Shown here: positions 1 to 64,000 of the stretch, one piece after another
Layout: the number at the start of each line of letters is the position of its first letter
Position numbering within the stretch: the stretch's first letter is position 1
Made by a program: the position numbers and the translations under genes
Source of the DNA: Dactylellina haptotyla
Lineage: Eukaryota > Ascomycota > Orbiliomycetes > Orbiliales > Orbiliaceae
Direction: 5' to 3'
Length of the DNA stretch: 64,000 nucleotides
Assembly: GCA_031310005.1 (NCBI GenBank)
Contig: CM062385.1
Span: forward strand, 558,001 to 622,000
Notes under the pieces: generated by a model
Database searches by the model: none
Told to the model about the DNA's origin: nothing
The model's input: only the letters and a program-made list of their open reading frames with translations

Positions 1-2151
1 AAACCAAAGTCTGCTTACGATTTTTCACGGTATAGTTGAATCGTTTACCTAGCTGGGGAGTGCTGCGGTGATATATCTTGTACCTTTTAGAGCGTCTGCC
101 ACTTTGGAAAGATAAAATTTGCATCTTGTATTTTCGATAATCCAGACGAACAAATGGATATATTCTAAGCTCATAAAATGTATCCGCGGTGACCCTATAG
201 CTCGTGAATTTCGTAGGCGCTTTAGAGGATGACTTTACACGGATGATCGCAAGCTGTTTGAAGTATAGCTTTGTACGTAAGCTCCGCTATACCAAGCGCA
301 TAGAGTATCCTCAGATTAGAACCTTTACAGCATCGCGACGAAGGTATGAGGTCTTGGGACAATTTCAAAAGGCACTCATTTACCTTGATTCTACCTCTTT
401 ATAAATGACATAATAGTGTTATTGTCAAGAGCTTTCTAGATCTATAGACGTCTATGTCAGTAGAAGCCAGAGATCCCCGTTGTATTTTTTGGCGTTGTTG
501 CTTATTAATTATGTTTCAGAGAACATCGACATGCCCGCGTGGCTTGCACGATGTTTGAAATTGGACCCATCTCTCCACCCCCTGAAAGCTTGTTCTGGAT
601 GGGGAAGTTTAGTACTTGTTCACATCGAGGAATATAATATGTTTAATAGTACTACAGCAGCACGGAAATTACAATGGAGACCGCTAGAATTTTTCCACTG
701 ATAACGGAGACATTCGAATTCTTCAGCGCACTTGTCACAGAAAAATAAAACTTAGCGACAGGGCTCTCAGGCGCCGAAGGCGGGAAAAAAGGAGCCACAA
801 ATCTTCTGAAAATTGCCATGGTAATTTATCATGAAGATTATTAATACAACCGTTGTTATATATATGCGAAACGGGAACCCGGACGAGGCCGCGAAACACA
901 TGCTTGTGAATCGAACACAAGAATAGAGATCAGGCTGTTTCGCAATCACGAGCCGAGGGAGATATGGTCGGAACTGGCCTCACGAGAATGTCAATGCGAG
1001 GTTCGAGCATCCTCGTACTCCTAATCATAGAGCTAAATACGCCGACAGCAGCTCACGCGACTGATAGTTTGTAACTTCTGTCTCGTAAACCATGATAGTG
1101 GCGACGGTTTCCCCTGGCGTTCTAGATCTCGTGGCCTGGATGCCTATACGCATTGATGGTATAAGACCTGCTCAATCCGGGCACTTTTGCAGAAATTGAG
1201 GTACGCGGAGACAGGAGACGTTACCCCAGCGATTGCAATAATATGGGATGTGAAAAAGTAGCGCAGAAGGCCTCTCTGGTGAGGAACAGCCTCGCCCCGC
1301 TATTTTAAGGGTCCTTTCTTTTTTGTTTTTCAGCTCAAAGAATTAAGAGGTTTTTGCTAAGAGAGGGTTGAAGGGCGCCTTCCTGTCCAGTGCTGTGATT
1401 TTCATTGCACCCGTTACCGAGTGCTATATTTTCCGGCACCAAAGCCCAGCCCGCCAGCCCAGCCTCGAGCGAGCTAGGTCCATAGCTAGCCAGCCCACAG
1501 CCAGCCCGGCCATGCCAATTCCCGCGGGTGGGTCTAGAATTGATTGAATGACTGGCTAACGGCTGGCTGCGTGTATTTGAACCGGCTGCCGTCGTCTGGA
1601 AGGGCAAGACGAAGAGGAAAAGAGGACGAAGTGTCGTTGTTGGATGTCTCTCAATTGGGAGCTGCTGCTGATCCGATCTCCTTCGCCCAACACACCCTTT
1701 CCTCCCCTTCCTTCCACCGCGATCCGATCACCAAACTCCCTTCCGCTTCAACTTCAGCCTTCGACTCCGCGATTGTATATTATATTAGAGCTGGGTCGTG
1801 ACAGTATTAGCGCTGGTGCTTGCAGGGAAAGGAGTCCGCTAGGCCATTTGCACGGTGCAGCTGTGGATCTCGTTCGAACACAGCGGAGTGTTTGAAACGC
1901 CACCTCGATCAACCGCACGCAAACCTTCATTCCTCCCATTCGCCCACCTCCTCCAAGATTACCAACCACAGTTCATCCACGACAATCTCCTCCCCCTCGG
2001 AAGATAAACACCTATCCGCGTCCCTGTCGAAGATCGGGCATCCGAATACCGTCACCGACGCCACCCTCACCCGTCGACTATAATCCTCGTAACAGCTGCC
2101 GGCTCTGCTGTGTGTGTCGCGCGAGCCCCGTTCTCGCAGTGATCCGCAACC
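1..2151. other. Gene-free left end and upstream region of the EPS1-like gene
   Basis: No coding region could be supported on either strand. The short open frames are not continued by plausible splice sites and resemble no family I know. Positions about 1437-1513 are a GC-rich run of imperfect CAGCC/CCAGC repeats. The last few hundred bases, which are pyrimidine-rich, are probably the promoter and 5' leader of the gene starting at 2152. Confidence 0.5.
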
Positions 2152-4357
2152 ATGCGGTGGTCGTTCTTGCTTCTCCTATCCCTAAATTCAGGGCTGCTCG
2201 CATCAGCGACGCCAGCTCCTGCTCCCGCGCCTGCAAAGATACAAGCTCGAGATGCAGCTGCTGATACGACAGTGCCCGAGCTGAGGGAGCTGACGCCGGA
2301 CAATTTTGATACCACTGTCAAGAAGGGCTATTGGTACGATATATGACCTCAACTTTAAGAGATAACAGGCTCGGAACACCCCAAAAATGCTAATATTTAC
2401 GTCCACTAGGTTTATAAAACATTACTCGCCGTACTGCCGGCACTGCGTTGTCGCAGCTCCCGTCTGGCAGACCCTCTACGAATTCTACCTCAAATCTTCC
2501 CCTGCGTCCCCATCATCACCGCACCCCAACTCTCCACCGTCATTTACCGATACCTACGACTGGCACTTCGCAAACGTGAACTGTGCCGCCCACGGCGACC
2601 TTTGCAGTGAACACAATGTCCAGGCTTATCCGATGTTCGGACTTTATAAGGATGGAAAGGAAATCGATCGATTCAAGGGAGCCAAGAATAGCATGGCACT
2701 GTTATCAGAGTTTATGGAGAAGCATCTGGAGGAGATCAAAGCTGGCTCGAGACCCGCATCCATTGAGCTACCGACAGCGCCTTCCCTAGAAGAATATCAA
2801 AAGTTACACCCTACCTCCAAGAAGCCACTTCCTAATAAAACCCCTACCTCAACTCCAACTCCGGAAGCTGCTCCTCCTCTGGCTGCTGAAATCGCAGCAA
2901 AGAAGCCAGCAGCACCAACGAGGAAGGGGCCACTCCCGAACCCCAACGGCAAATCTTTCGCCCTTACTGCCGCCGACTTCCAGCGCAAAGTTCTCGACTC
3001 CTCGGCTGGCTGGTTCGTGAAGTTCTACGCACCATGGTGTTCTCACTGCCAAGCGATGGCTCCCGCCTGGAATACGCTCAGCTACGAAATGCAAGGCATC
3101 CTCAACGTCGGTGAAGTCAACTGCGAGATCGAACGTCGTCTCTGCAAGGATGCCGGAGTGCAAGCTTACCCGACAATCATCTTCTTCCAAGATGGAGAGA
3201 GAATTGAGTACAAGGGTCTCCGCGGTGTGGGCGATCTTGTTGCCTGGGCCCGTCAAGCAGCCGATGCAGGTATCAAAGAAATCGGCGACGCGGCCGACTT
3301 TGAAGTCCTCCAGACAAAGCACGAGGTCATATTCCTGTACTTCTACGATCACGCCACGGTTTCCGAAGACTTCGAAGCTCTGGGTCGAGTCACCATGCCG
3401 CTCATTGGGCATGCACCATTGTACAAGACGAACTCGGATCATCTAGCGCGCAAGTACCGAATCACGACGTGGCCACAGCTAGTCGTTTTACGCGACGACA
3501 CGCCGTCGTATTATCCAGCCCTTTCGCCGGCAGATATCAGGGATACCAACAAGATTGTAGACTGGATGCGGACGGTGTGGTTGCCCACCGTGCCCGAGCT
3601 GACGGCGACTAACTCTCACGAGATCATGAACGGCAAGACTGTGGTATTGGGAATACTTGATGGTACGAAGGAGGCCGAATTCGCGGCTGCTAAGGCGGAG
3701 CTCAAGGCCGCCGCTAAGATCTGGATCGACGATAAACAGAAGGACGAGCGGACGGAACGCCAGGAATTGCGGGACAGGAAGCAACATAAGATCGATGAGG
3801 CTGAGGACCGCGGTGACGAACGAGCAGTAAGGAACGCGAAGGGACTGCCAATCATCTTGCCGAGGAGGAAGGAAATCGGATTCGCGTGGGTTGATGGGAT
3901 CTTCTGGGAGCGATGGGTGAAGCAGACGTACAACATTGATGTTACGGAGATGGGCAACCGGATTATCATCAACGAGGAGGATAAGAAGCAGTTCTGGGAT
4001 GTCAATGTGGATGGGGAGACGATACCTGCGTCTCGGACGGCGATTCTTGACGTCGTTAAGGATGTTGTTAAGAATCCGCACAAGATGAAGGCGAAGAGTA
4101 CGGTGGGCGCGATCGAGAGGGCGTTCAGGTCCGCGAAGGACTCTGGTACTAGTCATCCTGTTTTCACGATCTTTTTGATCGTTGCGTGTCTTGGGGTTGC
4201 GTATTACTGGAGGAAAGGCAAGGGGAGGAAGACGTATTCGCATCACGCTGGGTTGGCGTTGAACCCAGGCAAGGAAGGCGGGTGGGGCCAAGGGTGGTTC
4301 GGAGGAGAGAAGGAGGGGATATTCGGAAGCACTGGTGGGGGTGGAAAGTATGATTGA
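2152..4357 (+). CDS. EPS1: EPS1-like membrane-anchored protein disulfide isomerase
   Basis: Two exons, 2152-2333 and 2410-4357, with a GT-AG intron of 76 nt, give 709 residues. The start is the first ATG before a clear signal peptide (about residues 1-20). Two thioredoxin folds follow. The first has the active-site motif C70-R-H-C73, completed across the splice junction. The second has C271-S-H-C274 after a proline- and alanine-rich linker (about 180-240). A charged lysine- and glutamate-rich region lies near residues 500-540, and one membrane segment lies at about 643-662 with a short basic tail. There is no KDEL/HDEL signal, so ER retention would depend on the anchor or tail. The family oxidises or isomerises disulfides in the ER lumen, and yeast Eps1 acts in membrane-protein quality control. 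The orthology is inferred from architecture: two thioredoxin domains, acidic-basic stalk, C-terminal anchor. Another fungal membrane PDI subclass is possible. Confidence 0.85.
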
Positions 4358-7058
4358 AGCAATTACTTTTTTTGAATGTAGCTTTTTTCTGTTGCTTTTG
4401 GGATCTGCATTATTTTTTATTTTTACATTCATTGTGATTTATATGATGTGTTTAAATTAGCAATTCTTCTCTTTGTATGTCAATATATAAGTATCTTTCT
4501 TCGGTATTTTTACAAGCACTTGTAGCTGTATATGTAGTGTTCTTGTGGCCAGAACGGTTATCTTCCAAAAGCACCCTGCTTAAGATTCACATATAGACAT
4601 ACTTATCTATCTCTCTTTAGTAACATTTGATCAATTGGATCTACTGAAACTGTAACGGTATGTTTCGACGGTAGGTTCCGTCGTTTGGGATAACCGGCAC
4701 CACGGAGTCGGGGATCCGGGCTTGCAGTTTTATTATAATTATAAAAATATTGACGTAGACGGTAATACATTGACGAGCAGGTACGTCCCAACCGCTGGGA
4801 TTTTGAAGGTGGGGAGATAGCCACGCTGGTGATGTCGCTGTGGCGTCATGATACATATACGGCAACACGCCGTGTGCAGCGTCTTCCCTGCTGGCTGGGG
4901 ATGCCAACTTGAGAACGACTCCACCGGTCTCTCACGGTGCCCGGCTCACTTGGCTGTCGTGAAAAGGAAATACTCGCCTGAGATACACGATTTTTGCAAT
5001 ATTTAGTACGGTATAATACGACGCCAGCTATGGGTTTATAACAGTTAAGGTAGTACTCGCCGCTATTTGGGGGGTTGCTTTTACGCCCGTTAGTCGTCAA
5101 TCGGTTATGACCATCCTGCTATTGTGTTGATCGTGGGAAGTAAGGGACCCGTTGGCAAAATATACTATTTCCGTCCCTTTCGCCACGGAGAACTGCGATC
5201 CTTTTCCTGTATTTCCTCCTTTCTCTTATCGCCACGATAGAGGGTGGGAAGTGATCACCGTGGACGGAGACTGTGGGTATGTGGCTAGTGCGGGCATTGG
5301 ATGTGTGCTGGGGGTCCATGGCAACCAGGCCAATGAGGACGCCCGAATCGCTCAAGCTCATGTGGTTCATATGGCCCCTTGTGCCTGTACGTGATGTGCA
5401 TGCACGGAAAGTACCATGTACCTTTGCACCTAGTCCGGGCTGGGAGAAACGTGCAGGATGTCGCAAACAACAACCCGTTGACGCGCGAGATCGTGGCTGG
5501 TGGAAGGGAAGAGGAAGGAGCAAGACTTCTGTCCAGAGGAGACGACCCACATTTCTTTTGAATATGTTTCTGCATGAGGACCCCTGTTGGTTTAGGCAAG
5601 AGCAAGAAGGTTTGCCGTGTATCTATTCGATCACGTACGTATCGAATAGATAGATACTTTTTGGTGTCGCTTCCCCCCACCTGCAGGCGTGCGTGTGTCT
5701 GCTGCCTTTGGTCTCCTTGCTTTTGACGAGAAAAAACAGAGGCAAGGGAAGAGAGAAAATCGAAAAGAAGGTTTGAATAAAAACCTCAACGGGTTCAGCT
5801 TCATTCCTTTCGTCTTTTCTCTCTCGTCTCCTCTTTCCATCCGCAGACAAGAGCGGTTTCTTCTTCAGTTGGTGGCAACGGGGTGATATTTTTTGTGGTC
5901 GATTTCGGTTGTTACTATCTGGTGCCAGCTCCCGGATATTGCGATAGCTACCCTGCCCTCCTTCAGCCACTGGCATTTTCTGGTCCGCCAAACACAATTC
6001 CCTTAAGGGTTCCAGACTTCCGTCATTTCGTTTTCTCCGATCTCTATTGCACACGCTACTACTACTAAAGGGTCTAGCAGAGAAAAGAGGGTGATCTGCC
6101 CTTATCCCTTGTAGCTGTCAGAGCTTTTCTGCTCTCTATCTTTTTTTTCTCACTCATTCTTTCCCGTTCCACGAAACGACCGATCGATCGAAAAGTAACG
6201 CCTCGAAACGAGTTTTAGGATACGATAAGGCGTCGAGTTGTTGATGTTGACATTCCAATCAGAACCCACGGACGGACTCTAGATCGATTGGTTGGAGACA
6301 CTCGCCAAACCCACCTGCAACTCAGGCTGCGGACGGCATTGGCACCTGCAGGTCCACGACGACCCTCGACGACCCTCACAAATACTCGCATCTCCAAGGC
6401 TGTCGATAATTTGTATTTATACACACACCCCGTACATGACTGCGTTGGGTATTTGGTCATACACACTGCTATATATGTAAACAATTATCCGGGGTAGACA
6501 TAATCGACATCGATAGATGGTGGTGGCCTGGCCTGGTGGGACTCATGTTAAGCTAAGGCTGGTGGTCATATTACGATCATTCTGAAGCCCGGTCAGCCTT
6601 ACCAAATAACCTCGCGGTGAACCGTTTCGATCACTCTCGCATTACTCCTACGACACATTATCAACAGCGGCGTGCTTGTGAATGTTCCATACATTCATTC
6701 TGCAGCCGTCTTATCCTTCTCGATTCCCGCCCATTCCCTCAATCTGTCTGCGGACCGAAGCAGACGGAACACCTATCCTTTCCCTACCTTTCAATTCCTC
6801 CGCAAATGGTATTATACCTCTCTCTCCAACTCCCTCCCGTCCTTCATTTCTCCTAAACAGTCCTAACGTAATGTGATGACGGGCGCAGGAACATGCGAGA
6901 TAGCTGCAGACCGACGGTAGCACAGGACAACCCCTCGACAACACAAACACCGCCCATCACTCATCGCCCACAACACCAGCAACACACGTCCCCCGCCGAT
7001 CTCTGAGCACGCCGATTCGCGCGACAACAACGGCGCCGCCGTGCCCGCCGCCTCGACG
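4358..7058. other. Gene-free spacer, probably promoter and leader of the next gene
   Basis: About 2.7 kb. Open frames up to 143 codons occur on both strands (around 5119-5680), but they overlap one another, lack splice continuity and resemble no family. The stretch holds a perfect inverted repeat at 5621-5651. Pyrimidine-rich and CA-rich sequence in the last 500 bases (6600-7050) looks like a 5' leader. Confidence 0.5.
5621..5651. repeat. Perfect inverted repeat (11-bp arms, 9-bp spacer)
   Basis: The arms ATCTATTCGAT (5621-5631) and ATCGAATAGAT (5641-5651) are exact reverse complements. The spacer CACGTACGT contains its own 8-bp palindrome. It lies about 1.4 kb before the start codon at 7059. 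It could be a protein-binding site or a chance palindrome. Confidence 0.6.
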
Positions 7059-10000
7059 ATGGGCAACCAGCAATCCACCCCGGGCTTCGAACGGGCCCCC
7101 TCCTTCTCCCCCAACAAGCGCTTCTCTCGCAAGATCAACAACCGCCTCTCCAAGCCCAAGGTCGGCGGCGAGAGCCCCAATCCCATGCCGATCCAGTTAC
7201 CCGTCTCCCTCAGTCGAAGAACGTCGAGAACGTCGATACGAAATATTACCGTGCTGCCTGACCCGCCGGAACGCTTGAATTCCACCGATGGCTCGCTACC
7301 TTACCGTCCCCCCACCAGGTCTGAAAGCGTTGAACTCATCAGACGGAACAGTCGGAGCAGTCTCACGGGCCCAGGATGGAACGGCAATCATCTCTCGCGG
7401 ACGTCCAGCAGAAATTCGTTAAACAGAGCACCCTCTTTCAGCAATGGCTCGCAGGGTATGGGAGGGATGTACCTCGAGCGACGAAGGAGCCTGATACACG
7501 ACCAACCGATGACCTCGCCGCCAATGTTGAATTCCATGAGTCCAGTTTCCTACGGTAGCGGCCGACCTATGACTTCATCAGCTGCTGATAGAGATCCGAA
7601 CCACTACGATGTCTCCCCACTGCTGGAACCGGAGGACTTGATACCGCCGCCTACAGCGTCTTCCACGGCTAGTTTCCACTCGGCGCTGCAGAGTCCGACG
7701 AGAATGCAGCTTACACCTTCACCTACCAAGTTCCCGCAGCAACAGCAACAGTTACAGCAGTTCTACCAGCTTCCGCCGCCGCAAATGCACTGGAGTCCCG
7801 AGCCGTCTCATATACCGGTCAGACGACGGTCGTTATTACAAGCTGCAGCTCCCGGAACTGCAACCAGGCCGAGGGCGCCTCAGGAGCCGGAATCGAGCGA
7901 TGAGATCACAGATACAGAAATTAGCGATATGCTGGTGTTCCCGCCTCCTCCACGATTGTTACAGATAAACACGGACGGTATCCGGCCGGAAACCCCACAA
8001 GATCTTGGTACCTTGGGAAGTTTAAGGAACGGCTCGCTCTATGTTGCCAATGGTGCACCGAGTCCTATTCCAAGTTCGCCCTCGTTGAGAGCCACAAGCG
8101 GAACTACGATAAGACCTAGGGATTCTTCATTACTCAGTCTTCCGCCAATATCAGTGGAAGCTTCTCAGTCGGAGAACGGTGATGAGCAGCGTGTGGCATC
8201 TGGTTCCTCTTATACGGCAGCCTCGAAACCGGATAAGCCGTTTGTTATTCCGAGAAAACCGGTAGCGGCGGTTCCTTCGTCACCACAGTCGAAGAAACGC
8301 ACTCTTCGCAGAGTGGACCCAGATGCACCGGATATTCCTGTTCACGAAATGCTACGAATTGTTCCCCCGTCACCTCCACTCGATTCGCCTGAAGTGCAAA
8401 CTGCGATTGAAATTCGTCAGCCCGAAGGAGATGAAGATAGCAGCGATGAGGATCCTCACAGGCGGCATCTGTTCCGATACGGGCTTAAGAATAAGCAGTT
8501 CTTGAATGGCGAATTAGAGCCGAGTCCTTCGTCTGATTATTCACAGTCGACGTCTGCGAATCCTTCTGCAAACGCGTCTGCCAATCCTACTTCGAAACCT
8601 GGACTCGCTAGGTCTCCGTTCTCGTATGAAGGTGCCAAATTGCTGCATACTAGAAATCAACATGGGACGGAAGTTGAAGGTGACGAACAGCCTATTGTGG
8701 TGGCTAAACCTACAAAAGTGCCTGATGTCCCAGTCTTGGAAGAGGTAAAGCCTAAGCCGTTGGTTGTAAGGAAGAGTCTTCCGCGAGACGCTGTTGTGGT
8801 GACCAAAGCGGAGGCTCCTGCACCAAATGCTACACTGCCAACTGTAGAAACTAATAATCAAGAGCGGTCTAACATTGTGGAGGAAAAGCCCTCTTCAAGG
8901 TCAGATGCCTCCGATACATCTGAGCAGAGCCAGGCTAAGCAAAGCGTGGGAGATAGTGGCTACTCGTCTGCTGGTAGTTCGGTTCTGCCGCCCAAGAAGA
9001 ATTGGAGACGATCGAGGAACAGGCAATCGGCACCGGAACAAATTGCCGCGGAGTTCAATAATCAATATCCGGACATGAGACCATCAACGAGTCATGGTTC
9101 TGCGCAGCCCAAGCCGAAGGATACGATTATCGCTGTTCCTTTTGATACTGTTAGGACTGGAACACCGCCAGTTTCTCAAGCACCCCCTTCTAAGTATATC
9201 AACGGCAAGCTTGTTACTTCTAGACCAGTCCCGATCTCGATGCCCCCGGCTCGGGTTGCGCTAACCCCTCGCCATCCACTATCTCCCCGGACTCCGACAT
9301 CTCCCCGTCAACCAGAGCATACCGCTGTTGAAGAATCTAACAACACCGAAGAAACTGATTTGAAGAAGCAGAAGAAGAAACGACGTCTGAGTTTCAAGCG
9401 CCTTTCGTTCAAATCTGATAAGCGATTTGTCATCGAAACGGATCCAGATGCAGTGTATCCAGAACCTTCTGATACCAGCATGGAGATTGTTGAACCCACG
9501 CCAATGGAGGAGTCTACAAGAGCCTCACCTGGTTTCCTGCCGCACCTTGATCTTGGGGATAATATCACTCTCGACCAAACCCAATATCAACTACAGCCAC
9601 AACCTGAGAGAACCCAAAGCTTCACGAGTAGTATCAGAAGCGGGCTACAATCTATCGGGTATGCGCCTGAAGCTGCATCGATTGCTAGTTCCCCAGTCGA
9701 ACCAGTGCCACCAGTTCCATTGGATCATGAACCTATGGCGATTACGTCTTCGGCTCCCACGCGTGCGGTATTGGCGTTGCGGTCCTCGGATACAGTTTCG
9801 TATACTGGAGCAGCGTATTACCAACGGTTTAGCAATACACCGTCTCCGAATAATTCTCTGAATCAGATTTCGACCCAAACGCCCCCACCGCCTCCGAAGG
9901 CACCTTCACCTCCTCAGCAGTTCAAGCAGACGAGTACGCCGGAAAGACAATGTTCGATCCCTAAAAATATGACACCGCCATCCTCCTATAAGCCGCCACC

Positions 10001-10871
10001 ACACAGATATTCCACGGATGAACATAGTAGACAGCAGCAGCAGCAACAGCAACAGCAGCAACAGCAACAACAGCAACAACAGCAATATCAACAACAACAA
10101 TATCAACAACAACACCGCCGGGAGAACAGTAACCCGCCCATCCGACGTCGGCCGCTCGGGAACACCGTGATAAAGAGTACCCCACAATCACCAGTATACG
10201 GAAACCCACCATCCGCCCGCCAATCCCTGGACAACAACAGACCGGGCTCTATGCGACCAGTTTCAAGAAACAACTCCTTCAGCAGCCAGTACTCGTATAA
10301 CTCCCAGAGCGGGTACTATACCGCCAAAAATCAAATCCCATTCGCGGACACCAGATCCAACAACCACCGCGGCCGTACCCCGCCACAGTCACCACAGTAC
10401 AACGGGGTGCTCCCCTTTGCTACCGGTCCGCCCCCTCGGCGACGGAGGAGCAGTAGTTCCGGATCCGTGGGGCCAGGCGGGTACCCGCATCTCGGCCGGG
10501 AGTATTCGACTGACAATGCCATGTTCGGGATAGATATGAGGGACGTACCTATCCGGCGGGCGAATGACCTCGTGCAGAGTTATGGCAGCGCGGGGGGTAC
10601 CCCGCCTGTATCCCCGCCGATTCCGGGGATGATCGAGAATGTGGCGAAAGGGCATTATAGCAATCGTCGCCAGGAGAGCGAGATTGCGAATACGTTGGAT
10701 ATATTGTACGGCGAGAAGGGGAGGGGTCGAGCGAGAATGGATGGTGGCGTTGGGGAGGTGAGGGAGAAGAAGCGGGAGAGTTTGTGGAAGAAGGCGGCGA
10801 GCGGGATGGAGAAGTTGCGGAGTCGGAGTAAGAGTCGTACGAGGGGGGAGGAGGTATATGGGTATGTTTAG
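7059..10871 (+). CDS. Large disordered protein with N-myristoylation start and poly-Q tract
   Basis: A single uninterrupted frame of 1270 residues. The start is ATG 7059. The frame is open a little further upstream, but only from a GTG. The protein begins MGNQQSTP: Gly2 and Ser6 fit the N-myristoyltransferase consensus. A basic stretch follows (residues 17-35, rich in Lys and Arg), so a lipid-plus-basic membrane anchor is likely. The rest is low complexity: Ser/Pro-rich with many SP and PPxS motifs that look like proline-directed kinase or SH3 sites, a Lys-rich block near residues 768-785, and a run of 18 glutamines at residues 992-1009. The last 50 residues are strongly basic and helix-prone. 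I recognise no folded domain or named family. A scaffold at the plasma membrane is an inference. Codon use and lack of frameshifts over 3.8 kb argue strongly that it is real. Confidence 0.85.
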   Translation: MGNQQSTPGFERAPSFSPNKRFSRKINNRLSKPKVGGESPNPMPIQLPVSLSRRTSRTSIRNITVLPDPPERLNSTDGSLPYRPPTRSESVELIRRNSRSSLTGPGWNGNHLSRTSSRNSLNRAPSFSNGSQGMGGMYLERRRSLIHDQPMTSPPMLNSMSPVSYGSGRPMTSSAADRDPNHYDVSPLLEPEDLIPPPTASSTASFHSALQSPTRMQLTPSPTKFPQQQQQLQQFYQLPPPQMHWSPEPSHIPVRRRSLLQAAAPGTATRPRAPQEPESSDEITDTEISDMLVFPPPPRLLQINTDGIRPETPQDLGTLGSLRNGSLYVANGAPSPIPSSPSLRATSGTTIRPRDSSLLSLPPISVEASQSENGDEQRVASGSSYTAASKPDKPFVIPRKPVAAVPSSPQSKKRTLRRVDPDAPDIPVHEMLRIVPPSPPLDSPEVQTAIEIRQPEGDEDSSDEDPHRRHLFRYGLKNKQFLNGELEPSPSSDYSQSTSANPSANASANPTSKPGLARSPFSYEGAKLLHTRNQHGTEVEGDEQPIVVAKPTKVPDVPVLEEVKPKPLVVRKSLPRDAVVVTKAEAPAPNATLPTVETNNQERSNIVEEKPSSRSDASDTSEQSQAKQSVGDSGYSSAGSSVLPPKKNWRRSRNRQSAPEQIAAEFNNQYPDMRPSTSHGSAQPKPKDTIIAVPFDTVRTGTPPVSQAPPSKYINGKLVTSRPVPISMPPARVALTPRHPLSPRTPTSPRQPEHTAVEESNNTEETDLKKQKKKRRLSFKRLSFKSDKRFVIETDPDAVYPEPSDTSMEIVEPTPMEESTRASPGFLPHLDLGDNITLDQTQYQLQPQPERTQSFTSSIRSGLQSIGYAPEAASIASSPVEPVPPVPLDHEPMAITSSAPTRAVLALRSSDTVSYTGAAYYQRFSNTPSPNNSLNQISTQTPPPPPKAPSPPQQFKQTSTPERQCSIPKNMTPPSSYKPPPHRYSTDEHSRQQQQQQQQQQQQQQQQQQYQQQQYQQQHRRENSNPPIRRRPLGNTVIKSTPQSPVYGNPPSARQSLDNNRPGSMRPVSRNNSFSSQYSYNSQSGYYTAKNQIPFADTRSNNHRGRTPPQSPQYNGVLPFATGPPPRRRRSSSSGSVGPGGYPHLGREYSTDNAMFGIDMRDVPIRRANDLVQSYGSAGGTPPVSPPIPGMIENVAKGHYSNRRQESEIANTLDILYGEKGRGRARMDGGVGEVREKKRESLWKKAASGMEKLRSRSKSRTRGEEVYGYV
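10032..10112 (+). repeat. Glutamine-codon tract (CAG/CAA)
   Basis: Eighteen consecutive CAG/CAA codons at 10032-10085, then two Tyr-interrupted Gln runs. It lies inside the disordered protein gene. The mixed codons reduce slippage compared with pure CAG, yet the tract is a likely site of length variation between strains. Confidence 0.9.
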
Positions 10872-11884
10872 TCCCGCGGCGTCTACTTGGAAAGGTATAC
10901 GCTGTGGGTTGGTTCTCTACCTTCGGTTTTTTTTTCCCCTACTATTTTTTCTTATAAAGGTTGCAATTTGGGGTTTTCTTGGATGGGGTATATGGGGGGA
11001 GCTTGTGCGCTTTCTTTTTCTTCTATCGGCTTACCAACGACTTTACCTTTCCTTGACACTGTCTGATGAGGTTTATGTAGATACTTACCTTTCACTTTCC
11101 CTTTTTTGATTTACGTGCATTTGGTTCTTTTTTTTACGTTCTGTTGTCAAATTTTTTGGGGGCGTTCGGGAATGCCTTCGATATTCTCTCGTTTGAGCTA
11201 TTCGTCCCCTTATTTGATTTGATCCGTCGTCCCGCGTTTTTTCGTCGTCTCGATCATCATTATCATGACCTCAAGCACATACAGAAAGAAACGGGTGTAT
11301 TGTTTTTTTTGCAGTTTTTTATAGTTACGAATCATGGGTAGCATGGTTTGCACGCCTTCTATGCTTTTTTCTCTTATCCTGTTTTATACCTTCATGTTAT
11401 ACTACAAGCCTGAGGAAACAGAAACGAAAAAAATTCAAATAAAAGCCTAGAAGAATGACACAACTATTTATATGTCTTATTACCTTCCGTAGCAGAGTGA
11501 GTAGATTTACGTACGTGCGTTTTTCGGAGAAATTGTTATCGATATTATCTAGGCAAAAGCGAGCTCGTGTGAAAAGCAACTTGGCATATTGATACAGATA
11601 CAGATACATAATGCATAACAATAACATATAACGAACAGGAAAGGAAAGAAAGTCCATGGAATAAAGGACGGGTTTTTTGCATGGCCAATATCGGTGGTAT
11701 GGTATGGTATGTATATACGAACACAAAAATATATAATGTAAAGATTCGTAAAACAGTAGATTGTATATAGTATTTAAGAACTTCCTCCAACTCCCATGGT
11801 GAAAACGCCCAAAGCACTCTAAATAACTTTTCTTTTCTCGTTCGGATTCCACATGGTGTGTGTTCCAACAACAACGAGTGAGAC
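10872..11884. other. Convergent 3' spacer
   Basis: About 1 kb, T-rich on the left and A-rich on the right as expected for two 3' untranslated regions meeting. No gene is supported. Confidence 0.6.
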
Positions 11885-14188
11885 TTAACGTCTGTTCGTC
11901 TTTCCGATGGTTCGCTTGCCGGAGAACTATTTCGTACGTAAATAATCACGTTAGTCGCTTTTCTTACGGAATACACAGTCGACTGAGGAATGATTGTGGG
12001 ATAATATCTTACCAAATGCTTCGGCAGAGACGCGGAAACGTGTCTGTCGGCCTCACCCTGTCTCGCCATCCTGTTCATCTTCTTCTGGTTCAACTTGGCG
12101 ATCTTCTCGGCCTTCGATCTGGCACCTTCGTCCGTCACACCGTCCTCACGTCGGTTACTCTGGCTGCGGACTCTGCTCTTCGCGCGCTCCTTCAGCGTCA
12201 TCTGGCTGATATCGTGCGAGCTGATATCCCGCATCTCCACGTCCCCGTTAAACTCGCTGCCAGCTCTGCTCCTGCCCGCAGCGGAACGACCGCGGCTCTT
12301 GCTCCTCGCGCGCTCGACGACAGTGGTGGGGTTCAATCCGATCTTTTCCAAGCTGTTCTTCATCTCGCTTAGGTTCTTCGGCAGCTTCTGTCGCGGGATT
12401 ATCGCGCGGTTCTTGAGCGCCTTTTTGCTCCTGGCGGCGTTTCGGATGAGTTGTTTCTGGTCTCTGATAAAGTCGGCTTTCATGCGGATGTCGGCTTCTT
12501 CATCGTCTTCGATGCTCTCTTCCTCGTCGTAGAAACCCTCGGCTTCGAGGCGTTCTTCTTCGGCTTCGAGTGCTGCGAGCTTGGATTCGATGTCTGGGTC
12601 GATAAAGTCGTAGACGTTCTTGCCGTCGAAGATTTCTGGGATCTTGTCGAATTTCCAGTCGTCGTTCTCGAGCATGTAGTTCTCTATTTTTTAAAATAGA
12701 TATTAGTAAACCGAAAGATAATTATATAATGGTAGAAGTTGGCTCGTACTCTTGAGGTTTATGTTGTAAACACCAGCACCACCCTCCTCAGCTTCAATAT
12801 CCTTCTCCAATTTTCTTCGGTTGGGATCGTTGACGTCGTATTTGACCTTGTTCTTCACCGCATCGGGGATAAACACCTCTCTGACAACGCCACCGATTGG
12901 TTTTGCGACGTGTATCCTGTTGAGAATATCTGTTGCTCTGTTCGTCTTGAGTTTCTGCTCGACTCTTGCGGCGAGGAGTCTCTCGCACGCCTTGTTCTTG
13001 ACCTCCGAGATACCCTGCTCGGTGTGACAGCTCAACTGCAGCATCTCGACATCATCGGTCTTAAGCATGGTTTGGAGGAGCTTCTGGCTCTCCTCGTCGA
13101 GATCTTCCGGCTTGACGACATCGATCTTGTTGAAGACAACAAAGACGATCTTGTTGGCAAAGAGAGGCTTGATGGAGTGAAAGAGCTGGACCTGTGCTGC
13201 AACGGAGTAACCGCACTGTTCGGACAGATCCATAAAGTAGAGAATTACGGATTTCAAATGTGCAATCGCGGTAATAGATTGCATTTCGATGGTGTTCATC
13301 TCCTCGAGAGGGTGGTCGAGGATACCCGGGGTATCGATGGCCTGGAAACGAAGGTACTTGTAGTCGAAATGGCCGACGAACAAACTCTTCGTGGTGAAAG
13401 CGTAGGGCTGGACGTCCACGTCGGCCCGGGTGATGCTGCGAAGGAAACTGCTCTTGCCGACATTGGGGTATCCGCAGATGAGGAGGGTTCTGGTGTTAGG
13501 GTCGATTCCTGGGAGACGGCCGAGATGCTGTCGGACCTGTTCGAGGTACAGGAGGGGGTCCTTGAGACGGCGGGTGATTGTTGCCATACGACCGAGGGCG
13601 GCACGCTTGAGTTGTTTGCATTGGAAGAGGGATTGAGCATATTTGATGAGTCGGACGTAGTCACGGCAGACCTGTTCGATCAGGTGCTTGGCGGTGGAGA
13701 GCTGGCCGAGGGCGATACGGAAGTGGTCAGCATCGTAGAGTGTGTTCATGAGATCCTTGTCTGTTATATATATCATCTACGTATTAGACGGTGTCTGAGA
13801 TGGAGGGTTTGTGGGTGATTATAAGTTGAGCGTACGGAAGGGATGGATGTCCTGGAGCTTGGGGAAGCCCTCGAGAATAGCCTGGAGCTTCTCAGTGAAT
13901 GTGTCCTGGGTGAATTTGACCTTTCGAAGGTAGAAGCCTGCAGCCAAACAGTTAGCAAAGTAATATATTGGAACAAAAGACCCAAGAACATGCCTCTTAT
14001 TCTACTGATCTTGAAACCGGATCTGATGACGGTAGGGGTTTTCCGGGTGGTCCTCGACAGGACGATATCAAGGAACTCCTGCGAGGTGGGCACCGGGGCG
14101 ATAGCTTTCCATGTCTACCAAGATATGCGGGTTAGCTCGAGCTTGTAACAAATCGATGGGCCGGTGGATGCATTACAGTCTGAACCAT
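11885..14188 (-). CDS. NOG1: Nucleolar GTP-binding protein 1 (60S ribosome assembly GTPase)
   Basis: Six exons on the minus strand: 14188-14177, 14114-13994, 13937-13836, 13760-12750, 12683-12013 and 11926-11885. Together they encode 652 residues, close to the usual length of about 650. Nog1 is an OBG/HflX-superfamily GTPase on pre-60S particles, needed for late nucleolar maturation. The conserved N-terminal helical part ends in the [10 protein letters not shown] segment. The P-loop GYPNVGKSS starts near residue 175, followed by DTPG (G3) and NKID (G4). The C-terminal NOGCT region ends in a basic tail homologous to the yeast end (KHLFSGKR...). The first coding exon is only 12 nt (M-V-Q-T). 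The second intron (13993-13938) has a GC donor, which restores the conserved ISRIRGFYLRKV exactly. A nearby GT donor would insert four residues. It diverges from the cyclophilin gene. Confidence 0.96.
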
Positions 14189-14800
14189 TGTGGCGGCTGT
14201 GAAGGGCTATCGGCACTCTGCGATCTGAAAGTGGAAGTCCAGCCGGTTCAAGAAGAAGAGGTGGTGATGGAGATGGGGGTGGAGGAGGAGGTCGTCGAGG
14301 TGGGTTCGAAGAGGGCCGCCTATCAGCAAAAAACTTCGCTTTTTTTTTTTTTTTTCGTTTGTTCAGCGACGGAAGGTGCAGCTAGTCCCAATCGGGCTAG
14401 TTCGCTCCACACTCGACGCTGATTGGCCAGCCGCCGCACAACACACTTTCCGCCCTTTCAATGTGCGATGCCCGCAGACAACAGCAGCAATTTGACATTC
14501 TCGCAAGTTGATATCTCGTATGGTTTGGGATGATGATGATGATGATGATAATCGGATATTATACTGCTAAATAACAGTAAATTTCTTTGGTGATCTAGCT
14601 TTGATCTCAATGTTACCATATTAGTTACAAAACTCAATTCCTGCCACAGATAAGACAACCAACCGCCACTACGCCTCCTCGTGCAGAGCCGCATTCTGTT
14701 TGCTCGCTTCGCGATCTCAATCAGGACCACTACCTGATCTTATTCCGTTCACACTGACCATCTTCAAATCAAGCCTACGCGTTTCGTCAAACAGCCATAT
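14189..14800. promoter_or_regulatory. Shared divergent promoter region (NOG1 / SR-cyclophilin)
   Basis: 612 bp between the start codons of two divergent genes. It contains a poly(dT) run at about 14340-14355, about 150 bp upstream of NOG1, and a GAT trinucleotide run at about 14530-14550. Poly(dA:dT) tracts often mark nucleosome-depleted fungal promoters. No specific factor site is claimed. Confidence 0.55.
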
Positions 14801-16445
14801 ATGGACACCGGAGAGCAGGCGCTCACCCACCTACCCGCAATAATGACCAGTCCAGTCCGGCCGCGATGTTTCCTCGATATCCAGCACGGCATGGGCCCCG
14901 TAGGTCGCGTCGTCATCGAGCTGTTCACCGACAAAACACCCAAAACCTGCGAGAAGTAAGTCTTCTTGTCGTACAGAACAATATTTCGCACATCACTACT
15001 ATGCACAGCATGGCTAACACTGGAGAAAACTCCCAAACGAAACTAGTTTTCGATCGCTCTGCACAGGCTCCAATCCTTCCAATCTGCATTATAAATCCTG
15101 CATCTTCCACCGTGTGATCGAAGAGTTCATGATTCAGGGTGGCGACATCACCAGCGGCGACGGCAAGGGCGGCCTGTCGATATATGGCGAAACATTCGAG
15201 GACGAAAACCTGGGGTGGTCTGATATCGATAGGGAAGGGCTGGTGTGCATGGCAAATAGGGGCAAGGACACAAACAGTTCACAGTAAGTGGCTATGCCAA
15301 CTTTCTTTACCCTTCACGCTGATATCATATATATTGAAAATCAGGTGATTTGATGCTGATTCTTCTTGTTATTTGCCCTCAGATTCTTTATAACGGTATG
15401 GCCACCCCACCACTCTTTATCGGATGCAATTACAAAAGTTTAAAATAAAAAAACCTTGATTTCAAATTTCTCAGTCCCAATCACCTTCTAATCTTTTACA
15501 ATCGCCTTTTACTAACCTTATCTTGTTTCCTATCTCGCTATATTTCAGTGCGCACCATGTGACCATCTCAACGGCAAACATACGGTCTTCGGCCACGTTG
15601 TGGCCGGCTTAGAATTCATCAAGGAAATCGAGGGTGTCAAGGTAGACTCCTCTGACAAACCCGTCGTTGACGTTTTCATCTCGAACTGCGGAGAACTCGA
15701 ATTCAGGCGAGCACCGGCCAGGGCATCCAAACCCGCGGACACGAGAGCATCACGGGACAGGAAACGATCCAGAAGTCGCAGCGCGAGCCGAACGCGGAGT
15801 AGGGATAGGGATGGAAGTGCAAGCAGGGACAAGGACAGGGACGCGAGCAGGACTCGAAGCCCACGCGGCGCGAGATCTGACCGCCACCGACGGCGGAGGG
15901 GTGATAGGGATAGGGATGGTAATAGGGACTCTCGACGACCCCATAGGCGGCACGATCACCATCATCGCCGCAACTCGCGATCACGATCACCCCGGCAGGA
16001 AGACGGCCTGGCATCCAAGGAACCCGCCGTCTCGCTCGACGACACCCGACCCACATCCCGTTCAAAGTCGCCCGAAAAGATAGCGTCTCCGAAGGAACAA
16101 CGGAATTCACGGCCCTCGAGACACCATAGGCCGTCCCGTCGGTCGTATTCCCGCTCTCGGTCACGGTCTCGTGATCCTCATCGGAACCCTCGAGGTTATG
16201 ACAACGAAGAGGACTTTGACTCTGAGGAAGAACGTCGTGTGCAGCGAGAGGAAGACGAACGAGAATCTAACAGGAGGCACCAGCACCAGCAGCACCACGA
16301 CCGTCCGTATCGTTCACCACCCCGGCGGGATGACCGACAACAGTCTGGGAATTTGGGCGTGACATTCAAAGGACGCGGAAGTATGAAGTATCGTGAGAAA
16401 AGCAGTTGGAACAGTGGCTACAATAGATTCGGCAGATTGATATAA
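14801..16445 (+). CDS. SR-type cyclophilin (peptidyl-prolyl isomerase with RS tail)
   Basis: Four exons, 14801-14955, 15047-15283, 15383-15395 and 15549-16445, encode 433 residues. The third exon is only 13 nt and supplies most of the conserved SQFFIT. The cyclophilin domain (about 20-190) carries R74, F79, Q82 and the QFF motif. The tryptophan that contacts cyclosporin in human CypA is His here (CDHLNGKH), as I recall for SR-cyclophilins such as PPIG and NKTR. From about residue 195 the protein is an RS/RD-rich tail with many SR dipeptides, typical of splicing-associated nuclear proteins. It probably isomerises prolines in spliceosomal or RNA polymerase II-associated partners; this role is inferred from the family. 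ATG 14843 could be the true start, removing 14 weakly conserved residues. Divergent to NOG1. Confidence 0.92.
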
Positions 16446-19400
16446 GCATCCTTCTCCAAAAAATAAGTCGTCAACTTTTATGTCACAAAAAAATATATTA
16501 AAAGAATACCCATCACATTTCTCGCTGGAGGGGTCAAAGAGGTTAATGATCAACCGTAGCGCTAGCTCCACAGATATGCATATATGCACACGTGGAAATC
16601 AAGCAAGAGCACCCAAGATGCTGAGATGCTCGGCTGAAAAATAAGAAGCTAAAAAATAATAATTAGAAATCCTTTCCTTTTCGTGCATATGTCTCTCGGT
16701 AGGGCCGCTCGGTTTCCCTTTCCCCGTTTCCTCTATCTGAACCGAGTCAAGCCTGAGTAAGCCGTGAATAATACTCTTTGTCAAATAGACTCTCGAGTGG
16801 GTCGCGATGGGTCTACCCTCGCCAAAGCTATCCCCCAATCGTATATTCTTCTAGGTAATAATCTACCCTTTTTCATTTTTATTCGAGAAGGGGGGTGGGA
16901 AATTTTGGAAATGTGGTTGGGTACCGAGAAATCGTACGAAAAGAAACTAAAAAAAACTCGAGGCTCACGCGTCGGTTTGGATTGGAAGTGAGAACAAGAA
17001 GATCTTCATATGCAACCCCGTGATCATGAGGCCGAGGGACAGCGTCCGTGCACCTAGCCTGTCGATGGGCTTAATTGCATTAACTGAAGCCTGCTATTAC
17101 TCAAACAGGGGTGGGGTCCCAATGCTCCGAGTATTCTTGAAAATGGACCTAAAAAGTGAGGAACCTTGCCACTGGAATCCCAAGGGAGGAAAAAAGAATA
17201 AGAAAATAGAACAAAAAAAAAAGAATGTTCGGGGCGTTCGATGCACCAGGCTGCCGGCACCGGTAACGAGAGCGAACTGCACGAGATATGCAGTAGCAGG
17301 GAAGGGAGAAGGAGACCAGAAAGTTCGGTCCCGGATTTTCCAGCTAGGATCCGTCCTCCAGGACGGAAGTTCCTCTTCGCGGGTCGTGCGTTCTCCCGTG
17401 TTGCAGCATTTCCAATATGTCGTGAGTAAGTTAGCAACGCCTCGGTGGCGGCAGGCTTGCAGCAGATGACACAAAATGCGATAACGCGAATTGAAATCCC
17501 CCGCTCGCGAGAGAACAATCATCTCTTCCATGCGTTATCCAGGAATAAAAGCCTCAACGTTGTTCAGCCTCTGGAAGGAGGCCAAAGGGGGTGCTGCATC
17601 GCGATTGTCTGGGTAGGTAGGTACATAACGCAATATGATTCTGAGCAGCTGGCCAGGGACCGGACTGGCAACCCCGTTCCAATGAGAATGTCGACATCCT
17701 GCATAAAAGTGGAGTTTGGGTCGAATCAATTCCAGGAATGCGGTCAGGGTGGAGAGTGTGGACTCGCATGGGCGGGCTCACGTTACAAAAGAGCGAGCAG
17801 AAAAGCACAATTTTTGTAAGTGGAGGATTTTGGGGGAAATAGAACCAAGATTGCACATTGCAAGAAGGGAAAGAAAGGGAAAATAAGGTGACAAGCAGAC
17901 CTGGGATATCCCAAATTGAAATTATATCCACCCGCACCCTGTCCCTTGTCCCTCTCGATTCGAAGGTTTCATAAAAAGGCCAGAGTATCAAGGGGAGGCA
18001 AGCCTAATGGCTCGGTAAGTTCGGTGACGCAAAGCACAGTTGCTGCAGAGGCGGCTTTGATTGGTATCGCTGAAGTTCTCGCATCGTGCAGGAATAAATT
18101 AGTGATTTTGAGACCTACACATTTCTGATAACTGGCCGGACCTTCCGCCTTCCGACCCGCTGACAGCGTTTGATGGCGACTTTTCAGACAGGTCAGAAAT
18201 GTCTTGAATATCACCATGGATGATGAACTTGAAAGGGGAAACAGAGTACGACCATTTGTTTGTGCGACTGCAACTTTAACGAGGGCAAACTCGTCACTGG
18301 TGATATAATTTTCTTTCTCTTAAGCTCTTGGACAAGAGTATATTGCAGTCCGAGCATCTTTGTAATTTGTTGCACCCAGGCCGCCATTTCCACTAGTCAA
18401 TAACCCAACTCGAAGTGAAACACACTAGCGATGTAACCATCGGCCAAATTGGAAGATTCTATCAAAAGTGATAGACGTACGGCTGGCTATTATGCTATCA
18501 CTTCTAGTAGATCTGTAGAGCTCTCACCACCAATGTGAATTTAAAAAAATAGGTCAGCAAAGGTTTCAGAAAGTTTGGGGATATGTCTGTGGAGCCCTCT
18601 GGGTTTGATTTGGCTCGACGCCATGCATTCGCATTTGGCAAAATTGACTTTTCCGAGCCCGTTTTGTCGAGGTTGGGATATAGTTGCACTTTAATATAGT
18701 GACAATACTAGTCCGGAGGCGTAACCAAAAGTTCGGTAGCGCACTTGGTGTTTCTGGATGTCCCATGGGCAAAGTGACGATGTACACTCAAGGCGTTCGG
18801 GTAAGACTTCCACCAACAGGGAAACCCCGAGGAACCCATTTTTTTGTGCGGCGCTCTTACAGGAGTTGGCTGCGAAATTGATGCCCCATATAATTTTATT
18901 TAAGGGTATTTATGCACTCACCTTAGCTTTAGATGCAGGTCCACAGGGATGGACCAGCTAAATTGCAGTTCGGCCTGATTCAATTATGTCCAGGTGCCGC
19001 CGGTTGGAAGCCTTGGTGGGTTTGGGCTCACGTAAACAGAAACAATTTATACGGCCTCTTGTGCAAACCCAGCTCGTTTTCGCGAACCGATGCGGTCAGC
19101 TTCTCGTGAATCAGGGTGAATAGCAGCGCCAGCACACTCTTGCTAGTGCCCATAAACACGAGTTGAACGTATGTTCTCACGTTGTAGAACCTAAACGGAC
19201 TGCTGGGTCGGGTTCTGGGACGTCTGGAAGGATACAAAAGTGATTCTACCAAATTGTCGGGTCGGTGTGCTCCGGCCATGTGCCACACCTTCCCGCTGTC
19301 CTGGAAGCAAGGCTAACGGAACCTCAGGGCGCTAAGTTTCACTACCACACCTGCTCACCAAGCCCGGACGCAAAATATGGCCGACAATGGCGAGCCGTTT

Positions 19401-20340
19401 CTTCCTTCTGTGACACCCCTCCAAACTTTTTTCAGCAAGACGGCCCCTAATTGTCGAGTTTCCCGTAGCTAGTGCCGCTTGCGTTCAAGTTTAATGAATT
19501 CTTTCTGATAGCCCACCACGAAAAACAAAAAAGATAGTCAACCCGAGGCCATGGTTACGGGGCAGCAAAAAAACCAGCTCGTGGTGGCTTGAATGTTCCA
19601 GTGACCTGAAGGGTATCGAGAGAGTGATGTTAGCGTGCATTCATCCGAAATTCGTGCAGCAAGATTGCAAGTGCCATGCGACTTGAAAATGCGGTCCGTC
19701 AGAGCTTGTACTATTCGGGATCTCGAGACCAACAGGCTACTCCTCCGTCTACTGGAGCCCATGGAAACATTTTCTCGTTTGACTCGCTCCCCGAACTTCA
19801 CCGAGTATGCCCAACTGGGTTGGCTTGGAAAAAAAAGAAAGAAAGAAACCCATAGAAGGAGATCGTCAAGCCGCAGTAGTGTATAAGGCCCCTTGTCCAA
19901 CGCACCTTATATGGTCCCGGATTTTTATTTTGCAATTTCGAAGCCTGACGTGGTGGTCTCTCGGGTGCCCTTAGCTAGGTCTCCTCCTCTTTAAATTTTT
20001 GAAGCACTAGGGGCGGTCCACCTGGCCTATGCCTGTTCTCTCAAAGGTTCTGATTGGCAGTGACTGCATACCGGCACAGCACAATATAGATATCTTTCGG
20101 CCCATGGTTAGAAATATATCCTTCGACAGCGACTCTCGATTCCCCTGCTGGCGTGTTCGTTCACCGAATCCTCCTTCTGATATATTGACCGTATAGTCAC
20201 CAGCTTTCCAACCCACCACGCAACCCACCACGACCACTATCAACAAAGGCAAAAATAAAAATAAAAAATAGAAATAAAGAAACGATTCAAACGACAAACA
20301 GGGTTAATTTTAGCTCTTTGTTGCCCCGAATCCAGTCAGG
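16446..20340. other. Gene-free stretch of 3.9 kb
   Basis: I see no conserved protein, tRNA or intact mobile element. Overlapping short open frames on both strands (for example 17020-17531) are mutually inconsistent. Base composition is similar to neighbouring DNA by eye. It may hold the long promoter of the methyltransferase gene or a decayed element. Confidence 0.45.
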
Positions 20341-21861
20341 ATGTCAGCAAGCGGCTCATCTTTGTCAGAAACCTGTTCGTTGGACAGTGCCTACAGGCGG
20401 ACTATACGATGCCATGGCAGAGAATTCCAAGAATATTCAGTTGAAAACCTGATCTATCCCGTTCCAGTCGACGAGGTGAGTTGTAACACCGATGGTGAAT
20501 CAATAGCTTGAACCCGTGAATGATTTCGCCGTGTTCGAAATTTGGATTCTCTCCTTAGAACAGAGGGTAAAAATACCAAAACGCTCAGAACGACTGACTC
20601 TCCACAAGGACGAGGCAGATCGTCTCAACCGACAGCATGCGCTCTTCAGAAGAATGTTTGACGACAGACTGATTTTCCCTCCCTTAGAGGAGCCCAAAAG
20701 GATCCTGGACTGCGGGTACGGTTCTGGTGCTTGGGCAATCGAGGCGGCAGAAACGTACCCCGACGCTGAGGTTCGGACCGTCCCCAACTCCTCGCCCCTT
20801 CTCTTTAATCATTAACCATCTGACCGTAGAAAATAGATCATTGGTATCGACATTTCCCCTCATCTCAAGCCTGACGAGACTCCGGGCAACCTTTGGTGTC
20901 AGGTAAGCTGGGCTCCAACGGCTCAAATGACCACAAATAGCTAAATTTGTTGTCCCGGGATCCAACTGACCATTTAACCTCAAGTTTGACGACTTGAACG
21001 ACCCTTTTAACTTCAGACCGGGCGAATTTGACTTGGTCCATTCGAGGCTCGTGGCTCCCGGTATCAACAAGAACCGATGGTCCGGATACCTTAGGGACTG
21101 TTTCAAGTTAGTATTATTGTAGGGCAGTCTTATTGGTATAGTCGGGTGTCATACTTACGGTCTTTCCGTCCCCCGTTTTAGGGTTTTAAAGTCCGACGGC
21201 TGGCTGCAAATGGTTGAAATATATTTCAACGTTCAATCCGACAACGGCACCTTGACCGAGGATCATGGACTCCGAAGGTGGAGCAAAACCTATCTCGAAG
21301 TCTTTGAAGACACGAAAGACTTGCGGGCCCCAACTAGATTGCAGGCATTGATGGAGAGGGCAGGATTCGTCGATGTCCAAAGCCGGATGATGCCGCTTCC
21401 TTTGAACGGGTGGCCTCGTAGTGAGTTAATCGCCAAATAATAACCGTATTGGAAGCGCAGTGAACTGACTTGTGGGGCGTTCTTAACTAGGCTCGCGAGA
21501 TCGCGAGATCGGTAACCTCAATGCGAATATTGCGAAAGAGTTGATCAACTCTCTGGCACTGTGGCCGTTCACAGAGCGCCATGGCATGTCGTTAGAGCAA
21601 TACTATGTTCTGATCGCCAGAGCCCGTAACGAAATCGACGACCTAACGCTGCGTCCATATTTCCCATTGTAAGCGCATGCCGCTAGGGGCCAGTTGTAGT
21701 ATATGAGAATGGAAGCGCGCTTGTTCGGTCTTACCATTTTATATCCACTGCTCCTCCACCGCAAATATCCCCCCCCTGGTCTCATCTAAGATTATCCTTG
21801 GCGGTGTAGCGATGCTAACTCTTGTCGTTCTAGATATGTGGTTATTGGAAGAAAGCCATGA
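20341..21861 (+). CDS. LaeA-like SAM-dependent methyltransferase
   Basis: Seven exons: 20341-20475, 20609-20770, 20837-20902, 20985-21106, 21182-21420, 21491-21668 and 21834-21861, encoding 309 residues. The class I methyltransferase SAM site is ILDCGYGSGAWA at about 77-88, followed by the acidic strand-2 end IGIDIS. The core then shows DEADRLNRQH before the fold, FDLVHSR, WLQMVEIYF and the C-terminal RPYFPLYVVIGRKP, all typical of the fungal LaeA-like/UMTA group. Family members include the velvet-associated regulator LaeA and many cluster-specific methyltransferases. Sequence alone does not show whether this one is a regulator or acts on a metabolite. The first intron could end earlier (20506), but that gives a 31-nt intron and 34 unconserved residues. 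The 20608 acceptor has a CTGAC branch site just upstream and joins VDE to DEADRL. No biosynthetic genes adjoin it. Confidence 0.88.
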
Positions 21862-24837
21862 GCGTGGGATCGAATCGGCCACTGAGCCTCGCATCCTTAT
21901 TTGCGCCAGCACTATATATATTCTTCGTTCTCGAAGCGTACGTCCAGCGAGTTTTGAGTGGAGCATCCATCAGCAGCAGCAGCATTATTGTCGGCGTCTG
22001 GTTCTTATTGCATTTGGGTTTAAAGGTTCAGGTATAAAAAAAAGAGAGAAACGAAACGGAAATAAATAAAAATGGGTTCGGAGCATGCGGCAAAGAGGAT
22101 CCTATACGCATTTAAAGGTGTGCACAGAGATTAGGGAGGACGTGGTTGGGCGTCTGTAGAGTTTAGGAATTCGAATATACTTTATCTTTCATCCTGAACG
22201 GAACAAAACCCGCTGGTTGAGGGCCGAGTCAGCCTGTTCGCTGTGAGACTTTGTTCGTGGTGATATAATAGGCTGGAACAGAAGCCGGCACTGGACGCTA
22301 CGCAAAGTTAGCTCATTAACCGCTCATCCTTTAACCTTTTTACGAGCCCCTCGTTTGAACCCAGCGGAAACTGTCCTCACCCCCAGGAACAGCATAGCGA
22401 ATCGGAATCGGTCTTTCGTTAGAGAACATAAATGAACCTTGCAATGGGTCTTTGGTCTAGGGCCAACCCTGCCCGGGGCGTCAAAAACGAGATGTATGGC
22501 CTTAGCTGTCCTTCATTGATGTCGAGATGTCGAGGCGCGGAAACAAGCGATATCCTCCAGCTGATAAAACTTTGAACGATCGTACCAAGGCACGAACCTG
22601 TCGTTATGCTTCGACTTTGGGGAACCTACACGCACGCCGGCCATATCTATACTATATAAAAATACCATCGATGACGTGGGGGGCCCTCCTTCTTTCTACC
22701 ATTACCCGTTTGTCGACTTTGAGGGGCAATTAAAAAAAAAGGTCTGGCTTTATTGGATGATCTATCACATTATATTACGCACTTCGTCAGCTCTCCTCAA
22801 GCCGCTCCTGGGAACCAATTGAGCACGCGTGAATATTATGCGGTTCTCGAGTTACAGGCTGAGGTGTTTTAAAACATCTCTGTTGGAAGAGACGAGAGGC
22901 ACGGACGCACTGGGTCTGACCTTCCTATCGAATATCTTTGGGCCCATTGAGCATGAACCAGTAAGAAAAAAGCCGAGTTAAAGCGCTTAAGCCTGCTGCA
23001 TTTTGCAATAGCTGACATGAATTATTGCATAGAACAATATGCAATGGCCATTGCCTGGAATATATTTCCTCCATGGTTTGCGAAGGAGGGGTTATGAAGA
23101 GCCCCTCGCATTTATATAAAATATGTGCATGGGCATGTACAATGAGGTGTCACTCGCGCACAAAAAAATTTTCCAGTTACTTACAGGTTCACTTCTGGGG
23201 TTTTCATGCAAGAGGCAAGATGCAACAAAAAAATCAATACGAAAAACACCCGTTTAAGCGTTAGAATTTTTTTTCTGTCTCTGTGAGTAAGGGGGGGAAA
23301 AGGATTCGACAGCTAGCGTGGTGCTGTCTTTTGAAACGACGGATCGAATTAGTGCTCCCGGGGAGCCAGAGTGTCGATATTCGAAGACTTTGGGTCGGAT
23401 CAGGAGGTTCAAAGAGGGTCCTCCACGATGCTGCTCCTTAAAATGTGGGATGTCCTTGTGGACGGTGCGAACTTGCTCTCATCTCCGCGAAGTGCAGCTC
23501 GCATCTTTTTTCTTATTTCAATGCGCTGAAATCAATTCATCCTCACAGAGACAAACCACAAAGTTTGATCCACATCACTCACACGCCATGCTATCTCGGA
23601 CTCTAAGAACCGGAATCACTTGTGTGCGATACTCTTTTGGGATTTGCAGGACTGAGCTAAGGGGATGCGGATGAACCAGACTGTCGGGTCGGGTCCATTG
23701 GGGTCACGATCCCTCCACGAAGCGAATCAAAAGCCACACCGGCCGAATCGTACCGGCGATGCGAGCCCCTCTTCTGCAAGAGTAGCTCGCTGGTATCGAT
23801 GGCTGACCTGATGACCCTCGTCTCCGGGTCCTGTCAACTGGGGGGCTTCTCTTTTTTTATATACACGATCCTGCTATACAGCTGGGCTGACTTTTATATC
23901 CACGCCGTTTAGGTTGTGGGATGGTGTGAGGTCTGGCTGGCGAGTGAGTTGTGTTGCACCACTGCTCTCGGCACAATTGCCGCTAACTCAACAGGACTGA
24001 GCCGGACAATAACCACCACCACCCATCTCGTCCAACTTCCCTGCAGGCCACTCCATAACAGCCTGCCCGCTAAGCCCCTCCTTCTCATGAGAAACACCCT
24101 CATCGGATGGCCCCAATCTGACTTGTCCAAGCGGTAAATACCGATTGTGGACACAGGCAGATCCAGTACCGTGGTGCTCTGTGTGCTCTGTGTGCAGCGT
24201 GAGACCAAACAATAATATCGCACTAAGGCCGGCCAAATAATAATAATAATAAAACGAAAGACACAAAAAAAGAAGCCGGGGCAATACGGACGGAGGAGGC
24301 GTCCTCATATCGTCAGTGCGTCCATTCTACTCGGGATACTTTTCTCTCCGGTGTCTAACCTCCCAACTTGGAGGGTGTGAAACGCAGAAATTGGGCCGAC
24401 CAGCGGTAACATTCCCAGGAACGGCCACCGCTGACGCGTAGAGATTTCCCAGCTAACCAAAGGAGGACGGCTGCTGTGTCCTGTCGCTCCGGCTTGGGTC
24501 TGACTGGCCGTCTGTCACTCTGTCACTCCCATCCAGGCCGAACCTGAGAGCGTAATCAAACGCTCGCTTGGCTTGTGACAGGTGAGATTTTAAATTTCGC
24601 GGGCCAATTGGCCAATGGTTTGCGCTCCCAACCGAATTTCCTCACCGAAAAAATAAAACAGCTCTCGTGTGTGCGTGAGAGAGTGCCGAACTTATTATCT
24701 CTGATATCGCACTGTGCACCGGTGTTTCTCCTCTGTTTCTCCTTGTGTCTCTCCCTCAATCGGACGTTATCCAATCGCAATTCATATAACGCAGCCTCAT
24801 TCTCTCGGTCGAGCTGCCCCTGAATCCAAGATTCAAG
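21862..24837. other. Gene-free stretch of 3.0 kb
   Basis: No gene is supported on either strand. It contains short AAT/TTA runs (about 24235-24252) and a small GTGTGCTCT duplication near 24177-24195. The right end is probably the promoter and leader of the ketoreductase gene. Confidence 0.45.
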
Positions 24838-25918
24838 ATGGCGATCACTTTTGATGCGAAGCACGTTCGCCTTGTGAAGACCGGCCTGGCATATTTCGGT
24901 GGGGCTGTCCTTTTATACGGGCTTTTCAGGCTGCTGCAAGGAATCTTTGCCATTTTTATCCAGCCAGGCAAATCGGTATGATGGCCTTCCCTATTCAAGT
25001 TCGCTTCTACTTTGCAATTATCAAAATGTGGCCGATTGGCTGACACACAATATACTTCACGTCGGATAGCTTCGCAAATTCGGTCCCAAGGGCTCGTGGG
25101 CGTTGGTCACTGGCGCCTCGGATGGCATCGGGAAGGAGTACGCCTACCAGCTCGCGGCAAAGGGTTTCAACATTATCCTCATCTCACGAACCGCGTCTAA
25201 GCTTGAGGAAATCGGCAAGGATTTAGAATCCAAGTTCAGCGTCCAAACCGAATACCTCCCAATTGACTTTGCCGCCAATCGCGATGAAGACTACCAAAAG
25301 ATCGCGGCCTGTGTTGACGGTAAAGACATTGCCATCCTGGTCAACAATGTCGGAAAGAGCCACGATATCCCCACGCCCTTCTTGATCACCCCGGAGCAGG
25401 AGATGAAAGATATCATCACCATCAACTGCACAGCTACCCTTCGTGTCACCCAGATTGTTGCTCCTGGTATGGTAACCCGCAAGCGCGGGCTTATCCTGAC
25501 GATGGGCTCGTTTGCTGGCCTGACTCCGACTTCCCTCCTGGCAACGTACTCTGGCAGCAAGGCATTCCTTAGCTCTTGGTCTGCCGCACTGGCTGCGGAA
25601 CTCGCACCGTCAGGCGTTCATGTCGACCTTGTTACTAGCTACCTCGTTGCATCAGCCATGAGTAAAATCCGAAGGCATAGTATGACCATCCCGAGCCCGA
25701 AGAACTTTGTTAAAGCAGCCCTCGGCAAGATTGGTGTTTACGTTGGAAACACGGCGGGAGTGTCTACTCCCTACTGGAGCCATGCTGTGATGCACTGGGC
25801 ATTGGAAAATCTCGCGGGATTGGGCAGTGCGAATGTGATCAAGGTCAATAAGAGCATGCACGAAGACATCCGTAAGCGTGCTCTCCGAAAGAAGGAACGG
25901 GAGGCGAAGAAGCAGTAG
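24838..25918 (+). CDS. IFA38: Very-long-chain 3-oxoacyl-CoA reductase (fatty acid elongation)
   Basis: Two exons, 24838-24975 and 25070-25918, encode 328 residues, near the 347 of yeast Ifa38. It is a short-chain dehydrogenase that reduces 3-ketoacyl-CoA with NADPH in the second step of the microsomal elongation cycle. An N-terminal membrane segment lies at about 15-42. The cofactor motif TGASDGIG is at 60-67 and NNVG is at about 138-141. The catalytic set is S193, Y206 and K210 within YSGSK. The C-terminus is Lys/Arg-rich (ends in AKKQ), reminiscent of ER retrieval tails but not a strict KKXX. It is followed by NUP170 on the same strand after 815 bp, so the two are separate transcription units. 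Confidence 0.95.
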
Positions 25919-26733
25919 ATTGCAATCCCAGCATCCGCCCTTGTTTGCACGAAGCCAATCACCACAATAAAGACGCTGGAATAGCGGGATCGTATAATTG
26001 ATGACAGCGACGATGGATATCCTTGGTAAATTAGGAACCTTTAACGATGGAGATAGCTATGGAAATGGTGAAATGGTGTTTGCCGGGAGCTGGCCCTCTA
26101 CTCTATTCTCCCAACCTCAGGCGAACACCCAAATGATGAATAATACCGTAATGTAGATACACAAATAGTAATAAAAGTCGATTCCTCTCCCTTTCACCTT
26201 GCCTCCGAACCCGTAGTACTACTATTGTCCAGTTGAGTCCCTCTCGAATGTCAGAATGCAGGAACGCAATGCGGTGCGGCTCAATCGGGCGAGGTTGAAC
26301 GTATTTCTGTGTTGGGCGAAATTTCTCGCGTTTTTTGGCGTAAACACTAACAACCAACCACAGCAACCACACTTTCGCCGGGTCTTCACATTTCACCAAC
26401 ATCACCACATCAAATCCTCCCTCCTCCCATCCCCATCGCACCCTCTAGCCACCCCTCCCCCGATCGCTGCATCGGCCAGACTGCTCCTTGACCATTGCGG
26501 CGACCCGAATAAATATCCGAGCGCGACTTCCATCCTCAAATTCGCATCGGCAGCCGTCTGCGCGCATACGTTCTCTGGCTATCAGGAGAAGGCGCCTCAA
26601 ACCTCCCCGACCTCGAGCGGCTAGATGCCCACGTGTAGTCGCATCCACATCCGTACCCGACCCTAGAACCCTCGAAAACAACCTCCGCTACCCTCTCTAT
26701 AGATCCTAATCGAAGGTTCTCTGACTCGGCACC
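25919..26733. other. Spacer with probable NUP170 promoter and leader
   Basis: About 0.8 kb. The right half is C-rich and pyrimidine-rich, as in many fungal 5' leaders. The next start codon has a strong context (ACCATGG at 26731-26737). No gene is seen. Confidence 0.5.
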
Positions 26734-29700
26734 ATGGAGGCTCAATCCGAGTTCCCCAGTTTCTTCTACAACAACATGGCTGGATCGTCGGCGGCGACGG
26801 CTGCGCGGCCGGAGGCCAACGTGCCCCAGCCGAGGCCAAACACCGAGAGGGCTCTGCAGCCGCAGCCGCAGCCCCACTATCCCACACTGCCTCGACAAGG
26901 CCCAACTATGAGCTTCGGTCCAGGAGGCGCGATGCGAGACCAAAGGTATCAGGGAGCGCTGGTCCCGGCGCAGGCCCCCCCTTCGACTGACAACTTGAAG
27001 CCGATACCGAGGGCAGCCAAGACGGTCAACGAACACCTGGCTTCTGAATCTAGATATCCCGAGTTTGACAAAGTCCTGGCGCACGGGATATCCTTCCAGT
27101 ATGAGAACACTGATCAAGAACGAGCCGCCTTCCACCGAACAAACATCTTTGAGATCCCAGACCAGATCTTCGAAGCCTATAACCAAGTGCAAGTTCTCAC
27201 GAAAATGGGTCTGTTCGCCGAAATCGGCAGAGCGTGGATAACTGTCGATCATATGCTGTACCTCTGGAATTTCTCCAGCGGAGGGGACTTCCAAGAATAC
27301 GCGGAACCATCAAGAAATAACATTCTTGCTGTGAACTTGCTGAAGCCGCGACCAGGAGTCTTCGTTGATAGCGTCACCCATGTTCTCCTCGTCGCCACCA
27401 GCACGGAGATAACCCTCCTCGGGTTGTCTGCTACCCCCAACGGCAGACCGTTCAACGGTTGCGACATTCAGATCTACAAGACCAACATGACACTAACGGC
27501 CAAAGGCATAAACGTCAACATTGTTGAAGGATCCACCAAAACCGGCAGAATATTCTTCACGGGAACGCTGGACAACGAAGTCTATGAATTGACGTACCAG
27601 GAGCAGGAGGGTTGGTTCCAGCCCAGATGTGGAAAGATATGCCACACGCAAAATGGAATAATAGCCCAATTTGCTCCAAAGATCTCTTTCCTCTCTGGCC
27701 CGCAGACCTCAGAGCACACCGTTCAGATGGCCATTGATGACAGCCGAAACCTTTTGTACACCCTATCTTCGACATCGACAATTCGAGTTTTCCATATGAA
27801 GGCTGGAAATGTCCTTAACCTCGCCATAACAATCCCCTTCGAACGAGCGCTCTCGAATATTAGAGTGGCCCACGGTCTGCCCAGAATACTTGATCGTACT
27901 ACGCCCTTCGTATCCATCAGCGTTGTTACAGCACAACAAGGCCGAAGAGTCAATCTCGTTGGAACAACCACAACAGGCTGTCGATTGTATTTTAGCGCTG
28001 CTTCGGCATACGGGTCGCAATACGGTGGCGAACCGAGTGCACCTTCAGATATGCAGGCAACCCATATCCGTTTACCACCCCTCCCAGCCAGCGATAGGAG
28101 CGGCCGCGGTGACCCAGGCACGTCTCAAGCTCTTACAGCCACCAGAAAAGCAAAGGTTTTTGCGCCTGGCTACTTCCTTTGCTTTGTCGCAAAAGAAGAG
28201 CTTTCGGACTCGCTATACATGTCCGCCCCTGACTCCGCCAAGATCAGTTTCATCTCGGAAACCTCCCAGCAACAGGTAACCCTTTACGAAGTTGGCTCTT
28301 GGATTGATCTGGAAAGTCGCGTCGAGGCCATTCAATTACTTACACCCCCGTTCGCCGCCTCATCAACTCCCAACGGCTTCGGCAACGAGATGGCTGTTCA
28401 ATTTGACCAAGCACCTTCTGAAATTGCTATCCTTACCAATACTGGAGTTCATATCGTTAAACGCCGCCGATACGTCGAAATTCTAGCCAACTCGATCAAA
28501 TATGGTTCCTCGAACGCGAACAGCATGGGTGTCGAAGGGGAGATCAGAAAGTTTTTCGATAATTACGGTAGATCAGAGGGATGCGCAACATCGCTTGCTG
28601 TTGCTTGTGGCACCCTATCAGCCGAAAGCTTTGATTCACGTGCAATCGGCAAAGTAACAGACACCGAGGTTGCGGAATCTGCGCGGAAGTATTTCATAGA
28701 GTTCGGCGGAAAAGCACGAGTAGAAAATGAGTACGACTCTACGTCGGTCCCGTCGTTAGACAGTGTGAGAGTATCTGGTCGACATGACGGCATCGCGATA
28801 TACACTACTCGCATTGTGCGATCGATATGGAAACTCCGGATCGTAAACGCAGCTGCTACCCCAAGCGGCGGTGAAACATACTCGGCTTGTGTTTCTGTCC
28901 ATAAGTTGCAGGTCGTTCAAGAACAACTTCAAAGGTTGTCGGAGTTCCTTGCGGAGAACCGTTCTTACATCGAAGGCCTGTCTGGTGCAGAGTCCTTGAT
29001 GCGTGTTGGAAGTCGTGTCGAAGAAGTCGCGCAACAAGCTGAGCACAGAGCCTTGCACTCTTTAGTTCAACTTATTTCCGCGATGATTGAGGGCATCTCC
29101 TTCGTCTTGACTTTGTTGGATGACAAGTTGGATGAGGTAATTGGATTGCTTCCAGACGCAGTCAAGCCTCAGGTGAAAGATCTGACGTTCGAGAAGCTCT
29201 TCACAAGCGAAACTGGACGCGGGCTCGCTAAGGAACTGATCGCCGCCATGGTCAACCGCAACATCCAGGCTGGAGCAAGTGTTGACATAGTAGCTGATAC
29301 ACTGCGAAAACGATGTGGAAGCTTCTGCAGCGCTGACGATGTTGTTTTGTACAAGGCGATTGAACAGTTGAGAAAAGCGCGGGATATGATAGACCCTGAT
29401 AGCAAGATTCGCTTGCTTCAAGAGAGCGAGCGTTTATTCTCGCAAGTCGCATCTACCCTATCTCTCGATACCTTGAAGGATGCCATGCAAGAGTTCCTTG
29501 GCCTTCTTTATCCCTCTGGTAAGACTTTAATCTATCTTGACTGAGGATGCTATTTATATGCTAATATACTCGAAACCAGGCGCTATTCGCCTTGCGTTAA
29601 GCTGCGCGAAAGAGTCGGATCGTGGAAACCTGGCACTCTCGTATCTTTTGGATGGCTCCCCAGCGGATGACCCGAGGCGTGAGCAATACATGGCCAGGGC

Positions 29701-30998
29701 TCACATCTACGAGACTATCTTCCCAGTGCTGCAGGTTGTTGACGAGGAAGCCAGCAGATCGCCAGTTAATGTAGACGGTCTGCCAACCGACGCACAGCTT
29801 CGACACCAGCTAGCGTACCAAGTTGTCTGGGAATCCGAGGACGAGGTGTTCCAATCTTGTTTGTTCGACTGGTTCTTCGATAGGGGACTATCGGAGAAAT
29901 TGCTCAGTTTCGAAGGCCCAACAATCGTCCCGTACCTCCAAAGACGCGCCGCCAACTCTATCCAACATGCGGACCTACTTTGGCAGTATTATTCGCGACG
30001 GGAGATCTACTTCGATGCCGCTGCCACTCTTCGAGAATTGGCTATGAGCCCATTCGAGATTCCTCTAGACAAGCGTATCGAATACCTCAGCAGAGCTCGT
30101 GGCTTGAGTAACTGCCGATGCCCTGTCGGGTCTCGTCAGGCTATGAATGATCTCCTTCAAAGAATCCAGGAGGAAATGGACGTGGCTATGATCCAGGCGG
30201 ACATTCTTCGACGCATCAGAGATGACAAGAGGATCAGCACTAATAAGCTTGCGGAATTGGAGGCAATGTTAGATGGCGAATTGCTCCCCATGACAGATGT
30301 AAGTGACGTACTGGTGTCCAACCACGGTATTTTTCAGGCAGAAGCTAATATTGATTTTCTAGCTATTCAACCGTTTTGCGGATCCTTACGGTTATTGGGA
30401 TATCTGCCTTCAAATATTCCAAGGCGCAGACTACCATGGCACCCACGAAATCAAACGTGTCTGGCAAGCTCTCCTTCAGAAACTCCACGACGAGGCAGTC
30501 GCCGATCCATCCAAGTACCCCCAGGAAATCGTCTCGGACGAATTCAGAAACCTTGGCCATCGGTTCTCCCTCTCCGAGTACATCTTCCCTCCTGAAGATT
30601 TGGTCCCCATGCTCGAAGTCTACGCCGTTGAGAACGTCCCGGACACCATGGCTACATCTTGGGTTCCACAGACTTTCCTGGACGCAGGTGTCAGCGCGGA
30701 ATTGCTCCTCAGAATCCTCGATGGAATGTTTTACCGTGACGAAGTACCCTTCAACGGATCCAACCGGAAGAAACTGGTAAGGGATGCCGTCTACGTCGCT
30801 GATAAATGGTTCCGGACAGCCCTGAAGAAGCAAACGAAGACCAATCTCTTCGGCGGGGGTGATCAGATAGAAGGTGGCTTCAAGAAGCAGTACGTGATCA
30901 CGACGCTGGAGAGGTATAAGGCGATTTTGGGAGGCCCCGCCGACGAAGCTATCAAAGAGAAACTGGAGAGATTGTTGATTGAGATCAAGAGAATATAG
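26734..30998 (+). CDS. NUP170: Nucleoporin NUP170/NUP155 (inner ring of the nuclear pore)
   Basis: Three exons, 26734-29518, 29580-30298 and 30363-30998, with introns of 61 and 64 nt, encode 1379 residues, in the range of fungal Nup170/Nup155. After a disordered Pro/Gln-rich N-terminus (about 1-90), the conserved non-repetitive nucleoporin region starts with the segment around YPEFDKVLAHGISFQ and forms a beta-propeller. A long alpha-solenoid follows. The C-terminal segment (LFNRFADPYGYWDICLQIF and onward) is the typical conserved end. There are no FG repeats, as expected for this scaffold subunit, which links the inner ring to the pore membrane. The end, LERLLIEIKRI, is complete. Confidence 0.96.
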
Positions 30999-32219
30999 AA
31001 TGCCGGGAAATTGTAACGTTTTGATTCGAATTGTCTCACGAAATTTATCTTTGAAACTTGTTTTTGTTTATATATCTTTTCTTTTTTTTGACGTTAATAT
31101 GGCGTTCTGTCTTACCCTACTCTTAATGCACACACAAGAAAAAAGAAGGCGACGAAAGAGATGGTACCCCCGCTTAAGCTTGCTTGCTTTTTAACTTATA
31201 ATTTTACATTTACCCCAGTTAATGCTTTCTGTCCCCGGTGTGTAATTGATCTATTCTTGCATCGAACATCTTTCTTTCTTCACTTTCATGTTTGGTATAT
31301 TCTACATTTCGCGGATTGAGAGCACGCGAGGGGGTGGAAAGAGCGAAATAATTGTAAAATAGATATTTTTTATTCATTTTTTTTTATGAAAAAACTTTCA
31401 CCCCTACATCCTCTATTTGTTATATTCCTCCCCGAATTGGTACCCATATATGCATATTGGCTTTCAGAAGCACCTATGTTTAGCTATAAATCTATACAGT
31501 AGTAAAAGAGGGTTTTTTCTTGAGTATTATTTGCCCTGATCTCCCCCTAGCCCCCTCCGCCCCGAATATATCCCTCAAAAACCGTAACAGCTATTATATT
31601 GTTGAAATTTCTCTCTATGTCTTTTGACGTTTTCTTTTATCATGCCAGATTGTGAAGGAAAAAAGAAAACGCTGAAAACGTGTTGAAACGCCTTTATACC
31701 CGTCGTAGTAGTTGGCCCCCAAACAATTATAAATAAGCAGACAAGCAAAATGCGGAGACTATGCATTGGATAAAAAAAGAAAACAGGGAAAACGCCATAA
31801 GTAGCAGTTATGGGAAAAAGGGAAAACGTTGAAGTCTAGTTAACGGGTAGAAAGTGATGGGATATCATCGTATGTGTCCCATAATATGCAATAATAGTAA
31901 CAAGAGGAACGCTCGAACGAAGTATCCTTGTTGAATAAGGATTTTGTCTTCGCTTTTCGGTACGTGCCATCGTGTTTTGTAGTTTTCTGATACAATTGTT
32001 GAACAGACTTTTTAAGGCAGAATATTCTAGTGATTAAAACTCCATTTTTTTTTGTTGAAAAAACCCATCAATGTTGTTGAAACGCCGTCATGGTGCCGGC
32101 CCGGAATAATGTTGTGTGCGCAAAGGAAAGAGAAAAAGAATTCGTGGAATGTCGTAGCTGAAGTAAGCACGTAATCGTGTTGACAATGTTGAATGGTAGA
32201 ATAGCATATTTGAGAACAT
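30999..32219. other. Convergent AT-rich 3' spacer
   Basis: About 1.2 kb, AT-rich with runs of T and A, between the stop codons of NUP170 and the MET13-type gene. No gene is supported. It probably holds both 3' untranslated regions. Confidence 0.55.
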
Positions 32220-34416
32220 CTAGGCGGCTGGGACGCCGTTTGTCTCAGTGGCGTGAGTTCCACCATTCGTGATAGTTCCGTTGGGAACCTTCAAACTTTG
32301 GAGGTACTCGTCGACTGGGATCTTCTCATTAAGACCCTCGACTTTGAGGCCATCGAAAAGCTCGAATATAGAGTCGTTGTCCAGGAAATTGTTATTAACT
32401 ATGACATAGGTTAGCGATGGACAAGATTTCGGAAACAGGGGGATAACATACCAATGTTCACAAGGGACCAGTTTTCCATCACGCTGCTGATGATGTGACG
32501 ACTGGCGGAGCTCTGTGGATAACATGCCGCCCAGTCTTCTCCCAAGCGATAAAGCTCGTCCTTCCACGCTAAGAAACTGATCAGTTCTACGATAGTAGGT
32601 TGGACGATCTCCTTTCCTGGGAAGACACCCCAAGTAACGGCATTGGGACCGCCTCCAGCAGGAGCGTTGTGGTGAAGGACACCGGCCTTGTTGACAGCGT
32701 AGTAAGTCAAATCGTCGGATCGTTCGATCCTAGTGATCAACTCGGTGAGGACATCAGGTGAGACGAGCAACTCAATGTACATCTTCTGGTAGACATATCC
32801 GTTCTTTGGTCCCCATCCGTGAGTCGGGTCAGAAGACTTGACTCCGTTGAGCGCGCACTGAGAGTTCGTGGTAAGGAACCCGCGCTTGTTCAAATCAGAG
32901 AGACGAGCTCTGATAGAAGACGCGGTGCTATCGATAGGGCTGTCGGACCATGGCAACGAGTCGAGCTTGCCGTCCATGTATTGGACGAAGAGATCAGCGA
33001 TATCGGCAGCGGTTTCTGGGTGGCCCCAGAGCTTGATGTTCTGTTCTGTAGTTCCCTTGAGGGCGATGCCGTACGTATCGAGCTCGCCGAAGGCAGGTGA
33101 CCTGGAGTCACCCCATCTACCATTGGGGAATTCGTCCCATTCCTGGGTACGTGCGACATACGACTTGTGGCGGTTCTTCCAGAATATTGGCCGAACATTC
33201 TCTTCTCTTCTTCCGAGGCCGAGAGATGACTTGAATGGCAAGGCTGGTGGCACAGGTGAATCCAGGCTGGGCATGAGGTCAAGACCTTCAAGAACCATGC
33301 GTGTCGCTGTTGCCAGGTTCATAGTGTAACTAAAATTGTAGAACGTTAGCATGGGTAGTGGCGGCTTTGCTAGACGCTTGTCCTTACAAATGCAGTTGGT
33401 TGATTCCTGACGCAAGGAGCTTCTGGCAAAGTTCTACAACCAAATCTCGTCCGATATCTCTGACAGCGACATCGTCGTTCTTCACCGGCTCCAAGGCAGT
33501 CATCCATTTCTCTGGGATATTGATTTTCGTCCAAGTCGCCCTTCGGATAAAGGCAGCGTATGTGTGGATTGGCATGATACCAGGAATAATAGGAACGGTA
33601 ATTCCCTTAGCTCTGACTTTTTGGACCCAGTCCAAGAAGATATCAGCGTCGTAAAACATCTGGGTGATGATGAAGGTGCCGCCAGCATCGATCTTTTCCT
33701 TCAAATGGTCCAGCAGAATATCGGGATCGACCTCATCGTCGCAGCCTTCGGGGTAACCAGCAACGCCGATATCAAAGTAATCCCCATACTTCTCTCGGAT
33801 ATGCTTCACGAGATCCTTGGCGTATCGGAAGCCTCCAGGAACAGCTGACCACTTTTCATTCTCTCTTGGGGGATCTCCTCGAAGCTAGCACACGAGATCA
33901 TATTATTTAGCAACGAGCGTACGATGTGTGTTTCACGGGAACATACAGCTAGAATGTTGGTGCAACCACCATTATACGCTTCCTTGAGAGCGTTGTCGAC
34001 CTTCTCTTTCTCCATGCCAGTGCACGTCAAATGCATGCAAGTCTCAAGCCCATAGACGGTCTGGGCCACATTGACCATCTCGGTCGTAAGGTTACTTAAC
34101 CGACCACCAGCATTCCATGTGATGTCAATGAACTGAGGTCCGAACGAACCCATACGTTCCATACCTGTTCGCACACATCATGATTGTTAGGTTGAGTTCG
34201 GTTAGGAGATGTCGGGACATCCCGATCGGGAGGTCTAACGTACGGTCGTATAGATTTTGGACACCCTGTTGAAGAAACCTATGAGCATTGACGATACGAC
34301 AAAAGCAGATGACGGAATAAGCGCCTTACCTGAGCGGTTTTGGGTACATAGTACTCAAACGAGAAGCATGGCTTGCCTGCCTTCTCGCAGGCAGCAAGCT
34401 TGTCCTTGATATGCAT
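32220..34416 (-). CDS. MET13: Methylenetetrahydrofolate reductase (MET13 type)
   Basis: Six exons on the minus strand: 34416-34330, 34265-34244 (22 nt), 34164-33947, 33884-33388, 33329-32452 and 32398-32220, encoding 626 residues. The enzyme reduces 5,10-methylene-THF to 5-methyl-THF, the methyl donor for methionine synthesis, using FAD. The N-terminal TIM barrel opens with FSFEYYVPKT; E21 corresponds to the catalytic glutamate of bacterial MetF. It continues with GVQNLYDRMERM, FIDITWNAGGR, LRGDPP and FIITQMFYD. The C-terminal eukaryotic regulatory domain includes VRPIFWKNR, GWGPKNGYVYQK and NAVTWGVFPGKEI. YVPKT and the YTMNL junction match yeast Met13 rather than bacterial MetF. The start ATG is the only one that yields the conserved KDKLAACEKAGKP lead-in. 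A short TNGGTHATETNG tail is extra. Confidence 0.96.
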
Positions 34417-35546
34417 GTTTCAAAGGTCAATGCGGAGAAGCCCAGAATCCACAAAACCAGGAACGAAACGATGACAGCAGATGATATCGCGAGTGGAGAT
34501 AGACGGGAGGGAAGAAATCGATAAGGAAAGGAAGATAAAGAAAAGGAAAAAGAAACGAAGAGTTCACCCTTAATGATGCAGCATTAAGTAAGAGATTTGG
34601 CCCGTCGATATTAGGCTCCGAGAGTGGAAAAGTGGGAGCAGGATAGTTTCGATTTGCAAGCTAGAGCTTGGGTGTTCTGTGCAGGGGAGCGAAAAAGCTG
34701 TCCGTAAGGTTCCCGGAATCGGAGGAGCACTTTTGACAGGCACCAGCAGCTAGCGAAGAGCAGAGAAGCACGACCCCAGCAACCCAACGAACCTGAGCAA
34801 ATAGGATGGCAACGTGGGAGGAAAGCTCGAACAAGGGAAAATGAAGCTAGGAGATAGTTCGGAATGACGACGGTAAAGGAGAAAGATCACAGTCGGTGCA
34901 GTGTCGAGTGTTCAATGTGGTCTTTTGATCCGGCTTCTGCTCCCCCGAAATCCCGTTTTTCCCGCTGGAAGTGAATGGAACAGCGGGAAAACTAAGGCAT
35001 TGTGAAGAGTTTTTTTTCTCTCTCGGTCGACTCTCGGTCCATGGAAATTCTTGCCCCGGACTGCGCTTTCATCGAACCGCCAATCGCCAGTGGTGCTCAG
35101 AGCTTCCCCTGCAGTTGATGTATGCAGGCAAGCTAGCCGATGTTGGCCACCCAAGGCGCCAGCCCACTTTTGCGGCCGGGTGTGCGTAGGAGAGGTTGGC
35201 TTCTGGGCAGATTACGTGTGACCTGTGTAACGGAGGCTAGAGGGATGATTAATACGTATCAGGAGAGTTTAAGATGCCGGGTGACGGGGCATCGCCAAAG
35301 AAGACAGCCTCGCGGCCTCGCTTGAGATAATCTTGCAGCGTATCGGTCTCGCCCTGTGTCGGTCTACAAGTAAATTAGGTGCGGAGGACCCACGCAAACC
35401 GGGCTGCGTTGCGGTGTCGTTACCTGTCCCGCAGATCCGCCCGATCTTGCAACAATCGTCTATCGATAAAAAATTCTCTGCGCCTCCAAACTTCAAACAG
35501 TACACTCCAGTCCGATTTGATATTATCCCCAGGTACAAGCTCCGCA
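34417..35546. promoter_or_regulatory. Divergent intergenic region (MET13 / URA5)
   Basis: 1.13 kb between two divergent start codons. The MET13 side (34480-34570) is purine-rich on the plus strand, as for a pyrimidine-rich leader on minus. The frame before URA5 stays open for 56 codons but has no in-frame ATG, which supports the URA5 start used. No specific sites are claimed. Confidence 0.5.
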
Positions 35547-36233
35547 ATGGCCTCAAGCAGTGACAACCAGCTCGCCCGACACAAGTCAGAGCTCATTGAC
35601 CTCTGCATCAGCTCTCAGATCCTCAAATTCGGTTCCTTCACCCTCAAGTCCGGCAGAGTGTCACCGTATTTTTTCAACGCAGGTCTTTTCAACACGGCCC
35701 GATCTCTCACCTGCCTTGCTGATGCCTTTGCTCAAACTCTCATTCAAGACCCGAATCTTCCGGAATTCGATGTAATCTTTGGCCCAGCTTATAAAGGAAT
35801 CCCACTGGCAACGCTCGTTTGTTCGAGACTCGGCTCTCTCGACGAGAAGTTCTTAGATGTCGGTTATTCGTTTAACAGAAAAGAGAAGAAGGACCATGGC
35901 GAGGGAGGTGGGATCGTAGGCTACCAGCTGAAGGGCAAGAGAGTTCTCGTTGTGGATGATGTTATCACGGCAGGAACGGCCATGAGAGAGGCAACAGACA
36001 TCATCAGGGCAGAGGGAGGAATTCTCGCTGGCATTGTCGTTTGCCTTGATAGACAGGAGCGAACTACAGATGGCGAGAACAGTGCCATGGAAAATTGCAG
36101 ATCTGAATACCAGGTACCCGTGACTGCTATTATCACTCTCGAGGACTTGATTATAGGAGTCCCCGATGAATCTCTGAAGCAACAAATGAGAGAATATGGA
36201 AACAAGTATGCACCTGTTTCGAAAACACAGTGA
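35547..36233 (+). CDS. URA5: Orotate phosphoribosyltransferase
   Basis: Intronless, 228 residues, as expected for fungal URA5. It transfers phosphoribose from PRPP to orotate, giving OMP in de novo pyrimidine synthesis. The PRPP-binding motif VLVVDDVITAGTA is at 133-145. LKSGRVSPYFFNAG (33-46) and IFGPAYKGIPLA are the orotate- and phosphate-contacting segments, and the flexible catalytic loop around RKEKKDHGEGG (111-121) has the conserved Lys pair and His. The start ATG is preceded by CCGCA and gives a typical short N-terminus. It converges on RRP8, with 107 bp between the stop codons. Confidence 0.97.
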   Translation: MASSSDNQLARHKSELIDLCISSQILKFGSFTLKSGRVSPYFFNAGLFNTARSLTCLADAFAQTLIQDPNLPEFDVIFGPAYKGIPLATLVCSRLGSLDEKFLDVGYSFNRKEKKDHGEGGGIVGYQLKGKRVLVVDDVITAGTAMREATDIIRAEGGILAGIVVCLDRQERTTDGENSAMENCRSEYQVPVTAIITLEDLIIGVPDESLKQQMREYGNKYAPVSKTQ

Positions 36234-36340
36234 GCGGAGTCGTCATGGGTGGTATTATGCGTGAGCGAGTCTATAGCTTAATTTTATCTCTATCTATTGT
36301 ACATAATTATCAAATGATACAGATAGTATGCATTGAGCAG

Positions 36341-38074
36341 CTATCTAATCTTGTAGAGGCATGGCTGAAGGATGGACTTTTCATCGGTTTCTTGTTCATC
36401 TTCGGTATGGAACTTCTTGCTGATGCGACCATGCATATCTGGTTTTGGGGGTATCTGGAAACCTTGGCTGCCTCTGGTGCCAACCTTCTCGAAATCGAGC
36501 AGGACGAACATTTTGTTAGATCCATTTCGGCTCTTCAACCTCAGACCTCGTCGTGCAAGAGCTTCGACGAAGCTTTGCTCACCAGCAGCCCATCGATTTT
36601 GGTCCACATTTCCTTCCTGCTCCTCAACAAAAGCATCGGCTGGGTTTGTGTCATCCTTGATATTCTTTTCCTTTTTCTTGCCCTTGCCTTTCTTAGGTTC
36701 TTTGCTGGGACCGTCTTCCTTCTGGCCTGTCTTTGTACGTGCGAACCGACTCTTGATTTCTGCAATCCACACTTCTCCGCCGTATTTCACGACCCTAGCT
36801 GCTTCCTCGACCATTTTCAGCCAATTGGTGCCCATAAGCGCTAAGCAGAATATAGCAACATCCACCGAACCATCTCTAAGCGGTAAATTAGCGATATCAG
36901 CCACCGTCACGAGCTCATTGGGCGCATGAAGGTCGTATGAATGGACCTTGATCTTCGGACGAGGTTTCGCTCCCGTGATAGCCTTCGCTAGAGCACCTTC
37001 TCCACAGCCCAGATCAATCACCGTAGCGAATCCGTCTTTTGCTCTCGGTAATGGCACAGACTCCATTGTATCTTGGAACCCGTTCGAGCCCAATGGGTTA
37101 CCATTGACCGAGGATATGCTGTTTGCTTTATGCTTGCCGCTTCGGAACCCAGTCTCTCGTAATTTACCCCGCGTGAACAGCCTCTTGATATATACTTCTA
37201 CAGGGTTCTCTGGCCATGACTCGACCTGCTGCCTAAACCCTGCATGGTAATCTCTAAACATCTCCGGTTGGCTCTTGAAGAGGGTCAATGAATCCTGCGA
37301 GGGAGTTGTATAAAGTAGCTGGTTCAGATGTCTGAACCGAGCTCCGGAAAGCTTTTGCCGCATTTTTTCTTGGAGAGGTGTTAAGGTCGGTGCCTTCGAG
37401 GATGTATCAATCGTCGTCTCCGATACGGCAGTAGCAGCTGCAGCTAAAGCAGTAGTAAAGGGATCTTCATTCGTTGTTTGCTTCTCCTTCTTCTCCTGCT
37501 TTCTATCTTTCTTCTGGTTTGCTTTCTCATCTCGTCTCCCGGTTTTGTTGTCGTCATTTCGCTTCGAGTTGATGCTCATGCGACCTTCGGCGACTTCAAC
37601 TCCGCTATGCTGTAGGCCTGACGGTTGCCGTTTCAGAGATTCAGGTTCGCCATTTGAAACGGTCTCCGAGCGAGTGTGCTCGTGATCGATTTTCTGCTTA
37701 AGATCCGACCCGTCGGCGCTTTTGGAGTCGTGCTTTCTCTTTTTCCTGGATTTGTCTTTCTTGTTCCCCTCCGTCCTGCCACCATCTGGTCCATCCGTTG
37801 CAGCACCAACCTTTGGCGCATTACCGGCTCCTTTAGTAGACGATTCGCCTTTCCCTTCGACTACTTTACTCCAAAGCTCGCCAATATTTTCCGGTGATAT
37901 ATCGACTGCCGCGCTATTTTCAGCGGCTTGGGACCTCTTCCTCTTGCGATGGTTCGACTTTGACGGGTTGTTGGGGTCCGCGGCGACTGCATCGGTACTG
38001 TTGCCGGCTCCCTTGCCGAAACTGGACTTGAGCGACGCGGAAGAAAGGGATGAGAAGGCAGGTACCGCGAACAT
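36341..38074 (-). CDS. RRP8: Ribosomal RNA-processing protein 8 (25S rRNA m1A methyltransferase)
   Basis: Intronless, 577 residues. Rrp8 methylates N1 of a helix-25.1 adenine in 25S rRNA (A645 in yeast) in the nucleolus. The N-terminal half is disordered and Lys-rich (basic clusters near 41-48, 105-116 and 180-198), fitting nucleolar targeting. The Rrp8 hallmark GARFRHLNQLLYTTPS begins near 244, then FHAGFRQQVESWP-like sequence. The SAM motif VIDLGCGEGALAK is at 352-364. CLALMGTNW and GGEVWIAEIKSRF are typical of the catalytic core. Two insertions relative to yeast stand out: about 310-345 before the SAM motif, and a Lys/Glu-rich loop after KSRF. The extension beyond LDFEKVG (about 50 residues) is poorly conserved. 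Confidence 0.95.
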   Translation of the reverse strand: MFAVPAFSSLSSASLKSSFGKGAGNSTDAVAADPNNPSKSNHRKRKRSQAAENSAAVDISPENIGELWSKVVEGKGESSTKGAGNAPKVGAATDGPDGGRTEGNKKDKSRKKRKHDSKSADGSDLKQKIDHEHTRSETVSNGEPESLKRQPSGLQHSGVEVAEGRMSINSKRNDDNKTGRRDEKANQKKDRKQEKKEKQTTNEDPFTTALAAAATAVSETTIDTSSKAPTLTPLQEKMRQKLSGARFRHLNQLLYTTPSQDSLTLFKSQPEMFRDYHAGFRQQVESWPENPVEVYIKRLFTRGKLRETGFRSGKHKANSISSVNGNPLGSNGFQDTMESVPLPRAKDGFATVIDLGCGEGALAKAITGAKPRPKIKVHSYDLHAPNELVTVADIANLPLRDGSVDVAIFCLALMGTNWLKMVEEAARVVKYGGEVWIAEIKSRFARTKTGQKEDGPSKEPKKGKGKKKEKNIKDDTNPADAFVEEQEGNVDQNRWAAGEQSFVEALARRGLRLKSRNGSNKMFVLLDFEKVGTRGSQGFQIPPKPDMHGRISKKFHTEDEQETDEKSILQPCLYKIR

Positions 38075-41000
38075 TTCGGCGGTGGGTATGGGTGCGGTAT
38101 GGAACGATGTCGATTGAAGTTTCAGCGCTGTCTGTAGAAGAGTGGACCCGAAGCGAGCACGAAAAAAAAATATTATCAGAAAAAATTAGTTTGACTGGGG
38201 AAGCAGGAAATGAGTGCGGTTAGCGTGGTTCGGTACTCTGTACACCCGGCCCTGGTCTCGTCCGCCACATTGCATTGTCTCGCCCACGCTGCTTGGCACA
38301 AATCAACCGGTGGCCTGTTGTTCGCAGTGGGGACACGCGGGTCATCGACGATGTACGTATCATACGAATCCCATGGGTGCGACATTAAAAATTGCTGATG
38401 CTATTTTTGCGCTATAGTAGAGTTTTGCTATGTCTCAAGCAGAGCTCGCCTCTGGTCCTTCCACCGTTCCAAGGAGATTGGGCGAGGGGCAGAGATCATA
38501 CGATCGGGCGAAGTTCGAGCGCGAGTTCAATTTGCTTCGTTTCGTTCTCGCTGTTATCCTGCTTACATTAGGAGGAGGAGGAGGAGGCTCTCTCCTTAAC
38601 GCCGCCCGAGACGAGACAATGAGAGGGCCAACGGGCACCGCCACATACTGAAGCCATTCCATCTGCAAGGGTTCAGAGGGTGCCGTTATCAATTGCGGAT
38701 CAGTGATCCAGATAACCAGAATCGAACGGTGCTTCGAAGCTTCGATTTTGACAGGTGCCCGGCTCGAAAGCCCGTCGCATAAAGGCCCGTCGTATAAAAT
38801 ACAATCGATTAAAACCTCGCTACGCAGGGAGATGCCTTCACGGTAGTGCCTTTGCGAAGGCTATCTCGAGGAGAAATTAGCTTTATGCCGAACCGTTAAC
38901 GCTCAGACCAAAGATCAGGTCTCACACAAATCTGGATGCTGGGATTGTTCCAATAAGCCGGCTCCCGGGGTCGTTGATCGTCGAAGTCCAGAGTGAAGCA
39001 CCGAACGGACCGGACCAGGCTGATTTCAAATACTTCAAGTGGGCAATATATTGAGAATGACCGGGCACAGGGGTCTTCCAGTTTCTTCCTAGCTGTTCTT
39101 CGACTACCTTTTCTATTTTCTAAATTTTCGGGGTTCCATTCAAACACTCATACATCCCCAACGCATAGCAGGGGTTGTTACAGTTGGGTACCTGTCGGGT
39201 TCAGGAGAATAATTCAACTTTCTGGACGGAGATCATGCTATCCAATTGAAGCCATTTCCGCGAAGGTACGTCTAACGCATACTCTGCCAAAAGTTCTGCA
39301 TATAGGAGGTTACATATTCGGTCTCGCTTTTGCGGAACTAACTGGGAAGATTGAAATGGTCAAGGATGGGCCCCTCCAGCGGTTAGGTGGAAATTCCTCA
39401 AAAAAAAAAAAAGCTTTCTGAATAGCCCAGGCCTGCAAGAGGGTTCCAAGGCATAATTGCCAGGTCATATAGGCTCGCCATGAGCATCCGAGCATGGAGC
39501 TAAATTAAAATGACAGGCCCGCGTATGTCCTTCGACATCTGCAACGGCAGAGGAGAAATGTCGCCGTATTATGGAGATTCAGTCTAGGATTTTGGTATCT
39601 GAGAAACGTGGTTATCATATCGAGAGAGTGTGACAATATATTTTTGACACCGCACTAGGTTCAAGCTCACATGAGCCTGAACCATGTTCGATCTTGGCTC
39701 GATTCTGTCAGCTGCCCAACTGGCGACCCAGATACATGCTCGGGCATAGACATCAATGCCAGGCATTTTGTCTTGCGACACTTAAAATTTTCTTATTTAT
39801 TTTTCTGATTCAAATTAGCCCCAACTAAACCGCCCTTGGTCAAATGTCTCATATTGCCGTCGCTACCAATTGCTATCTCAAACTATAGAATGTGGCTTAC
39901 TCCTGCTCATGCTTGGTGATGCTGCCGCAATTGGCCGGGACGGGCGATATCAGTCGCCGAAGGTCATTTTGAGGGGGGGTTAGCTAATGTTAGCACCTAC
40001 AGATGCGAGGGGCTAGTCGAGCTTCCAACATGGTGATATATTATACAGAACAACGATAGCCAGTTGCTCGCGTCGGTAGCACACGTCCGCCCCGGTGAGG
40101 CCCTTTCAATTGGCATCTAGAGTTTTTTAACTTTTGTTTTTTGAGTTTCTTGAGGTTTTTTATTCTTTTTGGTTTGATGAAACATGAAAGTTTTTTAGCA
40201 GTTTTGCACGAGCTTACCATCTGAACAGTGACAATGTGAGGACAAAAGGCCAAAAGTGAAATACGCCCGATCCCGGTTCCTTGTCCAACTAGAACTATCC
40301 CGGCTCTCCATGCACCCCTAGCTATTTAGCTTTGAAGCTTCCGTTCACTACCTCACCTCCGCTATTGTGCATTGCGTCGGGGTGATCAAAAGACCGAGTA
40401 AATGATGGGGAAAACAGGAATCCCTTAACAGGGATTAGCCTTAAAATTATTAAATTCAGCATCGCACTAATAGATTCTTTCTGATTCTGCACACACTTCA
40501 TCCCGAGGAGTCGACGCTTGGGCGAGCGCGAGGAAAGCACGATCAGGAAAGGAAAAAAAACAAAAGGAACCCGACCAAAGCTCCCCCATTCATTCCCCCG
40601 GCCGGCTTTTCATGTTGATCGTTTCCCAGCCCTCGGTTGAATATCCAACCTTCCGCAAAGGAGAAAAGTGTTGAGGCTTCAAAAAAGTGATCGAGTCAGT
40701 CCCGCAGCCCTCCCGAGTCAATTGGCTGGAAAAGCGGCGTCAGCCGTGATCATCTGGCGGCGGCGCCCTGGGCCCATTCGCCATTAGTATCGAGTGGTTT
40801 GGTAGCTAAAAGGATATCGTGGCGCTATTTCTCACACATTTTCCCCGTTCTTTAGATCGGTTCGGTTAGGTTCTACCGGTGTTTCTCCCTCAGGCTTTTG
40901 GTTCGAAAAGGCGCATAAAGGTGGAGCCTCCGAGGATTTTGGGGGGTGCCCGTATACGAAACGAGGAGCGAGGGTACGGTACATGCATCTGCACTCCGGC

Positions 41001-41649
41001 CCTGTGTAAGCAGATCAAATCTTTGAACTTCCTCCTCGTCGAGGCAAGACCTTTCTCTTTTCATTCGACGTACAGCAATTCGCTGCCTTACGGGCATTGT
41101 GCATTCCTCAAAAGGTCAGTTTCAGATCCACAATTAACAGATGACGGAGTTGACAACGACGGTGGCTTGCAGGCTTCCTAGTCAAATTTATTCAGGCAGA
41201 AATCTATGGCATTTTAGGTACACAAGAAAGTTGGGTGCCACAAAACGCCCAGGCTTCGTTTGTGCACGTACCAGCGTATATTGTGCCCTGAGCAGTATTT
41301 AAGTATTCCGCGATGATTTAAAAAAAAAATAAACGCTTCCGCTACCAATATCTTGATAAAGTCCCTAATTCATAATGCCTTTTAGTAGGACGTATTGAGT
41401 TTCTGACCTCTTTAAACCCACCTGGTAAAGCAAGGCACACCCTCTACGCCTGCGTCAGCCAAGCTGTTTCTTTTTCCTTCAAGGTCCCCCAATCGTTATT
41501 GAATTCTCTTTTATCCAGGCGATTACCTCTGATTTCTTAACTACCTAACAACACAGCTATCTGGCCAGTCTCTGCCGCATTTCCTGTTCCGGAGGCCTCA
41601 TTCCTTTCTTCCCACCGTATTGCTGGAAAACCAGCTGTCTACCAGAAGC
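38075..41649. other. Gene-free stretch of 3.6 kb upstream of a regulator gene
   Basis: No gene could be supported. A short direct repeat (GCCCGTCG followed by C/T and ATAAA) occurs twice near 38768-38798, and short A/T runs occur around 39399-39412 and 40540-40562. The right part is probably a long promoter and leader for the Zn2Cys6 gene. Confidence 0.45.
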
Positions 41650-44600
41650 ATGTCCTCGCCGGCTAACGTTGAGACGCAGTCACCTCCCGAGCAGCCCGAG
41701 AAATCAGGCGCGGGTGGTGAGCCGTCAAAATCTACCCGAGTCTCCAAAAAGCGGACGAAAACCGGGTGCCTAAGTAAGTGATTATTCTTTTCTCCTATCG
41801 CGCTCGCACATAAGCGTAGCACCCGTTCTTCGCGCGCCGCCTCATCTTTGATTCCCTAAGACCCGAGTTTCCATTTTGTTGTTCGTGACTTGACCTTTTA
41901 GCTAACTTGCCGCCCTCACCTCGATCAGCATGTCGAAAGAGGCGTATAAAGTGTGGAGAGGAGCGGCCAACATGCAACAACTGTGTGAAAAGTAAACGTG
42001 TTTGCGAGGGCTACAGTCAACGGGTCGTATTCAAGCTTGGAGGGTTCGGTAACGAAGATGGCCAGCTGGACAGTATGGGCTATTACGGATACCAAGATCC
42101 TCAAATGCCATATATGCACGGATCTGATCCCAATCTGCCCTACGCTCTACAAGCCGCTAGAGGCAATATGAATCTACAGCGGATTGCTCCGGCACCGTTT
42201 ACCCGCCGGATCGTCGATGAGGGACTCCCAGAGAACCAACTACATACCTCATTACCACCACACCTACAATATTTCGCGCAGCAATCTGGCCATGCGCCTG
42301 GTTCTTTGCCTCAGGCCCAAGATGATATACCTCCTGGTTACCCTCAAGATCCAAATTCGAGTGCGTACATTGATCGGCATAGAGGCTCCGTCTCATCTAT
42401 CCCTCCAATCGACACCGCGCTTTCGCATCGTGGGAGTATATCATTAGTATCGCCGAGTCATCCGCCTCCGCTGTCCGCCACAGAATCCCACTGGCCAGCT
42501 TCTGCTACATCAGCTACACATCCAAATATCGAAGCAGGATACGGCCCGAGGCACTCTTACAGTCATGAAATGACTCCGCCGTCCGCCTCATCCTCGACAT
42601 CGTTCTCCCTCGCATCTCCAATCACACACCGCACCTCTGTGACTACGGCCCCGTCTCGTCCGAGTAATGCTTCTGAGGTCTCACCGATGAACCCGTACGG
42701 CTACAATCCGTACGACCCCGGTTATGAAATCCAACACGCACAATACCAAAGCGCGAATTATCCCCCAGGCCAATACTCCAGCCCACAATACAAGGTAGAG
42801 CCAGACTACGACCCGCACAGATTCCAAGGTAAGCCATAGGCTTCCCTACGATATTTGGTGCTCGCGCGAAATCAAAATCTGGCTGGTTATTATTGGATTT
42901 CTTGTGTTGCGTTGCAATTGGCAATGCTTTATGTGACATTTTTGCAACAGATTTTCTAGGTAATATTGATAATGTATAACTGAGCTTACTATGATATCAG
43001 GTTCTACGCCGGTTCAAGAGCAGCAGGAACAGGAGCAGGTGCAGGATATCTCTATTGCTCAAAATGATCAACAAGTTGAACAGAAAGAAGAAGAAGACGA
43101 AGACGAAGAAGTGGAATACGAAAAAATAGACGAAGACGAAGAAGATGAGGATGAAGACATCTATGACGAGCTCGATGATCAGGTCCCTATGGATCTCGAT
43201 GTCGTCCCACGGCAAAAAATCGCAAATGCGATCACACCATACACTGAAGGCAACGAGTTCACCCGTTTGACATTCCGTAGCTTCTTACCAGAAGCCGGCA
43301 CACTGATCAGATATTCACCAGTTGCTGGGGCATCGCCCCTATCAAACCCGACAACTGCGAGAATATTTTGCCATTGGGTGTACGTTGTTGCGCCCAGTTT
43401 GTCAATATTCGAACGGCACCCGGCCAATCCGCACCAAGCCTTTACGCCGGGAACCAAGCTTAACGGGCCGCAAAATTTATGGTGTTACACAATTCCCACA
43501 ATGTCCCTATCTAGTCCTTTACTCCTGCACGCATTACTCGCCGTAGCAAGTCTGCATATAGCAAAGTTATCAGACGAACCAATCACTTCATCTTATGTGC
43601 ATTATCATTTTTCGTTACGTCGCCTTCGTAAAGCGATTTCTGATGACAAGGAGCGAGCCAATGTTACGACGCTGGCGGGTACGCTCCTGTTAGCTTACTA
43701 CGAGACTATGGCCGCCGATGTGAGAAAGTGGAGTAGCCACTTGCAAGGGGCTAAGAACCTTCTGAAAGAGATCGACTTTGACAACCTAAATCGACGGATG
43801 GAAATTTTAGAGGATGAAGAATTAACGCAGCAGCAACAGCAACAGAGTGCGGCATTTGAAGGGATAACCTCGATTCGCAACCGCAAGCTGCATCAAAAGG
43901 GAGCCAGAGTGGGTCCGTCGGACAGATCCTCGCCGACGGATGATCCTATTCGAAGATACATTCTGGGATCACGGGAACGACGAAAGATGTCACAGGCGGA
44001 GAAGGCTCGCGTGAATACAGCTAAAACCTCGAACGCACGGGATCAGGAGATTGCAATCATGCAAAGTGATTTGTTCTGGTTCTTCGCGAAGCAAGACGCA
44101 TACCAGTCACTACTGAGTGGGGAAGGTCTAGTGTAAGCAACTGCCAGATGGGGGTCCCCCGAGTTTTTGATTATGTCATGTTGGAAATTTTTCGTTTGCT
44201 GATTAACTGGATGTTCCGACTGTAGGCTGGATTATGCACACTGGGGCCAGTGTCCTCCGCGTCCGAGGATCGGGACCTTGGGTACTTCTTACGGTTCCAC
44301 AGATTATCTCTTCCTACTCTACGGGAGGATTGCGGATTTCCAAGCTCGTGACGCTAAGAGGAAGGCAGAGGTCGAGAAGTATGGGCCGGCTCCGGCTATT
44401 ATCGAGCTCATGAAGTCGATGCGAGGACCTCCTGGTCAAGCTGCTCCTCCTCCAATGGGTGGACAAGGTGGCCCTCCACCTCCTGGAGGTGCACAAGGCG
44501 GTCCTCCACCAGGTTGGCAAGGCGGTCCTCCACCGGGATGGCAGGGAGGGCCACCTCCAGGCTGGCAGGGCGGTCCCCCACCAGGGATGGGAGGGGGACC

Positions 44601-45582
44601 ACCTCCGGGTATGGGAGGACCACCGTCAGGCATGCCTCCCGGCGGAATGCCAGATGCACCGCCTATGGGACCACCTACCTCTCCTAGCGTAGATAACGAT
44701 AACCAGTCTCCTCCTAACGTAGCAAATACAGGTATGCAAACGAAAAATACGAGATATTTCGAAACTGCAGACGCTAATTTCTGTTCTTGATTATCTCGCG
44801 TTATAGGTCCAAAGATGCCACCACCATCACCAAGCAAATATACCAAGGCCGAGCTCGAATCAATGACCGCTGAAGCGGAGATGGAGTGGATCGAAATTTA
44901 CAAGGCCCTCCTTCTATTCCAAGAATCATTAGGCGATGAATTCCAACCACTCGAAGAAGAATTAATGCCCGTCCAGCACTCGCCCTTCGGAGATGCAATC
45001 TACTATCGAACATACTCTGTCTCCTGCCTACAAGCATTGTACAAGACCGCCCATATCATTCTCGAACGAAGCCACCCGTCGATGCCTTCCAACGGCTGGA
45101 TTGCAGCTGGTATAGCCGCACGGAAAACTGCTGCACTAGCTCACGAAATGGGTCGTATAGCAGCGGGCTTGTTTCCGCCATTGCAGGCATCAGAGATAAG
45201 TCCTCCGCTCGGAGGTGTGCTAATCGAACTATCGTTCTGTATGCTTTTCGCCGGCGTCCAATACCAGGACGTGAATCAGCGGGAATGGCTAGTGGACCAT
45301 ATGTACAACGTGGGAAAGATGACTGGATGGGGTACTGCCAATCGGTGCGCGATGGGCTGCGAACATGCCTGGGAGAAGGCAGCGCTGATGGGTAAAGGCC
45401 CGCCGTATACGAGGAGAATGACATCGGAGCCTAGGGAGGCGCCGGTGGGTAGTTCCCAGGACGGGCCTAACTACGTGTTCCTCGGGTCGGCGAATAAAGC
45501 TCATTGGGCGGCGGGGCTGTTGGGACCTTTAGAAACTCAGATGGAGACCATGGCACTTGCGGGTGCCAATAGTGGAATTTAA
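41650..45582 (+). CDS. Zn2Cys6 transcription factor with Gly-Pro repeat insert
   Basis: Five exons, 41650-41773, 41929-42828, 43001-44132, 44226-44731 and 44807-45582, encode 1145 residues. The Zn2Cys6 binuclear cluster (C40, C43, C50, C57, C60, C67; spacing 2-6-6-2-6) is split by the first intron after C40. A Ser/Pro/Tyr-rich disordered region follows. A very acidic segment (about 368-400, Glu/Asp-rich) could be an activation region. From about 420 the helical regulatory domain resembles Fungal_trans_2 (segments like LLLHALLAVASLH and WSSHLQGAKNLL). This domain is interrupted by a Gly/Pro-rich insert with three copies of GGPPPGWQ and degenerate copies. The domain then resumes (about 890-1145). 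It is a nuclear DNA-binding regulator; its targets are unknown and no cluster genes adjoin it. The start is the first ATG of the exon carrying the cluster. Confidence 0.88.
44455..44675 (+). repeat. Coding minisatellite (24-bp unit, GGPPPGWQ)
   Basis: A direct tandem repeat whose 24-bp unit encodes GGPPPGWQ. It has three clear copies plus diverged flanking copies (GGPPPGMG and GGPPPPGGAQ types). It lies inside exon 4 of the Zn2Cys6 gene and keeps frame. Silent differences between copies suggest it is not brand new. Confidence 0.85.
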
Positions 45583-46462
45583 TGCCCGGAGATCGCTCGC
45601 TAGCTTGCTTTGGTCTTTTGGAGCAGTCTTGTCGTTTCTGTGCATGAATCTTTAAAGGTCCTAGGCTATAGGCGGCCCTCGAGACGAGTAGATTAGTTCT
45701 TGAAGAGCTTCCCTATGAGAAAAACCTTTCTTTCTATATTGCTCCGGTTTATTATTTCGGCATAATACTCCACTTAGTATTTCCTAGCGGTTAGTTACAC
45801 TGCAGTGTATTCCTGTATCATTTTATTACTTATAAGGCTTAGCTAGCCAGCTAGACAAAAGGTTATTATCCATATGCAAATCAAAAGAGGGAAACTGAAA
45901 AAAAAAGGACTGATAGCTAGCTAGCTCTTGGCTATCAGCGACGATTTACGAGATTCAATTCATGCTTATGATTTAGATTATTGTTTGAGGGAGGATCAGG
46001 AGAAATGCAATGTCAACTCTCGAAAATGATTAATAGTTAACACGTTATCGAAAGGGATAAAAATCCGAATTTGGAAAGTGAATTAAATATCAAAAAAGGA
46101 AAGCAAAAACAAAAAGAACTTGGAAAAAAAGGTCTAGATCTATTTTGCGTACATGTGCATCTATCGGTGTCGTCTATTTTTCTAGAATGCAAGTATGTTC
46201 TATGTGGATATCAATCTAAGTTAATGCACTTGCCACCTTCTAAAATCAGTTCATGCCAAAATAAACACCCGCATAAACGTGAAAAAAAACAAGACTAAAT
46301 ATGGAAATTATCTCAATCGTTGAACGCTTCACCGCCAGCCCGTTTTGGAAATTCATAGGTCGTAAAATTGTTTTCTTTCGTAAAATATTGCCGTATCTGC
46401 GTTTTTCTCTTCATTGCAACCTTCTGTTTCCGTCCTAAGAAAAGTAGGATCACGGTACTGCC
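45583..46462. other. Convergent 3' spacer
   Basis: About 0.9 kb, AT-rich, with CTAGCTAG-type repeats at about 45840-45860 and 45910-45926. It separates two stop codons. No gene is supported. Confidence 0.55.
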
Positions 46463-48186
46463 TTAATATTCCATTTCGACGTCTTCGTCTTGTGGGTATC
46501 CCGTGTGGAATCGGTAGACATGTTGCCCCGAGGCGGCGAGCATATCCCTGCACCCATCAATGGAGTCCTTGGAGAACCTAATGGAGGAGATTTCGTCCTT
46601 CATTTCTAGGGTTTTCACCACTTGTCCACTGGATATAGAGTACAGTCTGATATTGTTGTCTTCGCCGGCAATCGCCATTAGCTCTTGGCTATGATCAATG
46701 TCGAATCCCAGACCGATGGTCGACTTGTTGAAGTTTTTGTAAGTAAGAACCGGCTTCGTCGTTCCCTTTGGCGTATGTCCTCGCTGATGACCTTGGATCG
46801 GACGACAGTAACGGAGGTCGTGGAGTGCCGTCTGGCCACCGAGTCCGTTGACAATAATATAGTTGTCATTTTCGAGTTTGCGCAAGTGAGTAATGGACGA
46901 AACATGCGACGCGAGCGCCTTCTCATGCGTGACTTCCTTCTCGAGGTTCCGTCGGCTATCGTATATATGGATTTTACCACTTCGGGAGCCGGTCAGGAGC
47001 ACGTTTTTGTCGATGTATTGAAGGGCGAGGACGTCGCTTTCAGGCCGGATGAGAAGTGAGGGGCAGTCTTCGGAGGTTAGAGATAGGAGACCTCGTCCGC
47101 CGGACTTATAACTTCCACCAATTGCTATAACTCCCGATTCATTGATAGCGCAAGCCCAGATAGTACCAGCCTCGGGGACCTTGATAACTGAGTCGACGTG
47201 CGTCTGACCATATTTTCCAAGGGATATTTTGGCATAAGATTGCCCAGAGGCGACACTAGAAGCTCGAGTCAGTTCTGTAATTTGTGGGGGTATATGTCTT
47301 GGTTGCTGATACTTACAGTACTCCCTTGCCCTCAGGCATGATAGTAGACGACGTCATACGGTTCTCCTATGGAATGTATCCATCAGTGATCGGTTCTAAG
47401 TAGCTTTAATATCATACTCAGGTGTGTTCTCACCATTTCAGGCAATTTGACAGCCCTCGAAGGCTGATTTCTCTCTTCATAAAAGTGATCATAAGGCTGA
47501 GGGTACCATCTATCAAGCAAGATTATCAGCTTCAAGCTCCTTGACAGTCCGAGAAAACCTAGAGTGTCGTATATCTTACCTCAGGCCCTGATTTGGAGCA
47601 AACGTGAAAAAGCCACCCAGACCTGGCATCGTCTCCATCCCCGAGAGCTTCTTATCACGATTGGCTCGGATAAGTTCTTCTTCGCAGAGTACGGTTGCCC
47701 ACATAGCCAAGTCGCCATCGCGCCGAGGTGCTTCAGGAACCAACAACCCCATTTGCATGCGCAAGCGGTAATTGAATAGCCCGTTGCTGCTATCGCTGAT
47801 ACGGCGGCGGCGTTTGAGATATGGGCGAACAGCTTCTTCTTCCCGTCTCTACCAAGAGAGTATACGGGTCAGTACAACAGCCAACCGAGGAATGGCATAT
47901 ATGCCGGGGTATGTCTTCAATGCGTACCTGTTCTTCAGCCTCCCGGGCCGCCTCTCTCTCGTGCTTCACTCTGTCGGCATTGTATACGGAGGAGGTGCTG
48001 GTATGAGCAGCAGTTATCTTGAAATACTTCTTTTTCTCGTTATCTAGTCCCGTCATCGGCAGGTTAGCTTACAATGTTGCTTCCAACCAACCAACGGGGT
48101 CCGGTTCCGACAGTGCGAAGAATGCGAGTTCTCCGAGAATCGAGCTTACCGTAGTAGAATCCCGGAATTTCCGGGAGAAGAGGCAT
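46463..48186 (-). CDS. DCAF4-like WD40-repeat protein
   Basis: Six exons on the minus strand: 48186-48150, 48043-47928, 47848-47580, 47509-47434, 47366-47317 and 47255-46463, encoding 446 residues. The N-terminus MPLLPEIPGFYYDNEKKKYF resembles the 'PGFYYDPEKNRYFKI' lead-in of DCAF4/WDR21 proteins and is recovered only by joining exon 1 to exon 2 at an ACTAG acceptor. WD-like blades follow: IWACAINESGVIAIGG, VLLTGSRSGKIHIYD, YIIVNGLGGQTALHDLR, LMAIAGEDNNIRLYSI. It ends in an acidic DEDVEMEY. DCAF4 proteins are thought to be substrate receptors of CUL4-DDB1 ubiquitin ligases; that role here is an inference. An additional WDxR DDB1-binding motif is not obvious. It converges with the Zn2Cys6 gene. 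Confidence 0.85.
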
Positions 48187-51100
48187 TGTTGCGAGGGAAG
48201 CTTCCAAAGAGCATTACTGGGTCGTCGCGCAATCTGTTCTTTCAGGTGGAGCGAAAAAAAGGGCCCGAGCCACTTCTTTCGCAATATATCGTCAAAGTTG
48301 GAGTTTCTGATCTATTCGAAGAGGACAAAGCGAAGGAGGAGGAAGAGAGGAAAAGTGGTAAGTTAGCTAAGCTCGTACTTAGTCCCTTTTCCCTGCGCAT
48401 AAAATTTTTTGGCAGGCGAAACAAGCTTGTTGAAAAAAAAAAAAAAAAAAAGATCGAAAGGGATTGGCCGAAACCGAGGTTGGGACGCTTAGCGGGCTTC
48501 TAGAAGCTGATGCTGTTTCGGAGGCCCCTGATTGGCTGCTAAAAATAGGCGGGATTAGATAATCAAGATCTTATCTGATTAGATTGATGTAATCTGATCT
48601 CTTGATCCTACGGAGATGCCCCTTGATAAACTCGTGGACGCCCATGCTCGCCAGCTCTCCATCCAGAGTGGAACCGGTCCTCGTCCACCAAGGCCAACCC
48701 TCCATAAAAAAGGGACAGGCAAGAGGGTGGAGCCTCTGGCAAGCATCCACCACACTTCCTTCCGATGCGCATCCCGCTCTGGAGACAATGCTGAAGGGAT
48801 GTCTGCGCTGCAAGGTTGAGCAGAGCCTCTGCAGGTTTACTACGACACAATGCACTACTTACTCATCGTGATTACACTCCAAAAATTGCGAGGATAGTGT
48901 GGGGGCTAGCTGAGCGGCACCGCGCTGGTTCCAAAGGGAGAGCAAGAAGGGAAATAGGCACCATTACGAAAAGCCTCATTATCGCATCAGGGTACCTGAT
49001 TCTGACAGCCATTGGGCCCATGTTTCAAAGCATCTACGGAAGCCAAAAGGGTCACAAAAGGCCCGGAAGGGAGACAAGTCCTAAATCCGCAATTGAAGTG
49101 GACTCTGTCTCGCCGAAAACCACGCTTGCTTATCGTTTGCAAGGTCAAAACGCGACAGAACCAGCAAACCGGTCCTGAACACGGTAAGACTCTCTCTGTG
49201 ATTTCCTTTTATTCACGGAGGGTTTAAAGTGTTTTATGGTGCCCATCAAATTTCTAGCGCTGCCGATGATGTCGGTGTACAGCATGGTACGTGTGCCCAT
49301 CGCACCGGACTTTTAAACGGAATACGACCCCAAACTAAAAACTAACGCATGCCTCGGTATTGCTCCAGCTCTCGAGAGATTGGAAACAGAATCTGCAGGC
49401 CCTCTCATGTGATTGTTAATTTCCGACCAGCCAAAGAAATGGCCACCGCCTTTCAATAGCACGGTGCTCATATTACATGTATGCATGTACTCTGCGCTCG
49501 TAGACGGGAATCAATCTCGAGCCATGTCACCTGCAGGCTCAGGGGTGTTTTATGGATAAATGAAGATCATAGCAACCCGCATTTTCCCAAACACTTATCG
49601 CGTTGGAAAAGGTGTGTATAGGAACCACTGCTGAGAACCGAATATTATAATGAAAGGGACTTATGAGATCTATCCCAGCGTCTCATCATTTTGATGTTTG
49701 CAGCTAGCAACCGTTGTGGTTGAAAAGAAAGCAGTCAATTAGCGGGGATCGAGGGTGCTGCTCTCCGTAGCAAGATGGTAGCTAAGTTTGCGTGAGCAGG
49801 AAAAGGAAAAAAAAAAGTGTCAGCTGGACATCCAGGTCGGGGCCCCGGGGCGAAAACATGGGCCGAACGATTCGGTCAATCTCGCTCCGATCGAACCTCG
49901 ATCCAGCGTTCCCAACCTAAAGGTTCAAAGCGGCCGGCATAAAAATGGGTCATTAGCATCAGAAAATAAAATAAAAACGAATTTCAGCCTGAACGGGAAC
50001 CAGAGCGACGGGATTCGAAAAGAAAACACGAAAGAAAAAGGAAATCCTCGTCACATTCCAATAGTCCAAGAAGTGGCTGATTCGTCCTGAACCCCCTGTG
50101 CTGGGAAGGGCATGGTGGTGAGAGGCTCGAGCGGTTAAGATGGATGGCATTGCTGACTTTAAATGCCACGTTTTTTTGCGCGAAAAGGAGGATCCACAGT
50201 TTTAGCGGATGCGTCGTCCCCAGTTTTCGAGTGTGTCCACATCATGGCTAGGTATTCGGTACCGTTTTCAAGGATGCTTCCCTATCAGACGGACAGGTGA
50301 CCCAATATACAGATAATCCAGCAGCTCTAACATCTCCGGTCGGTGGATCCTGAGGAGCAGCCGGCCATGGCTGTAGCCGTTCGGCGGTGGTTCTTTCCCT
50401 TCCAGAGAAAGGGTATATCGACAGGTCCACAGTTCGTTCGTGAAACTGCAGGTACCCGAGAATGAACAATGGTTTGGAAACCTGGATACTTTTTTTACTT
50501 TCTTTATTTTCAATTCTTTTCAAACATACGTCAGACAGCTTCTGATGAATTTGGATATCGTGGATGTCCTCATATATACACTCAGCATTAAAACATTCCT
50601 CTGAGGTTTCTCATCAGACCTTTTATTCGCCAGGATAACCGAATTCGGTAATACGTCCGATGAAAATGATTTGCCGACAATGTCTACCGAGAGAAATATT
50701 TCGTGGGGGTTTCGGGCATGGGTGGGTTTGTAATGCTTACGTGTCGAAAAAGGTAAAGTCTTCCCCTTGACCGTGCGGTTCCTTACCGCCATGACTCGCA
50801 AGTCATCCTGAGGAGCCTGTTCCTATCAATCCTCCCAAAGACGAAATCACACAGGAGTATTGTATTATAATTGCAGTACTCCAGATGTATCACACCACTG
50901 CAGCTAGAGATACCAAGTGCGTTTCGAAGTGCATGTAGTATATTTCGCAACTATAACATTTGAGGCGTTCTCCTTGAAATTCTCCGGCCACATGTTCAGC
51001 GCACGGATTTGGTGATATTCTGGAAACATTAATTTTAAGGCCGATGAGGGTTCGACGTCTCCAACACCAATCTGTTGGTCGTCAAATGCAAGGTTTGCCC

Positions 51101-54100
51101 TTGCCCTCATCATTTCTCAATATTTAATCCGTCCATTGATTACTGCCCTAGCAGACTTTCGTCGCATTACCCTAATCGAGCTGCCTGTCCCGGCAAAACC
51201 TGCTGAGATGTCTAACCAGGTCAAGTGATAGTTTTTGCAACACGGGACGGCAGTCTAGGATATCAAACCGCTCGACTGGATTCCGGAGACGATTTCGTTC
51301 TGTTCGTTGCACTTGCCTTTTCGCTGTCAGGTCATTCAGGCTCAAGAAGGCACCCCCAACACCTCCCACTCGGCTAATCAGTTGCATGCGTGAGACTCGA
51401 GAGGGACTGCCGCTGAGGCGAAAGGATGAACATCATCACTAAAGCACGCGATCCGTGGTTGGTTTCTTCTGGAACAGCAAGGAGCTTCGTCCCATTCCTA
51501 TCCGCTTTCTCGGAAATCACTCAGCCTGGCCTTATGCCCAGCCTACACACCTCCCCGAAGTTGGTAAATGGTAGATCTACGTTAACCGCGGGTAAACTAA
51601 ACAACCAACAAAATTTCAAGCAGAAATAAAAAAATGACGAATCACATTTGAGTGCTTTGTATTTTAGCTGCTGCATCGGGATATCACTTACGAGTCTTTT
51701 GCAGGCTGAAACGTGACTTTTCTTGCGCAGCATCATTTTGCGTGCCGTGTGCAATCGAACTTGTTGTTCTGCAGCTCTTCTCGAAGCATATCACGGGGTC
51801 GGAACGTATTCCGTGCATCTGCTGGCATTGGGAAAGAGGAGAAGGGCGCCGGTTAATGCAGAGGGCTGGGGCTGCTCCTTTTGGATGGTTCCCCTCCTAT
51901 CGATGATAAGATGTCTCGCTCGTACGGGGCGGCTGGCGATTTGTGATTAGAAAACAAATTTGCGCCTCTGATTCAATCGGCGTCAGCTACTAACCTGAAA
52001 TAGATCGGAACTACGACCGAACAAGCCTGCCCGGAAAAATATACACCAGCGGGAAGACGAGGAAACTGGGGCCTCCCAAAAATTCGGGCAAGAGCCACTT
52101 GGAAGAATTCTCAAACCACCTCCTGCAAAAGTTAGATCTGGGCCAAGGCATTGTGACTTGGTTTACAGACGCGAAAAAGAGGGTGCATTTTTCTCGTGTC
52201 GCAACACTCGAAGTATCATCGTTGATTGCTATTTGTTCCCAATCGCTGCAAAGTTTATGGTGCAGAAATTCTGAACTTGGGGACCTTCGAAATTCGGTAC
52301 ACACTGATGAAACTTTATTGCAAACTGCGCAGTTACTTTTCTTCTTGCTTGAGAAAACCGGATCATATGAAACATCAGCAACAGCAAGCCATCGCCTGCC
52401 CGTCTTGATAACGGCCAGGGGGTGTCTCAATTGCTGGCTGCATGAGCGAGAATGTGGTCAGGGTGTCTTTTGTTGAAAAGCAGTCTTTCGCTGTGTTAGC
52501 ACGGCTGTATGGCTGCATTGGTTCACTCGTCCAAATGACATGATTTCAGCGGTTGCGCAATTATTCATCAGAGCTTTCCGAGAGAGGTGTGCTTTTCCTT
52601 GGGCTCTGGGAGTTTCGTATATTGTCGGGTTGTTTTTTTTAGATCCCCTGCAACCATCTGTCCGGTTCGTTGGTGCCTGAATCCAGTCCAAAGACTCCCA
52701 ACTGCAAACGTGCATTTGCCGTGCAGCAGTTGTCTCTGATATTGACAATATCTCCCTCTCCCTCTCTTGGAACTGCGAACTTGAGATCAATAGCCAAGAA
52801 ATGGAGGGGTAGCAGCTTGCCTGTCATCTATATCCCTTTGTCTTACTGCAGCTCGAGGATCGCCAAAATGGTTTATACTGCCCGAGATTGATTCAGTCTG
52901 TTACAATAAACCTTGGAAAAAACCACTATCAATATTGTCTTCAGTTATTAATCATTCCGGTGTACATGTAAGATATTAAGGTTCATTGAGATTGCGAGGG
53001 CAAAGCTGAGCGTCGTCTTTGGTGTGTGAAATACAAAGTCCAGTGACCAGGAATTTTAAGATCATCAGATATGACTTGAGTTAGGTTAGTACAGGTTTTA
53101 GTGTTCATTAACGGATTTCGGATTTATATTCACACTAGACCAGGGCAGCATTTTCTTTCAGCTTGGGTAGCCCAAACGGCGTGCACTGCGCAAGGTCGAG
53201 TTTCCAATATCTCAAAGGCTGGTCTTCACGTTGCACCTTGTCATGCATACACACCATACCCTGTCGAAAGATAATTGCCTGCCGAAACCTTCCGCATGGC
53301 TCAAGCACCTACCAGGTTCCATCCAATCTATTCCATATCCGCCCTTAGATAAAATCCGTGATGATGTGTTTCTTGACTTTACCTTTTTTGCGGTAGCGAC
53401 TTTGCCTTTGAACTCAATGGCGACCCTTAATTAAACGTGGTATCGGTCTAGTCTCTTTCATCGAAACGCTGGAAGGGGAGGAAGCTTTGCCTCGAATCCG
53501 CGTCTGGTCTCCTAAAATTGGTTGATAGACCGTTTTGGGGGTGAAGATTATTATTAATATTAAGAGAGTGAAATTTGACCAAGACTTCTGAGGAGGCTAA
53601 CTGGAGCACGGAATTCGGCTTCTCGTATTTGCATGTATGTAATGTATCCTGAGTCGCGGTGGTTTAGGAGTTGGGCACGGCAGATGCACTGCCATAGCTT
53701 CACATTCAAAAATAGACAATCCTTCGTCAATTAAGCCGACCGACGACATCATTTCGATCAGCCTTCTGGTGTATTGCTATTGTATTCTCATTTGCAGGCC
53801 GATTTCAAATACCAAGAACCAAGTACCAGCAAGGATCTATCTCAAGCGACCCCAGATCACTGGCCTATCATCATCAAACCGCAAAACCGTTCCATAACGT
53901 GGGCCGGCCGGGAAGGTTGGTTTGCGATTTTTCAGAACGGGGCCTTTGGGGCACCCTTTGGTTTTGTTTTTTCTTCTCTTGCTCTCGTCTTTTAAATCTC
54001 TATTCTACGTATACCCACACTTATTATGCGAAACATATAGCTTTGACTGCGACTGCAACTGGGACCATCCTGACCTGAAAGTCACTACCACTTGCGATCA

Positions 54101-56397
54101 ATATTCCTGCTCTTGGGAACCCAGGGGCTTGCTAGCTTGCAGGGTGGTATCTACTAAACTGCCTAGTAACGGGCACTCCGACCGATCATTATCAATTTGA
54201 ACCACATCCCGCTATCATTCTGCGCGAATGCGCATTTGGTTTACAAACTTAACTCCTAATTTTCCGTTTTCCAGACAGTTCACCTGTTCTACATTTTGAG
54301 ATCTTTTTTTCGCCCTGGCCTCGTATCGAGACCTGGGCTCCGAACGTTTTAAAGGGGAAATCTTCGGATCTTCTCTTCCACAGATTATTTTATTTTATTT
54401 TTAATTTTTCTTTTCCCTTTTCCCTGGGAAGAGCCCTCGCATATATCCGGGAACCAACTTTCCCTTACCACACCCCAGTCGCCATATTGACCTCCTTCCC
54501 CAAAGCATTGCAGCCCAATACTGAGGCTTGTCGGTACGAGTTCCATCCGAGCAAATTATCAGTCGCTAGCTGCAGCTCAGTAGCGCATTCAAAATCTTAG
54601 CGGATTTTGGCCCTTAGCCCCTCTGGTACTTGGTTCGCCGCAGTTTATTGTTTTTTTTTCTTCGGATATCTTTTATTTTCTTTTTCCTGCAGGCTCCCTG
54701 CACCCTCCCCCTCATCATCCCATACCGATACTTTGGCTTGTCCGCATGGTTGTGGAGCGTCTAGCGTCTTCAAATTCAGGATAGCTTCGATTTCTTCCCT
54801 TCCTGAACAATTTCTCCCCAAAAAAACACGGAACTGCAGAGCCTGGCACCAGTCCCCACCCACCTTTTTTACTGGGAATTGGTAACGAACAAGAAGAAAC
54901 AAAAATAAAACATTGTACAGGAATTACCCAGTCCAAGCAATAGACTTGGTTCCTGGAAAACAGAGGCGTTTTAACAGACCAAATAAGAATAATATCTTTT
55001 GACGTCTTGACCCCATACCTATAACACTATCGTACGAACCAGGGACGTATTGATATTGCGGTTCGTGTCAGTTGTGCTGGGCCCTCTTTCTTTCGAACCT
55101 CGTCTCATAAAATTAACAAAAGGCAGCGCCAGCCCTCTTTCCCCCCATAGCGACTGACATATAACGACAAGATACCCACAAAAACCACGTTCTGCCTAAC
55201 AAGTATTTCTTTCTAATTCCGGATAGTGGTTTTGGTTCTTTTTTTATATATTCACATATCTGTGTATTTATTTTTTGTATTCCTTTTTCCTCCGCTCTCC
55301 CTCCTTGCGCACCTCACGTTTAGGCCCTCACTCCAACACGCCGCAGCCTCGCTCGCACCTGCTCACAAGTCCCAAGCGGGTGGACCGTTAAAGCACAGCT
55401 ATCCAGATACCAACCAAGCTGCTTGATTCAGCTGGCTCAGTCGTGCATGTCATTTTCTCTCTCACAAAATATCAGTTTCTGGTAGGACAGTTGTTTGCGA
55501 CTCTTACTGGTCCTTCCTTGCTGCCCCGAGCAGTGTCTGGCTCCAATCGATTCGAAATCCGCGTTTTATCTAACCGAATTGTCCGTTTACCTTCGGAATC
55601 CCGCACGTATTTTTTTCTCCCTTCAATCCGCACAACCGGCCACTGGCATATACCTTAATCTTTAATCTATACCATCTCCTCAACTCCGTGGAAAATATAT
55701 CTGTTTCTCGCTTTTGATATCGACGTCCTCGACTTGAACGACCCGTATCAGCAAGTCTTAACGATTCTCATTGCGTGACTTTTTTTTACCTTTTACCGTG
55801 TCAAACATCGAACGATCTTGTTTTTGGTAAGTATGATATGCCTGATGACGAAGTTCCCTTTTTTTGAAGCCCCAAACAAAAATATCCTCCCTTCTTGTCA
55901 AGATAAGAGGCGTTCTGTCTCCACGCCCTTTTTATTCTCGGTCCCGGACGGAGCTGTCAGGCGGTCTGCGACCTTCGAGTCTTATAGGTAGAAAAAATAT
56001 ATGCACATACAGAAATATACATCTATCTTAAAGATCGAGTGGGGCAAATGTCTACGGATCTATCTTCTCTACATACACTATCCACTTTCTTTTGTATAAA
56101 GCAGATATACATTATTCCGATAGTGTAAAATTTCCCTCGGCTGCGGCTTTCGCTGACAAACCTCTAGATTTCCCCAACCGCCTCGCCATACCTTGCTCCC
56201 AACCAAGACTTCGGAAAGTCTCAACTTTGTTTATTTTATTTTTGTCTTTGCCAGGACTCGACTTCGCTGGTGGATGGCAAATAAGCTCTCATAGCAAGCT
56301 GGAATTAGGGATAAAGGATCAGGGACTTGGTATTTTGGGATATTTCCTCTTTCATCTTTAGGAGGAAATCGGACTTGGGCACCGCTATATAACCGAC
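48187..56397. other. Gene-free stretch of 8.2 kb
   Basis: The longest stretch without a gene I can support. Short open frames (the longest is 52099-52476, 125 codons) resemble nothing I know and have no clear splice partners. No transposase, reverse transcriptase or long terminal repeats were noticed. It includes a 19-base poly(A) run at 48433-48451, near the DCAF4-like promoter. T-rich and pyrimidine-rich sequence from about 54300 to 56397 may be a long promoter and leader of the C2H2/Zn2Cys6 gene. Confidence 0.4.
48433..48451 (+). repeat. Poly(A) tract, 19 bases
   Basis: An uninterrupted run of 19 A about 250 bp upstream of the minus-strand start at 48186. It could be a poly(dA:dT) promoter element or the tail scar of a retroposed sequence. 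No target-site duplication was evident. Confidence 0.8.
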
Positions 56398-58178
56398 ATG
56401 GAAAGAATTCTACACGACCAACAGTCGCAGCCCTTTTATCCACGATCTTCAGTATCGATTCATCAACCTCCCGTCAGCGGGTCAGCTTTTTCCGGTATGA
56501 ATTCCACGTCGTTCAGCTCGGCTCCGTCCTACCAGTCCGGACCCGCCCCGGCGCCGTATTCTACACAAATGTCGCAGCAGAGAATAGCGCCGGCCGGATT
56601 AACAGAGCACGAAGGAGCCCAGAATCTCGCAAATCTATCGAACTCAACCCCTTTCACGTCTCATAGACAGCAGCCGGTCCCGCTGTTGCCCATGCCGACC
56701 AACTCTATGCAACAACAGCCTCAGCATCAAAATGCGTTGGCGCCGTTGGCATCTGCACCTCCCGCAAACCATCGTGGGAGTGTAACCCAGGGCCCGCTGG
56801 TTGCGCCAAATGCTGCTACGAGCGGCCAGAGGGCGGGGACTGGCAAAGCGGGTGAGAAGTTTGCGACGAACGTACCGTTTCCCGTGGCACCACCGACCAA
56901 GGATGCCAATGGCAAATTCCCCTGTCCGTACTGCACGAAGACTTATCTCCATGCGAAGCATCTGAAGCGCCACCTCTTACGACGTAAGTTGCAGTGGAAA
57001 GCGGGCTGCTAATTTGCTTGCTATCTCCCCTTATCCATGTAGGCAAACTCGCTAACATTCCTCTTTGCAGATACCGGGGACCGACCCTACCAATGCCCGT
57101 TGTGCAAGGACTGCTTTTCTCGTAGTGACATTCTAAAACGGCATTTCCAGAAATGTTCAATAAGAAGAGGCAATCCGACAAATGCGACCCATCTGTCGCA
57201 AACCCACGCTGCCCGCGAGGCCGCCGCCGCCGCCCAGCTGGCAGCCGGAAAGGGTCCTGCTGGCGGAAAGAAGACGGGCGCGAAGGGTGCCACATACGAG
57301 TACCCCATGCCTCGGAGTCCGTCTCACCCACAGACACCGGCGACTTCGGAAATGAACATGAGCCCTGGCATGTACGCACCGTCGAGCGCGGCCAGCGCGC
57401 CGAATTTCCCTGAATTTCCGCGGCAGAGTCCTGCGGGATCCTGCGACGAATGTGCGAGGACGAAGCTTCACTGCGACTACGGCCAGCCGTGCCAGAGATG
57501 CGCGGCTCGAAACATCGAGTGCACATACCTGAAGACCATGAAGAGGCACTCCGTAGCGGTTATGCCCCATGGCCATGTGCAATCCGGAGCCATGCATCAT
57601 GGTAACGAGCGGTTCAACAACTACCTCCAGCAGAATACAACACAAAATTCGACCCTTTCCTCGCCGCACGAGTACACGACGGAGTCGTTCAACTTCGCTG
57701 GACAGCAACAAGGTGCTATTCCTCACCAGTACAGTCCGCCTCATCTGCAGCAAAGCCACCAGCCTCAGTTTGGTCAAAATTCGAATCCTCACATGCCTGG
57801 GATGCAGAATTCACCGAGAACGCTACCATATCAGCCACGGCGTCAAACAATTCATGACACCCTCTACAGCTCTCTTCACCATCCTCACCAGCCTAACGAG
57901 CTTGACTGGTCGACATTATTGCAACCGACCCAAGAAAACTACGCCGAGACAAACTTCTATGACCCACAGTCAGGAACTAGTGGAGGACATGGACAAAACA
58001 TGGCACCTATGCCAATAATGAATGCACGTCCAGTGTATGCCACCGAGGTAAGCCAAAAATTTCCAGCCATCAATCATGTAGGATCTTGACGTAATGACTC
58101 TAGTCCGGCGTGAGAAGGCATAATTCCCAGGATCACGGATTTTCGAAACCCCCCTCGGAAGCTGTGAAAAAGGAGTAA
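56398..58178 (+). CDS. Transcription factor with C2H2 fingers and a Zn2Cys6 cluster
   Basis: Three exons, 56398-56983, 57071-58047 and 58104-58178, encode 545 residues. After a disordered Ser/Gln/Pro-rich N-terminus, a classical C2H2 finger lies at about 174-196 (FPCPYC ... HLKRHLLRH), completed across intron 1. A second finger at 202-224 (YQCPLC ... LKRHFQKC) ends in Cys instead of the second His, giving C2HC. The linker HTGDRPY is canonical. A Zn2Cys6 cluster follows at C320, C323, C330, C336, C339 and C346 with normal spacing. The rest is Gln/His-rich and disordered, with no helical regulatory domain. Such double-type regulators are known in Pezizomycotina. The targets are unknown, and no neighbouring gene set points to one. 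The start is the first ATG after the T-rich leader. Confidence 0.9.
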
Positions 58179-59625
58179 ATATCGCCAACGTTTTTCCACG
58201 ACGACGAACGATCTTCGAAAGCGCTCTCTATTAAACGGCGACCGATGTTCGGATCGATTTCTTCACGACTTCCCATGGTCTATTTCGATACCATGTTAAC
58301 TTTTCGATTGCAAATATTTCAATTTCGTCTTTTGCTACGAATTTCTTTGAACTAAGTCTTTTTCATTGGTGGCGATATTGCCCAATATTTTATTATCTCG
58401 AAAGCACGTCTGCACTTTTTTTTCTTTCTTTGGAGAGCTGGACGCCGCCTTATAATACGATTTAAAATCAAAACTTTTACCATACTTCTTTCTTACCAAT
58501 CCTGCTCTTTTTTTATCTTCCGGCTGCCCGCCGGATGTATCTACTTCCCTCTCTCTCTAAGGTGTATTTATTGTGTGCTTAAGCATAGCGTGCGGTGTAT
58601 GATATGCAAGTAGTTGCAGTCGTTTCCGATCCTCCCCTTTCACTATTGATGCCATTTCCCAATTCCTGCGTTTGTGCGATGGCTTCTTGCGAAGTATTAT
58701 GGTTTTTTTTAGATACTGGGGAAGACTGCTTGGTTTCCTTTTTTATAGAATGGATTCGGATTTGGGGAGGTGCATTTATTTTTTGTTGTCACTGGTTTTT
58801 TTCTTTCTAGAAGCTTTTTTGCTTTACAATTATGTCGCGGCTCGCTCATTTATGCCCTCCTTCACTCAGGCTATTTATGAATGTAATCTTCCTTCACTCC
58901 TTCTTGTGGCGATGGTTTACCTATTTTTACCTATTTTTATTTTCACCCTTTCTTCTTTATCAGCTATTGGCTTTTTCCTTTCTGCGCGTACGAAGAGAAA
59001 AGCGTTTCTGTATGTAGTGTGTATGCGAGATTCACATATTATCGATGCTGTTAAATTCACGAACAGTCTAAACAATTTTCGGAACAAATCCCCATCGAGC
59101 TATCGGTACGAGATAACAGGCAAAACTTGGCCCGAGTCCACGTTGTAAGACACGGCCAGCAATGTAAGCGTCTGATATTGGTATTTCCACCCGCGCCATC
59201 GCCGTAGTGTGGAAATTAACGGAGAACACAGACACACGGTTATACGGAATGGGTCCCTTTTAGAGGTGATAACTAAGTAGTATTGTGTGTGGTTGACACC
59301 AAAAAAGAGGTGGCGTCCAATAACGCCCCATCAACCACGAGAGAAAAAACCGTTAACCCCGCTTTAAAATACACCTGCCCCTCATAAAAGAAAAACAAAG
59401 GGCAGACTGGGCTGATAATGAACCGCTCGGGGGATTTCCCTAAAAGCGGCCAATACATTTTTTTCTTGGACAAGAAAAGAAATAAATATTACAGGTCTAA
59501 TATTATTCCACTAGTTATCCTTCGATATGACACTGCTCGCAGAGAACCTTGCTCCCTGTCCAGCAAGAGTTATCCGATAGGTTGGCACAGCCTAAACGTG
59601 GTTGGTAAAATTGATTGTCAGCAGC
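58179..59625. other. Convergent 3' spacer
   Basis: About 1.4 kb, strongly T-rich on the left (58300-58990), probably the 3' untranslated region of the regulator gene. An apparent 158-codon hydrophobic frame here arises from T-rich sequence and is not considered coding. Confidence 0.5.
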
Positions 59626-60523
59626 CTAGTTCATCGAAATACCCTGAGCGATATAATAAAACTGTAATATTGCATTCCGCACTGTTGAAACGCGGGACAG
59701 GTTTGCGTTGGGATGTTCCCTCAATATACGCATAACGTCTAATATGCAAGCTGCGATGATGGTAGGGATGTCAAGGGGGCTGGAGAGGATCGGATACGTA
59801 CTGTCAATGATAACCGTTTCGATGGATTCATCGCACTGTTCAAAACGGATGTTGTAAGTCAGAGATTCGGTTCTTTTGGGGGACCGTTCGGCCGGGCATG
59901 GGCATCTTGTGACCATTAACAAAATGAGCGGGGCCGATAACTTACCGCGTCCGCGACATGCTGCTGCTTGACGACGGTCCAGCCCGGATCGCACTTTCCA
60001 TCACAAAACGGAGCTGTTCCCTCCCACATTTGCTGACAGTGGGTAATCGGAACAGCGGTTGCGGATGGGACTGTAGAGGTGACCATGGTTGTTGGAATAT
60101 TGGTGATTGTCACTGTGGCGGGAGCGCCAGTGCCAGTAGGTCCCGCGGCGCCCTCAAATTCCGCTGATTGACTGTTGTGGCACGGATGAATATATATGTC
60201 TTCAAGATAGGCGGAGCGGGTATTACAAACCTTTTGTGTTTCTTGGTTGCGGTTGCAACTCCAACGCCGACTCCAATCACGACTCCCAGGATGATCAAAA
60301 CAAACAGAATCAAGATGATCCAGAACTTCTTCCTCTTCATACCTAGGATTTTCCTCTCAGGCAAAGGGCCGGGGGCAGGTGGAGGAATTGGAGCTGTACC
60401 CAGGCCAGCCTCTGTATACCGGGGTGGTACATAATTTTCAAAAGCCTTGTTATTGAAATTGGCAGGGTAAATAACGTGGACATTGTCGGAGCTATCGCGA
60501 CGGTATTGAGCCTTGCTATCCAT
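59626..60523 (-). CDS. Single-pass membrane protein with short Cys-rich outer part
   Basis: The model has exons 60523-60231, 60171-59946 and 59835-59626, giving 242 residues. The first two exons are well supported. The third rests on a CTGAC branch site and TTTTGAACAG acceptor and is uncertain. The N-terminus is cytosolic and polar (about 1-70, with a Pro-rich segment). One strong membrane segment (about 73-97, Leu/Ile/Val/Gly) follows a KRKK stop-transfer cluster. The outer part is Thr/Ala/Pro-rich (likely O-glycosylated), then has THCQQMWEGTAPFCDGKCDPGW, a Cys-rich motif seen in many fungal cell-surface proteins. Family members usually continue with a CWTG...LC segment, which I do not find, so the 3' end may be mis-modelled or lost. 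Function unknown; a cell-surface role is inferred. Confidence 0.6.
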
Positions 60524-63216
60524 TTTTATAGGCTTTTTAGCTGCACTTTTTCTATACCTACAATAGAATTTGGTGGTCGCAGAGAAAACTGTCGGTGGGC
60601 TTACAACATGCAATCCGTTCGTTCGACTGGGTGGGGGACTTGCTAGATTATATAGATAGAGATACATACAATCTTGTCGACACTCTCGTACCGTGTGTTT
60701 CACTGGCGCCTACCGATTCACGGCGACCCCCGCTATATGCGATTGGGTATCGACATCGTATATTTCTTATCGGCTAGAATGGTCTCCCACCTGCAAGCCA
60801 TTGCCGATCCAATGCATTGTGGCTCTTGATGGAACTTGCCGGTGGCGGTACGTGGCAAATATTGAATCCCATCGTCAATTGCAGGTGTAGAAACCCATTT
60901 CTTTGAATTCTGATTTGCATTCGAGCTTTCCACAACCCATCCACCATCCTCCCCGGCCATTTCACCGTGGACATTTCCTCTCCAGCTTGTGGCAAATAAG
61001 ACGCAACCCAGCTTTGCGAATGGGTGTACAGTGTGGGGTAGTGGAGCCAACATTGTTGGAACTAAGAGGCTCCACAATCCGAAGAAGGTTACACAAACCC
61101 CATGAACGACATCCTTCACACCTGGACCCGCCTCCCCACATGCAGATATCCACAACAGTCCGGCTACCTGCTCGGGTCTAGACAAGGATACCATACAATT
61201 CTTTTTCCGGCCGTTCTTTTTAAATTTTGACAGCTAGCAAGGATTTACAAAGGTCCCACAGTTGCCCAGAAAACCGATCAGGCCTTGTTTAGGAATCGTG
61301 CTGGGGAAACTTCGAGACGAAAGAATAATTTGGCCTTGTTGCATTGGCGAACGAGACGAGAAGCAACTAAGTGGAGCCTGGAACTACATTCAAAAGCTCG
61401 TGCCCGAACTAGTGTACTTCTCGCATACTGGGAACTAACCCGTTTCTTTATACTTTCACATTTTGAAATAGTTGGAGTTGAGAACGAGCTCGGGTTCGAA
61501 GGAGTTGCGCACCGCGCCTGCTCCGAACGGGCCGCATCGATGAACACCGAAACAACGTCACTCGGTCCGATTAGCATGTGTTCTATTGTGAGGTGCCGTA
61601 TGCCGAACTACTCGTAATCATAGTCTATTTAGGAAGTAGGAAGCCCGGCAGCAGGGTTATGTCCCCAAGGCTTCTGTTACGGTCGACACCTTCTAGCGAG
61701 CTCTTGGCTTGGGGTATGTGTAACCTCAGCCCAAAAAGTTCTATGGCAGGTCGTACGAGATCGATTCTGTTCCAGGTTAGCTTGCTCAATACGTATAACT
61801 ACCAGGACAACACCTTCCTCAATCAACCTCACCCTGCAAAATTTCGTGCAAATTTTTATTGTTTCCTGGTTTCGCTTGCAAGACCGCTGAAAAAATTATT
61901 CTTTCCTGGTTCTTTAGCTCACGGTGACTTCAGAAACCCGGCATATAAGGGGGTTTCTTTGGTGTCCTTCCGAGGGGTCTCTTCTCCTATCCTAGAACCC
62001 CTTCAACGCATATCTTTCGTGAATTCAGAGTGCAAATTCAATCTTGCCCCTCACGTCAACAAAAACTTCGCGCGGTGCTAAAGGTCTGCTGTGGAGATGT
62101 AACTATGAAACAAATTACAGGATGGGCTAATAAGACAATAGAGATAAACACAATAGAACAATGCTAAGCCGCCTTCTATTATCCTCGGCATGCTGTTTAC
62201 CTGTGCTCATGATACCAATGTCCTCGCTTAAAGGGTTCCTGAGTTTGTTCCAGAATTTCTTCTTCGAAAATCTTGTTTATTTACTGGTCCCACTATCACC
62301 AAATGCCATAGAACGTGGCGAGTAAAACATTCCGCTTTGCATGAAAGCAGGCGGCTAGCAAAGGCAGAAACAAGGGAATGAATCCGAATGTAGTCAATGT
62401 ATGCGCGGTAATAAATTATCTTTCTTGTATCTGCAGGCTCTTTCTTGTACCTGCAGGCCGATCTGGCAATCGGATCGGGTTCGAATATTCCGGTAAACGA
62501 GACAAGTCTAGTCCACGACGGGATACTGTTAACTGTGTATATCGGGGTTGTGTATTTTTTGGGAATCTGGGAAGAAAGACCGCGGTATCTTCTTTTCACA
62601 TTCGCTTATAGTCTTGGTCACTCGATCGTAACCTTGTAAGGAAAAAATTCTCCCAGGGAAAAAGGCTTATAATTTCTATTTTTGATGTTAGATTCTTGTT
62701 CTCCCCTGCCACGATTTTGGCGTTTGAGTTCGATGATTGGGTCAGTCAGAACCTTGCGCTACGCATATCGCCGGATAGAAAATTGAAAGCTACCGGTACC
62801 TGGCATCCAAGGCATTGGTACCTTATGACGGAGTATAGGAAGAAGAAACGAGAGAGAAAAAGGAAAGAGTGTCGTCAGGGATTGAAGAAGCGGAGCTCAA
62901 TTCTAGAATCCTTCGGCATGTTCGGCCAAAGGCTTCCTGCTTGCATTATTGAAAAAAATTTATGGAAAATTTTACGGAAAAAATTTGTTATTTCACATAT
63001 TCACATTAGCTCATCCAGTTTAAAAAGATGTATAAATGTACTGTCTGGAACTTCTATTTGTTTGAACAAAATATTATACCCATCCTCAAAACCCAATCCA
63101 AACCTGACTCAATAATGTACACTGTAATATAACTTTAATTCCTTATAAGCCAAGCGGTTTCACTACTGACCTCACACTCGTTTTCATACTACTTTCATCT
63201 AAAAACATTGGCAACA
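60524..63216. other. Gene-free stretch of 2.7 kb before the NRPS start
   Basis: No gene is supported. Open frames at 60733-61194 (-), 61578-62081 (+) and 62696-63115 (+) resemble no family. I looked specifically for adenylation or carrier-domain motifs upstream of 63217 and found none. A 20-bp imperfect tandem duplication sits at 62421-62460. AT-rich sequence at about 63060-63150 probably holds the NRPS core promoter. Confidence 0.45.
62421..62460. repeat. Tandem duplication of 20 bp
   Basis: Two adjacent copies of a 20-bp unit starting TTTCTTGTA, each ending in CTGCAGGCT/C plus two bases, differing at three positions. It is in non-coding DNA about 0.8 kb before the NRPS start. Confidence 0.75.
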
Positions 63217-64000
63217 ATGTCCGCCCAATCAACCAAAACTTTATCAGTGGTGGTCGAGCCATTTTCCCTTTTCGACAATGCAGCTGCTGTTCACGGGGCC
63301 CTTATGGAGATTGAATCTCATGGCCTCATCCCTCGTTCCTCCATATTAGACCTTTATCCATGCACACCCATGCAAGAAGGCTTCATGGCACTATCTGCCA
63401 TAGATAAACACTCGTACGTCTGTCAATATGTATTCGATCTACATCTGAACGTCAATCTGGAGCGTTTAAAAGAAGCATGGCGAGTGCTCGAAGAATCCTG
63501 CGAGCTATTGAGAACACGGATCGCGATAACAGAGACGCTCGGTACGGTTCAACTCGTCACATCGAAGGAGACAGTTTGGAAAGAAACAAAAACTCTGGAA
63601 GAGTACCAAAAATGGGACAGAGAAGAAACAATGGACTTCGAAGAACCGCTGAGCCGTTGTGGACTTGCAGACAATGGCAAGTATTTCATCTGGACTGCTC
63701 ACCATGCGATAGCAGATGCATTCAGCATGAATATAATTTTCAGAGAACTGAAGCGAATTTACGGAGAATTGTCGAACTCATCATCGAGCCACGGATCGAC
63801 AATTGTGCCGTTTAGATATTTCGTCCACGACCAGATCAGCACAGATGCGAAGGCAACGGAAAGCTATTGGCGTAAATACCTAGCTGACTGCCCAAGCTCA
63901 GCCTATCCAAAAATCAACAGCACAACTCCTCATGACTCGTCCCCGAATCAAATGATATCCGATACTATGACGATTCAACGTGTGGGCGGATCCAAAATTA
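63217..64000 (+). CDS. NRPS condensation-domain protein, partial (runs off the right edge)
   Basis: The frame is open from ATG 63217 to the window end without a stop, 261 complete codons, no intron needed. It matches an NRPS condensation domain. Residues 11-20 (VVVEPFSLFD) resemble the linker that normally follows a carrier domain. ILDLYPCTPMQEGFMALS (43-60) is the fungal form of motif C1, LLRTRI (97-102) is C2, and WTAHHAIADAFS (159-170) is C3 with H162, H163 and D167 but Ala in place of the usual Gly168. PFRYFV (198-203) and the SYWRKYL segment (216-222) also fit. Condensation domains join an upstream acyl or aminoacyl thioester to a downstream aminoacyl thioester. No adenylation or carrier domain precedes it in the window. 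Domains beyond the edge are unknown, so it may be a full NRPS, a stand-alone condensation protein or a truncated copy. Confidence 0.88.
   Translation, partial: MSAQSTKTLSVVVEPFSLFDNAAAVHGALMEIESHGLIPRSSILDLYPCTPMQEGFMALSAIDKHSYVCQYVFDLHLNVNLERLKEAWRVLEESCELLRTRIAITETLGTVQLVTSKETVWKETKTLEEYQKWDREETMDFEEPLSRCGLADNGKYFIWTAHHAIADAFSMNIIFRELKRIYGELSNSSSSHGSTIVPFRYFVHDQISTDAKATESYWRKYLADCPSSAYPKINSTTPHDSSPNQMISDTMTIQRVGGSKI

Follow-up and report, generated by a model that had tools for sequence, protein, structure and literature searches.

A fungal NRPS gene of C-A-T-C-A-T-R layout with a frame break as assembled and no sign of a surrounding biosynthetic cluster

Introduction

The stretch of DNA analyzed here (64,000 nucleotides, hereafter the window; C7:558001-622000, where a position on contig C7 is the window position plus 558000) ends inside an open frame that carries motifs of an NRPS. 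Does this frame begin an NRPS gene, and does a biosynthetic cluster continue to the right of the window, as the first-pass annotation had proposed? The genome comprises 39.8 Mb in 11 contigs, and the sequence beyond the edge was read on C7:612001-680000, which agrees with the window where the two overlap.

Results

The window closes on an open frame of 261 codons (63217-63999) counted from an ATG at 63217; the open-frame listing starts the same frame at a TTG at position 63208. The translated frame matches the Condensation family PF00668 over residues 45 to 241 (Pfam; E 7.6e-28, 97.8 bits against a cut-off of 30.6), which is far beyond chance, and it matches NRPS chains among solved structures with a best E of 1.6e-13. 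It contains the sequences YPCTPMQE at residue 47, HHAIAD at residue 162, and LLRTRI, which we take to be the condensation motifs named C1, C2, and C3. The proposal of an open frame with condensation-domain motifs at the window edge was thus borne out, and the outcome that had been named as counting against it, i.e., no condensation-family hit for the 261 residues, is contradicted by the PF00668 match.

The gene extends to the right of the window as far as C7:629014. Analyses with Pfam and NCBIfam revealed, over two open frames, the domain order C-A-T-C-A-T-R, i.e., two modules followed by a thioester reductase at the end (Table 1), and this order confirms the assignment to the NRPS family. The features that define membership, PF00668, PF00501, and PF00550, are present twice each, spread over the two frames. 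According to Pfam, the first frame contains the Condensation domain and the greater part of an AMP-binding domain (positions 1-350 of the 384 in the profile); in the second, another Condensation domain and a complete AMP-binding domain are accompanied by two carrier domains and NAD-binding 4. TIGR01733 was matched in both frames (NCBIfam), and the reductase matched the thioester reductase model TIGR01746 above its cut-off (E 5.3e-73; NCBIfam) as well as PF07993 (E 1.2e-43). YPCTP, HH...D, A3, A5, A6, A7, A8, the A10 lysine, and LGGDS each occur twice over the two frames, and the reductase patterns TGATGFLG (Rossmann) and Y..SK, here YAQSK, once each. The linker before the first C domain, which by eye we take to be of the internal type, had raised the idea of a lost module upstream; this was rejected, as no C or carrier match was found nearby upstream and no A match there was among the 14 of 45 candidates scored.

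Table 1. Positions of the NRPS gene domains and of neighboring features (C7, contig positions; window, positions in the window)
Feature	Position	Strand	Basis
NRPS gene start (N-terminal linker and first part of condensation domain 1)	window 63217..64000	+	open frame, PF00668
C1 condensation	C7:621349-622542	+	PF00668
A1 adenylation, first part	C7:622654-623577	+	PF00501
T1 carrier	C7:624290-624478	+	PF00550
C2 condensation	C7:624635-625885	+	PF00668
A2 adenylation	C7:625943-627016	+	PF00501
T2 carrier	C7:627599-627790	+	PF00550
R reductase	C7:627908-628567	+	profile match
DUF6536 membrane-protein frame, directly right of the NRPS	C7:630117-630536		Pfam; further open frames beyond without Pfam match
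Methyltransf_8 protein, just beyond 25 kb left	window 36344-38185		Pfam
Zinc-finger protein, two neighboring open frames, about 5 kb upstream of the NRPS	window 56398..58089	+	zf-C2H2, then Zn_clus

The one notable feature of the NRPS gene is a break in its reading frame, located 1.6 kb to the right of the window. Two open frames in different phases, C7:621139-623625 (829 codons) and C7:623594-629011 (1806 codons), overlap in the first adenylation domain (A1). Aligned with module 2, A1 follows the first frame as far as C7:623592 (130/337 residues identical) and the second from C7:623597 (71/195 identical), leaving four bases between the aligned parts where module 2 has five residues. Relative to module 2, the junction lacks about four residues. 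One other A domain of the genome was compared by eye: it has one residue fewer than module 2 in this stretch, and the junction about three fewer than it; the loop of module 2 serves as a yardstick only, as natural loop length varies among A domains. Among solved structures, the start of the second frame matches adenylation domains in their C-terminal part (best E 1e-34). As assembled, the gene has neither one continuous reading frame nor a plausible splice pattern and cannot give one full-length chain. This argues against the assembled allele being functional but leaves its NRPS ancestry untouched: the assembly shows a broken frame, which is either a broken allele or an assembly error. The annotation of the frame as intact to the last base therefore holds inside the window (open to 63999) but not beyond it, where the frame changes in A1. 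A frameshift soon after base 64000, which had been named as evidence against an NRPS gene, was found in part, since the frame itself stays open to C7:623625 and the homology leaves it 1.6 kb past the edge.

In the right flank, we scanned with Pfam every open frame of 120 codons or longer between the gene end and C7:680000, 70 in all (the last up to C7:678573). No tailoring enzyme or transporter was present in any of the 70, a scan that genes built from exons of fewer than 120 codons could escape. The families over the cut-off were DUF6536, CHIP TPR, the NAT domain of N-acetylglutamate synthase, DEP, ORC4, Lon with AAA parts, AAA, DUF92, 4HBT, Arv1, and MDM31; a DASH Ask1 match fell below it, and the remaining frames had no Pfam family. 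On the other side, the listed frames of at least 150 codons within 25 kb left of the gene contained no tailoring family or transporter. The scan of the window covered 23 of its 32 non-overlapping frames of at least 150 codons, the NRPS included, with the other nine all lying left of 36231. It matched thioredoxin, NOGCT, short-chain dehydrogenase, nucleoporin, MTHFR, Methyltransf_8, a Zn2Cys6 regulator, and WD40; the Zn2Cys6 and fungal transcription-factor families among the Pfam matches suggest a fungal genome. The zinc-finger protein of Table 1 is the nearest recognizable and the only close-by regulator, with Zn_clus (Zn2Cys6) at E 1.6e-8 and zf-C2H2 at E 0.0055, below the cut-off.

Profile searches of the whole genome scored the best candidates only, and their counts are lower bounds. 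No P450 lay on C7 between 474703 and 1118255 among the at least 75 matches listed, and the only ketoacyl synthase on C7 among the at least 27 listed was at 1716821. A biosynthetic gene cluster around the NRPS is not supported, and its proposed continuation to the right of the window was not borne out by the 70 flanking frames or by the P450 search. The extension and domain prediction that had been suggested as a check did yield adenylation and carrier domains, but no tailoring enzymes in the frames to C7:680000.

The genome contains at least 10 Condensation matches, two of which belong to the gene described here. Five, at 976055-983673, lie in a multi-module NRPS at C7:976055-985678 that would be of siderophore type by its layout; one C match of this gene runs over two stops (introns or lesions). 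At C8:388124-399434, KS, C, A, T, and R matches on one strand make up a PKS-NRPS hybrid by layout, with Condensation at C8:391148 beside A, T, and R and the ketoacyl synthase at C8:398688. The other two are identical copies, on C3 and C4, of an alcohol acetyltransferase-like gene with a frame of 467 residues; C3:15378-18716 and C4:1201471-1204809 are 100% identical over the 3339 bases compared, in opposite orientation.

Discussion

The edge finding is settled: the enzyme class was right, and there is no sign of a cluster. We favor, with moderate confidence, a lone fungal NRPS gene of layout C-A-T-C-A-T-R whose first adenylation domain carries a frame break; we infer that the organism itself has this break, that it is recent, and that it leaves an allele without a full-length enzyme. 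The motif patterns searched for were all found in one frame or the other, arguing from the sequence that the break, if real, is probably recent. The same core motifs, kept over both frames, would also be expected if the NRPS gene were intact and functional in the organism and the frame break were an assembly error, which we consider possible but doubtful. The break is confined to a single place, and the two aligned parts together run through 2,597 codons with no other stop, as they also would if the gene worked and the assembly were wrong at that one site. Moreover, A-domain loop length differs by one residue between module 2 and the other A domain, so that a small slip would suffice. However, a stretch short by about four residues relative to the former and about three relative to the latter is more than a one-base slip explains, if these are the right yardsticks.

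A short intron at the junction, the splicing of which would restore the frame, is improbable. GT-AG pairs of suitable phase do exist, e.g., one of 67 bases ending in TTGTAG, but among the 37 phase-restoring candidates of 40 to 200 bases (23 in the narrower range of 40 to 150) a canonical donor (GTRNGY) was present in one, a branch-like site (CTRAY-like) in six, and both in none, a count that introns of unusual sequence could escape. When the 37 were sorted by loss, even the least lossy of them deleted seven residues identical to module 2. The NRPS gene is an ordinary and probably damaged representative of an enzyme family already known. Should the break be real, this is a young broken NRPS, its motifs preserved, in a genome where the searches turned up few NRPS genes.

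If intact, a synthetase with this domain order would activate two amino acids and then join them, the order of the catalytic steps being general knowledge for the family. A starter, acyl or amino-acyl, may be contributed by the first C domain. Reduction with NADPH would set the chain free as an aldehyde, and ring closure to a pyrazinone may follow where the amine of this aldehyde is unblocked. As an assembly line of this kind could make its product with few or no helpers, the missing cluster alone would not indicate missing function. In a tentative reading that we hold to be unlikely, a lineage recently lost a stand-alone C-A-T-C-A-T-R synthetase, which may have made a pyrazinone or an acylated dipeptide aldehyde; because the motifs are preserved, the gene would then be a fresh fossil of an uncharacterized, cluster-free pathway.

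The InpB pathway leads to a peptide aldehyde. That the NRPS is, like InpB, the core of a biosynthetic cluster, e.g., one of fellutamide type, appears very improbable. The idea was raised by the length of InpB, the fellutamide synthetase of Aspergillus nidulans, which at 2327 residues is of roughly similar size (excerpt of PMC10734572). It agrees with the two modules and the reductase and with the zinc-finger protein upstream, the fellutamide regulator ScpR being listed as C2H2 type in the excerpt of PMC8395729. Against it, tailoring families and transporters are missing from the scanned frames on both sides (the right flank and 25 kb to the left), no P450 was matched nearby, and no second NRPS was found beside the gene, the next listed Condensation match on C7 lying about 347 kb away at 976055. 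As for a fatty-acyl-AMP ligase, no nearby AMP-binding match other than the NRPS was found among the 14 of 45 candidates scored or in the scanned open frames. The at least 21 proteasome matches gave, in our grouping, 14 loci, which is the usual number, and thus no extra proteasome subunit was seen; nor was a beta6 copy found near the NRPS, as no listed proteasome locus lies within about 90 kb and the nearest are at C7:720094 and 734842. The fellutamide-type cluster was set aside on the proteasome number and the neighbors.

Among known systems, peramine synthetase and MalG share the two modules and the reductive release with the frame-broken NRPS described here, but they start with an A domain, whereas the latter starts with a C domain. 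The C-A-T-C-A-T-R layout is already known. ATEG_09068 of Aspergillus terreus is listed with the identical domain string in the excerpt of PMC4274970, a likeness of printed layout and not of sequence, in a row that shows no product. According to the excerpt of PMC10979478, C-A-T-C-A-T-R is the typical pyrazinone assembly line, from which a dipeptide aldehyde is released and closes to a pyrazinone, and a Boc-protected dipeptide aldehyde inhibits cathepsin L. The microbial pyrazinone synthetases described there have the layout in common with our gene, which differs in being fungal and frame-broken. The NCBIfam model of the aureusimine synthetase AusA matched the second frame with an E of 8.4e-136, but with 454 of 2500 bits the match is far below the cut-off, and many other NRPS models also match this frame. 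Multimodular fungal NRPSs end mostly in a C domain and some in an R domain (excerpt of PMC2823734), and the excerpts of PMC4205913 and PMC8403587 contained no C-A-T-C-A-T-R entry. InpB is a large fungal NRPS like the one described here. Its cluster comprises inpA, a fatty-acyl-AMP ligase, a transporter, a proteasome beta6 copy, an esterase or lipase, and a regulator (excerpt of PMC10734572), partners not found at our locus save for a zinc-finger protein whose connection with the NRPS would be hypothetical. The shortened inpB relict in Aspergillus navahoensis that the same excerpt reports provides a precedent for the decay of such genes.
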